From Fimbriiglobus ruber (lineage in GTDB: Bacteria > Planctomycetota > Planctomycetia > Gemmatales > Gemmataceae), in contig NZ_NIDE01000017.1 in assembly GCF_002197845.1 (NCBI RefSeq), positions 1,472,712 through 1,536,711 of the forward strand: a DNA stretch of 64,000 nucleotides. The letters are read 5' to 3'. How positions within the stretch are numbered: position 1 is the first letter of the stretch; every line of letters starts with the position of its first letter. The notes beneath the pieces were generated by a model, which saw only the letters and a list, made by a program, of their open reading frames with translations, was not told the origin of the DNA and did no database searches. A program made the position numbers and the translations under genes. Shown here piece by piece: positions 1 to 64,000 of this stretch.

Positions 1-1
1 G

Positions 2-568
2 CTCAGCCGGGCGACGCCCGAGATCGCCGACTACCCGTTCACCACCAAGACCCCGAACCTCGGCATCGTCAGCCTCGGCGGCGACGCCGTGTTCGTCCTG
101 GCGGACCTGCCCGGGCTGATCGAGGGGGCGAGCCAGGGCGTCGGACTGGGGCACGAGTTCCTCCGGCACGTCGAGCGGACCCGCGTCATCATTCACCTCG
201 TCGAGCCGTTCCCGATGGACGAATCGGACCCCATCGCCAACTACCACGCGATCCGCAAGGAACTCTCGCTTTACAACATCCCGATGACCGAAAAGCCCGA
301 AGTCGTCTGCGTGAGCAAGGCAGAGCTGACCGGGTCGGACGAGGTACGGGCCCGGCTCGAAACCGATCTTTGCCACGAGGTTTTCCTGGTCTCGTCGGTC
401 ACGGGTCAGGGACTCGCCCAGGTGGTCGGGAAGGCCGCACAGTTGATCGCGGAAATGAAGGAGCAAGAGCGGAAGGCGAAAGAGAAAACCAAGCGGGTCG
501 AGTTCCCGACCGAGTCGGCCGTGCGGACGGGACCGATGCCCGAGACCGAGTCGGAGACGCTTCCGTGA
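2..568 (+). CDS. obgE: GTPase Obg (CgtA), 3'-terminal part
   Basis: The 5' end lies outside the window; the frame is open from base 2. Obg is a ribosome-associated GTPase acting in 50S assembly and stress control. Visible are switch I with the family string ADYPFTTKTPNLG, the G3 motif DLPG followed by LIEGAS, the Obg signature GLGHEFLRHVERTR, and a G5-like SSVTG. The G4 motif, normally NKxD, reads SKAE, so Asn is replaced by Ser. After the G domain there is only a short charged tail. The stop TGA overlaps a GTG (GTGA at 565-568) that would have been the start of coaX in an undisturbed obgE-coaX operon; the real coaX now lies about 1.6 kb downstream. Confidence 0.93.
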   Translation, partial: LSRATPEIADYPFTTKTPNLGIVSLGGDAVFVLADLPGLIEGASQGVGLGHEFLRHVERTRVIIHLVEPFPMDESDPIANYHAIRKELSLYNIPMTEKPEVVCVSKAELTGSDEVRARLETDLCHEVFLVSSVTGQGLAQVVGKAAQLIAEMKEQERKAKEKTKRVEFPTESAVRTGPMPETESETLP

Positions 569-640
569 CGCCCGACGTGGTCGAGAGCAGCCGGATCAAG
601 TGAGGCTGATGCGCGTGGTCGGGTGGCAGCGGTGGTTAGG
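565..640 (+). pseudogene. decayed duplicate of the coaX start
   Basis: Directly at the obgE stop, GTG ACG CCC GAC GTG GTC and then AGC CGG ATC AA match the first codons of the intact coaX at 2188, with 9 bases missing between the two blocks and a TGA soon after. Weaker similarity continues for roughly 30 bases. This looks like the ancestral coaX start, left as a remnant after insertion or duplication pushed the working copy to 2188. The length of the remnant is an estimate by eye. Confidence 0.7.
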
Positions 641-679
641 AACGGGTGGAGAGCGGCCCGCGAATGATTCGGGGGTACA

Positions 680-1561
680 ATGCGTCAGGATAAGGATCGC
701 AGCGGCAAGTGGCTGCTCACCCACCACGGGGACGCCGTCCTGAAGTTGGCCGGCATCGACGGCTTCACTGCGTGGCGGGCCCTCCAGGCCGAGACCGTCG
801 CCCCGCGGCGGTTGCCGGACGGGCTTCTCGAAGTCCGGTTCCCGGGCGAGGACGAGCCGACCCTGGTCCTGGTGGAGATCGAGACGTACCCGTCGGCCGA
901 TGCCGACCGCCAGGTACTGGAAGACTTGCTGCTGGTCACTCTGGACCATGGAATCACTCCCGACGTGGTGATGTTGGTGCTGCGGCCGAAGGGGAATCAG
1001 GAGGCGACGGGGTTCGCCGAGCGGGTGAGTCGGCGGAAGACGGCCCGGCTGGCAGCCTCGTGGAACGTGACCCGCCTGTGGGAGTTACAAGCCGACGACT
1101 TGCTGGCGGCCGGCGATGTCGGGCTGATCCCCTGGGTGCCGCTAGCGCGGACGAACGATCCGCCGGAGGATGTCCTCCGGCGGTGCAAGGAGGCCCTCGA
1201 CCGCGTGACCGAATCGCGGGATCGCAACGGCCTGATCGTGGTCACCAAGATCCTGGCCAGCCTCGCGTACCCGGGCCACGATTTCCTGAATCTGTATGGA
1301 GGATTTCAAGCCATGATCGAATCCCCACTCCTGGACAAAGTCTACAAACTGATGGAAGAGAAGGCGGAGCAGAAGACATTGACCATCCTCCGTGAAGTCA
1401 TCGCCGATACGTTGGTCGCCCGCTTCGGCGCAGACCCCGCGGGCCTGCCGGAGTTGACTACGGTGACCGACGAGGGGCAACTGAAGGCGCTCCACCGCGT
1501 CGCTCTCACGTGCCCCGACGTCGGAGCCTTCGTTGCGGAGATGGCTAGACTCACGTCATAA
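680..1561 (+). CDS. Rpn-like / PD-(D/E)XK nuclease-family protein
   Basis: A 293-aa protein resembling the Rpn/YhgA-like recombination-promoting nuclease and 'putative transposase' families, which are expanded in Gemmataceae. The likely nuclease core is residues 10-110, with an acidic strand LVLVEIETYP followed by DADRQVLEDLLLV; this fits a degenerate PD-(D/E)XK core, but the catalytic Lys is not evident. The C-terminal part (from about residue 210, IESPLLDKVYKLMEE) is helical and is repeated in the next gene. It sits inside the split obgE-coaX junction. Function is inferred; a stand-alone role in DNA cleavage or recombination is possible but unproven. Confidence 0.6.
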   Translation: MRQDKDRSGKWLLTHHGDAVLKLAGIDGFTAWRALQAETVAPRRLPDGLLEVRFPGEDEPTLVLVEIETYPSADADRQVLEDLLLVTLDHGITPDVVMLVLRPKGNQEATGFAERVSRRKTARLAASWNVTRLWELQADDLLAAGDVGLIPWVPLARTNDPPEDVLRRCKEALDRVTESRDRNGLIVVTKILASLAYPGHDFLNLYGGFQAMIESPLLDKVYKLMEEKAEQKTLTILREVIADTLVARFGADPAGLPELTTVTDEGQLKALHRVALTCPDVGAFVAEMARLTS

Positions 1562-1606
1562 TCCCACCGCCAGTTACCAGCCGAGAGCGCCGTTGCCACC
1601 GATTGG

Positions 1607-2092
1607 ATGTTGCGGGAGGGAACACATGGACTTGCCGGAGTGCAACAAGTCATGCTCGAAATCGAATCCCCGCTCTTGGACAAAATCTACGTGCTGATGG
1701 AAAAGATGGCTGCGGCATATGGGCGTCAGGTGTATCAAGAGAAAATGGAGGAATTTGCCAGAGATCTGGCCAAACAGATTGAGAACTTGAACAAAGAACA
1801 CGCCGAGAACTTGGCTAGACTGGACAAGGAACATGCTGCGAAGCTGGCTGAATTGACCGCACTGTCAACGTGGGCGGCACAGGCCGGCTTGGAGGCCCGC
1901 GAGGAAAGATTGCACGCGCTGCGCGAAATCGTCATCGCCACCTTGGCCGCTCGCTTTGACCCGGTGCCGGTGCATGTCGCGGATCTGGCGGAGATCGCAG
2001 ACGAAAACAGACTCCGGGCTCTGAATTGCGTAGCGGACACGTGCTCCGATGCCGAAGCGTTTCTCTCGGCGGTGGCGAAGCCCGCTCCGTGA
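1607..2092 (+). CDS. Rpn-like C-terminal domain protein with coiled coil
   Basis: A 161-aa protein paralogous to the C-terminal third of the preceding Rpn-like protein: both carry IESPLLDK(V/I)Y near the start and LREIVIATLAARFDP-like segments at the end. Between them lies a heptad-rich stretch (about residues 45-90, with repeated K-E-H-A patterns) that looks like a coiled coil. It has no nuclease core, so it is probably a truncated copy or a separate helical partner. The coaX start region follows about 95 bases downstream. The start codon at 1607 is uncertain; an ATG at 1652 would drop the first 15 residues. Confidence 0.5.
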   Translation: MLREGTHGLAGVQQVMLEIESPLLDKIYVLMEKMAAAYGRQVYQEKMEEFARDLAKQIENLNKEHAENLARLDKEHAAKLAELTALSTWAAQAGLEAREERLHALREIVIATLAARFDPVPVHVADLAEIADENRLRALNCVADTCSDAEAFLSAVAKPAP

Positions 2093-2187
2093 GTCAACGC
2101 AAAGTGACCCGCGCCGCGTGACCCAGGCTCGTGTCAGAGAATTGTCGAAACCCTGGTGGAACCGATGACCAAGCCGGAGGCGCTTCC

Positions 2188-2994
2188 GTGACGCCCGACG
2201 TGGTCGTGGATGTCGGGAACAGCCGGATCAAATGGGGCTGGTGCCGCGACGGCCGGGTGGCCGAGATGGCGGCGTTCGTACACGACGACCCGGTCGGGTG
2301 GAAGCGCCAGCTCCCGCTCTGGAACCTGACGCCGTCCGCGCGGTGGGCCGTCGCGGGCGTCGTGCCGGCCGAGGTCCGCCGGCTCTGTGACTGGCTGAGT
2401 TCGCGCGGGTTCGAGCCCCAGTTGATTACGAACGAGTTGTTCTTCGACGACGATTGGGACGAAGAGCTGGACGGGCCGAGATCCCTCGGGTTCGTCACCC
2501 GCGTCGACGAACCAGCCCGCATCGGCACCGACCGCCTACTGAATGCCCTGGCCGCCCGCGATCGCGCCCCAGACACCTGCTCGGCCGTCGCGTTGAGCGT
2601 CGGGACGGCGATCACCCTCGACTTCGTCGAACCCGACGGCACCCACGTCGGCGGCGCCATCTTGCCCGGCCCCCGTCTTATGGCCAAGTCGCTCCGCGAT
2701 TACACGGCCAAGCTGCCCGAAATCGCCATCAACCCGGTTCTTCCGACGGCCGTCTGGGGCGCGAACACGGAGGACGCCATTGCCCTCGGTATCGCCAACG
2801 CCGTCCTCGGGGCGGCCGACCAAATGATCTGGGACTGGGCCGCCCGGTGCGCCAAACCGCCGTGGGTGTTCGCCACCGGGGGCGACGTGGGGTATTTCCG
2901 CGGCTTCGTGTTCACGGCCGATCTGGGCGGGTTCGTGATCGACCCTCACCTCACACTTGACGGCATCCGCCTCGCCGCAAGGGCTCTCCCATGA
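2188..2994 (+). CDS. coaX: type III pantothenate kinase
   Basis: CoaX phosphorylates pantothenate in the first step of coenzyme A synthesis. The GTG at 2188 is chosen because the family begins almost directly with the DVGNSRIKWG phosphate-binding motif; the longer upstream frame from 2131 reads into the inserted region. Other family motifs are IGTDRLLNALAARD and LSVGTAITLDF followed by GGAILPG. The length (268 aa) is normal. The stop overlaps the next ATG (ATGA at 2991-2994), indicating translational coupling to the MnmE-like GTPase. Its own upstream region is shared with the end of obgE, so the gene appears to have been displaced from an original obgE-coaX overlap. Confidence 0.92.
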   Translation: MTPDVVVDVGNSRIKWGWCRDGRVAEMAAFVHDDPVGWKRQLPLWNLTPSARWAVAGVVPAEVRRLCDWLSSRGFEPQLITNELFFDDDWDEELDGPRSLGFVTRVDEPARIGTDRLLNALAARDRAPDTCSAVALSVGTAITLDFVEPDGTHVGGAILPGPRLMAKSLRDYTAKLPEIAINPVLPTAVWGANTEDAIALGIANAVLGAADQMIWDWAARCAKPPWVFATGGDVGYFRGFVFTADLGGFVIDPHLTLDGIRLAARALP

Positions 2995-4124
2995 CCACCC
3001 GCGTCGCGCAACTCACGCCCGCCGGCACCGGGGCGATCGCCACGCTCGCCGTGGTCGGGCCGCGCGCGTGGGCCGTCGTCCGCGGGCGGTTTCGACCGGC
3101 CGGGGGGAAGCCGCTGCCGGAGGCTCCTTCCCTTCACCAGTTCTGGTTCGGCACGCTCGGCGACGGCGCGGGCGATGAGGTCGTCGTCGCGGTGAAACAG
3201 GTCGAGCCGGAACCTCGGGTCGAAGTCCATTGCCACGGCGGCCGGCAGGTTGTCCGGTGGCTGACCGATCAGCTCGTGAAGGACGGCTGCGTCGAGGCCC
3301 GGTGGCAGGAGTTGCTGGAACTCGCCGGGCCGTTCGACGCACGGGCGGTCGAGCCGTTGACCCGCGCCCCGACGGTCCGCACCGCCTCGATTCTTTTGGA
3401 CCAGTATCACGGGGCGTTCACTCGGGCGGTCGTCAGCATCCTCGCTACGCTCGACCGCGGGGACGTCGCCGGCGCAACCGCGGGGTTGGTCGAACTTCAC
3501 CAACACGGGTCGGTCGGCCGGCACCATGTTGAACCGTGGAAGGTGGTCATCGCCGGGCCGCCGAACGTCGGGAAAAGCAGCCTGATCAACGCCCTCGCCG
3601 GCTACCAGCGGAGCGTCGTCTCGCCGGTCGCGGGGACGACCCGGGATATCGTCACAACCGTCGTCGCCCTCGACGGCTGGCCCGTCGAACTCACCGACAC
3701 GGCCGGTCTTCGCGCGACCGCGGACGAGTTGGAAGCCGAAGGCGTCGAGCGGGCCCGGCGGGCGTTCGCGGACGCGGACTTCGTTGTCTGGGTGATGGAC
3801 GCGACCGACCCGAACCCCGTCCGCCCGGGACCGGCAGACGGGTCGCCGCTGCTCATTTTGAACAAGACCGATTTGCCCACTGCGTGCGCACTCAGCGAAG
3901 GCGAAACGCCCCTGCCCGTCTCTGCCACGACCGGAGCGGGGATCGCGGAGTTGGCGGCCGCGATCGTCCGTAGTCTCGTGCCCGAACCTCCGGCACCCGG
4001 CGCCGCCGTTCCATTCACGCCCTGGCTGGCGGACCAGATGGAACTCGCCGTAACCGCCGCTGCATCTGGCAAGATTGATACAGTCCGCACAATCCTTTCA
4101 CCCTGTCTGCCCCAAACGTCCTGA
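2991..4124 (+). CDS. MnmE-like tRNA modification GTPase, shortened
   Basis: A 377-aa protein with an N-terminal TrmE-like domain (about residues 1-115, beginning TPAGTGAIATLAVVGP), a helical linker, and a G domain with GPPNVGKSS (about 188), TTRD, DTAG, NKTD and SATTG. MnmE installs cm5 or cmnm5 groups on wobble uridine together with MnmG. Canonical MnmE is about 450 aa and ends in a C-[ILV]-G-K motif carrying the catalytic Cys; this protein ends shortly after the G domain and has no such motif. It may be a divergent MnmE-family GTPase with another role. It overlaps coaX by 4 bases. Confidence 0.75.
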   Translation: MTTRVAQLTPAGTGAIATLAVVGPRAWAVVRGRFRPAGGKPLPEAPSLHQFWFGTLGDGAGDEVVVAVKQVEPEPRVEVHCHGGRQVVRWLTDQLVKDGCVEARWQELLELAGPFDARAVEPLTRAPTVRTASILLDQYHGAFTRAVVSILATLDRGDVAGATAGLVELHQHGSVGRHHVEPWKVVIAGPPNVGKSSLINALAGYQRSVVSPVAGTTRDIVTTVVALDGWPVELTDTAGLRATADELEAEGVERARRAFADADFVVWVMDATDPNPVRPGPADGSPLLILNKTDLPTACALSEGETPLPVSATTGAGIAELAAAIVRSLVPEPPAPGAAVPFTPWLADQMELAVTAAASGKIDTVRTILSPCLPQTS

Positions 4125-4174
4125 TCGGGTCTCGCCTTCCGGGGTCATGTGAACCCCCTTCCAGTGGCGCGGCT

Positions 4175-5497
4175 ATGGTCGCCCGACCGATGAGAAAACC
4201 TGTCTGCTTTGCGCGGAGTCCGCGCGCCGACGGGGGATGGGTCTTGTTAAAAGTACGGCGATCGGTCGCGCGCTGGGTGGCCGCGGTAGTCGTCGCTTTG
4301 ATGGCCGCCGGGTCCGCACCCGCGGCGGTCTTGGACGCGTTCACGTTCGGAACGCACGAACAAATCGAGCGGCTCAACAAGCACCTGTCCGGCCAGGTGC
4401 TGGACTTCACGAACAACCACGGCGTCGACCGCCGTCTGTACTCGCCGGCCCTCGACTCGAAGCGCGACCTCTACGTCTACCTGCCGCCCGGGTACGACGG
4501 GTGCCGCAAGTTCCCGGTCATGCTCTGGTTGCACGGCCTGGGGTTGGACGAGAAGAACTTCCTGTACGTCGTCCCGGTGTTCGACGCGGCGATCCGGGCC
4601 GGGAAATTGCCCCCGATGGTCATCGCGTCCCCGGACGGGAGTATCAACGGGAAGCCGGCGCTGGCGTCCGGCGGGAGCTTCTACCTCAACTCGAAGGCCG
4701 GGAATTTTGAAGACTACATCATGAACGACATCTGGCCGTTCGTGACCCGCAACTTCGCCGTCCGCCCGGAGCGGGGGGCGCACGTCCTGGCCGGCGTGTC
4801 GATGGGCGGGTTCGGCACGTACAACCTCGGGTTCAAGCACCCGGACGAGTTCGGCCTGCTCGGCGGGATCATGCCGCCGCTCAACATGCGGTACGCGGAC
4901 TGCAACGGGCGGTACTTCGCGAACTACGACCCGGCGTGCGTTTCCCTCCGAAATACGGACCGGCCGGGCGAAGTGATCGGCCGGTTCTACTTGGTCGTCC
5001 CGATCCGCTCGCGGCACCTGTTGGACCCGCTCGTCGACTCCAAGACGGCCGACCCGACGGCGTTCGTGGCCCGGGAAAACCCCATCGAAATGCTGTCGGC
5101 CTACGACATCAAACCGGGCCGGTTCGAGATGTTCATCGGGTACGGCAAGCGGGACGAGTTCAACATCGACGCCCAGGTCGAGAGTTTCGTCGACGAGGCC
5201 AAGCGGCGGGGCATCCGGCCGACGGTGGCCGTCGTCCCGGACGGGCGGCACAACATGGACGCGGCCGTCAAGATCTTCAACTACATGGCCGGGTGGATCA
5301 ACCAGCGGGTGGCGCCCTACGTTCCGGCGGGGTACGACCCGACCCGGTATCCGCCCGCCAACACCGCCCCCGCGGGCGTCCTCCGCCGCAAGCACCTGTT
5401 CCCACTCGGGGCCCGGTTGCCGATCGTCGGCACGCAAACCGACGAGTCATACCCCGTCCCATCCCCGGGATCGGGCGACGTGATTATACTGCCCTGA
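4175..5497 (+). CDS. secreted alpha/beta-hydrolase (esterase D / Fes-like)
   Basis: A putative serine esterase, 440 aa. The hydrolase part starts near YSPALDSKRDLYVYLPPGYD and contains MLWLHGLG (oxyanion region), the nucleophile elbow GVSMGGFGTYN at about residue 207, and a late DGRHNMD that likely supplies the catalytic His. A signal peptide is visible (RRSVARWVAAVVVALMAAG, then APAAV), but in this frame it is preceded by about 25 extra residues, so the true start is probably further in, for example a TTG near 4244. It follows the GTPase on the same strand. Substrate is unknown; related enzymes act on feruloyl or siderophore esters. Confidence 0.8.
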   Translation: MVARPMRKPVCFARSPRADGGWVLLKVRRSVARWVAAVVVALMAAGSAPAAVLDAFTFGTHEQIERLNKHLSGQVLDFTNNHGVDRRLYSPALDSKRDLYVYLPPGYDGCRKFPVMLWLHGLGLDEKNFLYVVPVFDAAIRAGKLPPMVIASPDGSINGKPALASGGSFYLNSKAGNFEDYIMNDIWPFVTRNFAVRPERGAHVLAGVSMGGFGTYNLGFKHPDEFGLLGGIMPPLNMRYADCNGRYFANYDPACVSLRNTDRPGEVIGRFYLVVPIRSRHLLDPLVDSKTADPTAFVARENPIEMLSAYDIKPGRFEMFIGYGKRDEFNIDAQVESFVDEAKRRGIRPTVAVVPDGRHNMDAAVKIFNYMAGWINQRVAPYVPAGYDPTRYPPANTAPAGVLRRKHLFPLGARLPIVGTQTDESYPVPSPGSGDVIILP

Positions 5498-5569
5498 GCG
5501 ATCGGCTCGCGCCCGTCCGCGTTCCGCCCGCCACTCTTCCTAACATTCGAGACGGTTCCGGGGATTGCT

Positions 5570-6430
5570 ATGCGGTTCGCGAAAGTGCGGCGCGGGGCGA
5601 ACGACGTCGGCGTGGTCCGGGTCGACGACCAGAATCGGGCGTTCGCCCTCGACCTCGCCAGTCGGGCGGGCGTCGGCAGTCTCGCGGACTTGCTCGCGTC
5701 CCCCGACCCGGCCGCCCTCGCCATCGAGCTGACCGCCCCCGGCACCCCGGCCGAAGCGCTGGACACGCTCGCGCTGCTTCCGCCGGTCGACCGCCAGGAG
5801 ATCTGGGCCGCGGGTGTCACGTACAAGCGGAGCAAGGTCGCGAGAGAAGAGGAGTCGGTCGGTGCCGCGCAGTTTTACGACAAGGTTTACTCGGCCGCCC
5901 GCCCCGAACTGTTCATGAAGGCGACGCCGGAACGGACGACCGGGCCGGGCGGTCCCATCCGCGTCCGCCGCGACAGCAAGTGGAGCGTACCCGAACCGGA
6001 ACTGACGCTGGTCGTCTCGCCCGACCTACGGATCGTCGGGTACACGGTCGGAAATGACGTGAGTTCGCGAGACATCGAGGGCGAAAACCCCCTCTACCTG
6101 CCGCAAGCGAAGATTTACCACGGCTCCTGCGCCGTCGGCCCTGTGGTCACGCTCGCCTCGGCCATGCCGCCACTAGCGGACGTGACCATCCGGCTCGTGA
6201 TCCGCCGCGGCGGCAAGGTCGGGTTCGAGGGCGAGACGTCGGTCTCGTCGCTGAACCGGACGGTCGAGAGCCTGGTCGAGTGGCTGGGCCGGGAGAATCA
6301 CTTCCCAACCGGCGTGCTGCTCATGACGGGCACCGGGATCGTGCCTCCGGACGAATTCACCCTCTCGTCCGGCGACGTGGTCGACATCACCATTTCCGGC
6401 ATCGGCACGCTCTCGAACCCGGTCGCGTAA
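5570..6430 (+). CDS. fumarylacetoacetate hydrolase family protein
   Basis: A 286-aa cytoplasmic protein of the FAH superfamily, which includes metal-dependent hydrolases, isomerases and decarboxylases acting on 2-oxo acids and diketo acids. The family core is clear: AAGVTYKRSK, the metal-binding E-x-E in VPEPELTLV, then YTVGNDVSSRDIEG with the third metal ligand, and a C-terminal LLMTGTGIVPP loop. The region around YHGSCAVGP is also typical. The exact reaction cannot be told from sequence; 2-keto-3-deoxy sugar acid or hydroxymuconate-type substrates are possible. An inverted-repeat element follows directly after the stop. Confidence 0.88.
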   Translation: MRFAKVRRGANDVGVVRVDDQNRAFALDLASRAGVGSLADLLASPDPAALAIELTAPGTPAEALDTLALLPPVDRQEIWAAGVTYKRSKVAREEESVGAAQFYDKVYSAARPELFMKATPERTTGPGGPIRVRRDSKWSVPEPELTLVVSPDLRIVGYTVGNDVSSRDIEGENPLYLPQAKIYHGSCAVGPVVTLASAMPPLADVTIRLVIRRGGKVGFEGETSVSSLNRTVESLVEWLGRENHFPTGVLLMTGTGIVPPDEFTLSSGDVVDITISGIGTLSNPVA

Positions 6431-6805
6431 AGAATTCGCCACGGATGAACACAGATAAACACGGATCAGGAAAAGTCGGCGCTCGGCGCGGGTCTCCGAC
6501 CCCGCCGTTCGGCCGTCGGCGCTCGGCGCGGGTCTCCGACCCCGCCGTTCGGCCCGACCGCAGGTCGGCGCTCGGCGCGGGTCTCCGACCCCGCCGTTCG
6601 GCCCGACCGCAGGTCTCCCGTCCCACGGCGCCGTGCCCCTCCGGTCGGTGTCTCGTGCGGCGTGCGTCGGGCGGGGAGACCTGCGGTCGGGCCGAACGGC
6701 GGGGTCGGAGACCCGCGCCGAGCGCGATCAACACGGATCGGGAAAAGAGATCTAATCTCTTCCTGATCCGTGTTGAGCTGTGTTAATCCGTGGCGAATTC
6801 TTCTT
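6431..6805. repeat. intergenic foldback element with 49-bp internal repeats
   Basis: This gap between the FAH gene and pilT is one repeat structure. The outer arms are related inverted copies of gaattcgccacggat...aacacggatc (about 6432-6474 and about 6729-6801). Inside are three direct copies of a 49-bp GC-rich unit (first, shorter copy from 6476; then 6516-6564 and 6565-6613) and one inverted copy (6680-6725). The ends resemble 'ccacggat(t/g)aacac' repeats common between genes of environmental bacteria. It could act as a bidirectional terminator for the converging genes or be a MITE-like element; no transposase is present. Confidence 0.75.
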
Positions 6806-8126
6806 ACAGAATACCCGGCGCGGCGAACTTGATCCCCTTGAACGCCATCTTGAGCTGATCCGGGTTCGGGGCGAACTCGAGCGCGGTCGCTTTGTCGATG
6901 TCGCCTCGTTCCACGAGCTGGCGCAGGCTCTCGGTGAAGTCGATCATCCCCTCCAGCGCGCCGATCTTGATGGCGTCGCCGAGTTTGTCGTCCTTGCTCT
7001 TGAGGATCAGGTCGCGGATCGTCGGGTTGATGATCATGATCTCGTTCGTCGGCACCCGCTGGACGCCGGGCTTGATCGACGGGACCAGTTTCTGGGCGAC
7101 GATCGCCTTCATGTTGAACGCCAGGCTCTGGCGGACGGCGTGGTGCATGCTCGGCTGGAACAGGTCGAGGATGCGGCTGACCGTGCTCGCGGCGCTCGAC
7201 GCGTGAATCGTCCCGAACACCACGTGCCCGGTCTCGGCCGCGTGGACGCCGGCCTCGAACGTCTCCTGGTCCCGCATTTCGCCGACCAGGATGAGGTCCG
7301 GGTCCTGCCGGACCGCGTGTTTGAGCGCGAGGTGCCAGTCGTGGACGTCCAGGTACACTTCCCGTTGGTTCATGACCGACATCTTGTCGTTGAACACGAA
7401 CTCGATCGGGTCTTCGATGGTCAGGATGTGCAGCGCTTCGTGCTGGTTGATGTAGTCCAGCATGGACGCGATCGTGGTCGACTTCCCGGACCCGGTCACG
7501 CCGGCCAGGATCACCATGCCCTGCTCGTAGTGGCACAGCTTTTCGATCGTCGGCGGCAGGCCGAGCTTCTCGAACGACGGGATCGACGTGTTCACCCGGC
7601 GGGCGACCATCGCCAGCTTGCCCCGCTGCTTGAACAAGTTCACCCGGAACCGGCACTCGTCGTTCCCGACCACGTACGCGAAGTCCGCCCCGCCCTTCTC
7701 GTCGAGCGTCTTGCGGCTCTTCTCGGTGAGGACCGGGTAGATCAGCTTCTCCAGGTCGTCCTGGCTCAGAACCTTGGTCGCCATCCGCTGGATGGCCCCC
7801 CGCAGCCGCATCATCCCCGGCATGCCCGACTTCAGGTGCAAGTCGGACGCCTGGTGGAGCATGATCGTGCGGAAGATCTGGTTGATCGCCGGCTCGCCGG
7901 GGACGGGCGGGTTAACCTTCAACCCGCCGTTCGGATCGTTGATCGGGTTCGGCGGCAGCGGCGGGAACAATTCGGCGGCCGAAGACACGTTCGGCGCGGT
8001 GCCGCCGGGCACGGGGATTGGAGCTGGTGCCGGCGCCGCGGCCGCCGGGGCGGCTGCCGCAGCAGCGGGGCGAGCAGCCGTAACCGGGGCGGCGACAGCC
8101 GCTTTCGGGGCATTCGGGGTAGACAT
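6804..8126 (-). CDS. pilT: type IV pilus retraction ATPase PilT
   Basis: PilT is the hexameric cytoplasmic ATPase that retracts type IV pili for twitching motility. The ATG at 8126 is chosen because a GAGGAG ribosome site lies just upstream and the sequence before it belongs to the gap after hisF. Residues 1-70 form an Ala/Pro-rich linker not found in short PilTs. The core follows: Walker A GVTGSGKST at about 212, Asp box DPDLILVGEMRD at about 277 and His box HVVFGTIHA at about 302. The C-terminus lacks a clear AIRNLIRE-type motif but has PTIRDLILKSK. No other pilus genes are in the window. Confidence 0.9.
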   Translation of the reverse strand: MSTPNAPKAAVAAPVTAARPAAAAAAPAAAAPAPAPIPVPGGTAPNVSSAAELFPPLPPNPINDPNGGLKVNPPVPGEPAINQIFRTIMLHQASDLHLKSGMPGMMRLRGAIQRMATKVLSQDDLEKLIYPVLTEKSRKTLDEKGGADFAYVVGNDECRFRVNLFKQRGKLAMVARRVNTSIPSFEKLGLPPTIEKLCHYEQGMVILAGVTGSGKSTTIASMLDYINQHEALHILTIEDPIEFVFNDKMSVMNQREVYLDVHDWHLALKHAVRQDPDLILVGEMRDQETFEAGVHAAETGHVVFGTIHASSAASTVSRILDLFQPSMHHAVRQSLAFNMKAIVAQKLVPSIKPGVQRVPTNEIMIINPTIRDLILKSKDDKLGDAIKIGALEGMIDFTESLRQLVERGDIDKATALEFAPNPDQLKMAFKGIKFAAPGIL

Positions 8127-8179
8127 GCGCGGGTTGGCTCCTCGGCAAGCAAGAACGGGACGACTGACTCTTATTATAC

Positions 8180-9016
8180 TCAGGCGGCCGACACCGGACC
8201 GGCCGGCGGGCGGACCGCGACCTGGCGGACGGCCACCCCGTGCCGGGCGAGGTACGCCTTCGTTTCGGGGACGGTGTACTCGTCGTAGTGGAAGATGCTG
8301 GCGGCCAGGGCGGCGTCGGCCCCGGCTTCGAACGCCTGCCGGAGGTGTTCCGGCTCCCCGGCCCCGCCGCTGGCGACGACCGGGATGTTCACCGCCCGGG
8401 ACACCGCCCGGAGCATCGGTAGGTCGTATCCGGCTTTGGTCCCGTCCGCGTCCATCGACGTGAGAACGATCTCCCCGGCCCCGAGCCGCTCGACCTCCCG
8501 CGCCCACGCGACCGCCTCCAGTCCCGTCGGCGTGCGGCCGCCGCTGACGTGAACTTCCCACCACTCGTCGTCCGCACCAGCCCCGCTCGTCGGGCCGCCG
8601 GGCCGCGGCTTACGCACGCGGCGGGGGTCGATGTTCACGACCGTGGCGCAGCGGCCGAACTTGCGGGACACTTCGGCGATGAGTGCGGGTGTCTGGACGG
8701 CGGCCGAGTTCAGGCTGACCTTTTCGGCCCCCGCCTGAATCAGGCGGGTGGCGTCGTCGAGGGTGCGGATGCCGCCGCCGACGGTGAACGGCATGAAGAT
8801 CTGCTCGGCGACCGTGCGGACGACGTCGAGCATAATGGCCCGGCCCTCGTGGGTGGCCGAGATGTCGAGGAAGACCAGTTCGTCGGCCCCCTGGGCCTGG
8901 TACCGGCGGGCGACCTCGACCGGGTCGCCGGCGTCCCGGAGTCCGACGAAGTGGATACCCTTAACGACTCGCCCGCGATCCACATCGAGGCACGGGATAA
9001 TGCGCTTGGTCAACAT
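8180..9016 (-). CDS. hisF: imidazole glycerol phosphate synthase subunit HisF
   Basis: HisF is the cyclase subunit of histidine biosynthesis, converting PRFAR plus ammonia from HisH into IGP and AICAR. The start at 9016 gives the typical [20 protein letters not shown] with the first catalytic Asp; the second lies in VVNIDPRR. Phosphate-binding loops are FTVGGGIRT and [11 protein letters not shown]. Compared with the common 250-260 aa, this 279-aa protein has a Gly/Pro-rich insertion after [10 protein letters not shown] and a Pro/Ala-rich tail. It stands alone, without hisH or hisA, upstream of pilT on the same strand. Confidence 0.93.
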
Positions 9017-9488
9017 GCGGGTAGCGGCGTCTCGGGTGCGGAACGAATGAGAGGACAATGGGAATCCTACCGGCTAACGGGCGGGGCCGTCAACGGGCCG
9101 GGTGGCCGAACGTCTGCTCGTGGTGGCTGCGTATCCGGCGAGCCACGAACGGTCGCCGATGATCGGTGAACGCGGGATCGCGATCACCAGACGCTTGACG
9201 CGGGACCAGATAGCCGTTTATGGTGAACACTACAAATTTTCTATCCGAGAGCAGACGATGCGGCAGTGCAGCCATTTAACGCATCGTGGAGGCGTATGAT
9301 TTTTTGAGCAAAGTCCGAATATTATGCTGTTGCTTCAACGAGTCAGTTACCGCCGATCTCCCTGACGTGTACAAAAAAACAGAAATGCGCCGAACACGGA
9401 TTTCGCGGCCGTGTGACTCGCTCGGCGGCAAACTGGCGCATGTGTCCGGGGCACGTACTTGAGTTCTTATCCTAGTTAGTGAGACATC
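9017..9488. other. intergenic region, no gene recognised
   Basis: About 470 bases between the divergent hisF and the first surface-protein gene. It grows AT-richer towards 9220-9400. It should hold promoters for both directions. No tRNA, terminator hairpin or convincing short gene was seen. Confidence 0.5.
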
Positions 9489-11435
9489 ATGATTTTCAAG
9501 ACTCTCGAATTGGCCGACTTGGTTTATGTGTTCCTCGGCTTACACGTCCGGCCGAAGCGCGGGACCTCGCGGCGGCCGGCGCGGGGTCCGGGACCGCGTC
9601 TGACCTTCTGCCCTTGGGGGTACGAACTCGAAGACCGAAGCCTGCCGTCGTCGCCCGCGAGCATCGCGACGATCGAGGCGTACATCGCGGATGCCCAGCT
9701 GCCGAACGGGGCGATTCGCGGGAGCGTGGAACCATCTGCCCTTCCTCCCGGGAATCCACCCCCGTCCGTCTCCGTATACGAGGTCAACAGTTACTATTCT
9801 GCCTTGGCCGTGTCCGGACTCTTGGCTGCGCCCCCAGAGGGGATCGATCGATTCGGTGTGGCCCAGCGGTATTTCAATTGGTTTCTAGCTAACCCCACGC
9901 CCCAGAACTACTGGTACGACATCAACGGCAACCCGTATACAAGTTTGCCCACGACGCCGCCCGATGCCGTCGATTCGTACGCGGCCACGTTCCTGACGGC
10001 GGTCTGGGATTACTACAAAGCAGGAGGCCCCGGGTCGTTTTTTACCGCGGCAGTTGAACTGCAATTGGAAGCGACCGCGGACGAGATCACGGCCCTGCAA
10101 CAATCGAACGGTCTTACGTGGGCCGATGCCTCTTCCGCGACGGGCATGGTGTCCGACCTGGAAGACAATTCGGAAGTTTTTAATGGCTTAGAGGCTATTG
10201 CAAATATTGATATATATATATATAATAATCAGTCCGAATCGGACATATACAGCGCTGCGGCAACATCTGTAAAAATTGGTATATGTAAATTTTTGTATAA
10301 CAACAACAATATATACGACTGGTCTTTGAACGCGCCCTCCACCCTGACCACATGGTATCCCGACACGCAAGCTCAAGTCTGGCCGATTATTAATGGCGTA
10401 ATCGACCCGACGTCGGCAATCGCGACCGGGGTCATGAATCAGGTCGATGCGGCCGTGGACGGGTTGAGTGGCTTGGGGTGGACGGCCAGAACCGACGCAT
10501 CCGCTTTCGATTATGCCGCTGTGCTCACCGGGAAGCTGCCCCAAGCGAGCGGGTCGTACGCGGTTGTCGCTCAGACCCCATACCCGACCCAGACACCCAT
10601 TCCGGACATTCAGCCGAACGATGTTGGCGTGACGACCACGGCCGATTCGGGCTTCATGCTGAAGGCGCTGACGCCGGCGGCCAACAGCGATTCGGCGACG
10701 ACCACGTACGGCTCGCCCGTGTCGATCGATGTGACGGCGAACGATTACGACATCGCGACCCCGTCCGCGGATCTGACCGTCAGCTTACCCACCGTAGCCC
10801 TTCCCGGCGTGATCGTGTTGCCGACGGGGGGCACGGCCACGGTTCAACCCAACGGTTCGATTCTCTACACTCCCGCGGCCGGCTTCGTCGGGACCGACAC
10901 CTTTACGTATCAGGTCGCGGACAGCAACGGTGCCACCTCTTTGGGCACGGTGAGCGTCACGGTGACGCCGGCAGTTACGACTACGGCGGCCTCCCCGACA
11001 TCCGCCCCGTTCAGTTCCTCCGACCAATCGGTCCCCCTGAGTGCGACCGTGACGAGCGGGGTGGGGACGGTGAACGAGGGGACGGAAACGTTTACCCTCT
11101 TGAATGGGGCGACCGCAATCGGCACGCCGGTCACGGTCAATGTGACGGCCGGGACGGCTAGTGCAAACTACCTCCTTCCGGCATCCACCGCGCCCGGATC
11201 GTACACCATTGAAGCGGTCTACAACGGGTCGACGCATTTCCTCGGGGCTTCAGACACCACCCACGTATTAACGGTCAACAATCCGCCCATCCCGACGGTG
11301 ACCGGGGTGAGCCCGGCGTCCGGGTCGACGGCCGGGGGACCGTGGTCGACATCACCGGGGCCGACCTGGGCGGGGCCACGGCCGTCGACTTCGGCGGGGT
11401 CCAGGGCACCGTCACGACCGACACCCCGACCCTGA
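9489..11435 (+). CDS. giant surface protein 1, N-terminal segment
   Basis: N-terminal part of a secreted repeat protein. Near residue 47 is a YELEDRSLPS motif, like the LEDRxxPA signature found at the start of many planctomycete extracellular proteins. Residues about 55-370 look like a helical (alpha/alpha)-type domain (DSYAATFLTAVWDYYKAG; LTWADASSATGMVSDLEDN), reminiscent of six-hairpin glycosidases but without assigned catalytic residues. Then come a cadherin/VCBS-like Ig domain (SPVSIDVTANDYD ... YTPAAGFVGTDTFTYQV) and a Big_3-like Ig domain. The true frame is lost at a G5 tract (11334-11338), where the homologous repeats have G6; codons from there to 11435 are probably out of frame. The protein probably continues in the next two segments. 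Confidence 0.7.
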   Translation: MIFKTLELADLVYVFLGLHVRPKRGTSRRPARGPGPRLTFCPWGYELEDRSLPSSPASIATIEAYIADAQLPNGAIRGSVEPSALPPGNPPPSVSVYEVNSYYSALAVSGLLAAPPEGIDRFGVAQRYFNWFLANPTPQNYWYDINGNPYTSLPTTPPDAVDSYAATFLTAVWDYYKAGGPGSFFTAAVELQLEATADEITALQQSNGLTWADASSATGMVSDLEDNSEVFNGLEAIANIDIYIYNNQSESDIYSAAATSVKIGICKFLYNNNNIYDWSLNAPSTLTTWYPDTQAQVWPIINGVIDPTSAIATGVMNQVDAAVDGLSGLGWTARTDASAFDYAAVLTGKLPQASGSYAVVAQTPYPTQTPIPDIQPNDVGVTTTADSGFMLKALTPAANSDSATTTYGSPVSIDVTANDYDIATPSADLTVSLPTVALPGVIVLPTGGTATVQPNGSILYTPAAGFVGTDTFTYQVADSNGATSLGTVSVTVTPAVTTTAASPTSAPFSSSDQSVPLSATVTSGVGTVNEGTETFTLLNGATAIGTPVTVNVTAGTASANYLLPASTAPGSYTIEAVYNGSTHFLGASDTTHVLTVNNPPIPTVTGVSPASGSTAGGPWSTSPGPTWAGPRPSTSAGSRAPSRPTPRP

Positions 11436-12661
11436 TCGTGGTCACCGCCCCGGCCGACGGGGCCGGCACGGTCGACGTCACGGTGACGACCGCCGGGGGC
11501 ACGTCGGCGACAGGAGCCGGCGACCACTTCACCTACCTGTCGCCCCCGCCCCCGCCGCCCGCGGCCCCGACGGTGACCGGGGTGAGCCCGGCGTCCGGGT
11601 CGACGGCCGGGGGGACCGTGGTCGACATCACCGGGGCCGACCTGGGCGGGGCCACGGCCGTCGACTTCGGCGGGGTCCAGGGCACCGTCACGACCGACAC
11701 CCCGACCCTGATCGTGGTCACCGCCCCGGCCGACGGGGCCGGCACGGTCGACGTCACGGTGACGACCGCCGGGGGCACGTCGGCGACAGGAGCCGGCGAC
11801 CACTTCACCTACCTGTCGCCCCCGCCCCCGCCGCCCGCGGCCCCGACGGTGACCGGGGTGAGCCCGGCGTCCGGGTCGACGGCCGGGGGGACCGTGGTCG
11901 ACATCACCGGGGCCGACCTGGGCGGGGCCACGGCCGTCGACTTCGGCGGGGTCCAGGGCACCGTCACGACCGACACCCCGACCCTGATCGTGGTCACCGC
12001 CCCGGCCGACGGGGCCGGCACGGTCGACATCACGGTGACGACCGCCGGGGGCACGTCGGCGACAGGAGCCGGCGACCACTTCACCTACCTGTCGCCCCCG
12101 CCCCCGCCGCCCGCGGCCCCGACGGTGACCGGGGTGAGCCCGGCGTCCGGGTCGACGGCCGGGGGACCGTGGTCGACATCACCGGGGCCGACCTGGGCGG
12201 GGCCACGGCCGTCGACTTCGGGGGCCTCCCGGCCGACGTTGTGGCCGACACGGCCACCGAGATCGTGGTGTTCAGCCCGGCCGACGGGGCCGGCACGGTC
12301 GACATCACGGTGACGACCGCCGGGGGCACGTCGGCGACAGGAGCCGGCGACCACTTCACCTACCTGTCGCCCCCGCCCCCGCCGCCCGCGGCCCCGACGG
12401 TGACCGGGGTGAGCCCGGCGTCCGGGTCGACGGCCGGGGGGACCGTGGTCGACATCACCGGGGCCGACCTGGGCGGGGCCACGGCCGTCGACTTCGGGGG
12501 CCTCCCGGCCGACGTTGTGGCCGACACGGCCACCGAGATCGTGGTGTTCAGCCCGGCCGACGCGGCTGGCACCGTCGATGTCACAGTGACAACTGCGGCC
12601 GGTATCTCCGCCACCACGGCCGCCGACCAGTTCACGAACCTGTCCCCGCCGACTGCGGCCC
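11292..12661 (+). repeat. five tandem 276-bp TIG-coding repeats
   Basis: Direct repeats begin at about 11293, 11568, 11844, 12120 and 12395, spaced 275, 276, 276 and 275 bases; a diverged sixth begins about 12662. Units 1-3 share one second half (FGGVQGTVTTDTPT) and units 4-5 another (FGGLPADVVADTATE). Near the start of each unit is a G tract: G5 in units 1 and 4 (11334-11338, 12161-12165), G6 in units 2, 3 and 5. The two 275-bp spacings are explained by the missing G. Confidence 0.93.
11342..12160 (+). CDS. giant surface protein 1, TIG-repeat middle segment
   Basis: Continuation, one base back in frame, of the preceding segment. It encodes consecutive IPT/TIG immunoglobulin-like domains of 92 aa each (PTVTGVSPASGSTAGGT, then TVVDITGADLGGATAVDFGG, ending GDHFTYLSPPPPPPAA). 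Pro-rich linkers separate the domains. The open frame runs on to 12313, but the sense frame changes again at the G5 tract 12161-12165. It has no start codon of its own that makes biological sense, so it is best read as part of one gene spanning 9489-14103. Confidence 0.65.
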
Positions 12662-14103
12662 CGACCGTGACCGGGGTCGGTCCGGCGTCCGGGTCGACCG
12701 CCGGGGACACCACGGTCGACATCACCGGGACGAACCTGGACGGCGCCGCGGCCGTCGATTTTGGCGGCGCCGCGGCCACGATCGTCAGCGACACGGGCAC
12801 CCAGATCGTGGTACTCAGCCCGGCCGGCACCGCGGGCGTGGTCGACGTGACGGTGACGACCGCGGCCGGCACCTCCGCCACGTCGGCCGCCGACCAGTTC
12901 ACTTACGCGGCCGCGGTCGTCCCGCCGATCGTTCCGCCGACCAGTCCGCCCCCGCCCGTCGTTCCGCCGACCAGTCCGCCCCCGTCGCCGCCCGTCGTTC
13001 CGCCGGTCAGTTCGCCACCGGCCGTCCCGCCGGTCAGTCCGCCACCACCCGCCGTTCCCCCGACACCGAAGACAGCCCTGGTCGGGTACCCGGAGTTCGC
13101 CGTCGGGGCGGACGCCGGGGGGACCGGGACGGTCAGCGTGTACAACGCGGACGGCTCGGTCGCCAATATCGCGACACCGTTCGGGGCGTCGTACACCGCC
13201 GGCGTCCGGGTTGCCGTCGCCGACTTGAACAACGACGGGTCGCCCGAACTGATCGCCGGGACCGGCCCCGGGGTCGAGAACCAGGTCGTCATCCTGGACG
13301 GCACCACCCACCAGCAACTGGCGTCGTTCGAGCCGTTCGAGGCGACGTTCACGGACGGCGTGTTCGTCACCACCGGGGACGTGAACGGGGACGGCGTCCC
13401 CGATCTCATCGTGACCCCGGACCAGTCCGGCGGGCCGATCGTCGCGGTTTACGACGGGGCCGCACTGGGCCGGGGACAGGTGGTCCAACTGGCCCGCTTT
13501 TTCGGCATCAACGACCCGAACTTCCGGGGCGGGGACCGGGCCGCCCTGGGCGACATCAACGGGGACGGGGTGGCCGACCTGATCGTGTCGGCCGGGTTCG
13601 GGGGCGGCCCGCGGGTCGCCATCTACAACGGCGCGACGATCGCGTCCGGCGCCCCGACCGAACTCATGCCGGACTTCTTCGCGTTCGAGAGTTCGCTCCG
13701 CAATGGGGTATACGTGACGGCCGGGGATCTGACCGGGAAGGGCTACGCCGACCTGATCTTCGGGGCCGGCCCGGGTGGCGCCCCGCGGGTCCGGGCGGTC
13801 GACCCGGCCGTCCTGCTATCGGCCGCCGGGAACTTCCAGTCGCTCGACGATCCGGCCGTGTCCGGGGCCGGGTTGGCCGACTTCTTCTCCGGCGACCCGA
13901 CCACCCGGGGCGGGGCCCGCGTGGCCGTGGCGAACCTGGACGGGGACGCGAAGGCGGACGTGATCGTCGGGTCCGGAACCGGGACGGCGTCGACGGTCAC
14001 CGCGTACACCGGGGCGGCGATCGCGGCCAACCCGACCGACCCGGCGGCCGACCTGAACTTCGACGCCCTGCCCGGGTTCACCGGCGGCGTGTTCGTCGGG
14101 TAA
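12169..14103 (+). CDS. giant surface protein 1, C-terminal segment (TIG and FG-GAP)
   Basis: Last part of the same predicted gene. It carries the remaining TIG domains, a Pro/Ser/Val-rich hinge (about 12920-13065), and a C-terminal module of about 340 aa with FG-GAP/VCBS repeats whose Ca-binding loops read DLNNDGSPEL, DVNGDGVPDL and DINGDGVADL. Such modules form beta-propellers on cell-surface or secreted proteins. The module is nearly the same as that of surface protein 2, and both end in a GFxGGVFVG tail, perhaps a sorting or anchoring end. A strong palindromic terminator follows. Confidence 0.72.
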   Translation: MVDITGADLGGATAVDFGGLPADVVADTATEIVVFSPADGAGTVDITVTTAGGTSATGAGDHFTYLSPPPPPPAAPTVTGVSPASGSTAGGTVVDITGADLGGATAVDFGGLPADVVADTATEIVVFSPADAAGTVDVTVTTAAGISATTAADQFTNLSPPTAAPTVTGVGPASGSTAGDTTVDITGTNLDGAAAVDFGGAAATIVSDTGTQIVVLSPAGTAGVVDVTVTTAAGTSATSAADQFTYAAAVVPPIVPPTSPPPPVVPPTSPPPSPPVVPPVSSPPAVPPVSPPPPAVPPTPKTALVGYPEFAVGADAGGTGTVSVYNADGSVANIATPFGASYTAGVRVAVADLNNDGSPELIAGTGPGVENQVVILDGTTHQQLASFEPFEATFTDGVFVTTGDVNGDGVPDLIVTPDQSGGPIVAVYDGAALGRGQVVQLARFFGINDPNFRGGDRAALGDINGDGVADLIVSAGFGGGPRVAIYNGATIASGAPTELMPDFFAFESSLRNGVYVTAGDLTGKGYADLIFGAGPGGAPRVRAVDPAVLLSAAGNFQSLDDPAVSGAGLADFFSGDPTTRGGARVAVANLDGDAKADVIVGSGTGTASTVTAYTGAAIAANPTDPAADLNFDALPGFTGGVFVG

Positions 14104-14137
14104 ACGGGCCGGCGAAACGTGTCGAACAAATGACGCG

Positions 14138-14168
14138 ACGGCCCTCGGTTCGAACCGAGGGCCGTTTT
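14138..14168 (+). terminator. palindromic terminator after surface protein 1
   Basis: A perfect 28-base palindrome (14138-14165, acggccctcggtt paired with aaccgagggccgt) followed by a short T run, 35 bases after the stop codon. It contains GGTTCGAACC but no tRNA around it. Confidence 0.85.
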
Positions 14169-14613
14169 GCATTGCGATTCGTAATGTTCCACCCTCGGCC
14201 CGCCATCGTCTGCACGACAGGCGCAAACAGAGATCGAATCCTACCAAGCGAGATCGTGCTGAAAAATATATACTATTAGTAATCAACAATCGTTAACGCA
14301 ATTTGCATGTCGTCCGTTGTCTTGGCATGTTTTGTGCCCAATGCCATTCCACCCCGACTGTGATATTTGTTCGGCGTAAGTGTGTTCTCCTTGTTTGTTT
14401 AGTCCGGCTTTGCGTCACAAGCGGACTTCAGAGGAGCGATTCTGTTCGTGTCCGTCAGAAGGACAAAATTTGGTCCGCGCGGCCCGCCTTGTTTCCATTT
14501 GGTGCCTGACATAACAAGCAGCGGGCCAACGGCATCCGCGGGACAATGGGGTCCGGACCGTGGCGCGGCTGGAAATGAATCCATCGCCCCGATTTTCAAC
14601 CGGAGTCTGACCG
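14169..14613. other. intergenic region, no gene recognised
   Basis: About 445 bases between the two surface-protein genes. A stretch near 14250-14330 is AT-rich and could hold a promoter for the second gene. No short gene, hairpin or RNA was recognised. Confidence 0.5.
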
Positions 14614-15606
14614 ATGGGCGTGAACTCAACGTGGCGGAAATGGCTGGCCCAATTGGCTGAATCCCGCGGTAGGAGCGGGAGCCACCGACCGATCGCCCGA
14701 AGGGGGTTGGAGATTCTGACCCTGGAAGACCGGTGTACGCCGGCCGCCAGCGTGCAATTCAGTGCGGCATCGGAGTCAGTAAATAATTCGGCCGGGTCGT
14801 TCAGTATCCCGGTGACGGTCACGACTACACCGACGACGTTCACCACCGGGACCTATAACTCGGCCGTCGCCGTCGACTCCGCCGGCAACGCGTACGTCGC
14901 CGACGATGAGATCGAGGGAACGGTCGACAAAGTGACGCCCGACGGGACCATCAGTACATTCGCGTCCGGGTTCAACGGTCCGGTTGCTCTGGCCTTCGAC
15001 CCCGCAGACAATCTGTTCGTTCTAAACGCCGGTTCCGGCACCGTATCGGAGGTCACGCCCGCAGGCAGTGTCAGCACGTTCGCGGCCGGATTTACCAACC
15101 CGGTTGCTCTGGCCTTCGACCCCACGGGCAATTTGTACGTTGTCTCCGGAAAATCGGTTTACCGGGCGTCCCCCGGCGGGGTCATTGCCGCCGCGTATTC
15201 GTTCGGCGCCCCGGTCGGGGGAATCGCGTTCGACGCGGCCGGCAATCTCTACGCCATCCTGGTATACGAAGGTACCGGGCCACACAGCCTCTCAACAGGA
15301 GGGGTTATCGCCGAGGTGGCAGACGGCACGACAAGTGTCTTCGCTCTCAGTACTAATACGGGCGGGGATCTGGTGCTCGACGGGGCCGGCAATCTGTACA
15401 CATCTGGCCCAGGCTACTTGACTGAGGTCAGCCCGGACGGAACCTCCCGCTCGCTCTCGATCGGGGTAACTAATCCGAACGCCGTGGCAGTAAGCCACGG
15501 CGTATTATACGTTGCCGCCGCAACGACGCTTAATGAAGTCAGTACGGCCCCGCTCACCGTTCCGGATTGTACCCTCAACGGCAGTGCCGCGGACTCACCG
15601 GTGTAA
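14614..15606 (+). CDS. giant surface protein 2, N-terminal segment
   Basis: Residues 1-50 hold basic sequence and a LEILTLEDRCTPA signature of planctomycete extracellular proteins. A Calx-beta-like start (SVNNSAGSFSIPVTV) is interrupted by NHL-type propeller repeats (AVAVDSAGNAYVAD; ALAFDPADNLFVL; GIAFDAAGNLYAI), after which LTVPDCTLNGSAADSP resumes Calx-beta-like sequence. The frame ends at TAA 15604-15606, but the next segment is in the same frame, and sequence matching the rest of the Calx-beta domain (GVTATTTS, AGQTT, ATITGT) appears in other frames just after. One long gene with local damage is more likely than two genes. Confidence 0.68.
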   Translation: MGVNSTWRKWLAQLAESRGRSGSHRPIARRGLEILTLEDRCTPAASVQFSAASESVNNSAGSFSIPVTVTTTPTTFTTGTYNSAVAVDSAGNAYVADDEIEGTVDKVTPDGTISTFASGFNGPVALAFDPADNLFVLNAGSGTVSEVTPAGSVSTFAAGFTNPVALAFDPTGNLYVVSGKSVYRASPGGVIAAAYSFGAPVGGIAFDAAGNLYAILVYEGTGPHSLSTGGVIAEVADGTTSVFALSTNTGGDLVLDGAGNLYTSGPGYLTEVSPDGTSRSLSIGVTNPNAVAVSHGVLYVAAATTLNEVSTAPLTVPDCTLNGSAADSPV

Positions 15607-15819
15607 CGGCCACCACCACGTCCGCTAATCACCCAGCCGGTCAGACGACGCGACCATCACCGGTACGGGGCTCGACCGTCGACGATTGACCAGGGTCGGT
15701 CGGGACGGCCATTACCTGGACGTTCCGACACCGCCACTCTACCGACAACGAGCCAGCAAACTTTCGTCGTCTCGCCGGCGGCCACGGAGTCCGTCTCGAG
15801 TCCCGAAGGTGGTAGTACT
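15607..15819 (+). pseudogene. frame-broken Calx-beta stretch inside surface protein 2
   Basis: This gap is free of stops in the flanking frame but codes for unlikely residues there. Pieces that look right lie in other frames: GVTATTTSANHPAGQTT, then ATITGT, before the normal frame returns near TSQQTFVVSPAATESV. The matching region of the second Calx-beta copy (about 16690-16925) is intact. At least two compensating indels are needed, either real decay or sequence errors. Confidence 0.55.
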
Positions 15820-18468
15820 GTGAATTTGTCCGATGGTACGTTCAGCATTCCGGTCACACTGTCGGGTACACCATCCATTCCCCTCGCGGCCGGTTTCAGT
15901 GAACCCAGCGCCATGGCCGCCGCAGCCGGCAACCTGTACGTAGCCGATTCCAGTGACAACGCGGTCTACAAGGTGACATCTTCGGGCGTGGTCGATACGG
16001 TCGCGTCCGGTTTCAACGATCCCGCGGGCCTGGCGCTCGATGTGGCCGGCAACCTGTACGTAGCCGATTACGGAGACGGGACGGTCTTCAAGGTCACACC
16101 GGCAGGAGTGAAGAGTGTCTTCGCGTCCGGATTTGAAAGACCGGCCGGTTTGGCGATCGACGCGGCCGGCAATTTGTATGTTTCCGATTCCGGCAGCGGT
16201 AACCAGTACGCCAACGATTCGAGCGGTCGGGTCGTCAAGGTGACCCCGGCCGGCGTATCGACCGCCGTGGCGACCGGACTGTCCGACCCGACGGCGTTGG
16301 CGATCGCTCCGGACGGTACTTTGTACGTTGTAGAAAATGGCACGCAGTCATCATTTAATAATTCCCCAGATGATGATTTCCCGATCGCCGTGGTCGATGA
16401 AATAACCTCCGCGGGGACAGTTAGGCTAACTCAGAAAGCCGCAATTAGCAGCATGGTTTATTACGCCGGAAATCTTTTACTATCAGTCGGAACGCAGCCG
16501 GGGATAACGCAGCCGGGGATATACGAGATAACCTTGAATGGTGCGGCACTACCGATTTCGGGCTCAGGTGGTCCCATCCTGGCGATTGACCCGGTCGGAC
16601 GGCTATATTACTCGGTCGGAGGCCAGCCTAACTCCTCCGCTAACTCCGGTGAAGCGACGGTCTATCAGCAGGGTTTTACAAATTCGCCGCCTGTAACAGT
16701 CCCGTTTTCGATCGGCGGCACGGCTATCCCCGGGGTCGACTACTCTGTTACGACGCCCAGTCCGCTCACCTTCGCGCCCGGGCAGACGCTTGTCTCTATC
16801 ACAGGCCAATTGATCGATACCGGGCCGGCTGGCAACGGAAAAACAATCACGCTTAATCTGGATACACCAACAAATGCCGTTCTCGGTACTAATGCGTCTT
16901 CGACCCTGACCCTGTCCGACACGCCGGTGATCGGCATTTTCGGTTCGGGTACGCCGTCTGGCTCGATAACCGGCGGGAAACTAATCACGATTTCCGGGGC
17001 CAACCTGGGCAACGCCACGGTCGTCGACTTCGGGACCACCCCGGCCACCATCGTGAGCGACACCGCTACCCAGATCGTCGTCACCACTCCGGCCGAGACC
17101 GCGGGCACGGTCGACGTGACGGTGACAACCCCGGGCGGCACGACGCCCTCGGATGGCGTCCAGTTCACGTACCTTGACGTGCCAACCGTCACGGCGGTCA
17201 GCCCGACGAGCGGCTCACCGACTGGGGGAACGACCGTCACCATCACCGGGACCAACTTGTCCGATCCCATCGCCACCGTCGTCTTCGGCGGTTCGGCGGC
17301 CACCATCGTGAGCGACACCGCCACCCAGGTCGTTGTCACCAGTCCGGCGCACCCGGCCGGCACGGTCGACGTGACGGTCACGACGCCCGGCGGCACGTCC
17401 GCCACGTCGGCCGCCGACCACTTTACCTACGTCTCGGCGGTATCCCTCACCGGCTACTCGCAGTTCGCCGTCGGGGCGGACGCGGGGGGGACCGGGACCG
17501 TTACCGTGTACAACCCCGACCAGTCGGTCGCGTACACCGCGACCCCGTTCGGAACCTCCTATACGGCCGGCGTCCGGGTCGCCGTCGCCGACCTGAACAA
17601 CGACGGGGCCCCCGAACTGATCGCCGGGACCGGGCCGGGGGTCGAGAACCAGGTCGTCATTTTGGACGGCAAGACCCACCAGCCGCTCGTCTCGTTCGTC
17701 CCGTTCGAGGCGACGTTTACCGGCGGCGTGTTCGTCACCACCGGGGACGTGAACGGGGACGGCGTCCCCGATCTCATCGTCACCCCGGACCAGTCCGGCG
17801 GGCCGATCGTGGCCGTCTACGACGGGGCCGCCCTCGGTAAGGGTCAGGTCGTCCAGGTCGCCCGGTTCTTCGGCATCAACGACCCGAGCTTCCGGGGCGG
17901 GGACCGGGCCGCCCTGGGCGACATCAACGGGGACGGGGTGGCCGACCTGATCGTGTCGGCCGGGTTCGGGGGCGGCCCGCGGGTCGCCATCTACAACGGC
18001 GCGACGATCGCGTCCGGCGCCCCGACCGAACTCATGCCGGACTTCTTCGCGTTCGAGAGTACCCTGCGGAACGGGGTGTACGTGACGGCGGGCGATCTCA
18101 CAGGCAAGGGGTACGCGGACCTGATCTTCGGGGCGGGTCCGGGCGGCGGTCCACGGGTCCGGGCCGTCGACCCTGCGGTCCTGCTGGCGGCCGGCAGCTT
18201 CTCGACGCTTGACGACGCGGCCGTGTCCACCGCCGGGGTGGCCGACTTCTTCGCGGGCGACCCGACCAGCCGGGGCGGGGTACGGGTGGCCGTCGCGGAT
18301 CTAGACGGGAGCAACCAGGCGAGTCTGGTGGTCGGATCTGGGGCGGGCGTGGCGGCCGCGGTCACCACGTACACGGGCAAAGCGATCCTGGCCAACCCCG
18401 CGTCCCCGACCGCCGATTTCGACCTTGATCCCTTGCCAGGATTCAGCGGGGGCGTGTTCGTCGGGTAG
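15820..18468 (+). CDS. giant surface protein 2, C-terminal segment (NHL, Calx-beta, TIG, FG-GAP)
   Basis: The 15820 GTG is only where a start codon first occurs; the coding frame is open upstream. Order of domains: Calx-beta first half (GTFSIPVTLSGTPS), a set of NHL repeats (GNLYVADSSDNAVYKV; LALDVAGNLYVADYGDG), Calx-beta second half (VPFSIGGTAIPGVDYS ... TITLNLDTPTNA), two IPT/TIG domains, and a 340-aa FG-GAP module with DLNNDGAPEL, DVNGDGVPDL and DINGDGVADL calcium loops. It ends GFSGGVFVG like surface protein 1. It is probably secreted or on the cell surface, with a role in adhesion or carbohydrate contact; no enzyme site was recognised. Confidence 0.75.
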   Translation: MNLSDGTFSIPVTLSGTPSIPLAAGFSEPSAMAAAAGNLYVADSSDNAVYKVTSSGVVDTVASGFNDPAGLALDVAGNLYVADYGDGTVFKVTPAGVKSVFASGFERPAGLAIDAAGNLYVSDSGSGNQYANDSSGRVVKVTPAGVSTAVATGLSDPTALAIAPDGTLYVVENGTQSSFNNSPDDDFPIAVVDEITSAGTVRLTQKAAISSMVYYAGNLLLSVGTQPGITQPGIYEITLNGAALPISGSGGPILAIDPVGRLYYSVGGQPNSSANSGEATVYQQGFTNSPPVTVPFSIGGTAIPGVDYSVTTPSPLTFAPGQTLVSITGQLIDTGPAGNGKTITLNLDTPTNAVLGTNASSTLTLSDTPVIGIFGSGTPSGSITGGKLITISGANLGNATVVDFGTTPATIVSDTATQIVVTTPAETAGTVDVTVTTPGGTTPSDGVQFTYLDVPTVTAVSPTSGSPTGGTTVTITGTNLSDPIATVVFGGSAATIVSDTATQVVVTSPAHPAGTVDVTVTTPGGTSATSAADHFTYVSAVSLTGYSQFAVGADAGGTGTVTVYNPDQSVAYTATPFGTSYTAGVRVAVADLNNDGAPELIAGTGPGVENQVVILDGKTHQPLVSFVPFEATFTGGVFVTTGDVNGDGVPDLIVTPDQSGGPIVAVYDGAALGKGQVVQVARFFGINDPSFRGGDRAALGDINGDGVADLIVSAGFGGGPRVAIYNGATIASGAPTELMPDFFAFESTLRNGVYVTAGDLTGKGYADLIFGAGPGGGPRVRAVDPAVLLAAGSFSTLDDAAVSTAGVADFFAGDPTSRGGVRVAVADLDGSNQASLVVGSGAGVAAAVTTYTGKAILANPASPTADFDLDPLPGFSGGVFVG

Positions 18469-18480
18469 GCGGCTTGTTCC

Positions 18481-18508
18481 GGCGAGCAAGATTCCCCCCT
18501 TGCTCGCC
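18481..18508. terminator. hairpin between converging genes
   Basis: Stem ggcgagcaag (18481-18490) pairs with cttgctcgcc (18499-18508) around an 8-base loop, 12 bases after the surface protein 2 stop. There is no T tract, so termination is inferred. Just after it a 16-bp unit, cctgaagacttgatga, is repeated twice (18511-18542). Confidence 0.5.
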
Positions 18509-18550
18509 CGACCTGAAGACTTGATGACCTGAAGACTTGATGACTCACTC

Positions 18551-19579
18551 TTACCCTTGGGCGATCAGCACCGTGTACCCCCGGTTCTCGATCGCTTCCA
18601 CGTCGCCGTAGGTTTCAACCACTTCGGGGATCGTCTGGACCGGCATCTTGCTGACCAGATAAAACTTCCCGCCGGTCTTGAGCAGGTCGCGGGAGCTGGA
18701 AATGAACATCCGCGCGACTTCCGAGTTCGCGTAGTACGGCGGGTTCGCGAGGACCGCGTCGTAGCCGACGGGCTCCAGGCCCTGGAGTGTCGCGCTGGTG
18801 ATGACCTTGTAGTTCGAGACGCAGTTGGCCTTCGCGTTCAGCTCGCTCAGCGCCGTCGCGCGGGCGTTACTGTCGATGAAGGTGACGTGGCCCTCGGGGC
18901 CGGCCCCCGGGCTCGCGAGGCAACCGACCGTCCCGTTCCCGCAACCCAGGTCGAGGATGTGGGCGCCGGGCTGAAGTTGGACGACTTCGAGCATGGCCCG
19001 CGACCCGCTGTCCATGCGCCCGTAGCCGAACGTGCCGGGCCAGCTCGCGAAGCTCATCGAGGCGCCGTCGTTGATCTTGGCGTGGAACGTGATCTCGTGC
19101 CGGCGGCGCGGCTGGTCGCCCTGCTTGGCGCTCCAAAACGCCATCCCGTTCTTGCTCTTCGGCGACTCGCCGCACTTGCCGAACACCTTCTTGTGCCACT
19201 TCGCGAACAGCGTGTCCTTCTCGTACTCCGAGAGCGAGATGAACATCCCGCCCTCTTCGAGGACGTGGAAGCCCTGCTCGACCATGTCGAGCTTGAGTTC
19301 CCGGTCGGCGTGGGCGGCGGCGGGGAACAGGACCGTGCGAAACCGGGCGGGTAGGTCCCAGAGGTCCGGCCCGGTCACGACTTCGGCGGTCAGCCCCTCC
19401 TGGGCCAGTTTCTCCCGCAGCCGGGCGGCGACGTACACGTCCATCTGAAAGCAGACGGTCTCCACGCCGCCCAGGGCGCCGACCAGTTGGGTAACAGGCC
19501 ACGGCGACCCGAGCGCGATCAGGACCGGCGGCGTAACCCGGCCGGCGGCGACGGGAAAGAGATCGAGAAGGTGTTTCAT
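18551..19579 (-). CDS. RsmC-like rRNA guanine-N2 methyltransferase
   Basis: A 342-aa SAM-dependent methyltransferase with the two-part layout of RsmC/RlmG, which methylate guanine N2 in 16S or 23S rRNA. The N-terminal half is a degenerate MTase-like domain. The C-terminal half has the SAM loop LDLGCGNGTVG (about 208) and the catalytic NPPYYANSE (about 278). Which rRNA site is modified cannot be told. It converges on the surface-protein gene. The ATG at 19579 gives a normal family N-terminus. Confidence 0.85.
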   Translation of the reverse strand: MKHLLDLFPVAAGRVTPPVLIALGSPWPVTQLVGALGGVETVCFQMDVYVAARLREKLAQEGLTAEVVTGPDLWDLPARFRTVLFPAAAHADRELKLDMVEQGFHVLEEGGMFISLSEYEKDTLFAKWHKKVFGKCGESPKSKNGMAFWSAKQGDQPRRRHEITFHAKINDGASMSFASWPGTFGYGRMDSGSRAMLEVVQLQPGAHILDLGCGNGTVGCLASPGAGPEGHVTFIDSNARATALSELNAKANCVSNYKVITSATLQGLEPVGYDAVLANPPYYANSEVARMFISSSRDLLKTGGKFYLVSKMPVQTIPEVVETYGDVEAIENRGYTVLIAQG

Positions 19580-20176
19580 TCGTACTCAATCGGGGAGAAA
19601 CAAATAGACATTATAACCACATCGGCCAAGAAGCAAAGAGTCGGGGCGGACAGTTCGCGCGATCCGTCTCAGCACGCCTCGACGGATCACATCCCGATTC
19701 CGGGAGTGGAAGACCGGTCGGGAACGTTCTTCGGCCTCGCTTCTCGGGAACGTCTCGTTCGGCCGATCCGAGCGCAAGACCGCGCAAAAACCCGCCCGGC
19801 CCGCGCGTGCAAGTCGATGCCCGTCGGCGAAACGCGGTCCACGGAGCCGACATTTTTCCCGGCAATGATATCGTTGTCCGTCCACTGTCAGAAAACGCAC
19901 TGCAAGGCGCAAAAAGCGCAGAAACCCCCTACGGACCCAGGTTTCGAGGCCCCGCCGGTCCCTTCCCCGTCACGACGGGCGATCGGCCCCGGGTCCCGTC
20001 CCACGGCGTCCGGGGTTAGTCTGAGGTCGAAGGGGCGGTTTGATCCGCTCGGGGGCCGCGGGTCCGGACCGCGTCGGCCGGTCGCGGCCCCGGTCCGGAC
20101 GGGAGAGAACGATCCCGAATGTTCGCCGACCGCGATTCCCGGGAACTTATCTTTCGGCCGATCCTTAACGACGGGC
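19580..20176. other. intergenic region, no gene recognised
   Basis: About 600 bases with a promoter-like AT-rich stretch next to the RsmC-like start. A plus-strand open frame crosses it, but it has no recognisable protein sequence and runs antisense into both flanking genes. Nothing else was seen. Confidence 0.45.
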
Positions 20177-20752
20177 TCACCACTTCGGCTTGTCGGTGTA
20201 AACGGCGTGGAAGACCTTCCAGACCGCCTGGGTGGTGTCGATGAGCAGTTCCCAGTTTTCGATATTCCGCGGCATGGCCCGCGGGCTGGGCGGCTGGAAG
20301 ATGAGCTTGGCTTCCGCCTGATCGAGGGCGGACGCCAGCGAACTGATGGGAAAGTCGGTCTGGCTCAGCTTGGCCCACTCGCTGGCCTTCTCCGCCACCT
20401 CGCCCAGGTGCTTGGTGGCCGGGCCGATCACCGTCCCGTCCCTCTTCACCTCCGCCCGCTCGATCACGAACTGCCGCGTGCCGACTTTCAGTCGCATCGA
20501 CCGCGGGATCGAGGTGCCCGGGATGCGCTCGGCCGACTCGGACAGGACCGACCACTTGAGCGGGATGTACTTGGCCCGCAGGCGGGCCAAGTTCCGACCA
20601 AGCCACTCCTCCATCCGGGCCGCGTTCTTGAACAGGCGGCTCTGCCGGACGGCCGTGATGGCCTCCCCGAACCGGCCCTCCGCGGCCGCCTTGGTGAGGT
20701 GCAGGGGGCGGCAGAGAGCAGCGCCGGGCGTGCCCGGGGCGACTTCTTGCAT
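20177..20752 (-). CDS. hypothetical protein
   Basis: A 191-aa protein of unknown function. It is rich in charged helices in the first half (LTKAAAEGRFGEAITAVRQS; MEEWLGRNLARLRAKY), has a likely beta segment (RLKVGTRQFVIERAEVKRDG) in the middle and a helical tail ending DTTQAVWKVFHAVYTDKPKW. No signal peptide or membrane segment. It starts 38 bases after the SMP-30 family gene on the same strand, so it may be cotranscribed. It could be a fragment of a larger protein. Confidence 0.45.
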   Translation of the reverse strand: MQEVAPGTPGAALCRPLHLTKAAAEGRFGEAITAVRQSRLFKNAARMEEWLGRNLARLRAKYIPLKWSVLSESAERIPGTSIPRSMRLKVGTRQFVIERAEVKRDGTVIGPATKHLGEVAEKASEWAKLSQTDFPISSLASALDQAEAKLIFQPPSPRAMPRNIENWELLIDTTQAVWKVFHAVYTDKPKW

Positions 20753-20790
20753 GTGCCCAGTCGGCAGATTTTCTGCGGGCTTTTACTGCC

Positions 20791-21830
20791 TTAAAACCCG
20801 ATCCCCTTGGTCGCGGTCTTCACCCGCACCAGGCGGTCGTTCGCGGTGATGTACAGCGAGCTGCCGTCGTCGCCGAACGCGCAGTTCGCGGTCTTGTCGT
20901 TGGTGAGGATCGTCCCGACCCACTTACCGTCCGGGGTGAACACGAACACCCCGCCGGGGCCGGTCGCGAAGATGTTGCCCTTGGCGTCGACCTTGAGGCC
21001 GTCCGGCAGCCCGGGCTTGCCGGCCTTGACGAGGTCGGTCGAGTCGTGGATCACCTTGCCGGCCCCGAGGGTGCCGTCGTCCTTCACGGGAAACGCCTTC
21101 CAGATCGCCGCGTTCGGGTCCGAGTTCGCGACGTAGAGGGTTTTCCCGTCCGGCGACAGGCCGATGCCGTTCGGGAAGCTCATTTCCTTGGTCAGGAGCG
21201 TCAACTCCCCGTTCGGCTTGAGCCGGTAGACGCCCTGGAAGTCGAGTTCCTTGTGCGGGTCTTTCATGATCCCGGGCAGGCCGTAGGGCGGGTCGGTGAA
21301 GTAGAGGTCGCCGCTCGGGTGGTACACGAGGTCGTTCGGGCTGTTCAGCCGCTTGCCCATGTACTTGTCCGCGAGCGTCTCGAAGTGGCCGTCCTTGCCG
21401 AGCCGGGCGACCCGCCGGTCGCCGTGCTGGCAGAGGATCAGGGCCCCGTTCTTGTCGATCGCCAGCCCGTTCGACCCGGGCTCGGCCCCCTCGAACTTGT
21501 CCTTCCCGGTGTACCCGCTCGGTTTCAGGAACTCCTTCAAGCCGTCCTTTTCGGACCACTTGTAGATCATGTTGTTCGGGATGTCCGAGAAGAGGAGGTG
21601 CCCGCCGGTCTCGACCCAGACCGGCCCCTCGGACCATTTAAACCCGGCCGCGATTTCCTCGACCTTGGCGTCCTTGGGCACGAGTTCGTCGAACTTCGGG
21701 TCTTTCCGCTCGAACCCGCGGGGGGCGGCGGTTTCGGGTCGTCGGCGGACGCCGGAACCGCGGACAAGGCGAGGACTGCGACGGCCGCCCCGAAGGCGAC
21801 CGCCCGAACGACAGCTAACCGGAACGACAT
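20791..21830 (-). CDS. secreted SMP-30/gluconolactonase family protein, frame-broken near the N-terminus
   Basis: SMP-30/LRE-like six-bladed propellers are metal-dependent lactonases acting on sugar lactones. Family residues are visible: the Glu in FKWSEGPVW, the FPNGIGLSPDG loop, NSPNDLVYHPSG, and the Asp in LPDGLKVDAKGN. The start at 21830 (AGGAGC upstream) gives a signal peptide MSFRLAVVRAVAFGAA ... SAVPASADD. That peptide and the body (ERKDPKFDELVPKDAKVEE) are in different frames: the G6 tract 21720-21725 (C6 on the coding strand) is one base short of the C7 needed. The short alternative start near 21681 would lose export. The hypothetical gene at 20177-20752 follows. Confidence 0.78.
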
Positions 21831-22359
21831 GAGAGAGTGCTCCTGAGGCCGCGGCCGGTCCGCCCCGATGACGAAAGTAGGCGCGGGCGCCGCGAGCGAA
21901 TCACATGCTACCGCGGACAACGGCCGGAACAAGTTGATTCCGGGGAGACCGATTCCCGATTCCCTGTGCCGCGGCCGGTGCCTGGTCGTGTGGACGGTTT
22001 TTGTGGGGTGACGTCTTGGGGCTCGGCCCCAAACCCCGCCGAACCCGCGGGGGGCGGCGGTTTCGGTCGTCGGCGGACGCCGGAACCGCGACAAGGCGAG
22101 GACTGCGACGGCCGCCCCGAAGGCGACCGCCCGAACGACAGCTAACCGGAACGACATGAGAGAGTGCTCCTGAGGCCGCGGCCGGTCTGACGAAAGTAGG
22201 CGCGGGCGCCGCGAGCGAATCACATGCTACCGCGGACAACGGCCGGAACAAGTTGATTCCGGGGAGACCGATTCCCGATTCCCTGTGCCGCGGCCGGTGC
22301 CTGGTCGTGTGGACGGTTTTTGTGGGGTGACGTCTTGGGGCTCGGCCCCAAACCCCGCC
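21711..22359. repeat. tandem direct duplication (about 320 bp) of the SMP-30 gene 5' end
   Basis: Copy A (21711-22040) holds the signal-peptide codons and leader of the SMP-30 gene. Copy B (22040-22359) repeats it, including ATG, ribosome site and leader, with single-base losses (tttcggg to tttcgg, gcggacaagg to gcgacaagg) and a roughly 10-base deletion. The copy B reading frame starts with the same MSFRLAVVRAVAF but runs into nonsense. The second copy still brings a full leader and possible promoter. Confidence 0.88.
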
Positions 22360-22617
22360 GGAGGGGTCGGACCCCTCCGGACCTCCCATCTGCTCCCGAT
22401 CCGTGGGCCGATCCCAAAGCGGATCGCCCCACGGATCGCTCGCGGGACCGTTTCGAGAACCGACGAAGAGCCGCTGTCTTCGCCATAATCAACCCAGACC
22501 CCTGCGAGCGACCCGCGGACGAATCCGCTCGGGGATTCGTCCGCGGGTCGGGAGCACGTGAGGAGGTCCGGAGGGGTCCGACCCCTCCGGCGGGGTTTGG
22601 GGCCGAGCCCCAAGACG
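22331..22617. repeat. 56-bp inverted repeat with nested 18-bp hairpin
   Basis: Arms 22331-22386 and 22562-22617 are perfect inverted copies and each contains its own small palindrome around ggaggggtc(c/g)gacccctcc. Between them, cgacccgcggacgaatcc (22509-22526) pairs with 22533-22550 over a 6-base loop. The left arm also forms the end of duplicated copy B. No gene lies in 22360-22788. Confidence 0.85.
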
Positions 22618-22788
22618 CCCTCCCTGGAATCCCAGCCACCCGACTGCTGACGACCGCTTCGATCGATGGGCAGAGGGCAAGCCCCTCGGGGAGACCGGGG
22701 CGGTCGCCTCGCGCCAATGTTTATTTGCTAACCCCCTATCTCGTCGCTCGCCCCCCGCTCCTGGCCGGCAGGGTGTTCCGAGCACTGC

Positions 22789-23889
22789 TCACTTCTTTGG
22801 CGTTTGCATTTTCAGGGCGGACCATTTCTTGAGTGAGTCCCTCGCGGCCTCGCGTACCTCCGCGTCACTGTCGCTGCGTTCCAGCTTAAGCAATGCCCCT
22901 TCGATTCCCAATTCTGACAACCGCGCGAGGAGTTTGGACGAATCGAGGGGCTCATTACTAAAGTAGTTGTCCGCTGGCTGGTTACTCTCCTTGGACTTAC
23001 CTGTCTTGCCGCGAGCCTTCAACGCAGCATCTGCTAAGAACCCGATAAAGATTGCGGTCCCCCGACGCAGCAGCGGCGATTCGCTGGCCGAACATTCGAG
23101 GATTGCGCTGGCCACTTTGTCGGTTTCTTCCTCGCCCTGTTGCTGTAGCTTCCGTTGCACCCCAAATAGCATCACTTGCTTCAAATATAATTGTTCTCCA
23201 TCGGTGCTGCCCGATTGCGCCAGCGGTAGATTGCTAAATTCTGCTTGAATCCGAAGGCAGTGCCGTATAAGGCCGTCCAGGTCACCGGTGACTCGGAACC
23301 AAGTGCCGTTGGCGTTGTAACGAATGCGGAAATCCGTGTCGGATCTGGCATTGGAAATCACATTCCGAGCTTCTTCGCTTCGGTCTGCTATTAGTCCTAC
23401 CACCATCAACACGTTGAATCGCCGCTCTGTTCCCTCGGTTTTCGCGGCGGCGAGTACCGTGGCTATGACTTCGGGGGAAAATTCTTTCATGAGCCCGGTC
23501 ACGCTCACGACGGCCTCAAGGACATTTACGTCTTTGTCGAACAATGCTAGAGCGACGCACAGCGGGCAAACTTTGTTCTCGTGTTCGAGGGCAATCAGCC
23601 CGCGGAGTTCGATTGCCTTGTAGCGGACGAGATAATCGGGGTCCTCTTTCATCCACCGTTCGATGATGGGAATCGTTTCGCGTGTGGTCGTGTTCTTGTG
23701 GCCTTTTATCAAAGAACGAAGCAGGGTCATTCTTTCTTCCGACGTTACTTCCGCTTGCGACTTTTCCGACTTCGCCGTGGATTTGGAAACTTGGTCTCGT
23801 GTCCCCGACGGGGCGGCCCACCGTAATGAGGCGGCGATCGCGAGCACCACGATTGAAACTGCGAGCGGTAAGACCGTGCGCGTCGACAT
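22789..23889 (-). CDS. membrane-anchored HEAT-repeat protein
   Basis: A 366-aa protein from the ATG at 23889. An N-terminal hydrophobic segment (VLPLAVSIVVLAIAASLRW) acts as an uncleaved anchor or signal. A charged linker (SKSTAKSEKSQAEVTSEE) leads to helical repeats of HEAT/armadillo type (ETIPIIERWMKEDPDYLVRY; SDSDAEVREAARDSLKKW). Such proteins are scaffolds with no enzyme activity. The base composition is visibly lower in GC than the neighbours. Function unknown. Confidence 0.62.
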   Translation of the reverse strand: MSTRTVLPLAVSIVVLAIAASLRWAAPSGTRDQVSKSTAKSEKSQAEVTSEERMTLLRSLIKGHKNTTTRETIPIIERWMKEDPDYLVRYKAIELRGLIALEHENKVCPLCVALALFDKDVNVLEAVVSVTGLMKEFSPEVIATVLAAAKTEGTERRFNVLMVVGLIADRSEEARNVISNARSDTDFRIRYNANGTWFRVTGDLDGLIRHCLRIQAEFSNLPLAQSGSTDGEQLYLKQVMLFGVQRKLQQQGEEETDKVASAILECSASESPLLRRGTAIFIGFLADAALKARGKTGKSKESNQPADNYFSNEPLDSSKLLARLSELGIEGALLKLERSDSDAEVREAARDSLKKWSALKMQTPKK

Positions 23890-24018
23890 AATATGGCGTC
23901 CGATCATTTCGTGTTCCCGGCGCTGTTGTACCCGTCTCGTACAAGGGTAATGACGCTGAAACGCCCGACACGCCCCGCTGCGGGGCGTGAAATTGGAACA
24001 CCTGATTGTCCCCCGCCG

Positions 24019-25323
24019 TCACACCAGTTCCCATCCCTTGCGGGCGTGGCACTCCAGGTACGCGTTCGCGTCCTTGGTGTTCGTGACGACCCCGCGGGCG
24101 GCGTCCCACGCGAGTTCCTTGCCGCTCTGGTACGACGCGTTCCCGAGCAGGACGGACTCGGTCAGCGGGCCGGCGTACGCGAACTGGCAGAGCGGGCGGC
24201 CGTGGCCGCGGATCGCGTCGAGCCACTCGCGGTGGTGGCCGACCGAGTTCGGGATCGAGTGTTCCGGCGCCTTGAAGTCTTTGGCGAACGCGTCCGGCAT
24301 GATCTGGAGCTGACTGTAGTTGGCGACGAGTTGCCCCTTCTCGCCCTCGAACAGCACGCCGTCCGGGAAGCCCTTGTAGGTCGTTTTCCCGTCCAGGGCC
24401 GGGCCTGTTTCGCCGTGGTACCAGGTCAGGTGAACGGCCGGCTTGCTGCCCCGCGCCGGGTACTGGTATTCGACTTGGAGCTTTTCCGGGACGGTGTTCT
24501 CGGCGCCCGGGATCGGGCTCCCGGTCGCCTTGACCAGCGTCGGCGAGGTGAGGTCGAGCGCCCAGTGGGCGAGATCCATGAAGTGGCAGCCCATGTCTTC
24601 CAGCGTGCCGCCGCCGAAGCCCCACCACCACCGCCAGTGGAAGTGCGGCCAGGTCGGGTGGTTGGCGTAGAAGAACTCCTGCGGCGTCGGGCCGAGCCAG
24701 ACGTCCGTGTCGAACGTCACGCCCGGCGTCGGGGCTGGGAGTTTCTTCCCCGCATTGGGCCGCCGGTGGCACCAGACGTGGACCCGCTTGATCTCGCCGA
24801 GCAGCCCGCTTTTCACGATTTCGACCACCCGGCGGTAGTTCTCGCCCGCGTGGATCTGCGTGCCCATCTGGGTGACGACCTTGTGTTCGGCGGCGGCAGC
24901 CGTCACGAGGCGAACTTCCTGGACGGTCCGGGCGAGCGGCTTCTCGCAGTAGACGTGCTTACCCCGGCGGATCGCGGCCAAGGCGGCGTGCGCGTGCGTG
25001 TGGTCCGGCGTGCAGACCGCGACGGCATCGATCCCGGCGGCAATGCCGTCGAACATCTTGCGGTAGTCGGTAAAGAACTTGGCGGACGGGAACTGCTTGC
25101 GGGCGGCCGTCGCCCGGGACTCGTCCACGTCGCACAGCGCGACGACGTCTTCCTTCGCGACGCCGCCCAGACTGTAAGCCCCTTGCCCACTCACCCCGAT
25201 GACGGCGACGCGGACCTTGTCGGTCGGCTCACCCGCCGCGCGGGCGCGAACGAACGGGGCGGCCGACGCGGCCAGGGCGGACGCGGCCAGGAACTTGCGG
25301 CGGGAAATCGGGTGGGACGGCAC
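24019..25323 (-). CDS. Tat-exported Gfo/Idh/MocA family oxidoreductase
   Basis: NAD(P)-dependent sugar or polyol oxidoreductase family greatly expanded in planctomycetes. The GTG at 25323 is preferred over the GTG at 25338 because GGAGG lies 8 bases upstream. The N-terminus SRRKFLAASALAASAA is a twin-arginine signal. The Rossmann part has VAVIGVSGQG, VCTPDHTH and the EKP motif in YCEKPLA; the C-terminal part has the family WRWWWGFGGGTLEDMGCHFMDL-type segment with the active-site His. The substrate is unknown. Length (434 aa) is typical. The leader is short and promoter elements were not recognised. Confidence 0.9.
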   Translation of the reverse strand: MPSHPISRRKFLAASALAASAAPFVRARAAGEPTDKVRVAVIGVSGQGAYSLGGVAKEDVVALCDVDESRATAARKQFPSAKFFTDYRKMFDGIAAGIDAVAVCTPDHTHAHAALAAIRRGKHVYCEKPLARTVQEVRLVTAAAAEHKVVTQMGTQIHAGENYRRVVEIVKSGLLGEIKRVHVWCHRRPNAGKKLPAPTPGVTFDTDVWLGPTPQEFFYANHPTWPHFHWRWWWGFGGGTLEDMGCHFMDLAHWALDLTSPTLVKATGSPIPGAENTVPEKLQVEYQYPARGSKPAVHLTWYHGETGPALDGKTTYKGFPDGVLFEGEKGQLVANYSQLQIMPDAFAKDFKAPEHSIPNSVGHHREWLDAIRGHGRPLCQFAYAGPLTESVLLGNASYQSGKELAWDAARGVVTNTKDANAYLECHARKGWELV

Positions 25324-25431
25324 GACGAATACCTCCACGGAAATGATGCGGGGCGGGAGCCCACACGATACCCGAACCGGACGAAGATGTCGAACGTGAC
25401 GGGAAATTCGCAGAACTTCGCGGCCGAGAGA

Positions 25432-25795
25432 TTAGAAGTTCTTCGGTAGACCGCCGCTGTAGCCGCGCATGAAGGACTCGGACACGCTCACGGGCGACTG
25501 CCCTGCGATTTGTTTCGGTGGCTCAACTCGATGGACGCGAGTATGGCCCGACTTGTTCCGTTCCACGACAATGAGCCGCTGTTCGTCGTCGTGGAGGTCA
25601 AGTCCGTCGAGAACCGCCGGGTTGTGGGTCGTGAGTATCACTTGTTTGTCGTATTCCTTCGCAAGCGTGATGATTTGCCGAATCAATGCGATGCACAACT
25701 TGGGGGTCCGTGAACTGTCGATGTTATCGATCGCGAAGAAGGCCGGCGTGTCGGGACTGATGAAAAGCGTCATGTAGAAGAGGAGGAAGAGGGAA
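25432..25795 (-). pseudogene. C-terminal fragment of an AAA (AAA_21-type) ATPase
   Basis: Only the last 110-120 codons are present. Visible are the Walker B/D-loop region PAFFAIDNIDSSRTPKLC and the H-loop VILTTHNPAVLDGL, typical of OLD/RecF-like AAA_21 ATPases, followed by a tail SFMRGYSGGLPKNF. The Walker A half is absent: upstream sequence is a group II intron remnant on the opposite strand. The open frame continues upstream to 26280 but only by chance. The fragment may come from a defence-type ATPase gene destroyed by insertion. Confidence 0.7.
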
Positions 25796-25796
25796 C

Positions 25797-26105
25797 CGGC
25801 TGATGAATCACCTGAGACGCCGCAGTCAACGACCCTACTGTGTCCCGGAGGACGAGTCGTTCTATGCCCACCTTCGAAGGCTGGGATTCCAGCCCTTGAC
25901 GGTGCGACCGACTCACAGTTGACGACCAGCGCATGCCTTGTGACGAGCGAGTTCAGGGAAGCCGTAGGCGGGAAATCCGCCCGTCCGGTTTGACGAGGGG
26001 AGAGCAGGGTTTCGGGCATGGCATGCGGATATTGAGCCACGCACGGGGAAACCCTGACGCACGGTGGGCCGAAGCCTAAACTCGGCACCTGCTCTCCTAC
26101 TCCAC
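25797..26105 (+). mobile_element. 5'-truncated group II intron (maturase C-terminus and domains V-VI)
   Basis: On the plus strand, codons ending at 25922 read MNHLRRRSQRPYC ... FYAHLRRLGFQPL, resembling the C-terminus of group II intron reverse transcriptase/maturases. They are followed 35 bases later by a domain V-like 34-mer and by a long hairpin (25999-26008 paired with 26088-26097) ending in a ctcctactcc-type 3' end. The reverse-transcriptase body and domains I-III are missing, as in aborted insertion. The 5' junction falls in the ATPase fragment. Confidence 0.65.
25958..25991 (+). ncRNA. group II intron domain V
   Basis: A 34-base stretch with the AGCCG ... CGGTT base pairing, an inner GGCGG/CCGCC stem, a GAAAT loop and a CGT-type bulge on the 3' side. 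It matches the expected layout of the catalytic domain V hairpin, placed right after the maturase end. Confidence 0.65.
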
Positions 26106-26148
26106 CAAAAAGACATTGTTGCGGGAAGTGACGCTCAGTTTTACCCAA

Positions 26149-26244
26149 TTGCGCAAATTTGGAGTGCGGCGCTTGACCGCCGCTTTTGCTTTTAAAAAAC
26201 CAAAGCAAAGCGGCGGTCAAGCGCCGCACTCCAAATTTGCGCAA
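26149..26244. repeat. palindromic element with 38-bp arms
   Basis: Left arm from 26149 (ttgcgcaaatttggagtgcg, continuing) and right arm ending at 26244 are inverted copies of about 38 bp with a short A/T-rich middle. It lies at the end of the OEP lipoprotein gene and next to the intron scar. It could work as a terminator hairpin, or be a mobile palindrome of the type often found between genes in this group. Confidence 0.85.
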
Positions 26245-26269
26245 CAGATCCGTCGATTCCGTTTCCCTA

Positions 26270-27532
26270 TCACTCCCCACCGAGCAACCCCTGCGCGGCG
26301 TCCAACCGCACCCGCCCCTGGTGCCAGGTCATGACGGCGGCTACCACCTCGGCCCGGGCCCGTAGGGCTTCCAGTTCGGCCGGGAGTTCGACGAGCGGGC
26401 CTTTGCCCTTCGCGTCGGCCGCCTTTTTGATGAGCTGGTCTGCCCGCCACCGCGCCAGGCCTACCTGCTTCCCCTGGGCGTCCACGGCCGCAGCCGTTTC
26501 GCGTACTTCGTCCGCGGCTGTCCGCTCGCGGTCGGCGATTACGTCGAAGAGTTGCTGGCGGAGGATCGCGACTTCCGCCAGGGCCGCGGCGTCCGGCACA
26601 CTCGGCATCCTCCTGCGAGCGAGTTTCGCCAGGCTGGACGGGGTCGGGCGCGACGTGATAGGCCGGTGAAGGCCTGGGATCGAACCGCGGAGTATTTCGC
26701 GGGCCGATTCCAGTGTTTCGGACGAAAGGTCCAGGTACGCGGCCCGCAGCGCCCGCAAGTCGCCCCGCTCTTCCAGGGCCGTTTGCACCGCGAGGTCGAG
26801 TTTCACCGGGGTCGCTGACACCGCGAACGTGCCCGTCGGTCGCAGCCGCTCGATGGTCGCCGCGGGCACGCCGAGCCGCCGCTTCAACTCGATGTCGACC
26901 GCCTTGGCCGCAAGATCGGCTTGACCCAGAAGGCCGAGGACGGTGCCGCGCTGGCGGTCGAGGTCGTCCGGGTCGACCGGCACGCGGAGTCCGTCGGCCT
27001 TCGCCTTGCGCACGATCACCCGGAGCTGGTCGAGTGTCCCGAGTGATGCGCGGGCCAGCTCCTCGCGACCCTCCGCGTCGGCCATCTGGAAGTAGTATTC
27101 GAGGGCCTGGAGGGCGGCCCGGTTCCGCGCGACGGCCGCGAGATGGGTTCGCAACTCGTGCCCCAGGCGGCGGACAGGCTGCGTCTCGGGCGACGTGCAA
27201 CCCAGCGCGTCGGCGGCATCGTCGACCCCCTCCCGACTGAGTACCAATGCGGCGGGTGCCCGCGCTGCCGCCTCGCGCCGGCAGACTTCCTCGCTTACCG
27301 CGCGGTAGCCGGGCGGGGCGGTAGCCACGTCCGCGGCGTTGGTGGTTGTCGGGTCGAGGGTTGGGAGCGTGCGGTAATCGGGTTCGAGCCCGGTCACGGG
27401 CGTGACGGGCAGGTCGGGGGCAGGCCGTGGGGCGGTGGCGGGCGCCACGACTGGCGGGGCCGGCGCGCGGCACCCCGCGGCGATCACCACCGCACACATC
27501 AATATCCGGCTCCCGCGCGCCGCGGCAATCAT
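26270..27532 (-). CDS. TolC/OEP-like outer membrane lipoprotein
   Basis: A 420-aa protein with a lipobox (VVIAAGCRAP) near residue 20. The body is long helices with Ala/Arg/Leu heptads (ELARASLGTLDQLRVIVRKA; LAVQTALEERGDLRALRAAYLDL), as in the periplasmic helices of TolC-type channels; LAVQTALEERGDLRALRA resembles the OEP repeat start. It is divergent from the TetR-hlyD-ABC operon, so it probably supplies the outer membrane exit of that pump. A second, longer open frame on the same strand (26217-27674) is a shadow. TolC identity is moderately sure. Confidence 0.68.
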   Translation of the reverse strand: MIAAARGSRILMCAVVIAAGCRAPAPPVVAPATAPRPAPDLPVTPVTGLEPDYRTLPTLDPTTTNAADVATAPPGYRAVSEEVCRREAAARAPAALVLSREGVDDAADALGCTSPETQPVRRLGHELRTHLAAVARNRAALQALEYYFQMADAEGREELARASLGTLDQLRVIVRKAKADGLRVPVDPDDLDRQRGTVLGLLGQADLAAKAVDIELKRRLGVPAATIERLRPTGTFAVSATPVKLDLAVQTALEERGDLRALRAAYLDLSSETLESAREILRGSIPGLHRPITSRPTPSSLAKLARRRMPSVPDAAALAEVAILRQQLFDVIADRERTAADEVRETAAAVDAQGKQVGLARWRADQLIKKAADAKGKGPLVELPAELEALRARAEVVAAVMTWHQGRVRLDAAQGLLGGE

Positions 27533-27729
27533 CCGCGCTCCCGTCGTAACTCAGAAAGCCTATCTTCACAATCCATCGGTCTTGCCGTGCAGCCTGAATG
27601 AGCGGGTTTTGCCGGTTTCGCGTCGGGCGCGCAGCCCAAGCCCCAAGAAGTAGGCCCGCACTGGCAAAATGCACAGATTGGCGAAACTAAGAAACAAGGG
27701 TAGAAAACTGAGGATTCAATGTTCCGGTG

Positions 27730-27759
27730 TTGACATCTTTAGACCGATCGGTCTATTAT
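27730..27759 (+). promoter_or_regulatory. sigma70-type promoter of the tetR-efflux operon
   Basis: TTGACA (27730-27735) and TATTAT (27754-27759) with an 18-base spacer, 42 bases upstream of the tetR start. The spacer contains the first TetR-type operator, so a bound repressor would cover the promoter. Confidence 0.75.
27740..27755. promoter_or_regulatory. TetR operator 1
   Basis: Perfect 16-base palindrome TAGACCGATCGGTCTA between -35 and -10. The form matches palindromes bound by TetR-family repressors near their own genes. Confidence 0.8.
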
Positions 27760-27772
27760 TAAATTTCTCCAC

Positions 27773-27788
27773 TAGTCCGATCGGTCTA
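27773..27788. promoter_or_regulatory. TetR operator 2
   Basis: Near copy TAGTCCGATCGGTCTA of operator 1, 33 bases further on and just before the tetR start. One mismatch breaks perfect symmetry. Together the two sites suggest autoregulation by two repressor dimers. Confidence 0.75.
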
Positions 27789-27800
27789 GAGACGCCGGCG

Positions 27801-28568
27801 ATGGCAGAGCGGAACGGATGGCAACAAACTGGCCCGACGCCGCCGGCCGAACTACCCGAAGTCGAAGGAGATTCGGCCGCCGGTCCGGGAAGCGATGTCG
27901 CCATTCCGCCGCCGGATTCGGCCATCGCCCGCCGCCGCCGCGACGAAATCGTGACCGCGGCCATCGAAATTATCGCCTCGGAAGGCTTGCACAATCTTTC
28001 GCTCGCAAGAATCGAGCGCCGAATTCAAATGAGCCGGGGGCAACTGACGTATTACTTCCCGACGAAGGAATCGATCCTTTTGGCGGTCTTCGATCGTACG
28101 CTCGCCCGGATGATTGAGGGCGCGATGGCGGATGCGGAAAAATCGGGGGCACCGAAGCCCGGGAACGGGACGCCCTGGGAATGCCTCAAACACGGGATGA
28201 CACGGATGTTGTCCGAGACGGCGACGCCGACCGAGCCCGAAGCGAGACACCAGTTACACGCCCTCGTCCATACGTTCATGGCCCAGGTCCGCCACCGGGA
28301 CGACTACCGGCAAAAGTTGGCCACGGCCAACGCCGGGTTGCGGGCGGTTATCACGAGCGACGTGGCCGTGTCCGTCCCCGCCTCCCCTGTGCCCCCAGCC
28401 GTCGTCGCGTCGATCGTGATGGCGTTGATTCGAGGGCTGAGTGACCAACTCGCGGTCGACCCGACCGCGTTCGACCGGCAGCAGGTCGCGGACGCGTGCC
28501 TGCTGATGTTAGCCCCGCTGTTCGGGCGAGCCCCCGAGCCCCCGACTCCCGGAGTGCCTAATGAGTGA
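27801..28568 (+). CDS. TetR family transcriptional regulator of the efflux operon
   Basis: A 255-aa repressor. The ATG at 27801 is chosen because it lies behind the promoter and operators; the longer frame from 27669 would be translated across them. An acidic, Pro-rich leader of about 45 residues precedes the HTH (RRRRDEIVTAAIEIIASEG, then LSLARIERRIQMSRGQLTYYF). YYFPTKESILLAVFD is the classic end of the TetR DNA-binding domain. The C-terminal ligand domain is helical. It overlaps hlyD by 8 bases, so it is cotranscribed with the pump it probably controls. The inducer is unknown, likely a toxic small molecule exported by the pump. Confidence 0.9.
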   Translation: MAERNGWQQTGPTPPAELPEVEGDSAAGPGSDVAIPPPDSAIARRRRDEIVTAAIEIIASEGLHNLSLARIERRIQMSRGQLTYYFPTKESILLAVFDRTLARMIEGAMADAEKSGAPKPGNGTPWECLKHGMTRMLSETATPTEPEARHQLHALVHTFMAQVRHRDDYRQKLATANAGLRAVITSDVAVSVPASPVPPAVVASIVMALIRGLSDQLAVDPTAFDRQQVADACLLMLAPLFGRAPEPPTPGVPNE

Positions 28569-29850
28569 CCTTCGTACCGCCCCCGGTATCCAGCCGAACG
28601 GCGAACTGCTGACCCGCGTCAAGCAGCTCCGGTTGGACGAACAACTCGGGGCTGCCAAGAGTGGCCGCGGCGGGGGGGCGGGGTGGCTCCCGTGGGTGCT
28701 GTGTGCGCTGCTCGCGTTCGCGTGGGCGACGGCCGGCATTCGCGCGTACCGGGCCGTCCCCCACGATGGTACCGCGGCCGCCACCGGCCAGTCGGCGACT
28801 ACGGCCCCCGTCACCGCCGCCTCCGACTCAGCCAAGTCGGTCGAAGCGGGGACGATTCAGCTCGAAGTGAAAGGGTATCTCGTCCCGGCCCGGCAGATCT
28901 CCGTCAGCCCGATCGACGTGGGCGGCCGCCTCATCGCCCTGGACGTCGTGGAGGGCCGGCGGTACGAGGCCGGGGCCGTTCTCGGGAAACTCGACCCGGC
29001 CAGCTACACGGCCGTGTACGAAGAAACGGTCGCGTCGCAGGTCTCGGCCCAGAAGCGACTCGTGGCGGCCGAGCAGCACCTGGCCGAACTCCTACCCGCG
29101 TCGGTCCGCCCGATCGAGATCACCCAGGTCGAAGCCCAACTCCGGGAGGCCGAGGCTCAACGAGCCCGGGCCGAGGACGAGCAGCAGCGGCTCTCCCCCC
29201 TCAAAGGCGCGTCCGGTCGGGAAATCAACCAGGCGCAGAACGACCTGGTCGGGGCCAAGGCCCGGGTCGAGAAACTGAGAGCCGACCTCGTGGTCCTTCG
29301 GGAGGGGCCGCGAAAGGAGAAAGTCCTGGCGGCCGAGGCCGACGTGGCCGCCGCCAGGGCCGACGTCCTCGCCGCGGACGCGCGGATGAAGCAGAACAAG
29401 TGGCGGCTCGACAACTGTGTCATCCGCGCCCCCGTCACCGGCACCGTCCTGTCCAAGAAGGCCGAGAACGGCAACCTGGTGAACCCGATGGCGTTCGGGG
29501 CCTCGTCCGGGTCGATCTGCGACATGGCCGACCTGTCGGACCTGGAAGTCGACCTGGAGATCCCCGAGCGGGACATCGCCAAGCTCAAGGTCGACCAGCC
29601 GTGCCGCATCAAGGTGGACGCCTACCCCGACCGCCCCTACACCGGCCGCCTCGACCGGATCATGCCGATCGCCAACCGGTCGAAGAGCATCGTGAACGTG
29701 CGCGTGAAGGTCCAACTCCCGGCGAACGAGGAGCCCGGCACGTACCTCAAGCCGGAAATGGGCGCGGTCGTCTCCTTCCTCCCGATGACCGAGAAGAAGG
29801 TGGGTGAGCCGCAGAAGCCCGATCAACCGGCGACGGAGCCGAAGAAGTAG
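28561..29850 (+). CDS. HlyD/MacA-like periplasmic adaptor
   Basis: A 429-aa membrane-fusion protein. One TM helix (WLPWVLCALLAFAWATAGI, about residues 40-60), a split biotinyl-lipoyl domain (GGRLIALDVVEGRRYEAGAV and IRAPVTGTVLSKKAENGNLV), and a long alpha-hairpin (about residues 150-280, heptads with AEAQRARAEDEQQRL). The beta-barrel domain follows. It joins the inner-membrane ABC parts to the outer-membrane channel. Translation is coupled to tetR through the overlap. It is followed by an inverted-repeat gap before the ATPase gene. Confidence 0.9.
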   Translation: MSDLRTAPGIQPNGELLTRVKQLRLDEQLGAAKSGRGGGAGWLPWVLCALLAFAWATAGIRAYRAVPHDGTAAATGQSATTAPVTAASDSAKSVEAGTIQLEVKGYLVPARQISVSPIDVGGRLIALDVVEGRRYEAGAVLGKLDPASYTAVYEETVASQVSAQKRLVAAEQHLAELLPASVRPIEITQVEAQLREAEAQRARAEDEQQRLSPLKGASGREINQAQNDLVGAKARVEKLRADLVVLREGPRKEKVLAAEADVAAARADVLAADARMKQNKWRLDNCVIRAPVTGTVLSKKAENGNLVNPMAFGASSGSICDMADLSDLEVDLEIPERDIAKLKVDQPCRIKVDAYPDRPYTGRLDRIMPIANRSKSIVNVRVKVQLPANEEPGTYLKPEMGAVVSFLPMTEKKVGEPQKPDQPATEPKK

Positions 29851-29867
29851 AGTCGGCAGAGGGTTTA

Positions 29868-29985
29868 GGCGAGCGGGGGACGTAAGTCCCCTGATTCTTT
29901 GGAGATCGTCGGTCTATTTAACAAGTGGCTGTCGTGTTTCGGTAGGGATTCGCGAGAATCAGGGGACTTACGTCCCCCGCTCGCC
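29868..29985. repeat. 31-bp inverted repeat upstream of the ABC ATPase gene
   Basis: Arms 29868-29898 and 29955-29985 are perfect inverted copies beginning ggcgagcgggggacgtaagt. The same arms recur after the ATPase gene (30726-30899). Confidence 0.9.
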
Positions 29986-30010
29986 GGGATCCGTGCGAAG
30001 GGGAAGGTCG

Positions 30011-30706
30011 ATGAGCGCGATCGTCGAAGTGCGCCGCCTGTACAAGTCGTTTTCCCGGGGGGCCGAGCGGATCGACGTCCTCATGGACCTGAACGTGGAC
30101 GTGGACCGGGCCGAGTTCGTCGCCCTCATGGGGCCGTCCGGGTCGGGGAAGACGACGCTCCTGAACCTGATCGCCGGGCTCGACACCCCGACCGAGGGGA
30201 CGATCCAGATCGGCGGCCAGGAAATCTCGGCCATGTCCGAGAGCGAACTGGCCCGGTGGCGGACGCGGAACGTCGGGTTCGTGTTCCAGTTCTACAACCT
30301 ACTCCCGGTCCTCACCGCCTACGAGAACGTCGAACTCCCGCTCCTGCTCCTGCCGCTGTCGTCCGCCCAGCGGCGCCAGCAGGTGGAGAACGCGCTCGGG
30401 TTGGTCGGCCTGTCCGACCGGATGCGGCACCGCCCCGGTCAGCTGTCCGGCGGCCAGTGCCAGCGGGTCGGCATCGCCCGCGCGATCGTCACCGACCCGA
30501 CCATCATCGTGGCCGACGAACCCACCGGCGCGCTCGACGCGAAGTCGGCCGACGACGCCCTGAACCTGCTCGATCTGCTCCGGGTGCAGCTCGACAAGAC
30601 GATCATCATGGTCACCCACGACCCGTCCGCCGCGGGCCGGGCCCAGCGGATCGTCCACCTGGAAAAGGGACGGTTGGTGGGGGCTGCCGAAGAATTAAGA
30701 ATTTAG
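30011..30706 (+). CDS. ABC transporter ATP-binding protein (MacB/LolD-like)
   Basis: A 231-aa ATPase. The ATG at 30011 gives the standard N-terminus; the open frame continues upstream through the repeat but is not coding there. Walker A GPSGSGKTT (about 44), signature LSGGQCQRVGIARA with Cys replacing the usual Gln, Walker B TIIVADEPTG, then the H-loop MVTHDP. Closest to the MacB/LolD/FtsE group that works with FtsX-like permeases, which fits the two permease genes that follow. It likely drives export through the HlyD adaptor and the outer-membrane lipoprotein. Confidence 0.92.
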   Translation: MSAIVEVRRLYKSFSRGAERIDVLMDLNVDVDRAEFVALMGPSGSGKTTLLNLIAGLDTPTEGTIQIGGQEISAMSESELARWRTRNVGFVFQFYNLLPVLTAYENVELPLLLLPLSSAQRRQQVENALGLVGLSDRMRHRPGQLSGGQCQRVGIARAIVTDPTIIVADEPTGALDAKSADDALNLLDLLRVQLDKTIIMVTHDPSAAGRAQRIVHLEKGRLVGAAEELRI

Positions 30707-30725
30707 CCATAGAGGGCATAAAACA

Positions 30726-30899
30726 GGCGAGCGGGGGACGTAAGTCCCCTGATTCTCCGGACCGAGTCCCCTGATTCTCCGGACGGTCTCCCAGCGAATG
30801 AGACGAGACCATTCTCCCGATGAGCTGGAGGACATGAGTCCTCGGACACCGGGGATTGCTGTCCCTCCAGAATCAGGGGACTCACGTCCCCCGCTCGCC
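30726..30899. repeat. second copy of the 31-bp inverted repeat
   Basis: Arms 30726-30756 and 30869-30899 match those at 29868-29985, with one mismatch (gtaag versus gtgag); a partial extra copy of tcccctgattctccgg lies inside. The ATPase gene is thus flanked by two copies of the same element. Confidence 0.88.
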
Positions 30900-30941
30900 T
30901 GACAGCGTTAAACCCATAACGAAATCCCCCGGAGCGATGTC

Positions 30942-32435
30942 ATGCACCCGGAAATGAGTCAATACATGTCCGGCCCGGCCGACACGTCGCTCATGCAGTT
31001 GGCCGTGTACGCGGTCGCGGTGCTGTTCGGGCTGCTCGCCCTGCTCACCCTGCTGGCCGCCGCCACCCTGCCGCTCTTCTTCGTCGCGATGCTGATCCTC
31101 GAATTCGTCCTGCGGGGCGTCCAGAACCTGCCCGACCCGATCGGCAAGTCCAGCAAGATCGCCGGGCTGGTATTCCGCAGCCTCCGCCGGAACCTGCTGC
31201 GGACCGCCCTGACGTACATCGCCCTGTTCGTCCTCACCGGGATGCTCACGTTCATTTACAGCATCGTCTCGTTCCTCGGGGCCCTCACCAAGGACAAGGA
31301 AGACAACCAGCTCATCCTGATGACCGAAAAGTTCACCATCCCCAGCCAGATGCCGCCCGGGTACGCCAGCCAGCTCAAGGGGGTGATGCAGACCAAACTC
31401 CCGCCCGAACTCCGGCCGAAGAACATCGACGAGAACTTCATGACCTGGTCGTTCGTCCTCACCAGCCTCGACCCGACGAAATTGACCCAGGAAAATAACG
31501 TGATGCTGTTCGCCCTCGACCCGGACGCGGTCCTCACGATGATGTCCGAACAGGGGCTGAACAAGGAAGACCTCGGGGAGGACGGGTGGGCCGAACTCGT
31601 CCGCACGGTCGACCTGGTCAAGCAGGACAAGCGGAACATCGTCGTCGGCGAGGACCGCCTGAAGATGATCGACAAGAAGGTCGGCGACGAGATCAAACTG
31701 TACGGGCAGAACTACAAGGACCTCGAGTTCGAGTGCAAGATCGTCGGGGCGTTCCCGTCCGGCAGCCGGATGGGGATGAACGCGGCCATGCGGTTCGACT
31801 ACCTGATGGGCAAGCTCGACGACTACAAGAACAAGAAGGGCACGGCCCACCCGCAGGGCGACCGGTGCGTCAACCTGATCTGGGTGCGGATGCCGACCAA
31901 GGCCGCCTACGAGCAACTCGCGTCGATCGTCAGCGAGCCCGGCACGTTCAGCGGGCCGGCCGTCAAAATGGAGACGTTCTCGGCCGCCGTCGGGGCGTTC
32001 CTCGACCCGTTCAAGGACATCTTCTGGGGCATGAAGTACATCATCATGCCGGCCATCATGGTCATCATGTGCCTGGTGATCGGGATCACCATCACCATCG
32101 GCGTCCGCGAGCGGTGGGCCGAGATGGCGGTCATGAAGGTGCTCGGGTTCCAGCCGTGGCAGGTGATGAGCATGGTCGTGGCCGAGGCCGTGCTGGTCGG
32201 CGTGTTCGGCGGGCTGCTCAGCACCTGGACGGTGTTCTTCCTGCCGCGGGCCATCAAGTGGGCGACCAAGGCGGCCGGCATCCGGTTCGCCTTCTTCGAC
32301 AGCTTCGGGTGCCCGTCTGAGATCCTGATCTACGGCCCGCTGCTCGGCGTCCTCGTCGGGGTGATCGGGTCAGCCCTGCCGTCGTGGAACGCCCGGAAGG
32401 TGAAAGTCTCCGAGGTATTTGCCCAGGTGACGTAA
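30942..32435 (+). CDS. FtsX-like ABC transporter permease (first)
   Basis: A 497-aa inner-membrane permease. An N-terminal pair of hydrophobic segments (VYAVAVLFGLLALLTLLAAATLPLFF, then LLRTALTYIALFVLTGML) is followed by a large periplasmic domain of about 250 residues and three C-terminal TM helices with the FtsX motif IGVRERWAEMAVMKVLGF. It ends VSEVFAQVT. It differs from simple MacB permeases in lacking a fused ATPase and in having extra N-terminal hydrophobic sequence. It pairs with the second permease as a likely heterodimer. Confidence 0.88.
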   Translation: MHPEMSQYMSGPADTSLMQLAVYAVAVLFGLLALLTLLAAATLPLFFVAMLILEFVLRGVQNLPDPIGKSSKIAGLVFRSLRRNLLRTALTYIALFVLTGMLTFIYSIVSFLGALTKDKEDNQLILMTEKFTIPSQMPPGYASQLKGVMQTKLPPELRPKNIDENFMTWSFVLTSLDPTKLTQENNVMLFALDPDAVLTMMSEQGLNKEDLGEDGWAELVRTVDLVKQDKRNIVVGEDRLKMIDKKVGDEIKLYGQNYKDLEFECKIVGAFPSGSRMGMNAAMRFDYLMGKLDDYKNKKGTAHPQGDRCVNLIWVRMPTKAAYEQLASIVSEPGTFSGPAVKMETFSAAVGAFLDPFKDIFWGMKYIIMPAIMVIMCLVIGITITIGVRERWAEMAVMKVLGFQPWQVMSMVVAEAVLVGVFGGLLSTWTVFFLPRAIKWATKAAGIRFAFFDSFGCPSEILIYGPLLGVLVGVIGSALPSWNARKVKVSEVFAQVT

Positions 32436-32443
32436 TCGTTTGA

Positions 32444-32579
32444 GCCTCCCCAGGGCGTTGCCCTGGGCTGAGAACTCCCAGTCCTTCGGACTGAAAATAC
32501 TGCACGCTTGTGTGATCGCCGACTGTCTTCACCCCAACGGGGTGAGAGTTCTCAGCCCAGGGCAACGCCCTGGGGAGGC
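32444..32579. repeat. 33-bp inverted repeat between the permease genes
   Basis: Arms 32444-32476 (gcctccccagggcgttgccc, continuing) and 32547-32579 are perfect inverted copies, each holding a smaller ccagggcg/cgccctgg palindrome. Unrelated in sequence to the repeats around the ATPase gene. Confidence 0.88.
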
Positions 32580-32624
32580 GGCACGCCTCGGGATTTCATA
32601 CCCAACATCCCACGGGTCCTCGAC

Positions 32625-34409
32625 ATGCTCGCCGCCGTCGGCCGGTTCCTCGGCAAGATCGTCAGCCTACTCGGCGTCCTGGTCGTCACCGGGTTGTCGC
32701 TGCTCCCGCTGTCCGCCCTCCTGCTGGCGTACCCGGCGCTGGTGCCGCAGGAGTCGGTCCTGACGGACGAAGTCCCCACAAAAACGTCCCGGACCCGCCG
32801 GGTTCTTCAGCGGGTTTTCGCGGTGGCCGCCGGGTTGATCGTCCTCGTCACCCTCCTGGCCGTGTCGGTCGAGCTGGTCACCCGCTTGCCGCTCGGCGAA
32901 AAGGGGTCGTTCGCGATCATCGCCGAGACCGCCCTGCCGGCCCCGGTCGGGTTCATGGGTAAGACGGAAAAAGACCGCCAGGCGGCGCTCGATCAGTATG
33001 AATCAGAAGAAACCAAGCAGTTCCTCAAGACCCCGCTGTACGAGAAACTCCCGCCGGCGATGGTGCAGCACTGGCCGTTCGTGATCCTCGCCATTTACGC
33101 GGCCGACCTGCTGATCTTGTTGACCATCGGGAAGATCCCGCTGGCGTACAACCTGCGGAACCTCCGGGTGCGGTGGAAGACCAACCTGATGACCGCCGTC
33201 GCGTTCACGTTCGTGATCGGCCTGCTGGTGTTCCTGATGGCGTTCGTCAACGGGATGAACAACCTGACCGAGAACACCGGCGTCCCCGGCAACGTGTTCG
33301 TCCTGTCCGACGGGTCGACCGACGAGTTGTTCAGCAACCTTGGGTACGGCGATTTGGACAACGTCGAGCGGGTGACCGTCGAGTTGGACGAGAAGGACCG
33401 CCCGCTCGCGGTCCCGGTCCGGGTCAAGCAGATCGAGCAGGACGGACGGAAACTGGCGCTGGCCAGCCGGGAGACGTACTACGTCATCAACCAGCCGGTG
33501 CCGAACAGCACCCCGCCGCGGCGGCGGTTCGTGCAGCTCCGGACGATCGAGGAGCCGGCCGTCGCGGGGGCGGTCCACAACATCGACCTGTTCCCAGGCG
33601 GGAAGTGGTTCGGGAGCGCCGGCGTGGACGACCACAGCCGCATCCAGTGCGTCCTCGGTGAGGGGGCGGCCCGCACCCTCGGGGAAGAGTACGGAAAGAA
33701 GCAACTCGCGCCCGGGGACGCCTTCACGCTCGGCGAGATGGACTGGATCGTCGCCGGGGTCATGAAGACCGAGGGGACGACGTTCGGGTCCGAAATCTGG
33801 GCCAAGCGGTTCAGCCGGATCTACCAGCCGTTCGGCAAGGAGAAGTACACCACCCTGGTCCTCCGGACCGAGCAGGACACCAAAGACGCGGCCCGCGCCT
33901 TGGCGTACCACCTGAACAAGCGGTACACGCAGCAGAAGTTGAAGGCGTTCGCCGAGCCGGACTATTACGCCGAGCTGACGAAGACGAACAACACGTTCCT
34001 GATCGCGATCGTGGTGGTAGCGGTGGTGATGGCGATCGGCGGGGTGTTCGGGATGATGACCACCATGTTCGCCAGCATCGCCCAGCGGATCCGGGACATC
34101 GGGGTGTTGCGGCTGCTCGGGTTCAAGCGGTGGCAGGTGATGGTGTCGTTCCTGCTCGAATCCCTGGCGGTGGCCCTGATCGGCGGGGCCGCCGGGTGCG
34201 CGATCGCGTACCTGGCGGCCGACGGCCGGTCGTCCGTCTCCAACCTGTCGAGCGGCCAGGGCGGCGGGAAGAGCGTCGCCCTGACCATCAGCGTGAACGC
34301 CGAGGTCGTCGCGCTGGGAATGCTCTTCACCCTCGCGATGGGCCGGGTCGGCGGGCTCGTCCCGGCGCTGTCCGCCATGCGGATCAAGATCCTCGACTCG
34401 CTGCGATAA
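32625..34409 (+). CDS. FtsX-like ABC transporter permease (second)
   Basis: A 594-aa permease starting at ATG 32625; the open frame upstream passes through the repeat. Two N-terminal hydrophobic hairpins (VVTGLSLLPLSALLLAYPALV; VFAVAAGLIVLVTLLAVSVE), another TM pair near residues 150-210, a periplasmic domain with LSDGSTDELFSNLGYGDL, and the C-terminal FtsX block MTTMFASIAQRIRDIGVLRLLGF. It closes the tetR operon. The first-permease and second-permease C-termini are paralogous. Confidence 0.88.
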   Translation: MLAAVGRFLGKIVSLLGVLVVTGLSLLPLSALLLAYPALVPQESVLTDEVPTKTSRTRRVLQRVFAVAAGLIVLVTLLAVSVELVTRLPLGEKGSFAIIAETALPAPVGFMGKTEKDRQAALDQYESEETKQFLKTPLYEKLPPAMVQHWPFVILAIYAADLLILLTIGKIPLAYNLRNLRVRWKTNLMTAVAFTFVIGLLVFLMAFVNGMNNLTENTGVPGNVFVLSDGSTDELFSNLGYGDLDNVERVTVELDEKDRPLAVPVRVKQIEQDGRKLALASRETYYVINQPVPNSTPPRRRFVQLRTIEEPAVAGAVHNIDLFPGGKWFGSAGVDDHSRIQCVLGEGAARTLGEEYGKKQLAPGDAFTLGEMDWIVAGVMKTEGTTFGSEIWAKRFSRIYQPFGKEKYTTLVLRTEQDTKDAARALAYHLNKRYTQQKLKAFAEPDYYAELTKTNNTFLIAIVVVAVVMAIGGVFGMMTTMFASIAQRIRDIGVLRLLGFKRWQVMVSFLLESLAVALIGGAAGCAIAYLAADGRSSVSNLSSGQGGGKSVALTISVNAEVVALGMLFTLAMGRVGGLVPALSAMRIKILDSLR

Positions 34410-34433
34410 GTCGCGAGAAGCACAAAGAGAAGA

Positions 34434-34601
34434 ATTAGCCACAGAGATCACAGAGGACACAGAGCAGAGAGATCAGAGTGAAAACCGCTAGACTTCGTCG
34501 GTCACGTTGAGACCGTTGACGATGTGATTCATCGTTCTCTCCTATTCTCGTTTCTCTGGTTTCTCTGCTCTGTGTCCTCTGTGATCTCTGTGGCTAATTT
34601 C
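34434..34601. repeat. inverted 'ttagccacagag' repeat
   Basis: A roughly 40-bp arm starting ttagccacagagatcacaga at about 34435 and its inverted copy ending at about 34601 flank about 90 bases. Repeats of this type with periodic cacagag units are common between genes in environmental genomes. It lies between the end of the efflux operon and the converging Uma2 gene and may terminate both. Confidence 0.85.
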
Positions 34602-34622
34602 TTTTCTTTGTCCGTTCCGCGC

Positions 34623-35315
34623 TCACGATTTGTCTTTCTTCTTCCCCTTCTTCGCCGGCCCCCGCTTCTCGAAGATTTTGGCCACGGGCAGCGTAAAGCC
34701 GGGTAACACGTCGCCGCCGTCGAGCGTCCCGTCCGTCCCGATGACCTTCTTGCCCCGCTCTCGACCCTTCGGGTAGACGGTCACGTCTTGCCGTGTCGGA
34801 TCGACGTACCACACGAGCCGGACGCCCGCCTTGGCGTACTCGTCCAGTTTGATCGCCATCTCCCGGGCCGTGTTGCCGGGGCTCAATACCTCCACTACCA
34901 GATCGGGAGCGACTTCCAGAAAAGCCCCGTCCGGGTTTTCGATCGCGTCCGTGTCCTCGACGCTGTCCCATCGGATGAACGACACGTCCGGCATTCGGAC
35001 CAGACCAACCTTGAAACGGATCGCTCCCTGAGATCCCACGGCGGCGCCACAATTGTTTTGTTCGAGGAAACGCCCAATCAGGATTAGAATCCACGCCGCC
35101 AGGTATTCCTCCCGGAAGCCCATCACCTTCTCCACGAGAATTCCGTCGACGAGTTCACACACCCGCCCGCCGGTCGCGGCCGAATCGAGCAGATCGGCCT
35201 CGGTCGCCGTACCCGGTGGCGGATTCAACAAGACGCGGCTGGTGGAGACGTTGCCGACGCGATCTAACGCATCGGCAAACGTTTCGTACTTCCTGGCCGT
35301 CGCGACGGGTGCCAT
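34623..35315 (-). CDS. Uma2 family nuclease-like protein
   Basis: A 230-aa protein of the Uma2 family (PF05685), PD-(D/E)XK-fold proteins abundant in planctomycetes and cyanobacteria. The ATG at 35315 has GGAG upstream. Core: ELVDGILVEKVMG, GRFLEQ, RMPDVSFIRWDSV, PDLVVEVLSPGNT, KLDEYAKAGVRLVWYVDP; PD ... EV and the following Lys match the active-site layout. A Lys-rich tail (GPAKKGKKKDKS) may bind nucleic acid. Its biological role is unknown. Confidence 0.85.
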   Translation of the reverse strand: MAPVATARKYETFADALDRVGNVSTSRVLLNPPPGTATEADLLDSAATGGRVCELVDGILVEKVMGFREEYLAAWILILIGRFLEQNNCGAAVGSQGAIRFKVGLVRMPDVSFIRWDSVEDTDAIENPDGAFLEVAPDLVVEVLSPGNTAREMAIKLDEYAKAGVRLVWYVDPTRQDVTVYPKGRERGKKVIGTDGTLDGGDVLPGFTLPVAKIFEKRGPAKKGKKKDKS

Positions 35316-35421
35316 CAATGTTGTCTCCGACCGACAAGACAAACGGCCGCAACTACGCCAAACGTCGGCCCCGAATTTTTGTCGTCGTTGCGACACGCGA
35401 CCAGTCTAATGCTGGGCGTTT

Positions 35422-36090
35422 TCATCCCACCGCCGGGCCGACGGTCGCCTCGGCTCGGCTCATGACTTTTTTCGCCAGAGTGATCAGGTCTTCGACCAGA
35501 ACCGGATCGATCTCCGGGGGAATGAATCCGTGGACCACCTGCGTTCGTATGGCCCATGCCTCTTTCGCCAGGTCGAATTCCCCCCGGGAAAAGAATCCGT
35601 TCGCGTACAGCGTTCGCAGCAGCACGACGGGCGTCGTCTGTCCGTACAGCTCGTCTTCCTCCGAAAGCCGACGCATGGCGGCTTCCAGTGCGGCACAAGC
35701 ATAAGTCAGAGCCATTTCGTTGAGCCCCGCACCTTTGGCCCGACGCGCCCGGTCGAGCATTTCGGCGAACTGCTCGCCGGTCGGTTCCTGCGACTGCTCC
35801 AGGATTCGTTGCGTGAGGGTTTCTCTTTCCAGGATCACCAGATCGAACCGCCATCCGGGTCGGGCGTTGACCTGTTCGGCCCTCCGGATCACGTTCGGGT
35901 CGGCAGCCAAATCAGACCGCTTCCGCTTCACTTCGACCAGAACCTTTTCGTTTCCGCGGGTAGCTAGAATGTCCGTGGACGGGTCGCCTGGGAGCCCGTC
36001 GAATTGATCCCCGCTCGGGTGGATGAAAACGGTATACCCTTCGTCCCGGTACTGCTGGGCGACTTGTTCCAGTTCTTTCTCGAAGTCCAT
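35422..36090 (-). CDS. AHJR-like PD-(D/E)XK nuclease with HEPN-like C-terminus
   Basis: A 222-aa protein. The N-terminal half has a restriction-endonuclease-like core: GYTVFIHPSGDQ, the active-site Asp in STDILAT, then VLVEVKRKR (E-x-K). This resembles the Archaeal Holliday Junction Resolvase-like (REase_AHJR) group. The C-terminal half (from about residue 110) is helical: ALTYACAALEAAMRRLSE, then WAIRTQVVHGF, which looks like a HEPN or helical toxin-like domain. The start lies 4 bases after the stop of the RusA-like gene, so the two form an operon. Possible roles are DNA repair or anti-mobile-element defence. Confidence 0.6.
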   Translation of the reverse strand: MDFEKELEQVAQQYRDEGYTVFIHPSGDQFDGLPGDPSTDILATRGNEKVLVEVKRKRSDLAADPNVIRRAEQVNARPGWRFDLVILERETLTQRILEQSQEPTGEQFAEMLDRARRAKGAGLNEMALTYACAALEAAMRRLSEEDELYGQTTPVVLLRTLYANGFFSRGEFDLAKEAWAIRTQVVHGFIPPEIDPVLVEDLITLAKKVMSRAEATVGPAVG

Positions 36091-36094
36091 GTTA

Positions 36095-36502
36095 TTATCC
36101 CGGCAGCTGGATGAACTCGGGGGCGTCTTCCACCCGCACGTAAAGAAATTCGTTACCCTTACTGAACGCGGCTAAGAGAATGGCCGACGCTTTCCGGACC
36201 CTGATCGGGTCGTCGATCGGGATTTGAATCGTTTCCGAATACCGGATCTGCCGATCGTCGCCGTAGACGAAATTGTTCAAGGCATCCCGGATCGGTTTAA
36301 CCATGTTATCGTCGTCCAGCGGCGGCTTGTCACCGTTGTGGAAATTGAGGAGGACGAATTTCAACTTTCCTGTGAGTGGGGATGATGTCCAGGATTTGGC
36401 CGCCTCGGCCTTCACCGTTGCCCGCCATGCCTTCAGGCTAGCTTTGTCGCTTGTTTGGTACGAGACAGGCGGACCGGGAAGTACGAACTCCAAATGCAGC
36501 AT
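36095..36502 (-). CDS. RusA-like Holliday junction resolvase
   Basis: A 135-aa RusA-family endonuclease. The family motif with clustered acidic residues is PPLDDDNMVKPIRDALNNFV, followed by YGDDRQIRYSET with the second conserved Asp pair. RusA dimers cut Holliday junctions and are most often carried by phages and integrated elements. A GGGGAAG-type site precedes the ATG at 36502. Its partner directly downstream is an AHJR-like nuclease; two nuclease folds able to act on branched DNA in one transcript is unusual. Confidence 0.8.
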   Translation of the reverse strand: MLHLEFVLPGPPVSYQTSDKASLKAWRATVKAEAAKSWTSSPLTGKLKFVLLNFHNGDKPPLDDDNMVKPIRDALNNFVYGDDRQIRYSETIQIPIDDPIRVRKASAILLAAFSKGNEFLYVRVEDAPEFIQLPG

Positions 36503-36659
36503 CTTCCCCGTCTCCCCATCGCCTCCAAACGATCAAACCAACCATCTCAAGTTAAGTTAACGACAAATGCATCTTGTTCGCTACGAGGAATCCGTTTCTT
36601 TCTTCTGAAGAAGCAACTTCAAGGTAGTCAAATCTTCCACGAGCGACTTTGTAACGCGG

Positions 36660-36697
36660 ACGGGGCGTGGCCAGGATTGCCCCAGCCACGCCCCGAA
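36660..36697. terminator. hairpin terminator after the GNAT gene
   Basis: Stem ggggcgtggc (from 36662) pairs with gccacgcccc (to 36694). On the minus strand it lies just after the GNAT stop. There is no marked T tract, so the role is inferred. Confidence 0.55.
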
Positions 36698-36704
36698 AGT
36701 TTAC

Positions 36705-37478
36705 TCACACCAGTGCCAGCTTCTTCTCCGGCTCCCGCCGGCGGGCAGCGTCCTTCGCAGGACGGAGCCGCGGGTGACACCCGGGCGGGAGCGTCGCGTC
36801 GTACATCGGGTCGCCCGGCCGCGCCCGATAGACGCGCTCCAGCAACCCAGCCGCGATGTCCTTGACCTTCTCCTCGTCGAAGCCCACCACCAGGGTGTCG
36901 ATCGGCTTGACGAACAACTGGAGAGACACCGGCGGGCCGTTCTCGCTGGCGTAGTTCGGGGTCTGGAGTTCGAGCCCGTCGACCCACAAGCCGCCCACCC
37001 GGTCGAACAGTCGGACCCGGGCCTCCCACAACTTCCAGTCGGCTTCGGTCGAGCCCGGCCCGGGCTTGTGGCTCTCCCACACCACGAACGGCAGCGGTTC
37101 ATCCGCGGCCCCGGCGTCGGCCGCCAGCACCTTGAACATCTGCCCGAACAGCCGGGTACCGACACCTCGCCGGCGGGCAGCGTCGGCCACGCCGATGTAC
37201 GACACGTACCCGCCGTACCCCGGCAGGTGCGCACCGTAGGCGAAGCCGGCCAGATGCGCCGGGTCGTTCGCGTGTTCTTCGGGGGTGGCGACGAGCAGGT
37301 GCTTGCCCCACGTCCCGGGCCGCCAGGTGGCCCGGCCCTTGATCGACCGGGCGATCCACCCCCACGGAATGCGCTCGTCCGGATGCTGGGTTTGCTCGTA
37401 AAGCCGTTCAGCCGATTGGACTAACGGATCAGTTACGTCGAACGCTTCGAAACAGAAAATACGCTCACTGCGGCCCAT
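36705..37478 (-). CDS. GNAT family N-acetyltransferase
   Basis: A 257-aa acetyl-CoA-dependent acyltransferase. The acetyl-CoA loop is VADAARRRGVGTRLF (R/Q-x-x-G-x-G), preceded by the central strand GYVSYIGV. The rest (LFDRVGGLWVDGLELQTPNY) fits the GNAT C-terminal strand region. Substrate unknown. The ATG at 37478 follows GAGGTGAGGT. The gene is divergent from the NUDIX gene. Length is on the long side, with a C-terminal helical extension. Confidence 0.82.
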   Translation of the reverse strand: MGRSERIFCFEAFDVTDPLVQSAERLYEQTQHPDERIPWGWIARSIKGRATWRPGTWGKHLLVATPEEHANDPAHLAGFAYGAHLPGYGGYVSYIGVADAARRRGVGTRLFGQMFKVLAADAGAADEPLPFVVWESHKPGPGSTEADWKLWEARVRLFDRVGGLWVDGLELQTPNYASENGPPVSLQLFVKPIDTLVVGFDEEKVKDIAAGLLERVYRARPGDPMYDATLPPGCHPRLRPAKDAARRREPEKKLALV

Positions 37479-37632
37479 ACCTCACCTCTCGCCGGTGCGT
37501 CGGCGTGTTGTACACGCTATTCTAGAGGAGAGACCCGGACTGGCGGTTCTGGGGCCCGCGTGGATTCGCGGTAAGTCCGCCGCGGCCCGCGGGCGAATCT
37601 GCCACAATCCCTTCAGCCGAAAGCAGGTTGCG

Positions 37633-38091
37633 ATGGGTGCCGCGAAACCGGGTGCTTTCCGTTACGATTACGCGCGGCCGGCCTTGACCGTGGATGCGGT
37701 TCTCGTTTCTCGCGAAGATTGTCCGCACGTTCTCCTGATTCGGCGCAAGAGCGACCCGTTCGCGGGAACTTGGGCGCTCCCGGGCGGATTTGTCGACGAG
37801 GGGGAAAAACTGGCCACCGCCGCCCGCCGCGAGCTGGAGGAAGAGACCGGGCTGAAAGTCGAAGACCTGGAGCAGCTTTACGCCGCCGGCGACCCCGGCC
37901 GCGACCCCCGCGGGTGGACGATCAGCGTCGTCTTTCTGGCCCGGGTCGACAAAAAGAAACTCAAGCCGAAGGCGGGCGACGATGCCGCCGAGGTCGGGTG
38001 GCATCCGCTCGACGAGCTGCCCGCACTGGCGTTCGACCACGCCGCGATCCTGGCCCGCGCCCGCGCCCGGCTGACGGACCGTGCGGAGTAA
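37633..38091 (+). CDS. NUDIX hydrolase
   Basis: A 152-aa NUDIX protein. The box is complete: GFVDEGE ... RRELEEETGL. Before it, ALTVDAVLVSREDCPHVLLI and WALPGG are typical of ADP-ribose or nucleotide-sugar pyrophosphatases and of NrtR-type domains, but no HTH is present. ATG 37633 is chosen; the open frame upstream is GC-rich noise. A possible role in hydrolysis of ADP-ribose or damaged nucleotides is inferred. Confidence 0.88.
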   Translation: MGAAKPGAFRYDYARPALTVDAVLVSREDCPHVLLIRRKSDPFAGTWALPGGFVDEGEKLATAARRELEEETGLKVEDLEQLYAAGDPGRDPRGWTISVVFLARVDKKKLKPKAGDDAAEVGWHPLDELPALAFDHAAILARARARLTDRAE

Positions 38092-38191
38092 CGGTCGGGC
38101 TCTTGATACAATCATCAGATAGCGTGTCTCACGCGCCGCATCCTGCCGGACGGATCGCGTCTCTCTCCACAGAGTCTGAAGGACATTTCCC

Positions 38192-39232
38192 ATGAAAGTC
38201 GGGCTGGTCGGGTACGCCGGGACGGGTAAGAGTACCGTGTTCGAGTGGCTGACCGGCGTCGTGCCGGACGTGGCCAAGGTGCAGCAGGGGCAGATCGGCA
38301 CGGCCAAGGTGCCCGACGAGCGGCTGACGAAGATCGCCGAGAAGTATTCGCCGAAGAAGCTCACGTTCGCCGAAGTCCAGTTCGTCGACACCCCCGGCCT
38401 GATGGCCTCCGAGCGGGAAGACAATCCCCGACGCCTCGCGGTTCTGCGCGAGGCGAACGGGATGGTGATCGTTCTCGACGGCTTTTCCGCGACGAACTTC
38501 GCCGAGCAGCTGCGGAAGTTCCGCGAGGAACTCCTGTTCGCCGACCTGGAAGTGGTGTCGAAGCGGGTGCCCAAGGTGGCGGCCCAGTTGAAGAAGTCGA
38601 AGCCGGCCAAGGAGCGCGAGGCGGACGAGGTCGAGCTGGCCTTGCTCCAGCGGGTAGTGGCCGCGTTCGAGGCGGGCCAGCCGGCGTCCGCGCAGGGGTT
38701 CACCGCCGAGGAAGAAAAGACGCTGCGGAGCTTCCAGCTCCTGACGCTCAAGCCGGAGGTGGCGTTCGTGAACCGCGGCGACACCGGTTTCGCCGACCCC
38801 CTCCCGGCCGACCTGCTCGCCCTCTGCCCGGCCGCCTTCCAGGCGCCGGTCAAGTTGGAAAAAGAACTGGTCGACCTGGACGACGAGACGCGGCAGGCGT
38901 TCATGGCCGACCTCGGCCTGACGGAATTCAGTCACGATCGGGTGATCCGGTCGATCTTCTATTCGATGGGCCGGGCAGTGTTTTTCACCGTCGGTCACGA
39001 CGAGTGCCGGTCGTGGGCGATGGACAAGGACTCGGACGCCGTGGCCGCCGCGTCGTGCATCCACCGCGATCTGGGTGAGAAGTTCGTCCGGGCGAACGTG
39101 ATCGGGTACGACGACTTCGTGAAGTGCGGGTATTCCGAGAAAGAAGCCAAGCTCAAGGGCCTCGACCGGACGGAAGGCAAGACCTACGTGGTCAAGGACG
39201 CGGACATCATGCATATTCTGGCGAGCAACTGA
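38192..39232 (+). CDS. YchF/Obg-like GTP-binding protein, divergent
   Basis: A 346-aa TRAFAC-class P-loop protein of the YchF/OLA1 type. The P-loop GYAGTGKST replaces the usual GxPNVGKST; DTPGLM is G3. The usual NxxE motif is not clear: the equivalent strand reads EVAFVNRGD. A helical insert (about 130-180) with KKSKPAKEREADEVE precedes the end of the G domain; the C-terminal region resembles the TGS domain (AASCIHRDLGEKFVRANVIG). Translation-linked ATPase/GTPase activity is likely. Confidence 0.78.
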   Translation: MKVGLVGYAGTGKSTVFEWLTGVVPDVAKVQQGQIGTAKVPDERLTKIAEKYSPKKLTFAEVQFVDTPGLMASEREDNPRRLAVLREANGMVIVLDGFSATNFAEQLRKFREELLFADLEVVSKRVPKVAAQLKKSKPAKEREADEVELALLQRVVAAFEAGQPASAQGFTAEEEKTLRSFQLLTLKPEVAFVNRGDTGFADPLPADLLALCPAAFQAPVKLEKELVDLDDETRQAFMADLGLTEFSHDRVIRSIFYSMGRAVFFTVGHDECRSWAMDKDSDAVAAASCIHRDLGEKFVRANVIGYDDFVKCGYSEKEAKLKGLDRTEGKTYVVKDADIMHILASN

Positions 39233-39314
39233 CGGCTGACCACGGGTATCGATTTCCGGCAGTCCGCCGAAGTCGTCTACGACGACGGCGGACCTGCCTG
39301 GTGAGCATCTCCCA

Positions 39315-39830
39315 TTAGGCGCCGCGGGGCCACAGGAACAGATACACGCCGACCGCGAACAGGGCGGTCGCCAGAACCCACCGCCACCTCGCGAGTGGGG
39401 TCGGCAAGCGGTATTCCTGCGGCAGTCCCGCCCTCCACCCCCACCGGATGCCCAGCCCCAACGCGATCGCAGCCAACAGGAATAGTCCGTTACACGCCTG
39501 ATAGCCGTAGTGGAACCGCCACAGTACCCACGTCGCGGTCCCGACCGTGTGGCCGAGCGTGACCGCAATGCAGACGATTAGGGCGAGTGTGTCGGGTAGC
39601 AACAGGATGATGCCCACGAACACCGCCACCCAGACGAGGTGCCCGCCGACGAACGCGAGCGGGTGCGCGGCGAGCAAATAGTGGAACGTGGGTGACGCTT
39701 CGTTCGCCTGCGTGTATGCCCCGCCCCAATACTCTGCCGTCTGCCCGGCCAGCGTGAGCGAGCCGTCCAGCACGGAGAATGCGATCGGGGGCAGGCAGAG
39801 ACCGAGGAACCGTTGCCGCACGCCTTCCAT
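39315..39830 (-). CDS. small multi-pass membrane protein
   Basis: A 171-aa hydrophobic protein with four or five membrane segments (LAFVGGHLVWVAVFVGIILLL; LALIVCIAVTLGHTVGTATW; LFLLAAIALGLGI; WVLATALFAVGVYLFLW). The ATG at 39830 has a GAGGG site. No known family was recognised. It lies between the YchF-like gene and the SDR gene. Confidence 0.6.
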   Translation of the reverse strand: MEGVRQRFLGLCLPPIAFSVLDGSLTLAGQTAEYWGGAYTQANEASPTFHYLLAAHPLAFVGGHLVWVAVFVGIILLLPDTLALIVCIAVTLGHTVGTATWVLWRFHYGYQACNGLFLLAAIALGLGIRWGWRAGLPQEYRLPTPLARWRWVLATALFAVGVYLFLWPRGA

Positions 39831-39890
39831 CGGCTTACCCTCTCGTTTAATCACAAAGCGTCGACCGCGGGACTGCCCCCGACAACCGCC

Positions 39891-40874
39891 TTACGACACG
39901 GGGTACGGGCCGTCCGCGAAAGTGCGATCGTGATACCCTTTTGACCCGACCTCGCGAGCCAACGGGCTGCGGTAGTCTTCCCCCACCCGCAGGCTCTCCA
40001 CTACCCGGCCGAAGTCGTACCGGGGCTGCCAGCCCAGCTCCCGCCGCGCCAACTCGTTGACGTACACCCGCCCGATATCAGGAAACATCTTCCACCCGAG
40101 GCGAGCGTACTCGGGCTCGTAGCCCGGCACCCGCCGGCCGACGACCTCCGGCGCCCGCCCGCGCAGGTCGGCCAGGTCGTCGGGCCAGAATGGCGTGGTC
40201 GCGCTGATGATGTACCGCCGGAAGCCGATGGCGGAAGCCTTCTGCACGGCGAGCAGGTGGGCGTCCACGACGTCCTGAATGTCCACCCTCCGGTATAGGT
40301 ACTCGTTCGCCTTGGCGTTGTCCTCGGCGTACTCCCGGCGGACCGCCGGGTCGTCGTCCGCTTCCGGGAAGAACCGCGATGTCCGCAGGACGACGCACGG
40401 GAGCCGGTGGAGGTGGTGAAACAGCTCGCACAGATCCTCGGCCGCCACCTTGGTCGCGCCGTAAATGTTCTTCGGAACGGGCCGCACGTCCTCCGTGATC
40501 CAGGCCGCGGGCGCGCCCGGGGGCGGGGTCAAAGCCCGGCCGAAGGCGCTGGTCGTACTCGTGAAGACGAACGCCCCGACTCCCGCCTCAACCGCCGCTT
40601 CCAGAAGGTTCAGTGTGCCCGTGACGTTGGTGTCGACGAACGCTTGCCGGGCGTGTGTCGCGACGTGCGGCTTGTGGAGGGTCGCCGCGTGGATCACGGC
40701 GCTCACTCCCTGGGCACAACGCCGCACGACTTCCCGGTCGGTGATCGAGCCCACCACGCTGGTAAAGGGCGACGCAACCACGTCGAGGCCGACCACCTCA
40801 TGGGGCAAAGTGCGAAGCGTCCGCATCAGCGCTTCGCCGAGGTGGCCGCTGCTGCCCGTGACCAGAATTTTCAT
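39891..40874 (-). CDS. NAD-dependent epimerase/dehydratase (extended SDR)
   Basis: A 327-aa extended short-chain dehydrogenase. Rossmann motif ILVTGSSGHLGE, NADB Asp at LDVV, active-site YGATK (YxxxK), and the sugar-nucleotide-type region NVTGTLNLLEAAVEA. It probably acts on a nucleotide sugar or a related carbonyl substrate. It is followed, on the same strand upstream, by zwf. Start at 40874 with GGGGAG. Confidence 0.88.
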   Translation of the reverse strand: MKILVTGSSGHLGEALMRTLRTLPHEVVGLDVVASPFTSVVGSITDREVVRRCAQGVSAVIHAATLHKPHVATHARQAFVDTNVTGTLNLLEAAVEAGVGAFVFTSTTSAFGRALTPPPGAPAAWITEDVRPVPKNIYGATKVAAEDLCELFHHLHRLPCVVLRTSRFFPEADDDPAVRREYAEDNAKANEYLYRRVDIQDVVDAHLLAVQKASAIGFRRYIISATTPFWPDDLADLRGRAPEVVGRRVPGYEPEYARLGWKMFPDIGRVYVNELARRELGWQPRYDFGRVVESLRVGEDYRSPLAREVGSKGYHDRTFADGPYPVS

Positions 40875-40943
40875 GGCTCCCCTGGCCGCGAAAACCTTTG
40901 CGACCGCCGCGCGAAGTAACCAACGTCAGGGCGACGCCGTTCT

Positions 40944-42353
40944 TCACGCGGAACCCGGCGACGGCTTGCCCGCACCGTGCGGGTTCGGGTCCACGACCGG
41001 ATCGTGCCAACCGTCTGACGGCCCGATCCTATCGGCCTCGGGCGGCCCCCAACTGCCCCCTTCGTAGAAGTGAAGCTTGGGCGGATGCTCCAACACCGGG
41101 TCGACGATTCGCCACGCCTCCTCGACGTAATCTTCCCGCGCGAACTGGGTGCGGTCGCCCTTCATGGCCCCGCCGAGTAAGCGCTCGTACGCGTCCATCT
41201 CTTCCGAGTCCGGGTAATGCGCGGCCAGGAGTTCGGTGGGTCGCCCGATCATCGCCTCCCCGGGCATCTTCGCCATCGCCCCGAGCCCGATCACCACGTC
41301 GGGATTCACCCGGAACCGGAGGTAGTTCGCTTGCGGCCGGTCCGTGTACAACTCGGGCGGCTGACGGAAGGTCGCGAAGACTTCGGTGCAGGTCGTCGGG
41401 AGACATTTCCCGGTCCGGATGTACACCGGCACGCCTTCCCACCGCCAGGAGTGAACCTCCAAACGAACGGCGGCGAACGTTTCGACGTGCGAGGTCGGAG
41501 CCACGCCGGGTTCGACGCGATACCCGAGGAACTGGCCGCGTACCACGTCCTCCGATTTGAGCGGCCGGACCGCCCGAAGCACCTTGACTTTTTCGTCCCG
41601 GACCGCCTCGCTGTCGGTCCCGACGGGCGGTTCCATCAACAGGTTGCTCATGAGCTGGAAGAGGTGGTTCTGCAGGACGTCGCGGATCGCGCCGGCCTGG
41701 TCGTAGAACGCCCCACGGCCCTGGACGTCGAACGCCTCGGCCATCGTGATCTGGATGGATTTGACATACCGGCGGTTCCAGATCGGTTCCAGAAAGGAGT
41801 TGGCGAACCGGAAGTACAGCAGGTTTTGAACCGGCTCCTTGCCCAGGTAATGGTCGACGCGGTAGATGGACGATTCGCAGAAGTGGGCGAGGAGGGTGCG
41901 GTTGAGCTCGATCGCCGAGGCCAGGCTCCGCCCGAACGGCTTCTCGATGATCACCCGCCCGTTCGTCGCGCACCCGGAATTCCCGAGCTGGCGGACGACC
42001 AGTTCAAACATGGACGGCGGGATGGCGAGGTAGTGAGCCGGGCGGACCGCATTCCCGAGTTCTTTCCGGAGGATCTGGAACGTCTCCGGGTCTTGATAGT
42101 CGCCGTCGACGTAGCGGAGTTGTCCGAGCAGTTGGTCGAACGCCTTCGGGACGAGCCCCCCGTGTTCCTCGACGCTGCGCCGGGCCCGATTCTGGAATTG
42201 CTCCAAAGTCCATCCGGCTTTGGCCACGCCGATAACAGGGACGGTGAGCCGGCCGCGGCGAACCATCGCCTGCAACGCCGGGAAGATTTTCTTGTACGCC
42301 AGATCTCCGGTCGCCCCAAAGAACACCAACGCATCCGCAACGTCTGTGTCCAC
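40944..42353 (-). CDS. zwf: glucose-6-phosphate 1-dehydrogenase
   Basis: First enzyme of the oxidative pentose phosphate pathway. A GTG start at 42353 with AGGAGG about 10 bases upstream. The coenzyme motif is [29 protein letters not shown] and the catalytic RVDHYLGKE, including the His, are all there. Then [20 protein letters not shown] is typical of G6PD. Length (469 aa) is normal. The tail after residue about 445 is Pro/Gly/Asp-rich. It has no neighbouring pgl or gnd in the window. Confidence 0.95.
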
Positions 42354-42617
42354 GCCTGGGTTACCTCCTGAATGCCGGGTCGTCGAGACATCCGAATTTT
42401 ATGAACCCACAGGGGCGGCTGCCGGCTTTCTGGGAAGTTCTTTCCATATGCCGGAATCGTGATCCGGATCGCGCGTCCTCGTGTGCAAATGAGCGATTAC
42501 GCTACTCAGGATCGTCTACCATTTCTAGCGAAAATGTTGCCCTTGACGGTTCGACTCCGTTCTGGGTAATCGGCGCATTCCGATAATCGGATCACGAAGA
42601 CTTGGGGACGGGCGGCT

Positions 42618-44228
42618 GTGGCATTCTTCCGCCGGCGAGTGGCGCTGTTTCGTCGCGCCCCGATTCCGTTGCTCGCCATCGCAGCGGGTACGGCCGGGTG
42701 CATCCACTCATCAGCCCCGGTCGATTCGGCGGGGTTGGCCCAGCGCGTCACTGCCCAGACGCTTCAGACGCCCAATGCGGTCGCTCAGCCCCAAATCGCC
42801 CCGGACCGCGTTCCCGAGGTCAAACCGGGGGCACCCGCCGCCTCTCCGCTGCCGGGCGAAGACCCGCTCACGCTCGATCAGGCCAAGGAACTCGCGGACC
42901 GGGTCAACCCGCAACTCAACCGCACGCGGGAGACCGTGAGCCGGGCGGCGGCCGACGAACGGGTCGTGTTCGCCGACTTCCTCCCCTCCGTGTCCCTCTC
43001 GCACGAGTTCGACGCCGTCACCTCAAGTACGGGATTCGTCGGGGTCAAGGACGGCCGCCGGTTCGTGCAACTCCCGATCCGGGGGTACGGCCCGGGGACG
43101 CAGGACTTCCAGGTTCTCGACCTGGAGTTGCGGTACACCGTGTTCCAGTTCGGCAAGCGGCTCGCCCGCCACGACCAGGCGGTGCTGCGGTGGGAGATCG
43201 CCCGACTCCAGACCGAGCGGGCCCGGCAGGCGGTCGGGTTCGACGTCAGCGCCCGGTACGCCGAGGCACTGGAAGCGTACGCCACCCGGGCCGTGGCGGA
43301 GCGGACGGTGGAGCGGGCGGCGGAGATCCTCCGCGACGCGGCGAACCTGGAAAAGAGTGGGGTACTCACCCGGGAAGACGTCCTCCGGGCCGAGGTCCAG
43401 GTAGCCGACGCCCGGCAAAGTTTGACCACCGCAAAGAGCGGCGTCCACATCGCGCTCGCCGCCCTCAACCGGGCGATCGGAATCACCATCGGCTTCCCGA
43501 CCCGCGTGACCGAAGCCGCCCTGCCGATCGCCACCCCCCAGGCGCCCGCCCCCGAGCCCCGACCGTTCGGCCTCGCACTGGAAGAGTGCCTGGACTTCGC
43601 GGTCCGGAGCCGGCCGGAATTGGCCGTGGTTCAGAAAGCGATCCAAGCGTCGGCCCGCGGGGTAGACTCCGCCCGAGCCGATTACCTGCCGACAATCGGG
43701 ACCCGGGCGACCGGGTCGGTGGTGGACGGGGTGGATGTCCAGAACTCGGTCGTACTCAACGCCGGGATCTACGTGAAGTGGGACATTTACACCGGCGGTA
43801 AGCGGGCCGGGGTCGTCGCGGCCGCCCAGTCGGACGTCCGGGCGGCCGTCGCCGAGGCCCAACAAATCTGCGACACCATCGCGTTCGAGGTCCACGTCGC
43901 GTTCTCGAACATCGTCGACGCCCGGGACCGCATCGTCCAGACGCGGACGGCCACCGAACAGGCCCGCGAGACTCTCCGGTTGGTCCAGGCCCGGTACAAC
44001 CGCGGGGACGCCAAGCCGACCGACGTGGTCGACGCCCAGACCGCCCTGACCCGGGCCGAGCAGAACGCGAACAACGCCCGCTACGCGTACCTGATCGCCC
44101 TGGCCCGGATGGAGTTCGCGACCGGGGTGCCACTCTCCACCCTGCTTTCCGCTACCCCTGCGCCCGCGCCGCCCGCGGTACTCCCGAAACAGCCCCCGGC
44201 TGTCGAAGGGAAAGGGCCGCCAGGGTAA
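42618..44228 (+). CDS. TolC family outer membrane efflux protein
   Basis: A 536-aa OEP protein with a lipobox (AIAAGTAGCIHSS). Two homologous halves typical of TolC: DPLTLDQAKELADRVNPQL ... and FGLALEECLDFAVRSRPEL, each followed by long helical heptads; NPQLN and SRPELA are the classic OEP starts. It is first in a TolC - HlyD - MFS operon for export. Start chosen for the lipoprotein signal. Confidence 0.9.
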   Translation: MAFFRRRVALFRRAPIPLLAIAAGTAGCIHSSAPVDSAGLAQRVTAQTLQTPNAVAQPQIAPDRVPEVKPGAPAASPLPGEDPLTLDQAKELADRVNPQLNRTRETVSRAAADERVVFADFLPSVSLSHEFDAVTSSTGFVGVKDGRRFVQLPIRGYGPGTQDFQVLDLELRYTVFQFGKRLARHDQAVLRWEIARLQTERARQAVGFDVSARYAEALEAYATRAVAERTVERAAEILRDAANLEKSGVLTREDVLRAEVQVADARQSLTTAKSGVHIALAALNRAIGITIGFPTRVTEAALPIATPQAPAPEPRPFGLALEECLDFAVRSRPELAVVQKAIQASARGVDSARADYLPTIGTRATGSVVDGVDVQNSVVLNAGIYVKWDIYTGGKRAGVVAAAQSDVRAAVAEAQQICDTIAFEVHVAFSNIVDARDRIVQTRTATEQARETLRLVQARYNRGDAKPTDVVDAQTALTRAEQNANNARYAYLIALARMEFATGVPLSTLLSATPAPAPPAVLPKQPPAVEGKGPPG

Positions 44229-44401
44229 ATCTCTCCCCATCTTCACGCAGCCCCCCGTCGTATTGCTCTTGCCGGGTCGTTCTCTTGTTGCGCGTTCCTC
44301 GGTAAAACAATTCGGCGGTCAATATCGAGACGGCCCCCAAAAAACATGGCGGCGGGCTTTTGAATCCGACCGAAGCGACTCACCGCGGAGACGATCGAGT
44401 C

Positions 44402-45814
44402 ATGTCGACGCCCTCCCTGCCGTCCGGCACACCACAGGAACCACCCGCGGCAACGGTGCCTGAGCCTACCGGCCCGGCACACCGGCGGTGGGTCCGGATC
44501 GTGGTCTGGGCCGCCGGCCTGTCCGCCGCGGCCATCGGCCTGGCCATCCCCTTTTCGTACTGGGGCTACCGCTTCACCCACTCGATGACGAACGACGGGT
44601 TCGTCGAGACGCGAATCGTTCACCTCGCGCCGCAGACGGCGGGACTTCTGGTGCGGGTGCTGGTCGAGGAGAACGACCGGGTTCAAGCCGGGCAAGTCCT
44701 GGCCGAAATCGATCCCACGCCCCGACAGCGGGAACTGGATCTGGCGAGGTCCAAGGTCACGGCCGCCACCGAGACGTTGAGCTTCGCGAAGGCCACGCTG
44801 GACCGGCTGGAGCAAGAGTACCCCCGGAGGGTGGCGGTGGCCGAGCGAGACAAGGACGTGGCCGAGGCGCTGTGGAAGGAGGCCCAGACGCGACTTGAAG
44901 TAACCCGGGTCCGGACCGATAAAGCCGTGAAAGAAGCCGAGGCCGGGGTCGACGCCGCGAAAGCGGTACTCCTCAAGGCGAAGGAAGACAACGACCGGTA
45001 TCAAAAGCTGTACGCGGAGAGATCGGTCCCGCAGATCCGGGCGGAAGAGGCGGCCCGGACTTACGGGACGGCCAAGGCCGAACACACGGCCGTCCTCGCC
45101 CGGCTGGACACGGCCCGGGCGGAACTCGGGCAGATCCGGATTTCCGAGCGGGAGGTCGAGGCCGGCCGCCAGACGATCGACAAGTCGTCCGAGACGCTCG
45201 GGCTGGCCAAACTCGGCAGCCTCCAAATCGAGGAAGCCAAAATCCAGGTGGGTATCCGGGCGGCCGAGGTGGAGGAGGCGAAGCGGGCGGCCGACACCGC
45301 CCTGACCCAACTGCAATACTGCCGGGTCATCGCCCCGTTCGATGGGGTCGTGGTGAAGCGGTACCGCAGCCCGGGGGACAACGCCCCGGTCGGCTCGCCG
45401 GTCGTCAGCATCTACAACCCCAAGTTGATCTACGTCACGGCGAACATGGAGGAGGATCGCCTCGAAGGGATCGCCCCGGGCAACCGCACGATTCTCTGGA
45501 TCGACCGATTCGACCGACGGTTTACCGGGAAGGTGGTGTGGGTCGGGGAGTCGTCCGGGGCCAACTTCGCCCTGGTCCCGCGGGACGTAAGTACCGGGGA
45601 ATTCACCAAGGTTCCCCAGCGGATTCCGGTGCGGATCGCCCTCGACCCGGACGACCGCCTCCCGCGGGTCGTTCCCGGCCTGTCGGTCACGGTCGCGATC
45701 TCCCACGAGCCGGGCGACGCGACCTGGGCGGCGAACGAGGCCGCGGCCATGCGGGCGCTAGCCGCCCAGGGCCTCAGTCCGGTCGTCCCACCCGCGGAAG
45801 GCGCGAAGAAGTGA
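44402..45814 (+). CDS. EmrA/HlyD-like membrane fusion protein
   Basis: A 470-aa adaptor of the EmrA type. One TM (WVRIVVWAAGLSAAAIGLAI), lipoyl halves (IVHLAPQTAGLLVRVLVEEND and IAPFDGVVVKRYRSPGDNAP), and a long coiled coil between. The stretch VTANMEEDRLEGIAPGN is the EmrA-type motif. ATG 44402 is preferred. Its stop overlaps the MFS start in GTGA (45811-45814). Confidence 0.9.
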   Translation: MSTPSLPSGTPQEPPAATVPEPTGPAHRRWVRIVVWAAGLSAAAIGLAIPFSYWGYRFTHSMTNDGFVETRIVHLAPQTAGLLVRVLVEENDRVQAGQVLAEIDPTPRQRELDLARSKVTAATETLSFAKATLDRLEQEYPRRVAVAERDKDVAEALWKEAQTRLEVTRVRTDKAVKEAEAGVDAAKAVLLKAKEDNDRYQKLYAERSVPQIRAEEAARTYGTAKAEHTAVLARLDTARAELGQIRISEREVEAGRQTIDKSSETLGLAKLGSLQIEEAKIQVGIRAAEVEEAKRAADTALTQLQYCRVIAPFDGVVVKRYRSPGDNAPVGSPVVSIYNPKLIYVTANMEEDRLEGIAPGNRTILWIDRFDRRFTGKVVWVGESSGANFALVPRDVSTGEFTKVPQRIPVRIALDPDDRLPRVVPGLSVTVAISHEPGDATWAANEAAAMRALAAQGLSPVVPPAEGAKK

Positions 45815-47376
45815 CCCAGTCGCCCCCGCCGCCTCTGCCGCTTACCGCCCGGGAAACGCTAGCCGCCGTGTGCGGGTTCGCGGCCGCCCTTCTCTACGGG
45901 TTTCATAGTACCCTGCCCGACCTACCGGGCCCGTTCCAGATCGTCGACATCGGGTCGGACCGCTTCCGCTACCAGTGGGTGTCCGGGGCCTCGAACCTGG
46001 GCTCGATCGCCGGCATGTCGGTCCTCCCCTGGCTGCGGTCCCGGTTCGGCCTGCGGCGGTGCTACTTCGCCGGGCTCTTGTTGTACTCCGTCGGCGGGCT
46101 GGCCGGCGTATGGCTCCGGGACGACATGGTACTGGCCGCGACGACGCTCGTCGCGGCGGTCGGGAACGGGCTCGTGGTCACGACCGTCCTGTCGCTCTTG
46201 TGGCTCGAATTCCCCGGCCGGCGCGACTGGTCGATCGGCCTGTACGTCGTCGGCCTGTACCTCGGCCGAATCCTCGCCCCGAGCGTGAGCGGGGTCCTGA
46301 TCAACGAACCGTCCTGGCGGACGGTGGCCGCTGTTCCGGCGGCCCTCGCCGGTTTGGTCCTCGTCGGGGCTTACGAATCCCACCGGGCCAACCAGCCGCC
46401 GTCGGCTACCCGCGACCCGTTCGATTTCCCCGGCCTGTTCCTGCTCCTCAGCTGGGTGACGTGCCTGTTCGTCGGGCTGAGTCGATTCCAGCTCTGGGGG
46501 TGGGACACGGCCGACGCCACGGCCGTCGTCTACACAGCCGGGGTCTTGATGTTCACCGGCTTTGTGGCGCGCCAGTTGACCGCGACTCATCCGCTGTTCG
46601 ACCTGTCGCTCCTGCGCAACCGCCGGTTCGCCCTGTCGGTGGTGATCAAGGCGACGGCCGACGTCACCTTCGTCACCGTCCTGCTGGCGGTCACCCGGTA
46701 CATGGTGATCGACCGGGGGTACCCGCGGACGACGACCGGACTGGTCCTCCTTCCGTCCGTGGTCGCGATGCTCCTGGCCCTCCTTTTCACCGCCCGGTTC
46801 GGGACGCGCGGTAACCGGAAGGTGCGGCTGGTGCTGGGAATGGCCGGGCTCGCCGTTTGCACGTGGCTCCTGACGCGGATCGACCTGTTCACGGACAAGC
46901 GGTGGCTCGCGGTCGTCCTGGCGGTCTGGTCCGGGTGTGCCGGGTGCGCCGGATCGCCGGTCGTCTGCATTACCTTCGACGGCTTGACGCAGGCGCAGGT
47001 GGCGGCGTCGGCCAGCATCAAGAACGTGATGCGGGTACTCCCGACGTTGATCGGCGTGGGCGTTCTGGCCGTGTTCACCGACTTGCGGGCGACCGCCCTG
47101 TTCGACCTTGAGCGTCAGACGATCGAATCCAACCGCCCGCCGGCGGCCGACGTCTCGCTCTGGATTCAGGACCGGATCAGCCCGTACAGCACCCGCCCGG
47201 CCGACCTCCCTGCCCAGGCTGACAGCGTTCTGAGCGGGTGGGTGAGGGCGAACGCGACGGTGTGGGCGACCCAGTCGATCCTCGGGTATTTCGCCCTGAT
47301 CGCCGCCGCGGGCGCGGGGATGAGTTTATTCCTCCGCCCCCTCCCACCCGACGCCCCGGGACCACTACGCGGCTGA
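45811..47376 (+). CDS. MFS transporter of the DHA2/EmrB type
   Basis: A 521-aa exporter with about 14 TM helices, as in EmrB. Start GTG 45811, coupled to emrA-like stop. Motifs: AGMSVLPWLRSRFGLRRCYF resembles MFS motif A; LYLGRILAPSVSGVL resembles motif C. The C-terminal half carries a large loop with QTIESNRPPAADV. Together with the TolC and EmrA-like proteins it makes a complete proton-driven pump. No regulator is adjacent. Confidence 0.88.
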   Translation: MTQSPPPPLPLTARETLAAVCGFAAALLYGFHSTLPDLPGPFQIVDIGSDRFRYQWVSGASNLGSIAGMSVLPWLRSRFGLRRCYFAGLLLYSVGGLAGVWLRDDMVLAATTLVAAVGNGLVVTTVLSLLWLEFPGRRDWSIGLYVVGLYLGRILAPSVSGVLINEPSWRTVAAVPAALAGLVLVGAYESHRANQPPSATRDPFDFPGLFLLLSWVTCLFVGLSRFQLWGWDTADATAVVYTAGVLMFTGFVARQLTATHPLFDLSLLRNRRFALSVVIKATADVTFVTVLLAVTRYMVIDRGYPRTTTGLVLLPSVVAMLLALLFTARFGTRGNRKVRLVLGMAGLAVCTWLLTRIDLFTDKRWLAVVLAVWSGCAGCAGSPVVCITFDGLTQAQVAASASIKNVMRVLPTLIGVGVLAVFTDLRATALFDLERQTIESNRPPAADVSLWIQDRISPYSTRPADLPAQADSVLSGWVRANATVWATQSILGYFALIAAAGAGMSLFLRPLPPDAPGPLRG

Positions 47377-47531
47377 CGCCGGGGCGGTGAGCAGAGCGGG
47401 AATCGGCTTTTTACACGTGCGGTAGGTTCTTACCTGCCCGTTGGGTTTTTCTTTTGCCCGTCCCGAATGCCTCGTCTGGGATCGATATTACAATTTGTCA
47501 TTGCTCGGAAATCTTGTCAGGAGGATATACT

Positions 47532-48886
47532 TTGTCGCTCAACCCAACGCCGAGTCAAACCCTTTCCACTCAACCACTTAATGCTTCGCTCGAGCCACCA
47601 CCGCGGCTTCCCGAAGAACCACGTCGATCATTGTTCATTCGGGCGGTTGGAGTCGGCTTGGTATCTGGTGCGGCGGCGGTCGGATTCCGGATCGTGCTCG
47701 AAAAGGCCGAGCGCTTACGTGACCTCGTGATGGACCTCACCTCTCCAACCCCCTGGGGAGTGGGAGTGGCCCTCGCTGTCGGATTTGCGGCCGTGCTGGC
47801 CGGAGCGGGTGTCGCACTCGTCCGACGGATGGCCCCTGAAGCTTCGGGCAGTGGCATTCCACACGTCGAAGGGGTATTGCACAACCGATTTTCATTCCGC
47901 TGGTTCCGCGTGTTGTGGGTGAAAGTGATCGGCGGCATCATGAGTATCGGGGGCGGTCTTGCCCTGGGGAGGGAAGGGCCGACCATTCAAATTGGAGCGT
48001 GCATCGGCCGCGCAGGCGGGTTGTGGTTTGGCAGCAACCCCGAGGAGGAACGGACGATGATTGCGGTGGGGGCTGCGGCCGGCTTATCGGCCGCATTCAA
48101 CGCCCCCTCGCCGGGATGATGTTCTTTTTCGAGGAACTCCGCGGCGGGAATCGGCCCGCGGATTACCTGGCCGCACTCCTGGCCTCTTCCGCTGGCGATC
48201 TGCTCGCGCGCGAGATCTTGGGGCAGGGTCCGGTATTTGGTGCGATCCCCGTCACCGCCCCACCGCCATTGGAGGTCATCCCGCTGGCACTCGGGATCGG
48301 CGTCGCGGGGGGCATAGTGGGGGTGCTGTTCAACGTCTCGTTATTCCGGACGCTGACAGCATTTGGCCGTGCCCGAAACGCACTCGGACACTGGCAGCTC
48401 GCGGCGGTCGTTGGGGCATTGATCGGCCTGTTAGGAGTATTCCATCCGACGCTGCTGGGTGACGGCCATCGACTCATCGGATCTGCATTATCAGGTCCGC
48501 CCGTTTTGGCGTCGGCTCTGGCTCTGTTTGCCGTTCGTGCCATTCTGACGCTGGGAAGTTACGCCACGGGGGCAGCGGGCGGCCTTTTCTCACCTCTTCT
48601 CGTGTTGGGAGCTTACATGGGAGCGGTCTGCAGCCTGCTGCCGGAGGCGGGGCCGCTCCTTCCAGTCTGTGTCGTACTCGGAATGGCGAGCCTCTTCACC
48701 GGCAGTATACGGGCACCCGTTACGGGTCTTTTGCTGATGGTCGAGATGTCCGGCTGTTATGCGCTCGTGTTACCGCTCCTGGCGACTTGTCTGGCCTCGG
48801 AATTCACAGCAGGAGAGCTGGGTGGAAAGCCTATCTATACGGCACTTCTCGAACGGGATCTTGCGACACGAACGGCGACAACCTGA
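47532..48886 (+). pseudogene. ClC-family chloride channel/transporter, frame-broken
   Basis: The start is TTG 47532, with AGGAGG 7 bases upstream. The channel filter motifs are intact: GSGIPHVEG, GREGPTIQIG with the gating Glu, and later GGLFSPLLVLG. The frame is lost at the C5 tract 48103-48107, where six C would give the expected NAPLAGMMFFFEE; the rest of the protein follows in the next frame to 48886. It otherwise has the normal ClC length and about ten TM helices and no CBS domain. It may be a working gene with an undercalled base; hence marked pseudogene only by its present frame. Confidence 0.78.
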
Positions 48887-49008
48887 TCGAGTTCAGTGGC
48901 GGCATACCGATCACCTGCTTCTCCGCGTTAGGCGCCCGAAGCGGACGTGCAAAGCACCGTAGCGAACGCGGAGTGCGGAAGGTGGCGGCCCGAACGCTTG
49001 GAGTATCC

Positions 49009-49073
49009 CCAGGTGGGACCGGCATCCCGCCGGTCTTTTGCGTAGAGACCGGCGGGATGCCGGTCCCGCCTGG
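49009..49073. repeat. 28-bp hairpin between ClC and Bcr/CflA genes
   Basis: Arms 49009-49036 and 49046-49073 (ccaggtgggaccggcatccc, continuing) pair with one mismatch across a 9-base loop. It lies between converging genes and likely serves as a bidirectional terminator, or is a REP-like repeat. Confidence 0.85.
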
Positions 49074-49153
49074 GCCAAACACGAAACGGATGAGCGTGCC
49101 GCGCGCCTGACACGATCTCTCGGGCGGAGTCGTTTGGCCTCGTGACGCCTCCA

Positions 49154-50413
49154 TTAGTGCATGTGGGCGTGTTGAACCGGCTCGGCGTCTTTCGTGGGGT
49201 GAGCGTTTTCTTCTGACGCCGGGCTGTTGCGTGCCGCTCGTCGGCCGACGAGCAGGATGGCCAGGCCGATCGTCGCCGTCCCGCCGAGAATGGCGATGAT
49301 CGGGAAACTGTTACTGGAAGACGATGCCCCGATCCCCGTGGAAATCACGGCTCCGATACCGAGCTGGAAGAACCCGAGTAGCGCGGAGGCGCTGCCGGCG
49401 TTCTTGGTGAACGGCCGGAGTGCCAGTGCCGAGGCGTTGGGGTTGGTGAGCCCGACGCTACTCAGGAAGACGAACAGCAGCACCAAAGTCTCGGTCAACC
49501 CGTACCACCCCGCCCACGAGCCACCGACGAAGATCAACCCCGTCACTACCTGGATGAGGAGCGCGCGGAAGAATATCGTTTCGCTCTCGAACCAGCGGAG
49601 CAAGAGTACGTTCAGCTGGCTGCCGCCGATGAACCCGGCCGCCAGGCCCGCGAAGATCGCACTGAAAGCTTTCTCGCTCAGACCGAAGCCCTTCATGAAG
49701 ATGATGGACGAACCGGCCACGTAAGTGAACAAGCCGGCGAAGGAGAACGCGCCGGCCAGTGCGTAAGTCGCGAACCGGGGGTGCCGGAGGATGGTGAAGT
49801 ATTCCACCACAATTGGCCCCGGCCGCAACGAGATACTGGGGTCGGGCTGGTGCCCCTCGGGTAGTAAGAATTGCGTCAGCGCGAGAATCGCGGCCACCAT
49901 CACGGCCATGATGACGAACACGAGCTTCCAGCTGCCGACCGCCATCACGAGACTACCGATACTTGGGGCCAGCAGTGGAGACGCGGCGATAAAGAGGAAC
50001 AACAGCGACAGGATTTTGGCGCTTTCCTTGACGGGGAAGAAGTCCCGCACCATCGTGACCGACGCCACCTGGGCCACGCAGCCGCCGAACCCCTGGATGA
50101 AGCGCAGGGCGATGAGCGTATAGACGTCGGGCGCGGCAATACAACCGATCGAGGCGAGGACGAACAAACTCAGCCCGAAGACGAGCGGCCTTTTCCGCCC
50201 GAACCGGTCCAGCAGCGGGCCGTAAATCACCTGGCCGAACGCGAGCCCGATGAAATAGCTCGAAAGGGTCAGCGAGACCGTCGTTTCTTCGACGGCGAAA
50301 TGTGCCGCCAGTTGCTTGAAGCCGGACAGATACATGTCGATGGCGAACGGGCTGACGACACTCAGGCTCCCGAGCAGGGAAATAATGAACAGGTTAGAGC
50401 GTTGGACGCGCAA
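49154..50413 (-). CDS. Bcr/CflA family drug-resistance MFS transporter
   Basis: A 419-aa, 12-TM proton-driven exporter. MFS motif A GPLLDRFGRKRPLV and the DHA1-type start DMYLSGFKQLAAHF are typical of Bcr/CflA, as is motif C-like SPLLAPSIGSLVM. C-terminal His-rich tail (PVQHAHMH) is unusual and might bind metal. Substrate unknown; family members export bicyclomycin, chloramphenicol or sulfonamides. Confidence 0.88.
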   Translation of the reverse strand: MRVQRSNLFIISLLGSLSVVSPFAIDMYLSGFKQLAAHFAVEETTVSLTLSSYFIGLAFGQVIYGPLLDRFGRKRPLVFGLSLFVLASIGCIAAPDVYTLIALRFIQGFGGCVAQVASVTMVRDFFPVKESAKILSLLFLFIAASPLLAPSIGSLVMAVGSWKLVFVIMAVMVAAILALTQFLLPEGHQPDPSISLRPGPIVVEYFTILRHPRFATYALAGAFSFAGLFTYVAGSSIIFMKGFGLSEKAFSAIFAGLAAGFIGGSQLNVLLLRWFESETIFFRALLIQVVTGLIFVGGSWAGWYGLTETLVLLFVFLSSVGLTNPNASALALRPFTKNAGSASALLGFFQLGIGAVISTGIGASSSSNSFPIIAILGGTATIGLAILLVGRRAARNSPASEENAHPTKDAEPVQHAHMH

Positions 50414-50605
50414 GGGTTTCCGCCTCGTACACGGGTAGGTTCAGGAACCGCTGTCAGGCTCGTTCGTTCTGGCAACCACAGGGGATAGTGCCCGCGGCCG
50501 CTGTATCTAACAGCGACGGTCCGAATACGAGACGGATGGAGAGAGGTCGCTTTCGGTTCGCACGATTAACGCTTGCCTGCACCGCGGCAAGCTCACGGGC
50601 CTACG

Positions 50606-52672
50606 TCACTCCTTGGCCGGTAGCCATTGTACTGCGTCGATGACCACGTAACCGTCTGCGCCGGCGTTGCTCACTTCGACATAACCCGTCTTTCCGGCCT
50701 CGAACGAGAACGTCCCGAGCGACACCCAGGCGCCGTTGATCGGGGCCGCTTTTCGCTGGTTGACCGTGATCGTCGACTCTTCGCCTGCGTGGATAACCTT
50801 GACTGCTACCTTGGTCGCCCGGTTCGCATTGGGTGTGTACGCGAGCCGGACTTCGTACTTCCCGGCCTTCGGCAAATCTGGCCGGAAGCGGGCCCACTGC
50901 TTGCCCCGGTCCGTCCCGCCGTCGTGTCGGTAGCCCTCGCCGACGAATGGGCCGACGGTGCTGCTCGTCGCCTCGAATCCCGTTCGTTCGGCCGCCGGGT
51001 CGTCCACCACCACCCCGGCGAGGGTCTTCGGGTCGATCCCCGCCGGCCGCTTCGGGCCGGTCCAGTCAAGAACCTGCTTGTCCGCGATCAATCGTTCCCG
51101 CAACTTCGGATAGTCCACTGCTTGGACGTCCGTCTTACCGTCGATCGCCAGGACGGCGGCCGTCGCGGCCGACTGGCCCAGAACCATGAACACCGGCTCC
51201 ATCCGGATCGAGCCGTAAGCAATGTGCGATGCCGACAGACAGACCGGGACGAGCAGGTTGGTACACTCGGCCGCCTTCGGCACGAGTGACCGGTACGCGA
51301 CCGGGTACGGCGGGAACCCGCCGACCTGCACGTCTCCCTCGTTCCGAGCGAACCCGGCCTTGGTCACGTACCGCTGGGTGTTGTGCGAGTCCATCGTGTA
51401 CGCCGCGAGGCCAACGGGATCTTCGGCCGTCCGGACGCCGCGGCAGTTGTGCTCGGTCATGACGAACGCCCCGATCATCCGGCGGGCCTCCCGGACGTAT
51501 AACTGGTTTGGCCAGTTGTCGGTGTCTAGAAACTCGTCCTTCGCCAGTGCCCAGGTCTGGAAGTGCTGCCGCACCTTCTCGGGCACCCGCGGGTGATTCG
51601 CCAGCGTCCACATCAGCCCCTGCTGATAGTCGACGTGGTCCTTCCAGATCTTCTCGCGCGTGGCGTAGTCGCCGTCCGGGTAGTCGTAGTTCGCGCCGAT
51701 GTGGTCGGTCGAGATGGCGAAGTTGTTGTTCGCGTCGGTCTTCCGGTTCGGCATGAGCAACGGGTTCCACGGCAGCCGGTGGTCGCCGGCCTCGAAGTTC
51801 CGCAGGAGCAGTTCGTACCGCTTCTCGTCGTACCCGGCCGGCTTGGGCCACGGCCGGCGGTTGACCGGGACGTCGGTCGCGCAGAGGCGGAAGTTGTACG
51901 CCTGCACCCGGCGGTCGCCCTCGCCGTCCGTCCCGGGCGACCCGGCGTGGACTCCGGGAACGAGCCCGCTCGTTGGGTCGCCCGGTTTCAGGTACGGGTC
52001 GACGTTGCGGACGAACTGGTGCGACCGGTCGTGCTTGACTTCCACTCCGTTCAACGTTTCTCCGTAAGTCGCGTTGGCCTCCCGGCCGACGTGGTACGAC
52101 ACCCCGGCCTTCGCCATCAGGTCGCCTTCGTAGGTGGCGTCGATGAAGACCTTCCCGCGGTAGGTCTCACCGGTCTCCATGACGACGGCTGTGATCCGGG
52201 TGCCGTCCTTCCGCACTCCGGCTTTCAGGTCGAGCCGCTGGCCGAAGACGACCGGGACGTTATGCTCCTTCAGCAGGTCGTTATACACCTTCTCCGCGAC
52301 GTGCGGCTCGAACGTCCAGGCGGTGTCCTCGGCCGAATCGTGGCCGCCGCCCTTGTAGGCGGCTCTCGGCTCTCGGGTCCAGACGGCGTCGGCCGCGTAG
52401 TAGGTCTTGATCCGCCGGTAGAACTCGCGGGCGAGCCCGCCGATCGCCTTCTTGTTGCCGATGTCGGTTGCCCCGAGCCCGCCCGAGGTGAGTCCGCCGA
52501 GGTGCTTGCCGGGCTCGATCAGCACGACCGTCTTGCCCATCCGGGCCGCCTGCACCGCGGCGCTGACGCCGCCCGAGGTGCCGCCGTAAACGACAACGGC
52601 GTACTCCCGGTCGGCCGCGGATACGGTCGAACCGGCGACGAGGACGGCGAGGGCGATGAGAGTGGCCCGCAT
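50606..52672 (-). CDS. exported FAD-dependent oxidoreductase with golvesin-like C-terminal domain
   Basis: A 688-aa protein with a cleavable signal peptide (LIALAVLVAGSTVSA). The FAD-binding part (FAD_oxidored, PF12831-type) shows GGTSGGVSAAVQAARMG, HLGGLTSGGLG and the later IDATYEGDLMAKAGVSY. From about residue 560 a beta-sandwich resembling the golvesin C-terminal domain follows (VDDPAAERTGFEATSST; ARFRPDLPKAGKYEVRLAY; VEVSNAGADGYVVIDAVQWLP). Such fusions are common in planctomycetes and may act on polysaccharides or their derivatives outside the cytoplasm; the substrate is unknown. Confidence 0.88.
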   Translation of the reverse strand: MRATLIALAVLVAGSTVSAADREYAVVVYGGTSGGVSAAVQAARMGKTVVLIEPGKHLGGLTSGGLGATDIGNKKAIGGLAREFYRRIKTYYAADAVWTREPRAAYKGGGHDSAEDTAWTFEPHVAEKVYNDLLKEHNVPVVFGQRLDLKAGVRKDGTRITAVVMETGETYRGKVFIDATYEGDLMAKAGVSYHVGREANATYGETLNGVEVKHDRSHQFVRNVDPYLKPGDPTSGLVPGVHAGSPGTDGEGDRRVQAYNFRLCATDVPVNRRPWPKPAGYDEKRYELLLRNFEAGDHRLPWNPLLMPNRKTDANNNFAISTDHIGANYDYPDGDYATREKIWKDHVDYQQGLMWTLANHPRVPEKVRQHFQTWALAKDEFLDTDNWPNQLYVREARRMIGAFVMTEHNCRGVRTAEDPVGLAAYTMDSHNTQRYVTKAGFARNEGDVQVGGFPPYPVAYRSLVPKAAECTNLLVPVCLSASHIAYGSIRMEPVFMVLGQSAATAAVLAIDGKTDVQAVDYPKLRERLIADKQVLDWTGPKRPAGIDPKTLAGVVVDDPAAERTGFEATSSTVGPFVGEGYRHDGGTDRGKQWARFRPDLPKAGKYEVRLAYTPNANRATKVAVKVIHAGEESTITVNQRKAAPINGAWVSLGTFSFEAGKTGYVEVSNAGADGYVVIDAVQWLPAKE

Positions 52673-53213
52673 GAGGATTTCCTGGTCTGGGGGAGAGTGG
52701 TTCCGTCGAGTGGTTTGCCGGGGCGGTCAACGTGTTTCGTCGGAGTTGACGCGGGCCGGCGTCCCGACCCCGCCACGAGAAGTCCCCGCGCGGACACGCC
52801 GAAGATATCACACGTCGTCGCGACCGGCCATTGGTCGCCGTGTTTGTCGATGACGGCGTAGCTCGCAGCGACTCTTTGGCGAAGAGTCCCGGAGCTTTTT
52901 TAGGATGTTGCGCTTGTTTTGGGGACGGGCCACCTCGGGTAAGACCTGTCGCCCCCCCACTGGCCTCCCACTGGGTTCTCCCGGTCTACAGTAGGTGCGG
53001 ACTACAGTAGGTGCGGATCGTAGGACGCCGGCTTTTCAGAGGCCGGCGATAACCCGACCGGACCCCGCGGTGTGACGGGGATGCTTTACTCGCCGAACAC
53101 TTATGGAATATCTCCGCTGTCCGACGTGGAAAAACGAAACGTGCGTGGCGTGATAAAATACCGCCCGAACCAACCCATCCCTCTCCGCACTCCTTCCCGC
53201 TCGGGGCCGCCTC
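52673..53213. other. intergenic region with tandem 16-mer and terminator-like hairpin
   Basis: About 540 bases between divergent genes. A 16-bp unit, ctacagtaggtgcgga, is repeated in tandem (52986-53017). A hairpin with T-run lies at 52860-52901. No protein gene was recognised; short open frames have no family resemblance. Confidence 0.6.
52860..52901 (+). terminator. orphan terminator-like hairpin
   Basis: Outer pair agctc (52860-52864)/gagct (52892-52896), inner stem gactctt (52870-52876)/aagagtc (52882-52888) and a run of six T from 52896. It points plus-strand and has no plus-strand gene just upstream, so it may end an unannotated short transcript. Confidence 0.55.
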
Positions 53214-54275
53214 ATGTTGATTTTTGACGCCCACCTCGACCTGGCGATGAACGCGGTGGACTGGAACCGCGATCTGCGGCTCGCGCTCGCCGAACTGCGC
53301 GCCCACGAAACGCAAATGGGGCTGACCGACCCCGGTCGCTGCACGGCCACGCTCACATTCCCGGAGATGCGGCGGGCCGAGGTGCGGGTCGGCGTGGCGA
53401 CGCTGTTCGCCCGGTGGGAGCCGACGGTCAATCACCCGATCGGGTACACGACGCCCGAGGCGTGCTACGCGGCCGCCCACGCCCAGCTCGCGTACTACCG
53501 GGCGATGGAGCGGTCCGGGTGGGTGCGCATGCTCAAGACCCGGGGCGACCTGGCTGCGCACCTCGACGCCTGCCGGACCACCCCGGCGGCCGTGCCGTTC
53601 GGCTTTGTCCTGAGCATGGAGTGCGCGGACGCGGTCATCGAGCCGGACGACATCGCCGAGTGGTACGCCCACGGCCTGCGGGCGATCGGCATTACGCACT
53701 ACGGCGGGAACCGCTACGGCGGCGGCACCCGGTCCGAACTCGGCCTGGCCGCGGCTGCCCTGCCGCTGTTACGGAAGATCGAAGACCTCGGCATCGCCCT
53801 CGACATGACGCACCTGTCGGACCGGTCGTTCGCCCAGGTCGCGGACATGTTCGGCGGGCGGGTGCTGGCGAGCCACCAGAACGCGCGGAAGTTCTGCGAC
53901 TGGCAGCGGCAGTTTTCGGACGAGCAGATCCGCTTCGTCACCGACCGCGGCGGTGTCCTCGGCATGGCCCTGGACGCGGTCATGCTCCAACCCGGGTGGG
54001 TCCGCGGCGTGTCGAAGCCGGAAGTGACGCTGGAGCGGGTGGCCGAGAACATCGACCACGTCTGCCAACTCGCCGGCAGCGCCAAGCACGTCGGCATCGG
54101 CAGCGACCTCGACGGCGGCTACGGGTACGATCAAACGCCGGCCGACCTGAACACCATCGCCGACCTGCAAAAGCTCGTCGACATCCTCCTCAAGCGCGGC
54201 TACCCCACGCGGGACGTGGAAGCCGTCATGCACGGCAACTGGGCCCGGTTCTTCTCCGAAGTGCTGCCGGCGTAA
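53214..54275 (+). CDS. membrane dipeptidase family (M19) peptidase
   Basis: A 353-aa metal-dependent dipeptidase of the M19/renal dipeptidase type. Metal ligands appear in IFDAHLDLAM (H-x-D), LSMECAD (bridging Glu), THLSDRSF and ASHQNARKF (His), and GIGSDLDGGYG (Asp). No signal peptide: cytoplasmic. It likely hydrolyses dipeptides, possibly with D-residues. Next gene follows 55 bases downstream on the same strand. Confidence 0.92.
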   Translation: MLIFDAHLDLAMNAVDWNRDLRLALAELRAHETQMGLTDPGRCTATLTFPEMRRAEVRVGVATLFARWEPTVNHPIGYTTPEACYAAAHAQLAYYRAMERSGWVRMLKTRGDLAAHLDACRTTPAAVPFGFVLSMECADAVIEPDDIAEWYAHGLRAIGITHYGGNRYGGGTRSELGLAAAALPLLRKIEDLGIALDMTHLSDRSFAQVADMFGGRVLASHQNARKFCDWQRQFSDEQIRFVTDRGGVLGMALDAVMLQPGWVRGVSKPEVTLERVAENIDHVCQLAGSAKHVGIGSDLDGGYGYDQTPADLNTIADLQKLVDILLKRGYPTRDVEAVMHGNWARFFSEVLPA

Positions 54276-54330
54276 AAGCGGGGGCCAAAATTCTCCGGGG
54301 ATAGTTCTCCGCCCCACGCAGGAGACGGCT

Positions 54331-56034
54331 ATGACCCAGTTCGTTCGGCTTGCCGGAATCATGATCCTGTGCATCCTGCTTATCGCAAGTGGAACACTCG
54401 TCTCAACCGGCGACGAGCTTGCGGTCAAAGAGAAGAAGGCCGGCAACACCCCCGCACCCCCACTGGTGATGTTCGGCGGGGATGCCAGCCGGAATATGGC
54501 CAACCTGAAAGACCGTAACATCCCCGCCAACCCGATCCCGGGTGGTCCTGACCAGTTGTGGGTCGCCGACCTCGGCACCCGGGCCTACTGTCAGCCGATC
54601 GTGGCGGGCGGGAAGGTACTGTGCGGAACCAACAACGAGCGGCCCCGGAACAAGCGAGACATCAAAAGGAACGCTGACGGGGATGACGAGCCGATCGATC
54701 TCGGCGTCCTCATGTGCTTCGACGCCAGGACCGGCCGGTTCGAGTGGCAGGCGGTTCACCCAAAGCTGGGGCCGGTGAACGATTGGCCCCGGGAAGGGAT
54801 CTGCTCGACGCCCGCGATCGAAGGCAATCGGGTCTACTACGTCAGCAACCGCTGCACCGTCGTGTGCGTCGATCTGAACGGATTCGCGGACGGCAATCAG
54901 GGCGACCAGAACGAGACGTTTAAGCAGCCGACGGACGCCGACATCGTCTGGGAATTCGACATGATAAAAGAGGGCGGGGTATTCCCGCACAACATGGCGG
55001 CCGGGAGCCCGCTCATCGTCGGCGATCTCCTGTACACCGTTACGGCCAACGGCATGGACGAGGGCCACACCAACCTCCCGGCCCCGGACGCCCCGAGTTT
55101 TGTCGCGCTGAACAAACGCACGGGCAAGCTCGTCTGGCGGAACAGCGACCCGGGCGAAAATGTCATGCACGCCCAGTGGTCGAACCCGGTGTACGGCGAG
55201 TTCGGCGGCCGCCGGCAGGTGATCTTCCCCGGCGGCGACGGGTGGCTACGGGCGTTCGTACCGGAGACTGGTGAGCGGCTCTGGCGGTTCGACGCCAACC
55301 CGAAGAGTGCCAGGTACGAAGTCGGCGGCGTGGGCACCAAGAGCGAATTTATCGGCACGCCGGTCGTCGCTGATGGGAAGGTGTACATTGGTCTCGGCCA
55401 AGACCCGGAGCACACGTCTGGCGTCGGGCACTTTTGGTGCATCGACCCGACCGGTAAGACTGGCGACATCTCGGCCGAGTTGGTGGACAAGATTGAAAAG
55501 GAGGCGGCCGGCCGGGATAAGGTCACTGGCAAACCAAATCCGGCGTCCGCCGTGGTCTGGCACTACGGCGGGGCGGACGACCGCAAGTTCCTCTCCCGCG
55601 ACTACTCGTTCGGCCGGACCATGAGTACCGCGTGCGTCGTCGACGGGGTGGTATACATTGCCGAACTGGTGGGCTGCGTCCACTGTCTCGATGCGAAAAC
55701 CGGTAAGAAATATTGGCAGTACGACCTCAAGAGTTCGATCTGGGGGTCGTGTTACTACGTCGACGGAAAGGTCTACGTCGCCACCGAGAATGGCGACCTG
55801 TTCGTCTTCAAGCACGACAAGAACCCGAGAGTCATCGACGAACTGGATATCCCGGACGCCAGGGACGCGAAAGACTTTAACAGCAAACGGCTGATCAAAC
55901 GGAAGCAGGTGGAGGACGCGTACCTGCTGCACAAGATTGAGTCCGAAGACCCGATCCGGAGTACCCCGGTCGTTGCCGACGGCGTTCTGTACGTGGCGAC
56001 CGAGAAGCGACTGTACGCGTTCGGGAAGAAATGA
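54331..56034 (+). CDS. secreted PQQ-like beta-propeller protein
   Basis: A 567-aa protein with AGGAGA before the ATG and a signal peptide (LAGIMILCILLIASGTLV). Propeller blades of PQQ/BamB-type are visible: VLMCFDARTGRFEWQA, FVALNKRTGKLVWRN, CVHCLDAKTGKKYWQYDL, and VYVATENGDLFVFKH. Proteins of this kind in planctomycetes are often scaffolds; whether it binds PQQ is unknown, and the usual dehydrogenase residues were not seen. Confidence 0.85.
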   Translation: MTQFVRLAGIMILCILLIASGTLVSTGDELAVKEKKAGNTPAPPLVMFGGDASRNMANLKDRNIPANPIPGGPDQLWVADLGTRAYCQPIVAGGKVLCGTNNERPRNKRDIKRNADGDDEPIDLGVLMCFDARTGRFEWQAVHPKLGPVNDWPREGICSTPAIEGNRVYYVSNRCTVVCVDLNGFADGNQGDQNETFKQPTDADIVWEFDMIKEGGVFPHNMAAGSPLIVGDLLYTVTANGMDEGHTNLPAPDAPSFVALNKRTGKLVWRNSDPGENVMHAQWSNPVYGEFGGRRQVIFPGGDGWLRAFVPETGERLWRFDANPKSARYEVGGVGTKSEFIGTPVVADGKVYIGLGQDPEHTSGVGHFWCIDPTGKTGDISAELVDKIEKEAAGRDKVTGKPNPASAVVWHYGGADDRKFLSRDYSFGRTMSTACVVDGVVYIAELVGCVHCLDAKTGKKYWQYDLKSSIWGSCYYVDGKVYVATENGDLFVFKHDKNPRVIDELDIPDARDAKDFNSKRLIKRKQVEDAYLLHKIESEDPIRSTPVVADGVLYVATEKRLYAFGKK

Positions 56035-56153
56035 ACCTGCCCCGGGCGCGGTTCGCTTTTTGGAATTTTCCGCGGCGGTCAACCTGCCGGCGCAGTTACC
56101 ATGATCCCGCGGAAATCGACGACGCCCAAAGTACCCGACGGAGTAACTCGCCC

Positions 56154-56771
56154 ATGACGAACCGATCACGAACGACGCCCACCCTGGCAGTAGGGCTCGG
56201 GATTTTGACGCTGGCTGTCGGCTTGGGAGGCGTGGGTTGCATGACCGCGATGGCCGCCGAGACGAAGGTGCCCGTGGTTTTTACCGAGGGGCACGACACC
56301 GACGCGAAAGACGGCGGGCGGCCGGTCGTGCTGGTGGCCGCGGCGCTCGGCGTGAAGACCGAGGAGTTCCGCGAGGCGTTCAGCGGCGTGACGCCGGCGC
56401 GCAACGGCCGGCCCACGGGCGAAGAAGCCCGGGCCAACAAGGCCGCCTTGATGAAAGTGCTGAAGCCGCTCGGTGTGACCAACGACCGGCTCGACGAGGT
56501 GTCCAACTTCTACCGCTACCAGCCCCAGCGCGGCGAACTCTGGCGGAACACGGCGGCCAAGGCCCACGCGGTCGTGGAGAACGGCAAGATCAAGGAGATC
56601 GTGGTCACGGAACCGGGCGCGGGCTACAGCACGGCCCCCAAAGCGACCGTGCAGGGCATGGAGAAGGTGCGCCTGAAAGTGACCGTCCTGTTCGATAAGG
56701 ATCTGAAAAAGAACGGGTCGGTGAGCGCGGTCGAAATCGTTCCGGCCGAGGCGCCGGGGGCTAACCGCTGA
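56154..56771 (+). CDS. putative lipoprotein, hypothetical
   Basis: A 205-aa protein starting at ATG 56154 with GGAG upstream. Signal with lipobox-like LGGVGCMTA. Mature part: HDTDAKDGGRPVVLVAAALGV, helical FREAFSGVTPARNGRPTGEE, and a beta end IKEIVVTEPGAGYSTAPKAT. GRPTGEEARANKAALMKVLKPLGV looks like a conserved box. No known family assigned. Cotranscribed, perhaps, with the gene before it. Confidence 0.62.
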   Translation: MTNRSRTTPTLAVGLGILTLAVGLGGVGCMTAMAAETKVPVVFTEGHDTDAKDGGRPVVLVAAALGVKTEEFREAFSGVTPARNGRPTGEEARANKAALMKVLKPLGVTNDRLDEVSNFYRYQPQRGELWRNTAAKAHAVVENGKIKEIVVTEPGAGYSTAPKATVQGMEKVRLKVTVLFDKDLKKNGSVSAVEIVPAEAPGANR

Positions 56772-56818
56772 GCCCGAGACGGCGGACCGGAAGGCGCGCA
56801 CGCCACGGAGTGGTCGGG

Positions 56819-58276
56819 ATGGGAACATTTCTCGCGACTGCCGTAATCAGTAGCCTGTTTACCCTCGACGTCCGCGCCCTCGACGCCGTCGAGGGCGGCC
56901 CGGTGGTCTTCGAGGCGACGTTGACGTACCGCGGGAAGAAGCCGCTGGACGTCCACGGGCCGCGGCAGAGCGTGAGCTTCTGGGTGACGGCCCCGCGCGA
57001 GTGGCCGGTCGGGCGCGGGGAATCCGGCCCGGCGGCCGAACTCGGGCCGGACGTCCTCCCGTCCGACCTCCAGCCGGGCGCCAAAATCGTCGCGCGGTTC
57101 AACGTCCACAAGTTGTTCGTGGGGGGCATTCCCCCGGGCACGGCCACCTTCCGGTTCTCGGCCCGGTTGGCCGTGGGTCGGGGCAGCCAAACCGTGCCGG
57201 TGGTCGTCAATCGAAGTGTCACCGTATTGGTCCGCCCGTTCTCCGACGGCGTGGCGGCCGAGCTGGCGAAGGGGTTTAACGAGCGGATCTATTCCATGAG
57301 CCGGCTCGACGGGGCCGCCCACCGCAAGGCCGCGGAACAACTGGCGGCCGAGGTGGCCCACACGCGGCACCCGGAGTTCGTCGCCCAGGCCGTGAAAATG
57401 CTCCGGATCAAACTCCCGCTCGTCGTCCGCCAGGAACTGCGCGACTACGTCACCCGTTTCCCGCGCCACGCCCATCACGTGTACGAAATTGATCTAGAAA
57501 CCGCACTGGCCGACACATCGGAATCGGCTGTCTTCGCCCTCTTCAACGAGTGGCGCGAGGAAGAGGCGAACTGCCCGAACGGAGCCCTGGACGGCCTCCT
57601 GCGCCGGGCGCGGCTCCTGAACAGCACCAAAAACCCGTTCTCGAACAAGGGCGTGATCGGGGAGTGGCTCGAAGCGATCGAACAGGACCTTTCCCGCCCG
57701 GCCAACGATGACGGTGTAGGGAACTGGGTCGTGCCCGGGACGGTGGCGCGAATCCTCCGCGAGAACCGGCCGCCGCCTCGCGTCCCCGACCGGATCATCG
57801 ACCGACTCAAACAGGAGCGGAACGTCTGGCTGCGGGCGTTCGTTTACATCACGTTCGGAGAGGACCGGGTCGGGCGGGCGTGGAGCGAGCAACTCCTGAC
57901 CGACCTCCGGGGTGAAGTCCGTGCGGTGCCGGCCAACCTTCTGACCGAGTGGCTGGCGAGGCTGGACGCGGACGACTTCCGGCTCCGCGACAAGGCGAGC
58001 CAGAGCTTCTTCAAGCACCTCGACCCGAGCCGGGGGTTCCTGGCGGCCGCGGCGAAGGCGACCCGGTCCGCCGAGGTGAAGCACCGCATCGACCTCCTGC
58101 TGGAGATCCCGCCGAACCGTTTCCCCCCGTTCGCCGAGGGCTTGCTGTCCGCGGCCGCGTTCTGCGGCAACCCGGCCGAAAAGCGTGTGGTCGAGATTCT
58201 GGCGGCCGGGCCGCCCGGTCTGCCGGTCGTGGAGAAGTTGAAAGAGCTGCGCGGCAAGCACAAACAAAGCCGCTGA
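56819..58276 (+). CDS. hypothetical protein with HEAT-like C-terminus
   Basis: A 485-aa protein of unknown function. The N-terminal third is beta-rich (PVVFEATLTYRGKKPLDVHG; RFNVHKLFVGGIPPGTATF), similar to an Ig-like or transglutaminase-N-like fold. From about residue 140 it is helical, ending with LARLDADDFRLRDKASQSFF, the planctomycete-style HEAT segment. N-terminus is weakly hydrophobic. Start at ATG 56819 rather than 56810 is a guess. Confidence 0.6.
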   Translation: MGTFLATAVISSLFTLDVRALDAVEGGPVVFEATLTYRGKKPLDVHGPRQSVSFWVTAPREWPVGRGESGPAAELGPDVLPSDLQPGAKIVARFNVHKLFVGGIPPGTATFRFSARLAVGRGSQTVPVVVNRSVTVLVRPFSDGVAAELAKGFNERIYSMSRLDGAAHRKAAEQLAAEVAHTRHPEFVAQAVKMLRIKLPLVVRQELRDYVTRFPRHAHHVYEIDLETALADTSESAVFALFNEWREEEANCPNGALDGLLRRARLLNSTKNPFSNKGVIGEWLEAIEQDLSRPANDDGVGNWVVPGTVARILRENRPPPRVPDRIIDRLKQERNVWLRAFVYITFGEDRVGRAWSEQLLTDLRGEVRAVPANLLTEWLARLDADDFRLRDKASQSFFKHLDPSRGFLAAAAKATRSAEVKHRIDLLLEIPPNRFPPFAEGLLSAAAFCGNPAEKRVVEILAAGPPGLPVVEKLKELRGKHKQSR

Positions 58277-58306
58277 AAAGGTCGTCCCGAGCCCGCGCTC
58301 GCGGCG

Positions 58307-58654
58307 TTACAGCGGAATCGGCAGGATGCCCGACCGGCGGTCGTCGACGTAGAAAACGACGTCGATGGTGGCGCAGTCGGGGATGGCGGCGCGGACGGCG
58401 GCGCGCAGCCGGTCGCGGGCTTCGACCGCCCGCGGGAACCCCGGCCACCGCAGTCGGACCGGGACCGGGCCGACATCCACAGCCGTGTACCCGCCGGTCC
58501 GCCAGGTGACGATCGCCGACGCGGACGTGGCCTCGGGGAACACTTCCTGCATCCAAGCGACCAGGCACATGCGGACGGTGGCCAGCGGCGAAACGGGGCG
58601 GCAACATCGCGCCTCGCGGGCGGCCGGGAGAGTTTCAGTCGTCACGGGCGGCAT
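58307..58654 (-). CDS. small hypothetical protein
   Basis: A 115-aa protein from the ATG at 58654. It contains VRMCLVAWMQEVFPEATSAS and VEARDRLRAAVRAAIPDC, ending with DVVFYVDDRRSGILPIPL. No family recognised. It converges with the HEAT-like gene and leaves 30 bases between stops. It could be a real small protein or a chance frame. Confidence 0.4.
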   Translation of the reverse strand: MPPVTTETLPAAREARCCRPVSPLATVRMCLVAWMQEVFPEATSASAIVTWRTGGYTAVDVGPVPVRLRWPGFPRAVEARDRLRAAVRAAIPDCATIDVVFYVDDRRSGILPIPL

Positions 58655-58820
58655 CTCTGGGATAGTGATCTTATGTCTACATATTGATGTCAAATCGCCC
58701 GGCGGGGAAGTCCGGTTGCCGCTGGTGAAGGGCAAAAAGTCGTTGAGGGGTACGTGCCGGCAGCTGGTTGGGTTGACGGTGTGGGTATGACCTGAGGTCG
58801 ACGACTGAAAAAGCAGAAGC

Positions 58821-60245
58821 CTATGGAGGGGATTGTTTTTTCTCTCGCTCTGTTTCTAGCTCGCGTAAATGTTGAAAAAGAGTATTATTCAGAAGTATGT
58901 CGTTAATTTTATTGGGGGAAAACCCTGATTCTGCCAGAATGCAAGTTTTAATAAGAAATTTAATTTTCTGTATTAGCCAGTAAAGTTCAGAACCATGACT
59001 GGCTGCAATCTTTCCCTCGGGATTTCGCCGTTCGATGTACTGCAGTGTGCTGATTGCTTGGTTTACGAACGCGTCCCTTCTTTTGGACAAAATTGGGTCG
59101 AGTGTAACGCCATATTGCTCTATAAGTCTTCGGAGCAGTGTTTTAAACGTTGGATAGGGCCTGACTCCGATGTGATCCACTATCCACTCCGCATCCTGTG
59201 CTGAAATAACGGAGATGGCGCTTTTAAGTCGACGCTCCTCCTCTTCACGTTGCTCCAATCCCTGCTTGGTGTTTGCGTAGTACAATGCTAAAACTTGCAC
59301 AAGCAAAGTGTAAGTCATATCGATATACGATGGTGGGCCATACTGAATTCCAAAAAAGATAGTGAATGCTCCGGAATATATATCGGATAGTCGCAACCAT
59401 TTTTCTATAAATGGAACAAGATCAACATCCGCCAAGGTGAAAAGCATTTCATTTTTGCGAACAATTTCCGCCTTCTTCCCTTCGGCGTCTGGATGAACCC
59501 TAGGGAAGACGACTCGGATTTCCGGATTCCCGCTTGTATCAGATTGATTCTCGGTTCGCCAGGCGACAAAAGAATCCACATTTTGTGGTGCATCGGCCGC
59601 AAATGTCAGCAGATTCCGGAGGGGGTATACGTATTTTGCTTCAATTTGGTCGACCGAGTGTGTTTCGTCTAATTCGACAAAGAAATTCGCCTGCTCACGG
59701 AATGTGAATTTCTCCGCTTCAGATTTGGAAGAAACACCCATATTTAGTGTGATCGTCGCGTCGGTCAGTCGGCCCGACAGGGGGTTTGGAACGCGATATG
59801 TAGCCAAGGGAACCGTCTGCCCTCGGTATTTTGATGTCGGCAAGGGTGCCGCCTCTCGGTGCAATCCTGATAAGGTGTGAGCCCACGCCGATAGTCCACC
59901 TAACTTGAGAAGGAAACTCTGGAACCTGAAGTCTCCATCAACCTTGAGATGAGCCCCGAAGTATGCACGACTGGCGCGGTAATCCTCTCGGCTGCCAGTG
60001 GCCGAAAACGCACTTGTGCTGGTCAAAAAGCAACCGGTAAGAGTCACAGCCGTTCCGGACGGGGAGTTATCGACCGAACCCAATACAATCTGTCGGTTCT
60101 TACCGGAAAAAGTTTCCTCGCTTCCGATAAGGCCGATTAGCGACAGTCGGAGTTCGCCGTCATTTGATACGTGTAAAGTTCCAGCAACCGAATAATCCTC
60201 TCGTTCCGGAATCCACCAAAAACCTGTACACTCAAACTTCTTCAT
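58821..60245 (-). CDS. ApeA-like HEPN anti-phage protein
   Basis: A 474-aa protein resembling ApeA, a HEPN-domain anti-phage effector. The N-terminal region opens with FECTGFWWIPEREDYSVAGT like the ApeA N-terminal domain, followed by a beta-rich part; the C-terminal region (about 340-460) is helical, with RRDAFVNQAISTLQYIERRN and KIAASHGSELYWLIQKIKFL, fitting the Apea-like HEPN domain. The RNase R-x4-6-H motif is not exact: before the His stand K-IAAS-H and, nine residues away, an Arg. Third gene of a compact operon. AT-richer than neighbours, suggesting transfer. Confidence 0.75.
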   Translation of the reverse strand: MKKFECTGFWWIPEREDYSVAGTLHVSNDGELRLSLIGLIGSEETFSGKNRQIVLGSVDNSPSGTAVTLTGCFLTSTSAFSATGSREDYRASRAYFGAHLKVDGDFRFQSFLLKLGGLSAWAHTLSGLHREAAPLPTSKYRGQTVPLATYRVPNPLSGRLTDATITLNMGVSSKSEAEKFTFREQANFFVELDETHSVDQIEAKYVYPLRNLLTFAADAPQNVDSFVAWRTENQSDTSGNPEIRVVFPRVHPDAEGKKAEIVRKNEMLFTLADVDLVPFIEKWLRLSDIYSGAFTIFFGIQYGPPSYIDMTYTLLVQVLALYYANTKQGLEQREEEERRLKSAISVISAQDAEWIVDHIGVRPYPTFKTLLRRLIEQYGVTLDPILSKRRDAFVNQAISTLQYIERRNPEGKIAASHGSELYWLIQKIKFLIKTCILAESGFSPNKINDILLNNTLFQHLRELETEREKKQSPP

Positions 60246-60262
60246 GCGAGATTCCCCTTGAT

Positions 60263-60856
60263 TTACCTGACCTCTTCAAACTCTCTCGGCGGACGACTTT
60301 TTCGGATGGGCCGTCCACGGATCACACTTAGTCCACGTTCGAGGCCGATTGCGAGGGGAATCATGGCACGTGACTTCGATTGACTGAAAAGCGGGCCTGC
60401 TGACCAGTCGTCGTCCCAACCCACTGCTTCATAAGCAGGTGCAACTTGGGGATCAACTTCCGTGATTGTTTCTAAATCGGATAATGCGTTTTCAGTCACT
60501 TGTATCTGCCGCATAACAGATCGCACGATCGATCCTAGGACGGAAGAGGTCGCGGTAGCCTCGACACGCTGCATTTCGGTCAGGTGTGTCGGTCCCGTCC
60601 ACTTCGCAATCGCCTGGATTGCTAATGACTTGAGCATTTCCTCGGGGGACATACTGTGAGGAGTCTCCGAATCCGCATTCAAATGTAACGTCCCATCGAA
60701 GCGCGTGACAGCTAACAAAGTCCGCTCCGCTTCCCAACCTAGCGGTGAAGCGATGACCGCCCGCATGGCTCCCAAGAGGTCTTCCCAGCGGTACTCGGTC
60801 TGTGTCGAGGGGCGCTCTGCGACAGCTTGGCTAAGTAGTTCGATAGCCGTTGACAT
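60263..60856 (-). CDS. unknown protein of the ApeA-like operon
   Basis: A 197-aa protein without a recognised domain. Mostly helical: AIELLSQAVAERPSTQTEY, WEDLLGAMRAVIA, EEMLKSLAIQAIAKWTG, TSSVLGSIVRSVMRQIQVTENA; an acidic middle (EVGWDDDW-like) precedes a basic tail IRGRPIRKSRPPREFEEVR. It starts 12 bases after the transglutaminase-like gene and ends 17 bases before the ApeA-like start, with AGAGGT before its ATG. It could be an adaptor or antitoxin-like partner. Confidence 0.65.
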   Translation of the reverse strand: MSTAIELLSQAVAERPSTQTEYRWEDLLGAMRAVIASPLGWEAERTLLAVTRFDGTLHLNADSETPHSMSPEEMLKSLAIQAIAKWTGPTHLTEMQRVEATATSSVLGSIVRSVMRQIQVTENALSDLETITEVDPQVAPAYEAVGWDDDWSAGPLFSQSKSRAMIPLAIGLERGLSVIRGRPIRKSRPPREFEEVR

Positions 60857-60868
60857 AGTGAAAGACCT

Positions 60869-62134
60869 CTAGCCACCCCAACCAAAAGTGATCCCGTTGT
60901 TCCCGTTGACTGTCGCGGGTATCCGGACCGTTTTGACCGTGATCCCGTTGGCTCTTGCGGATTGGTCAGACTTGTAAAAGTTGCTCCCATTGTACAACGA
61001 ACCCAGCATGTAATCGACGGCAGTGTCCAGGTAGTTTGCTTTGAACGAATCCAGCAACGAGCCTCCCAGTACGGTCAAATTGTCGGGCGGAAGGGGATGA
61101 TCAATTTCAAACGGGCCGGTACCGAAGGACGGATCGTACAGAAACAATTTGCCATCGTATTCAAGAAAATTGATACAATGGCCGTCTCCCCACATCCCCG
61201 GGCTCGGATCGCCCCAGAATCGATACCGCCGCTCGGTTCGATCGGTGAGGGACGCCATACCTACGATGGGAAAGCTCGCGTCATGGTCGCGAAAATGGCT
61301 CGCGGGGTGCGTCGGGTGTGGTTGGTTTAATCCTCCTCCACGTATGACCAGTGCGCACCAGTGTTCCTCTCCTGGTGGAACCGTTCGCCAATCGACCAAA
61401 AAGCAGCGCCGGTGGGTGAAGACGCCCTGGCAATGCGTCATTTGCTGAAACATTCGATACCACCCGCTGCACATCCCACCACCGCGTAGAAGTATGTCCC
61501 TTACTTGGTGACAGCCGACTCCGTATTTTAGGCCCGTCGAGGCCAGCTTTTGAATGATGGCGTCACAAATCTCCTTCTCGTTATTTAGACCCGTTGCCCA
61601 CCGACAGGTCCAAGCCATCAGAGATTGGTAAACCCAGTCGTGTAACTTCTGGCCCGGGTTTGGAATCATCGGCCTCCAGGTCGTACACAACTCGTGAGAA
61701 GAGGTACCGGCTGGAATACGCAGGGAGGGGTCGTTAGCGTCGCGAACGTACCAATCCAGTTTGGTGCAATGAACCCCAATCTGATCTGGAAGTGGCGCGA
61801 GGAACTCGAACGAAGTTGCCGCGGAGAGACCAGTCGCCGGGTCAAAAGTCAGTGTCTTCCGGGCTTCGCCCACTTGGCACAGCACTCCATCCGCGCCAAG
61901 AACGTAATCGCCGTCGTTTGTTGGGTCGCCGCGGAAGACAGCCAAGATTTTGGGACGCGCTCCACGAACGTAGGCGGCTAACTCATTACGGAGCCCGACT
62001 ACCCATTCAGGACTCCTGCCAACGGGAAAGTCAGTCACGTGATCTCGAAGATGAACCGCCGCACCCCCGGGGAAATCAAAGTGGACGCTATAAATCTGGA
62101 GTGGCTGGGACGGTAGACCCTGGGCAGAGGTCAT
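60869..62134 (-). CDS. transglutaminase-like cysteine protease-fold protein
   Basis: A 421-aa protein, first in the three-gene operon. The N-terminal half is beta-rich (LQIYSVHFDFPGGAAVHLRD; GVHCTKLDWYVRD). The C-terminal half carries a likely Cys-His-Asp triad of the transglutaminase/papain fold: GGGMCSGWYRMFQQM (Cys, about residue 220), GDGHCINFLEYDG (His) and KLFLYDPSFG (Asp). The triad order and spacing match that fold. No signal peptide. The role could be proteolysis of a toxin, of ApeA, or of a phage protein; it is inferred only. Confidence 0.65.
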   Translation of the reverse strand: MTSAQGLPSQPLQIYSVHFDFPGGAAVHLRDHVTDFPVGRSPEWVVGLRNELAAYVRGARPKILAVFRGDPTNDGDYVLGADGVLCQVGEARKTLTFDPATGLSAATSFEFLAPLPDQIGVHCTKLDWYVRDANDPSLRIPAGTSSHELCTTWRPMIPNPGQKLHDWVYQSLMAWTCRWATGLNNEKEICDAIIQKLASTGLKYGVGCHQVRDILLRGGGMCSGWYRMFQQMTHCQGVFTHRRCFLVDWRTVPPGEEHWCALVIRGGGLNQPHPTHPASHFRDHDASFPIVGMASLTDRTERRYRFWGDPSPGMWGDGHCINFLEYDGKLFLYDPSFGTGPFEIDHPLPPDNLTVLGGSLLDSFKANYLDTAVDYMLGSLYNGSNFYKSDQSARANGITVKTVRIPATVNGNNGITFGWGG

Positions 62135-62260
62135 ACAAGACTTCCCACTATCGGGACGAATTGGAACAGCACCAGCTTTTTACCAGCATAATTGGAGCGA
62201 TCAAAATCGGGTACGCTAGACTGAATTTTACTCAACACGGTCGAATTATTTGGTCTCCCC

Positions 62261-64000
62261 TCATTTCCCCCGCGGTTCCGCCCCCAACAGATTCCGCACG
62301 AAGAAGTCCATCCGCCGCCGGCTCCCGTAGGGCGTCTCGGCCGAGCCGTGGCCGGCGCCGGGGATGATGAGCAGGTCGAAGTCCTTGTCCGCCTTGATGA
62401 GCGCGTTGGCCACCTGCATCGTGCTGGCCGGGTCGACGTTGTGGTCGAGTTCGCCCACCACCAGCATCAGCTTGCCCTTCAGCTTGTGCGCCTGCGTCAC
62501 GTTCGACTGCTCGGCGTAGTGCGGGCCGACCGGCCAGCTCATCCACATCTCGTTCCACCAGACCTTGTCCATCCGGTTGTCGTGGCAGCCGCAGTCGGAG
62601 ACGGCGACTTTGTAGAAGTCGCCGAACGCCAGCACCGCGCGGGTCGAACTCTGGCCGCCGGCCGACCCGCCGTAAATGCCCACGCCCTTCGCCAGGTCGA
62701 GCTGCGGGTACTTCGCGGCCGCCGCCTTGATCCACGCGATCCGGTCCGGGAAGCCGCTGTCGCCCAGGTTCTTCCAGCAGACGTCGTGGAACGCCTTGCT
62801 CCGCCAGTTCGTGCCCATGCCGTCCATTCGCACCACCACGAAGCCCAGCTCCGCGATCGACTGGGCGTTCCGGTGCAAGGCCCGGAACTCCTTCGGGACG
62901 TGGTGGTCGTGCGGGCCGGCGTAGATGTCCTCGATCACCGGGTACTTTTTCTTCGGGTCGAAGTTCGTCGGGCGGAAGATCAGGCCGTAAATGTCCGTCT
63001 CGCCGTCCCGGCCCTTGGCCGCGAACCGCTCCGGAGCTTTCCATCCGGCCTTCAACAGGGCGGACCAGTCCGCCCGCTCCAGCTCGCGCACGAGCTTGCC
63101 GTCGGCCGCGTTGCGGAGTTCGGTCACGGGTGGCAGGTCGGCGCGGGAGTAGGTGTCGATCAGGTACTTGCGGTCGGGGGAGTACTGGACTGTGTGCGTG
63201 CCGTCGCCCGTGGTGAGCCGGACGAGACCGGTGCCGTCGAACTTCACCTTGCAGAAGTGGACGTGGTACGGGTCTTGCGCCGGGTCGATGCCGACGGCGC
63301 GGAACCAGACCTCGCGGGCCGCCACGTCCACCCGGTCGACACCGCGGACGACCCACTTGCCCTTGGTGATCTGAGTCTTCACTGTGCCGGTCTTGGCGTC
63401 GATCAGATAGAGGTGGTTCCACCCGTCTCGCTCGCTCATCCAGAGCAACTCGCCGGTGCCGTCGAAGTATTGCAGGTAGAGCTTGTTCGTGTAGTCGAAA
63501 AAGGTCTTGCACTCCTCGTTCACGACGGCCTCGGCCTTGCCCGTGGCGGCGTCGAGCGCAACGACGCGGGCGACCCCGTGGCCCCGCTGGTTGTAAAAGA
63601 AGAGGAAGCGAGACGAATCGGGCGCCCAGTGCTCGAAGCTCACGTCCCACGGGTTCTGGAAGAGAGCGTCGTCGACCGGGATCTCCTTCTTCGCAGATGC
63701 GTCGAACAGGTGCGGTTTCGGCTGCGGGATCGGGTCGCCGGGCTTGAGGTAGAAGTACGTCGACGTCTTCGGCTGGAGCTGGTCCTTCGGCGCCGATTCG
63801 ACGAGGGTGACGCGCCGGTCGCCGCCGGGCGTCCTGCGGATGGCGACGATCTTCTTGGAGTCCGGCGACCAGAAGAAGGCACCGGTGTACGAATCGCCCG
63901 CGCTGCCGTTCTTGCTGAGCTGCGTCTCGGCCCCACCCGCCCGCTCGCGGAGCCAGATGTTGTGGTCTTTCACAAAGGCCGTCCACGCCCCGTCCGGCGA
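62261..64000 (-). CDS. S9 family (DPP-IV-like) peptidase, 3'-terminal part
   Basis: The 5' end lies beyond base 64000; the frame is open to the edge. Propeller-type N-terminal part (AFFWSPDSKKIVAIRRTP; WDVSFEHWAPDSSRFLFF) is followed by the alpha/beta-hydrolase catalytic domain with Ser in GIYGGSAGGQSS, Asp in VVGELDHNVD and His in IIPGAGHGSA. Prolyl-dipeptidyl peptidases of this kind act on peptides N-terminal to Pro. Probably exported, but the signal is outside the window. Confidence 0.93.
   Translation of the reverse strand, partial: SPDGAWTAFVKDHNIWLRERAGGAETQLSKNGSAGDSYTGAFFWSPDSKKIVAIRRTPGGDRRVTLVESAPKDQLQPKTSTYFYLKPGDPIPQPKPHLFDASAKKEIPVDDALFQNPWDVSFEHWAPDSSRFLFFYNQRGHGVARVVALDAATGKAEAVVNEECKTFFDYTNKLYLQYFDGTGELLWMSERDGWNHLYLIDAKTGTVKTQITKGKWVVRGVDRVDVAAREVWFRAVGIDPAQDPYHVHFCKVKFDGTGLVRLTTGDGTHTVQYSPDRKYLIDTYSRADLPPVTELRNAADGKLVRELERADWSALLKAGWKAPERFAAKGRDGETDIYGLIFRPTNFDPKKKYPVIEDIYAGPHDHHVPKEFRALHRNAQSIAELGFVVVRMDGMGTNWRSKAFHDVCWKNLGDSGFPDRIAWIKAAAAKYPQLDLAKGVGIYGGSAGGQSSTRAVLAFGDFYKVAVSDCGCHDNRMDKVWWNEMWMSWPVGPHYAEQSNVTQAHKLKGKLMLVVGELDHNVDPASTMQVANALIKADKDFDLLIIPGAGHGSAETPYGSRRRMDFFVRNLLGAEPRGK

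What the first reader, a model, noticed from the sequence alone, without database searches (positions are those of the whole stretch)
11292..12661. 276-bp tandem TIG repeats with G5/G6 tracts that set the reading frame
Five near-identical units each carry a G tract close to the start. Where the tract is G5 (units 1 and 4) the frame shifts back by one. Homopolymer length at repeat heads could act as a phase switch, or simply be miscalled.
Basis: seen in the sequence. Interest (0 to 1): 0.55.

Follow-up and report, generated by a model that had tools for sequence, protein, structure and literature searches.

The report
Tandem TIG repeats with homopolymer frameshifts
A large surface-type protein gene of a planctomycete carries five near-identical 276-base repeats, and the one-base G-run differences that break its reading frame look like ordinary one-base losses (most likely sequence-assembly errors) rather than a genetic switch.

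Summary
In detail: five tandem units start at 11292, 11567, 11843, 12119 and 12394. Units 1 and 4 have G5 (275 bp); units 2, 3 and 5 have G6 (276 bp). A codon-usage model also moves the coding frame by -1 near units 1 and 4. The gene, about 9489-14103, is therefore read as three ORFs (Big_9, Big_3_5, TIG array, FG-GAP).

The tract is the GGG GGG spelling of the TIG domain's Gly-Gly pair. That spelling is rare (1 of 159 TIG-like heads in foreign loci) and was multiplied here by duplication.

The switch is not supported. Similar one-base losses occur across this assembly: of 58 frame-break candidates in 1.664 Mb, 48 are -1; of 21 I kept by eye as non-mobile, 20 are -1, and 10 of those 20 lie at G/C runs of 5 or more (2.9 expected). 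They include a catalase and a response regulator. But the breaks are clustered by region, so uniform error alone does not fit.

Best reading: consensus deletions at G6 in a tandem repeat (0.65). Real one-base deletions are the main rival. No read data could be examined.

The parts
9489..11435 (+). 5' ORF as read (648 aa): N-terminal part, Big_9 and Big_3_5 Ig-like domains, then out-of-frame tail after the unit 1 tract
11292..11566 (+). repeat unit 1, 275 bp, TIG domain; G5 tract at 11334-11338, frame moves -1
11567..11842 (+). repeat unit 2, 276 bp, TIG domain; G6 tract at 11609-11614, GGG GGG = Gly-Gly
11843..12118 (+). repeat unit 3, 276 bp, TIG domain; G6 tract at 11885-11890
12119..12393 (+). 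repeat unit 4, 275 bp, TIG domain; G5 tract at 12161-12165, frame moves -1 again
12394..12669 (+). repeat unit 5, 276 bp, TIG domain; G6 tract at 12436-12441
12661..12906 (+). sixth, diverged TIG domain (GGG GAC at the tract position)
11342..12313 (+). middle ORF as read; follows the coding frame only as far as about 12161
12169..14103 (+). 3' ORF as read (644 aa): TIG domains and C-terminal FG-GAP repeats

Best explanation
One long surface-type gene (about 9489-14103) with a tandem array of TIG domains. The head of each repeat encodes the conserved Gly-Gly of the TIG domain as GGG GGG, a six-G run. In two of the five copies the deposited consensus lacks one G, most likely because sequencing and assembly under-counted a G homopolymer inside a near-identical tandem repeat, where reads are hard to place. 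The split into three ORFs then does not exist in the cell and the gene makes one protein. Shown: the repeats, the tract lengths, the frame moves, and the surplus of -1 frame breaks in this assembly. Inferred: that the deletions are not in the organism, and that the protein is secreted or at the surface.
For: (1) In 1.664 Mb of this genome one detector gives 58 frame-switch candidates, 48 of them -1 and 10 +1. Of 21 kept by eye as non-mobile, 20 are -1, although the detector finds planted insertions (53 of 67) more readily than planted deletions (35 of 67). (2) 10 of those 20 have a G/C run of 5 or more in their localisation range; 2.9 are expected for coding windows of the same widths (simulated P 2e-4). 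Without the two window events it is 8 of 18 against 2.6 expected (P 0.002). (3) Breaks hit genes unlike surface proteins: a catalase (profile 1-42, then 44-382), a response regulator (receiver, then LuxR-type HTH), kinases, and an MgtC-family protein whose downstream part matches no family. (4) 31 near-identical pairs of repeated stretches (at least 600 bp, at most 2 substitutions; 37,131 aligned bases; pairs share copies) show 18 substitutions and 12 gaps; 11 gaps are one base, 9 of these in G/C runs of 3-6. (5) Of 7 TIG heads with a pure G run, 3 (the G5 ones) are broken; of 25 with other Gly-Gly codons, none (Fisher P 0.007, or 0.03 without C17:533694, whose original codons are unknown). 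(6) Repetition alone does not break frames: the C9 TIG array holds an exact 742-bp repeat, has one G6 head among those read, and is one open frame of 1985 aa. (7) Trycycler (PMC8442456, passages seen): residual errors of long-read assemblies are mostly homopolymer lengths, and those left after short-read polishing lie mostly in repeats.
Against: No reads, coverage or sequencing method could be seen. The kept breaks are unevenly spread: 3 in 800 kb of C1/C2/C4 against 7 in 200 kb of C9 (chi-square P 0.003), which also fits real gene decay in islands. Half of the 20 are not at a run of 5 or more. The -1 excess depends on my sorting: one dropped +1 candidate (C1:639226) is not visibly mobile, and in the first, TIG-enriched sample of 464 kb 4 of 14 candidates are +1, one of them (C17:534130) in a TIG/FG-GAP gene. 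Real slippage can also favour deletions and G runs; against an assumed 3:1 deletion bias the excess gives P 0.004 (20 of 21) or 0.013 (20 of 22). The array rate of 2 of 5 exceeds the genome's rate for runs of six (5 breaks against 350 runs present; P 0.002-0.007), so something beyond the average error rate acts there.
Confidence: 0.65

Rival explanations
1. The one-base deletions are real: replication slippage shortened two G6 tracts, and the gene is a recent pseudogene or makes a 648-aa truncated protein. No switching is involved.
For: Kept frame breaks are clustered by region, as real decay in islands would be. Slippage at G/C runs is ordinary biology (recalled).
Against: 20 of 21 kept breaks are -1. 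Nonsense-like breaks are few: 10 in the same sample with power 20 of 67, and by eye most read like ordinary gene ends. The downstream parts have no other stops in their own frames.
Confidence: 0.2
2. The tracts are a phase-variable switch: reversible G5/G6 changes at any of five repeat heads set whether the C-terminal TIG and FG-GAP part is made; the C-terminus is in frame only if the number of G5 units is a multiple of three.
For: The tracts sit in a surface-type gene, tract length does set the frame, and the array rate of 2 of 5 exceeds the genome rate. In Neisseria meningitidis a C5/C6 coding tract varies between strains (PMC5084427, passage seen).
Against: Six is short: in the same paper it is tracts of 8 or more that were predominantly variable in re-sequenced genomes. 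The tract is a Gly-Gly codon pair of a known domain. Similar breaks occur in a catalase and a response regulator. No length mixture has been seen here.
Confidence: 0.1
3. Recoding: the ribosome or polymerase slips at G5 so that the full protein is made from a G5 gene.
For: Each G5 needs a -1 move, and G runs can be slippery (recalled). A transposase-like element in this genome keeps the same G6 in three of three copies found, and two of these copies were flagged as -1 frame breaks there.
Against: In frame the site reads C_GGG_GGA, not the canonical X_XXY_YYZ with three equal bases first (read from the sequence; rule recalled). Units 1 and 2 are identical apart from the G, so any downstream signal would also act on the in-frame G6 unit.
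Confidence: 0.03

Closest known systems
IPT/TIG domain repeats (Pfam PF01833) in large multi-domain bacterial proteins with FG-GAP repeats
   Same: Units 2, 3, 5 and the sixth match PF01833 over the cut-off over (nearly) the full profile; units 1 and 4 match over the cut-off from profile position 14, that is, from about the tract. FG-GAP lies downstream.
   Different: The Gly-Gly pair is spelt GGG GGG, rare in the foreign loci looked at: 1 of 159 TIG-like heads.
Residual homopolymer-length errors of long-read or hybrid bacterial assemblies (Trycycler, PMC8442456, passages seen)
   Same: One-base length differences, often in G/C runs, that break frames.
   Different: The sequencing method of this genome is not known to me, so the source of error is inferred. 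Trycycler reports 44% insertions and 47% deletions; here 48 of 58 candidates, and 20 of 21 kept, are -1.
Homopolymer contingency loci (Neisseria, Campylobacter)
   Same: A coding G/C tract whose length sets the frame of a surface-type gene.
   Different: Tracts here are 5-6 long, repeated five times in one gene, and no variation in time or between isolates has been shown.

Membership tests
IPT/TIG domain (PF01833) | Match to the Pfam profile over its curated cut-off | tested here: met
   All five units plus the sixth are over the cut-off; units 1 and 4 only from profile position 14
IPT/TIG domain (PF01833) | Gly-Gly pair near the start of the domain (as a defining feature recalled) | tested here: met
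   In-frame GG in 29 of the 45 heads read; the tract is this pair
Phase-variable homopolymer locus | Tract length changes the reading frame of the gene | tested here: met
Phase-variable homopolymer locus | Reversible length variation within a culture or between isolates | not testable with these tools
   No reads were held, and I found no close ortholog of the gene in the 40 relatives searched
Phase-variable homopolymer locus | Tract long enough to be hypermutable (8 or more in PMC5084427) | tested here: not met
   Tracts are 5-6; the paper also notes one C5/C6 variable tract, so this lowers but does not exclude
Consensus homopolymer error | The same kind of error in unrelated genes of the assembly | tested here: met
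   the breaks are however clustered by region
Consensus homopolymer error | Disagreement between accurate reads and the consensus | not testable with these tools
   No reads held

The most novel reading that the evidence does not exclude
A modular switch: a tandem array in which every repeat head carries the same short G tract, so that the number of shortened heads modulo three decides whether the C-terminal part of a surface protein is displayed, with repeat duplication multiplying the number of mutable sites.
Probability: 0.06. Interest if true: 0.6.

Novelty: not a real feature. Interest (0 to 1): 0.15.

Why it matters
If the deletions are errors, the deposited genome over-splits genes, and large repeat proteins of this species are read as fragments; the practical gain is a warning for anyone mining this assembly for phase variation. 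If the tracts truly vary, it would be an unusual case of contingency sites multiplied by domain duplication, in a planctomycete.

Tried and rejected
Programmed recoding at G5: the slippery heptamer is imperfect, and units 1 and 2 are identical apart from the G. Repeat structure alone as the cause: the C9 array holds an exact 742-bp repeat 804 bp apart and is one open frame of 1985 aa. A conserved function of the G6 tract: foreign TIG-like heads (49 loci, plus strand, three frames) use GGCGGC in 109 of 159 cases and GGGGGG in 1. An ortholog to compare: in 41 genomes (own plus 40) the part before residue 390 was matched, in the listed rows, mainly by two distant stretches of 30% identity (G010, G002); that list was cut. 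Control genomes: in 400 kb each of two single-contig relatives (G010, GC 0.58; G003, GC 0.53) the same detector gave 7 and 3 candidates, by eye mostly gene borders; GC here is 0.64, so the control is imperfect. A third, draft-genome control could not be fetched. Sequencing method of the genome: the likely paper was not held, and other searches did not give it.

Rows dropped before the count of 21: 37 of the 58 candidates, judged by eye from the translations as transposase, recombinase or other mobile-element breaks, weak scores, or gene borders; 28 of them are -1 and 9 are +1. One dropped +1 (C1:639226) is not visibly mobile; I took it for a composition effect. The survey covers 1.664 of 12.36 Mb. 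The first sample (464 kb, chosen partly around TIG loci, window included) had 14 candidates, 10 of them -1 and 4 +1; it is not in the counts, apart from the two window events. In one search, 45 of the 49 TIG matches were read; 4 were not, their stretches not being held as tiles. My first expectation for G/C runs (and the P of 6e-5) used fixed widths; one search replaces it with each candidate's own width.

Full report
WHAT IS THERE. The array at 11292-12669 is real and as described: five units with G runs of 5, 6, 6, 5, 6 and unit lengths of 275, 276, 276, 275, 276. The frame moves by -1 at units 1 and 4. This follows from open frames and, separately, from a codon-usage HMM with frame-change states. 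The upstream ORF starts at 9489 and, as read, ends at 11435 after 648 aa. Domains are Big_9 and Big_3_5 upstream, TIG in the array, and FG-GAP downstream. The window lies at G000:C17:1472712-1536711 of a 12.36-Mb genome in 20 contigs. A Fimbriiglobus MAG carries a locus related to the FG-GAP part (L041).

WHY THE TRACT EXISTS. The tract is the Gly-Gly pair near the head of the TIG domain. Of 49 TIG matches in the genome I read 45: 29 have an in-frame Gly-Gly pair, 4 of them as GGG GGG (units 2, 3, 5 and C9:264236); 3 are broken with G5 (units 1 and 4, C17:533694); 13 have no such pair. In 49 foreign loci, 159 TIG-like heads were found on the plus strand and one is GGGGGG. So the G6 looks like a local codon choice copied by duplication, not a conserved signal.

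IS IT SPECIAL TO THIS GENE. No. The survey (1.664 Mb) gave 58 frame-switch candidates, 48 of them -1 and 10 +1. After removal by eye of 37 (mobile elements, weak or border cases; 28 are -1 and 9 are +1), 21 remain: 20 are -1 and one is +1. Ten of the 20 have a G/C run of 5 or more in their localisation range, against 2.9 expected for the same widths (P 2e-4); without the two window events it is 8 of 18 against 2.6 (P 0.002). A power test with planted changes found 35 of 67 deletions, 53 of 67 insertions and 20 of 67 stops. Broken genes include a catalase whose two parts cover profile positions 1-42 and 44-382, a response regulator split between receiver and HTH, an MgtC-family protein (downstream part unmatched) and kinases; of the 20 proteins scanned in those two calls, 7 matched no family. 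In the first sample of 464 kb, chosen partly around TIG loci, 14 candidates were found, 10 of them -1 and 4 +1, the window's two included. Breaks at or beside G5 or C5 runs were seen there at C17:533694 (TIG), C4:626753 (gene with TIG and FG-GAP) and C9:253175. One +1 (C17:534130) lies in the same TIG/FG-GAP gene as C17:533694. Two single-contig relatives gave 7 and 3 candidates in 400 kb each, by eye mostly gene borders, but their GC is lower.

REPEAT COPIES. In 31 near-identical pairs of repeated stretches (37,131 aligned bases, at most 2 substitutions each; pairs share copies) there are 18 substitutions and 12 gaps. Eleven gaps are one base, and 9 of these lie in G/C runs of 3-6; 5 of 17 pairs without any substitution still have a gap. 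That is a high share of gaps (my judgement), as expected if homopolymer counts are unreliable in repeats. In the wider set of 70 pairs at 96% identity or more the figures are 597 substitutions and 50 one-base gaps. Repetition alone is not enough: the C9 TIG array holds an exact 742-bp repeat and stays open for 1985 aa.

AGAINST. The kept -1 breaks are clustered: 3 in 800 kb (C1, C2, C4), 6 in 400 kb (C17), 2 in 200 kb (C5), 7 in 200 kb (C9), 2 in the 64-kb window (chi-square P 0.003). A uniform error rate does not give this; local loss of polishing or real decay would. The array rate, 2 of 5, is above the background for runs of six (5 breaks against 350 such runs in coding sequence). Half of the kept breaks are not at runs of 5 or more. 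The -1 excess rests partly on my sorting; against an assumed 3:1 deletion bias it gives P 0.004 to 0.013. Hence I do not go above 0.65 for the artefact.

LITERATURE. Trycycler (PMC8442456; passages seen): residual errors are mostly homopolymer lengths, and after short-read polishing most of those left lie in repeats. N. meningitidis survey (PMC5084427; passages seen): tracts of 8 or more were predominantly variable in re-sequenced genomes, but one C5/C6 coding tract varies between strains. A Singulisphaera paper (PMC11279305; passages seen) cites the F. ruber genome paper, which is not held. Of the papers listed I saw only the listings, apart from these three.

VERDICT. Observation confirmed. 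The switch is unsupported; a consensus deletion at G6 in tandem repeats is most likely, and real one-base deletions are the main rival. Interest is low unless reads show length mixtures.

Noticed in passing
window 15592-15820: Between ORFs 14614-15606 and 15820-18468 (same frame, likely one gene) a stretch of about 200 bases reads in changing frames, as if several one-base insertions and deletions lay close together.
   Followed up: partly
G000:C17 about 360258 and 367901; L085 about 9263: A repeated transposase-like element has CCGGGGGGAGCC with G6 in three of three copies found; two copies were flagged there as -1 frame breaks. A possible programmed frameshift site of the form G_GGG_GGA.
   Followed up: partly
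G000: C17:346365, C5:588605, C5:436556, C9:317539: A repeated element changes frame beside C6-A5-C6 in three copies (-1); one copy (C5:436556) has C5 in place of the second C6 and shifts the other way.
   Followed up: no
G000:C9:264236-268999: A second large TIG array, with an exact 742-bp internal repeat, in one open frame of 1985 aa.
   Followed up: partly
G000:C17:533694-534130 (L072): Another TIG/FG-GAP gene with three frame changes within about 450 bases (two -1, one +1), the first at a G5 Gly-Gly head.
   Followed up: partly
L021-L040: The best TIG matches by the pattern search are in Bradyrhizobium and other Proteobacteria (up to 57%; 60% in a Desulfuromonadales MAG) rather than planctomycetes; records of the own genome may be left out of that collection.
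   Followed up: no
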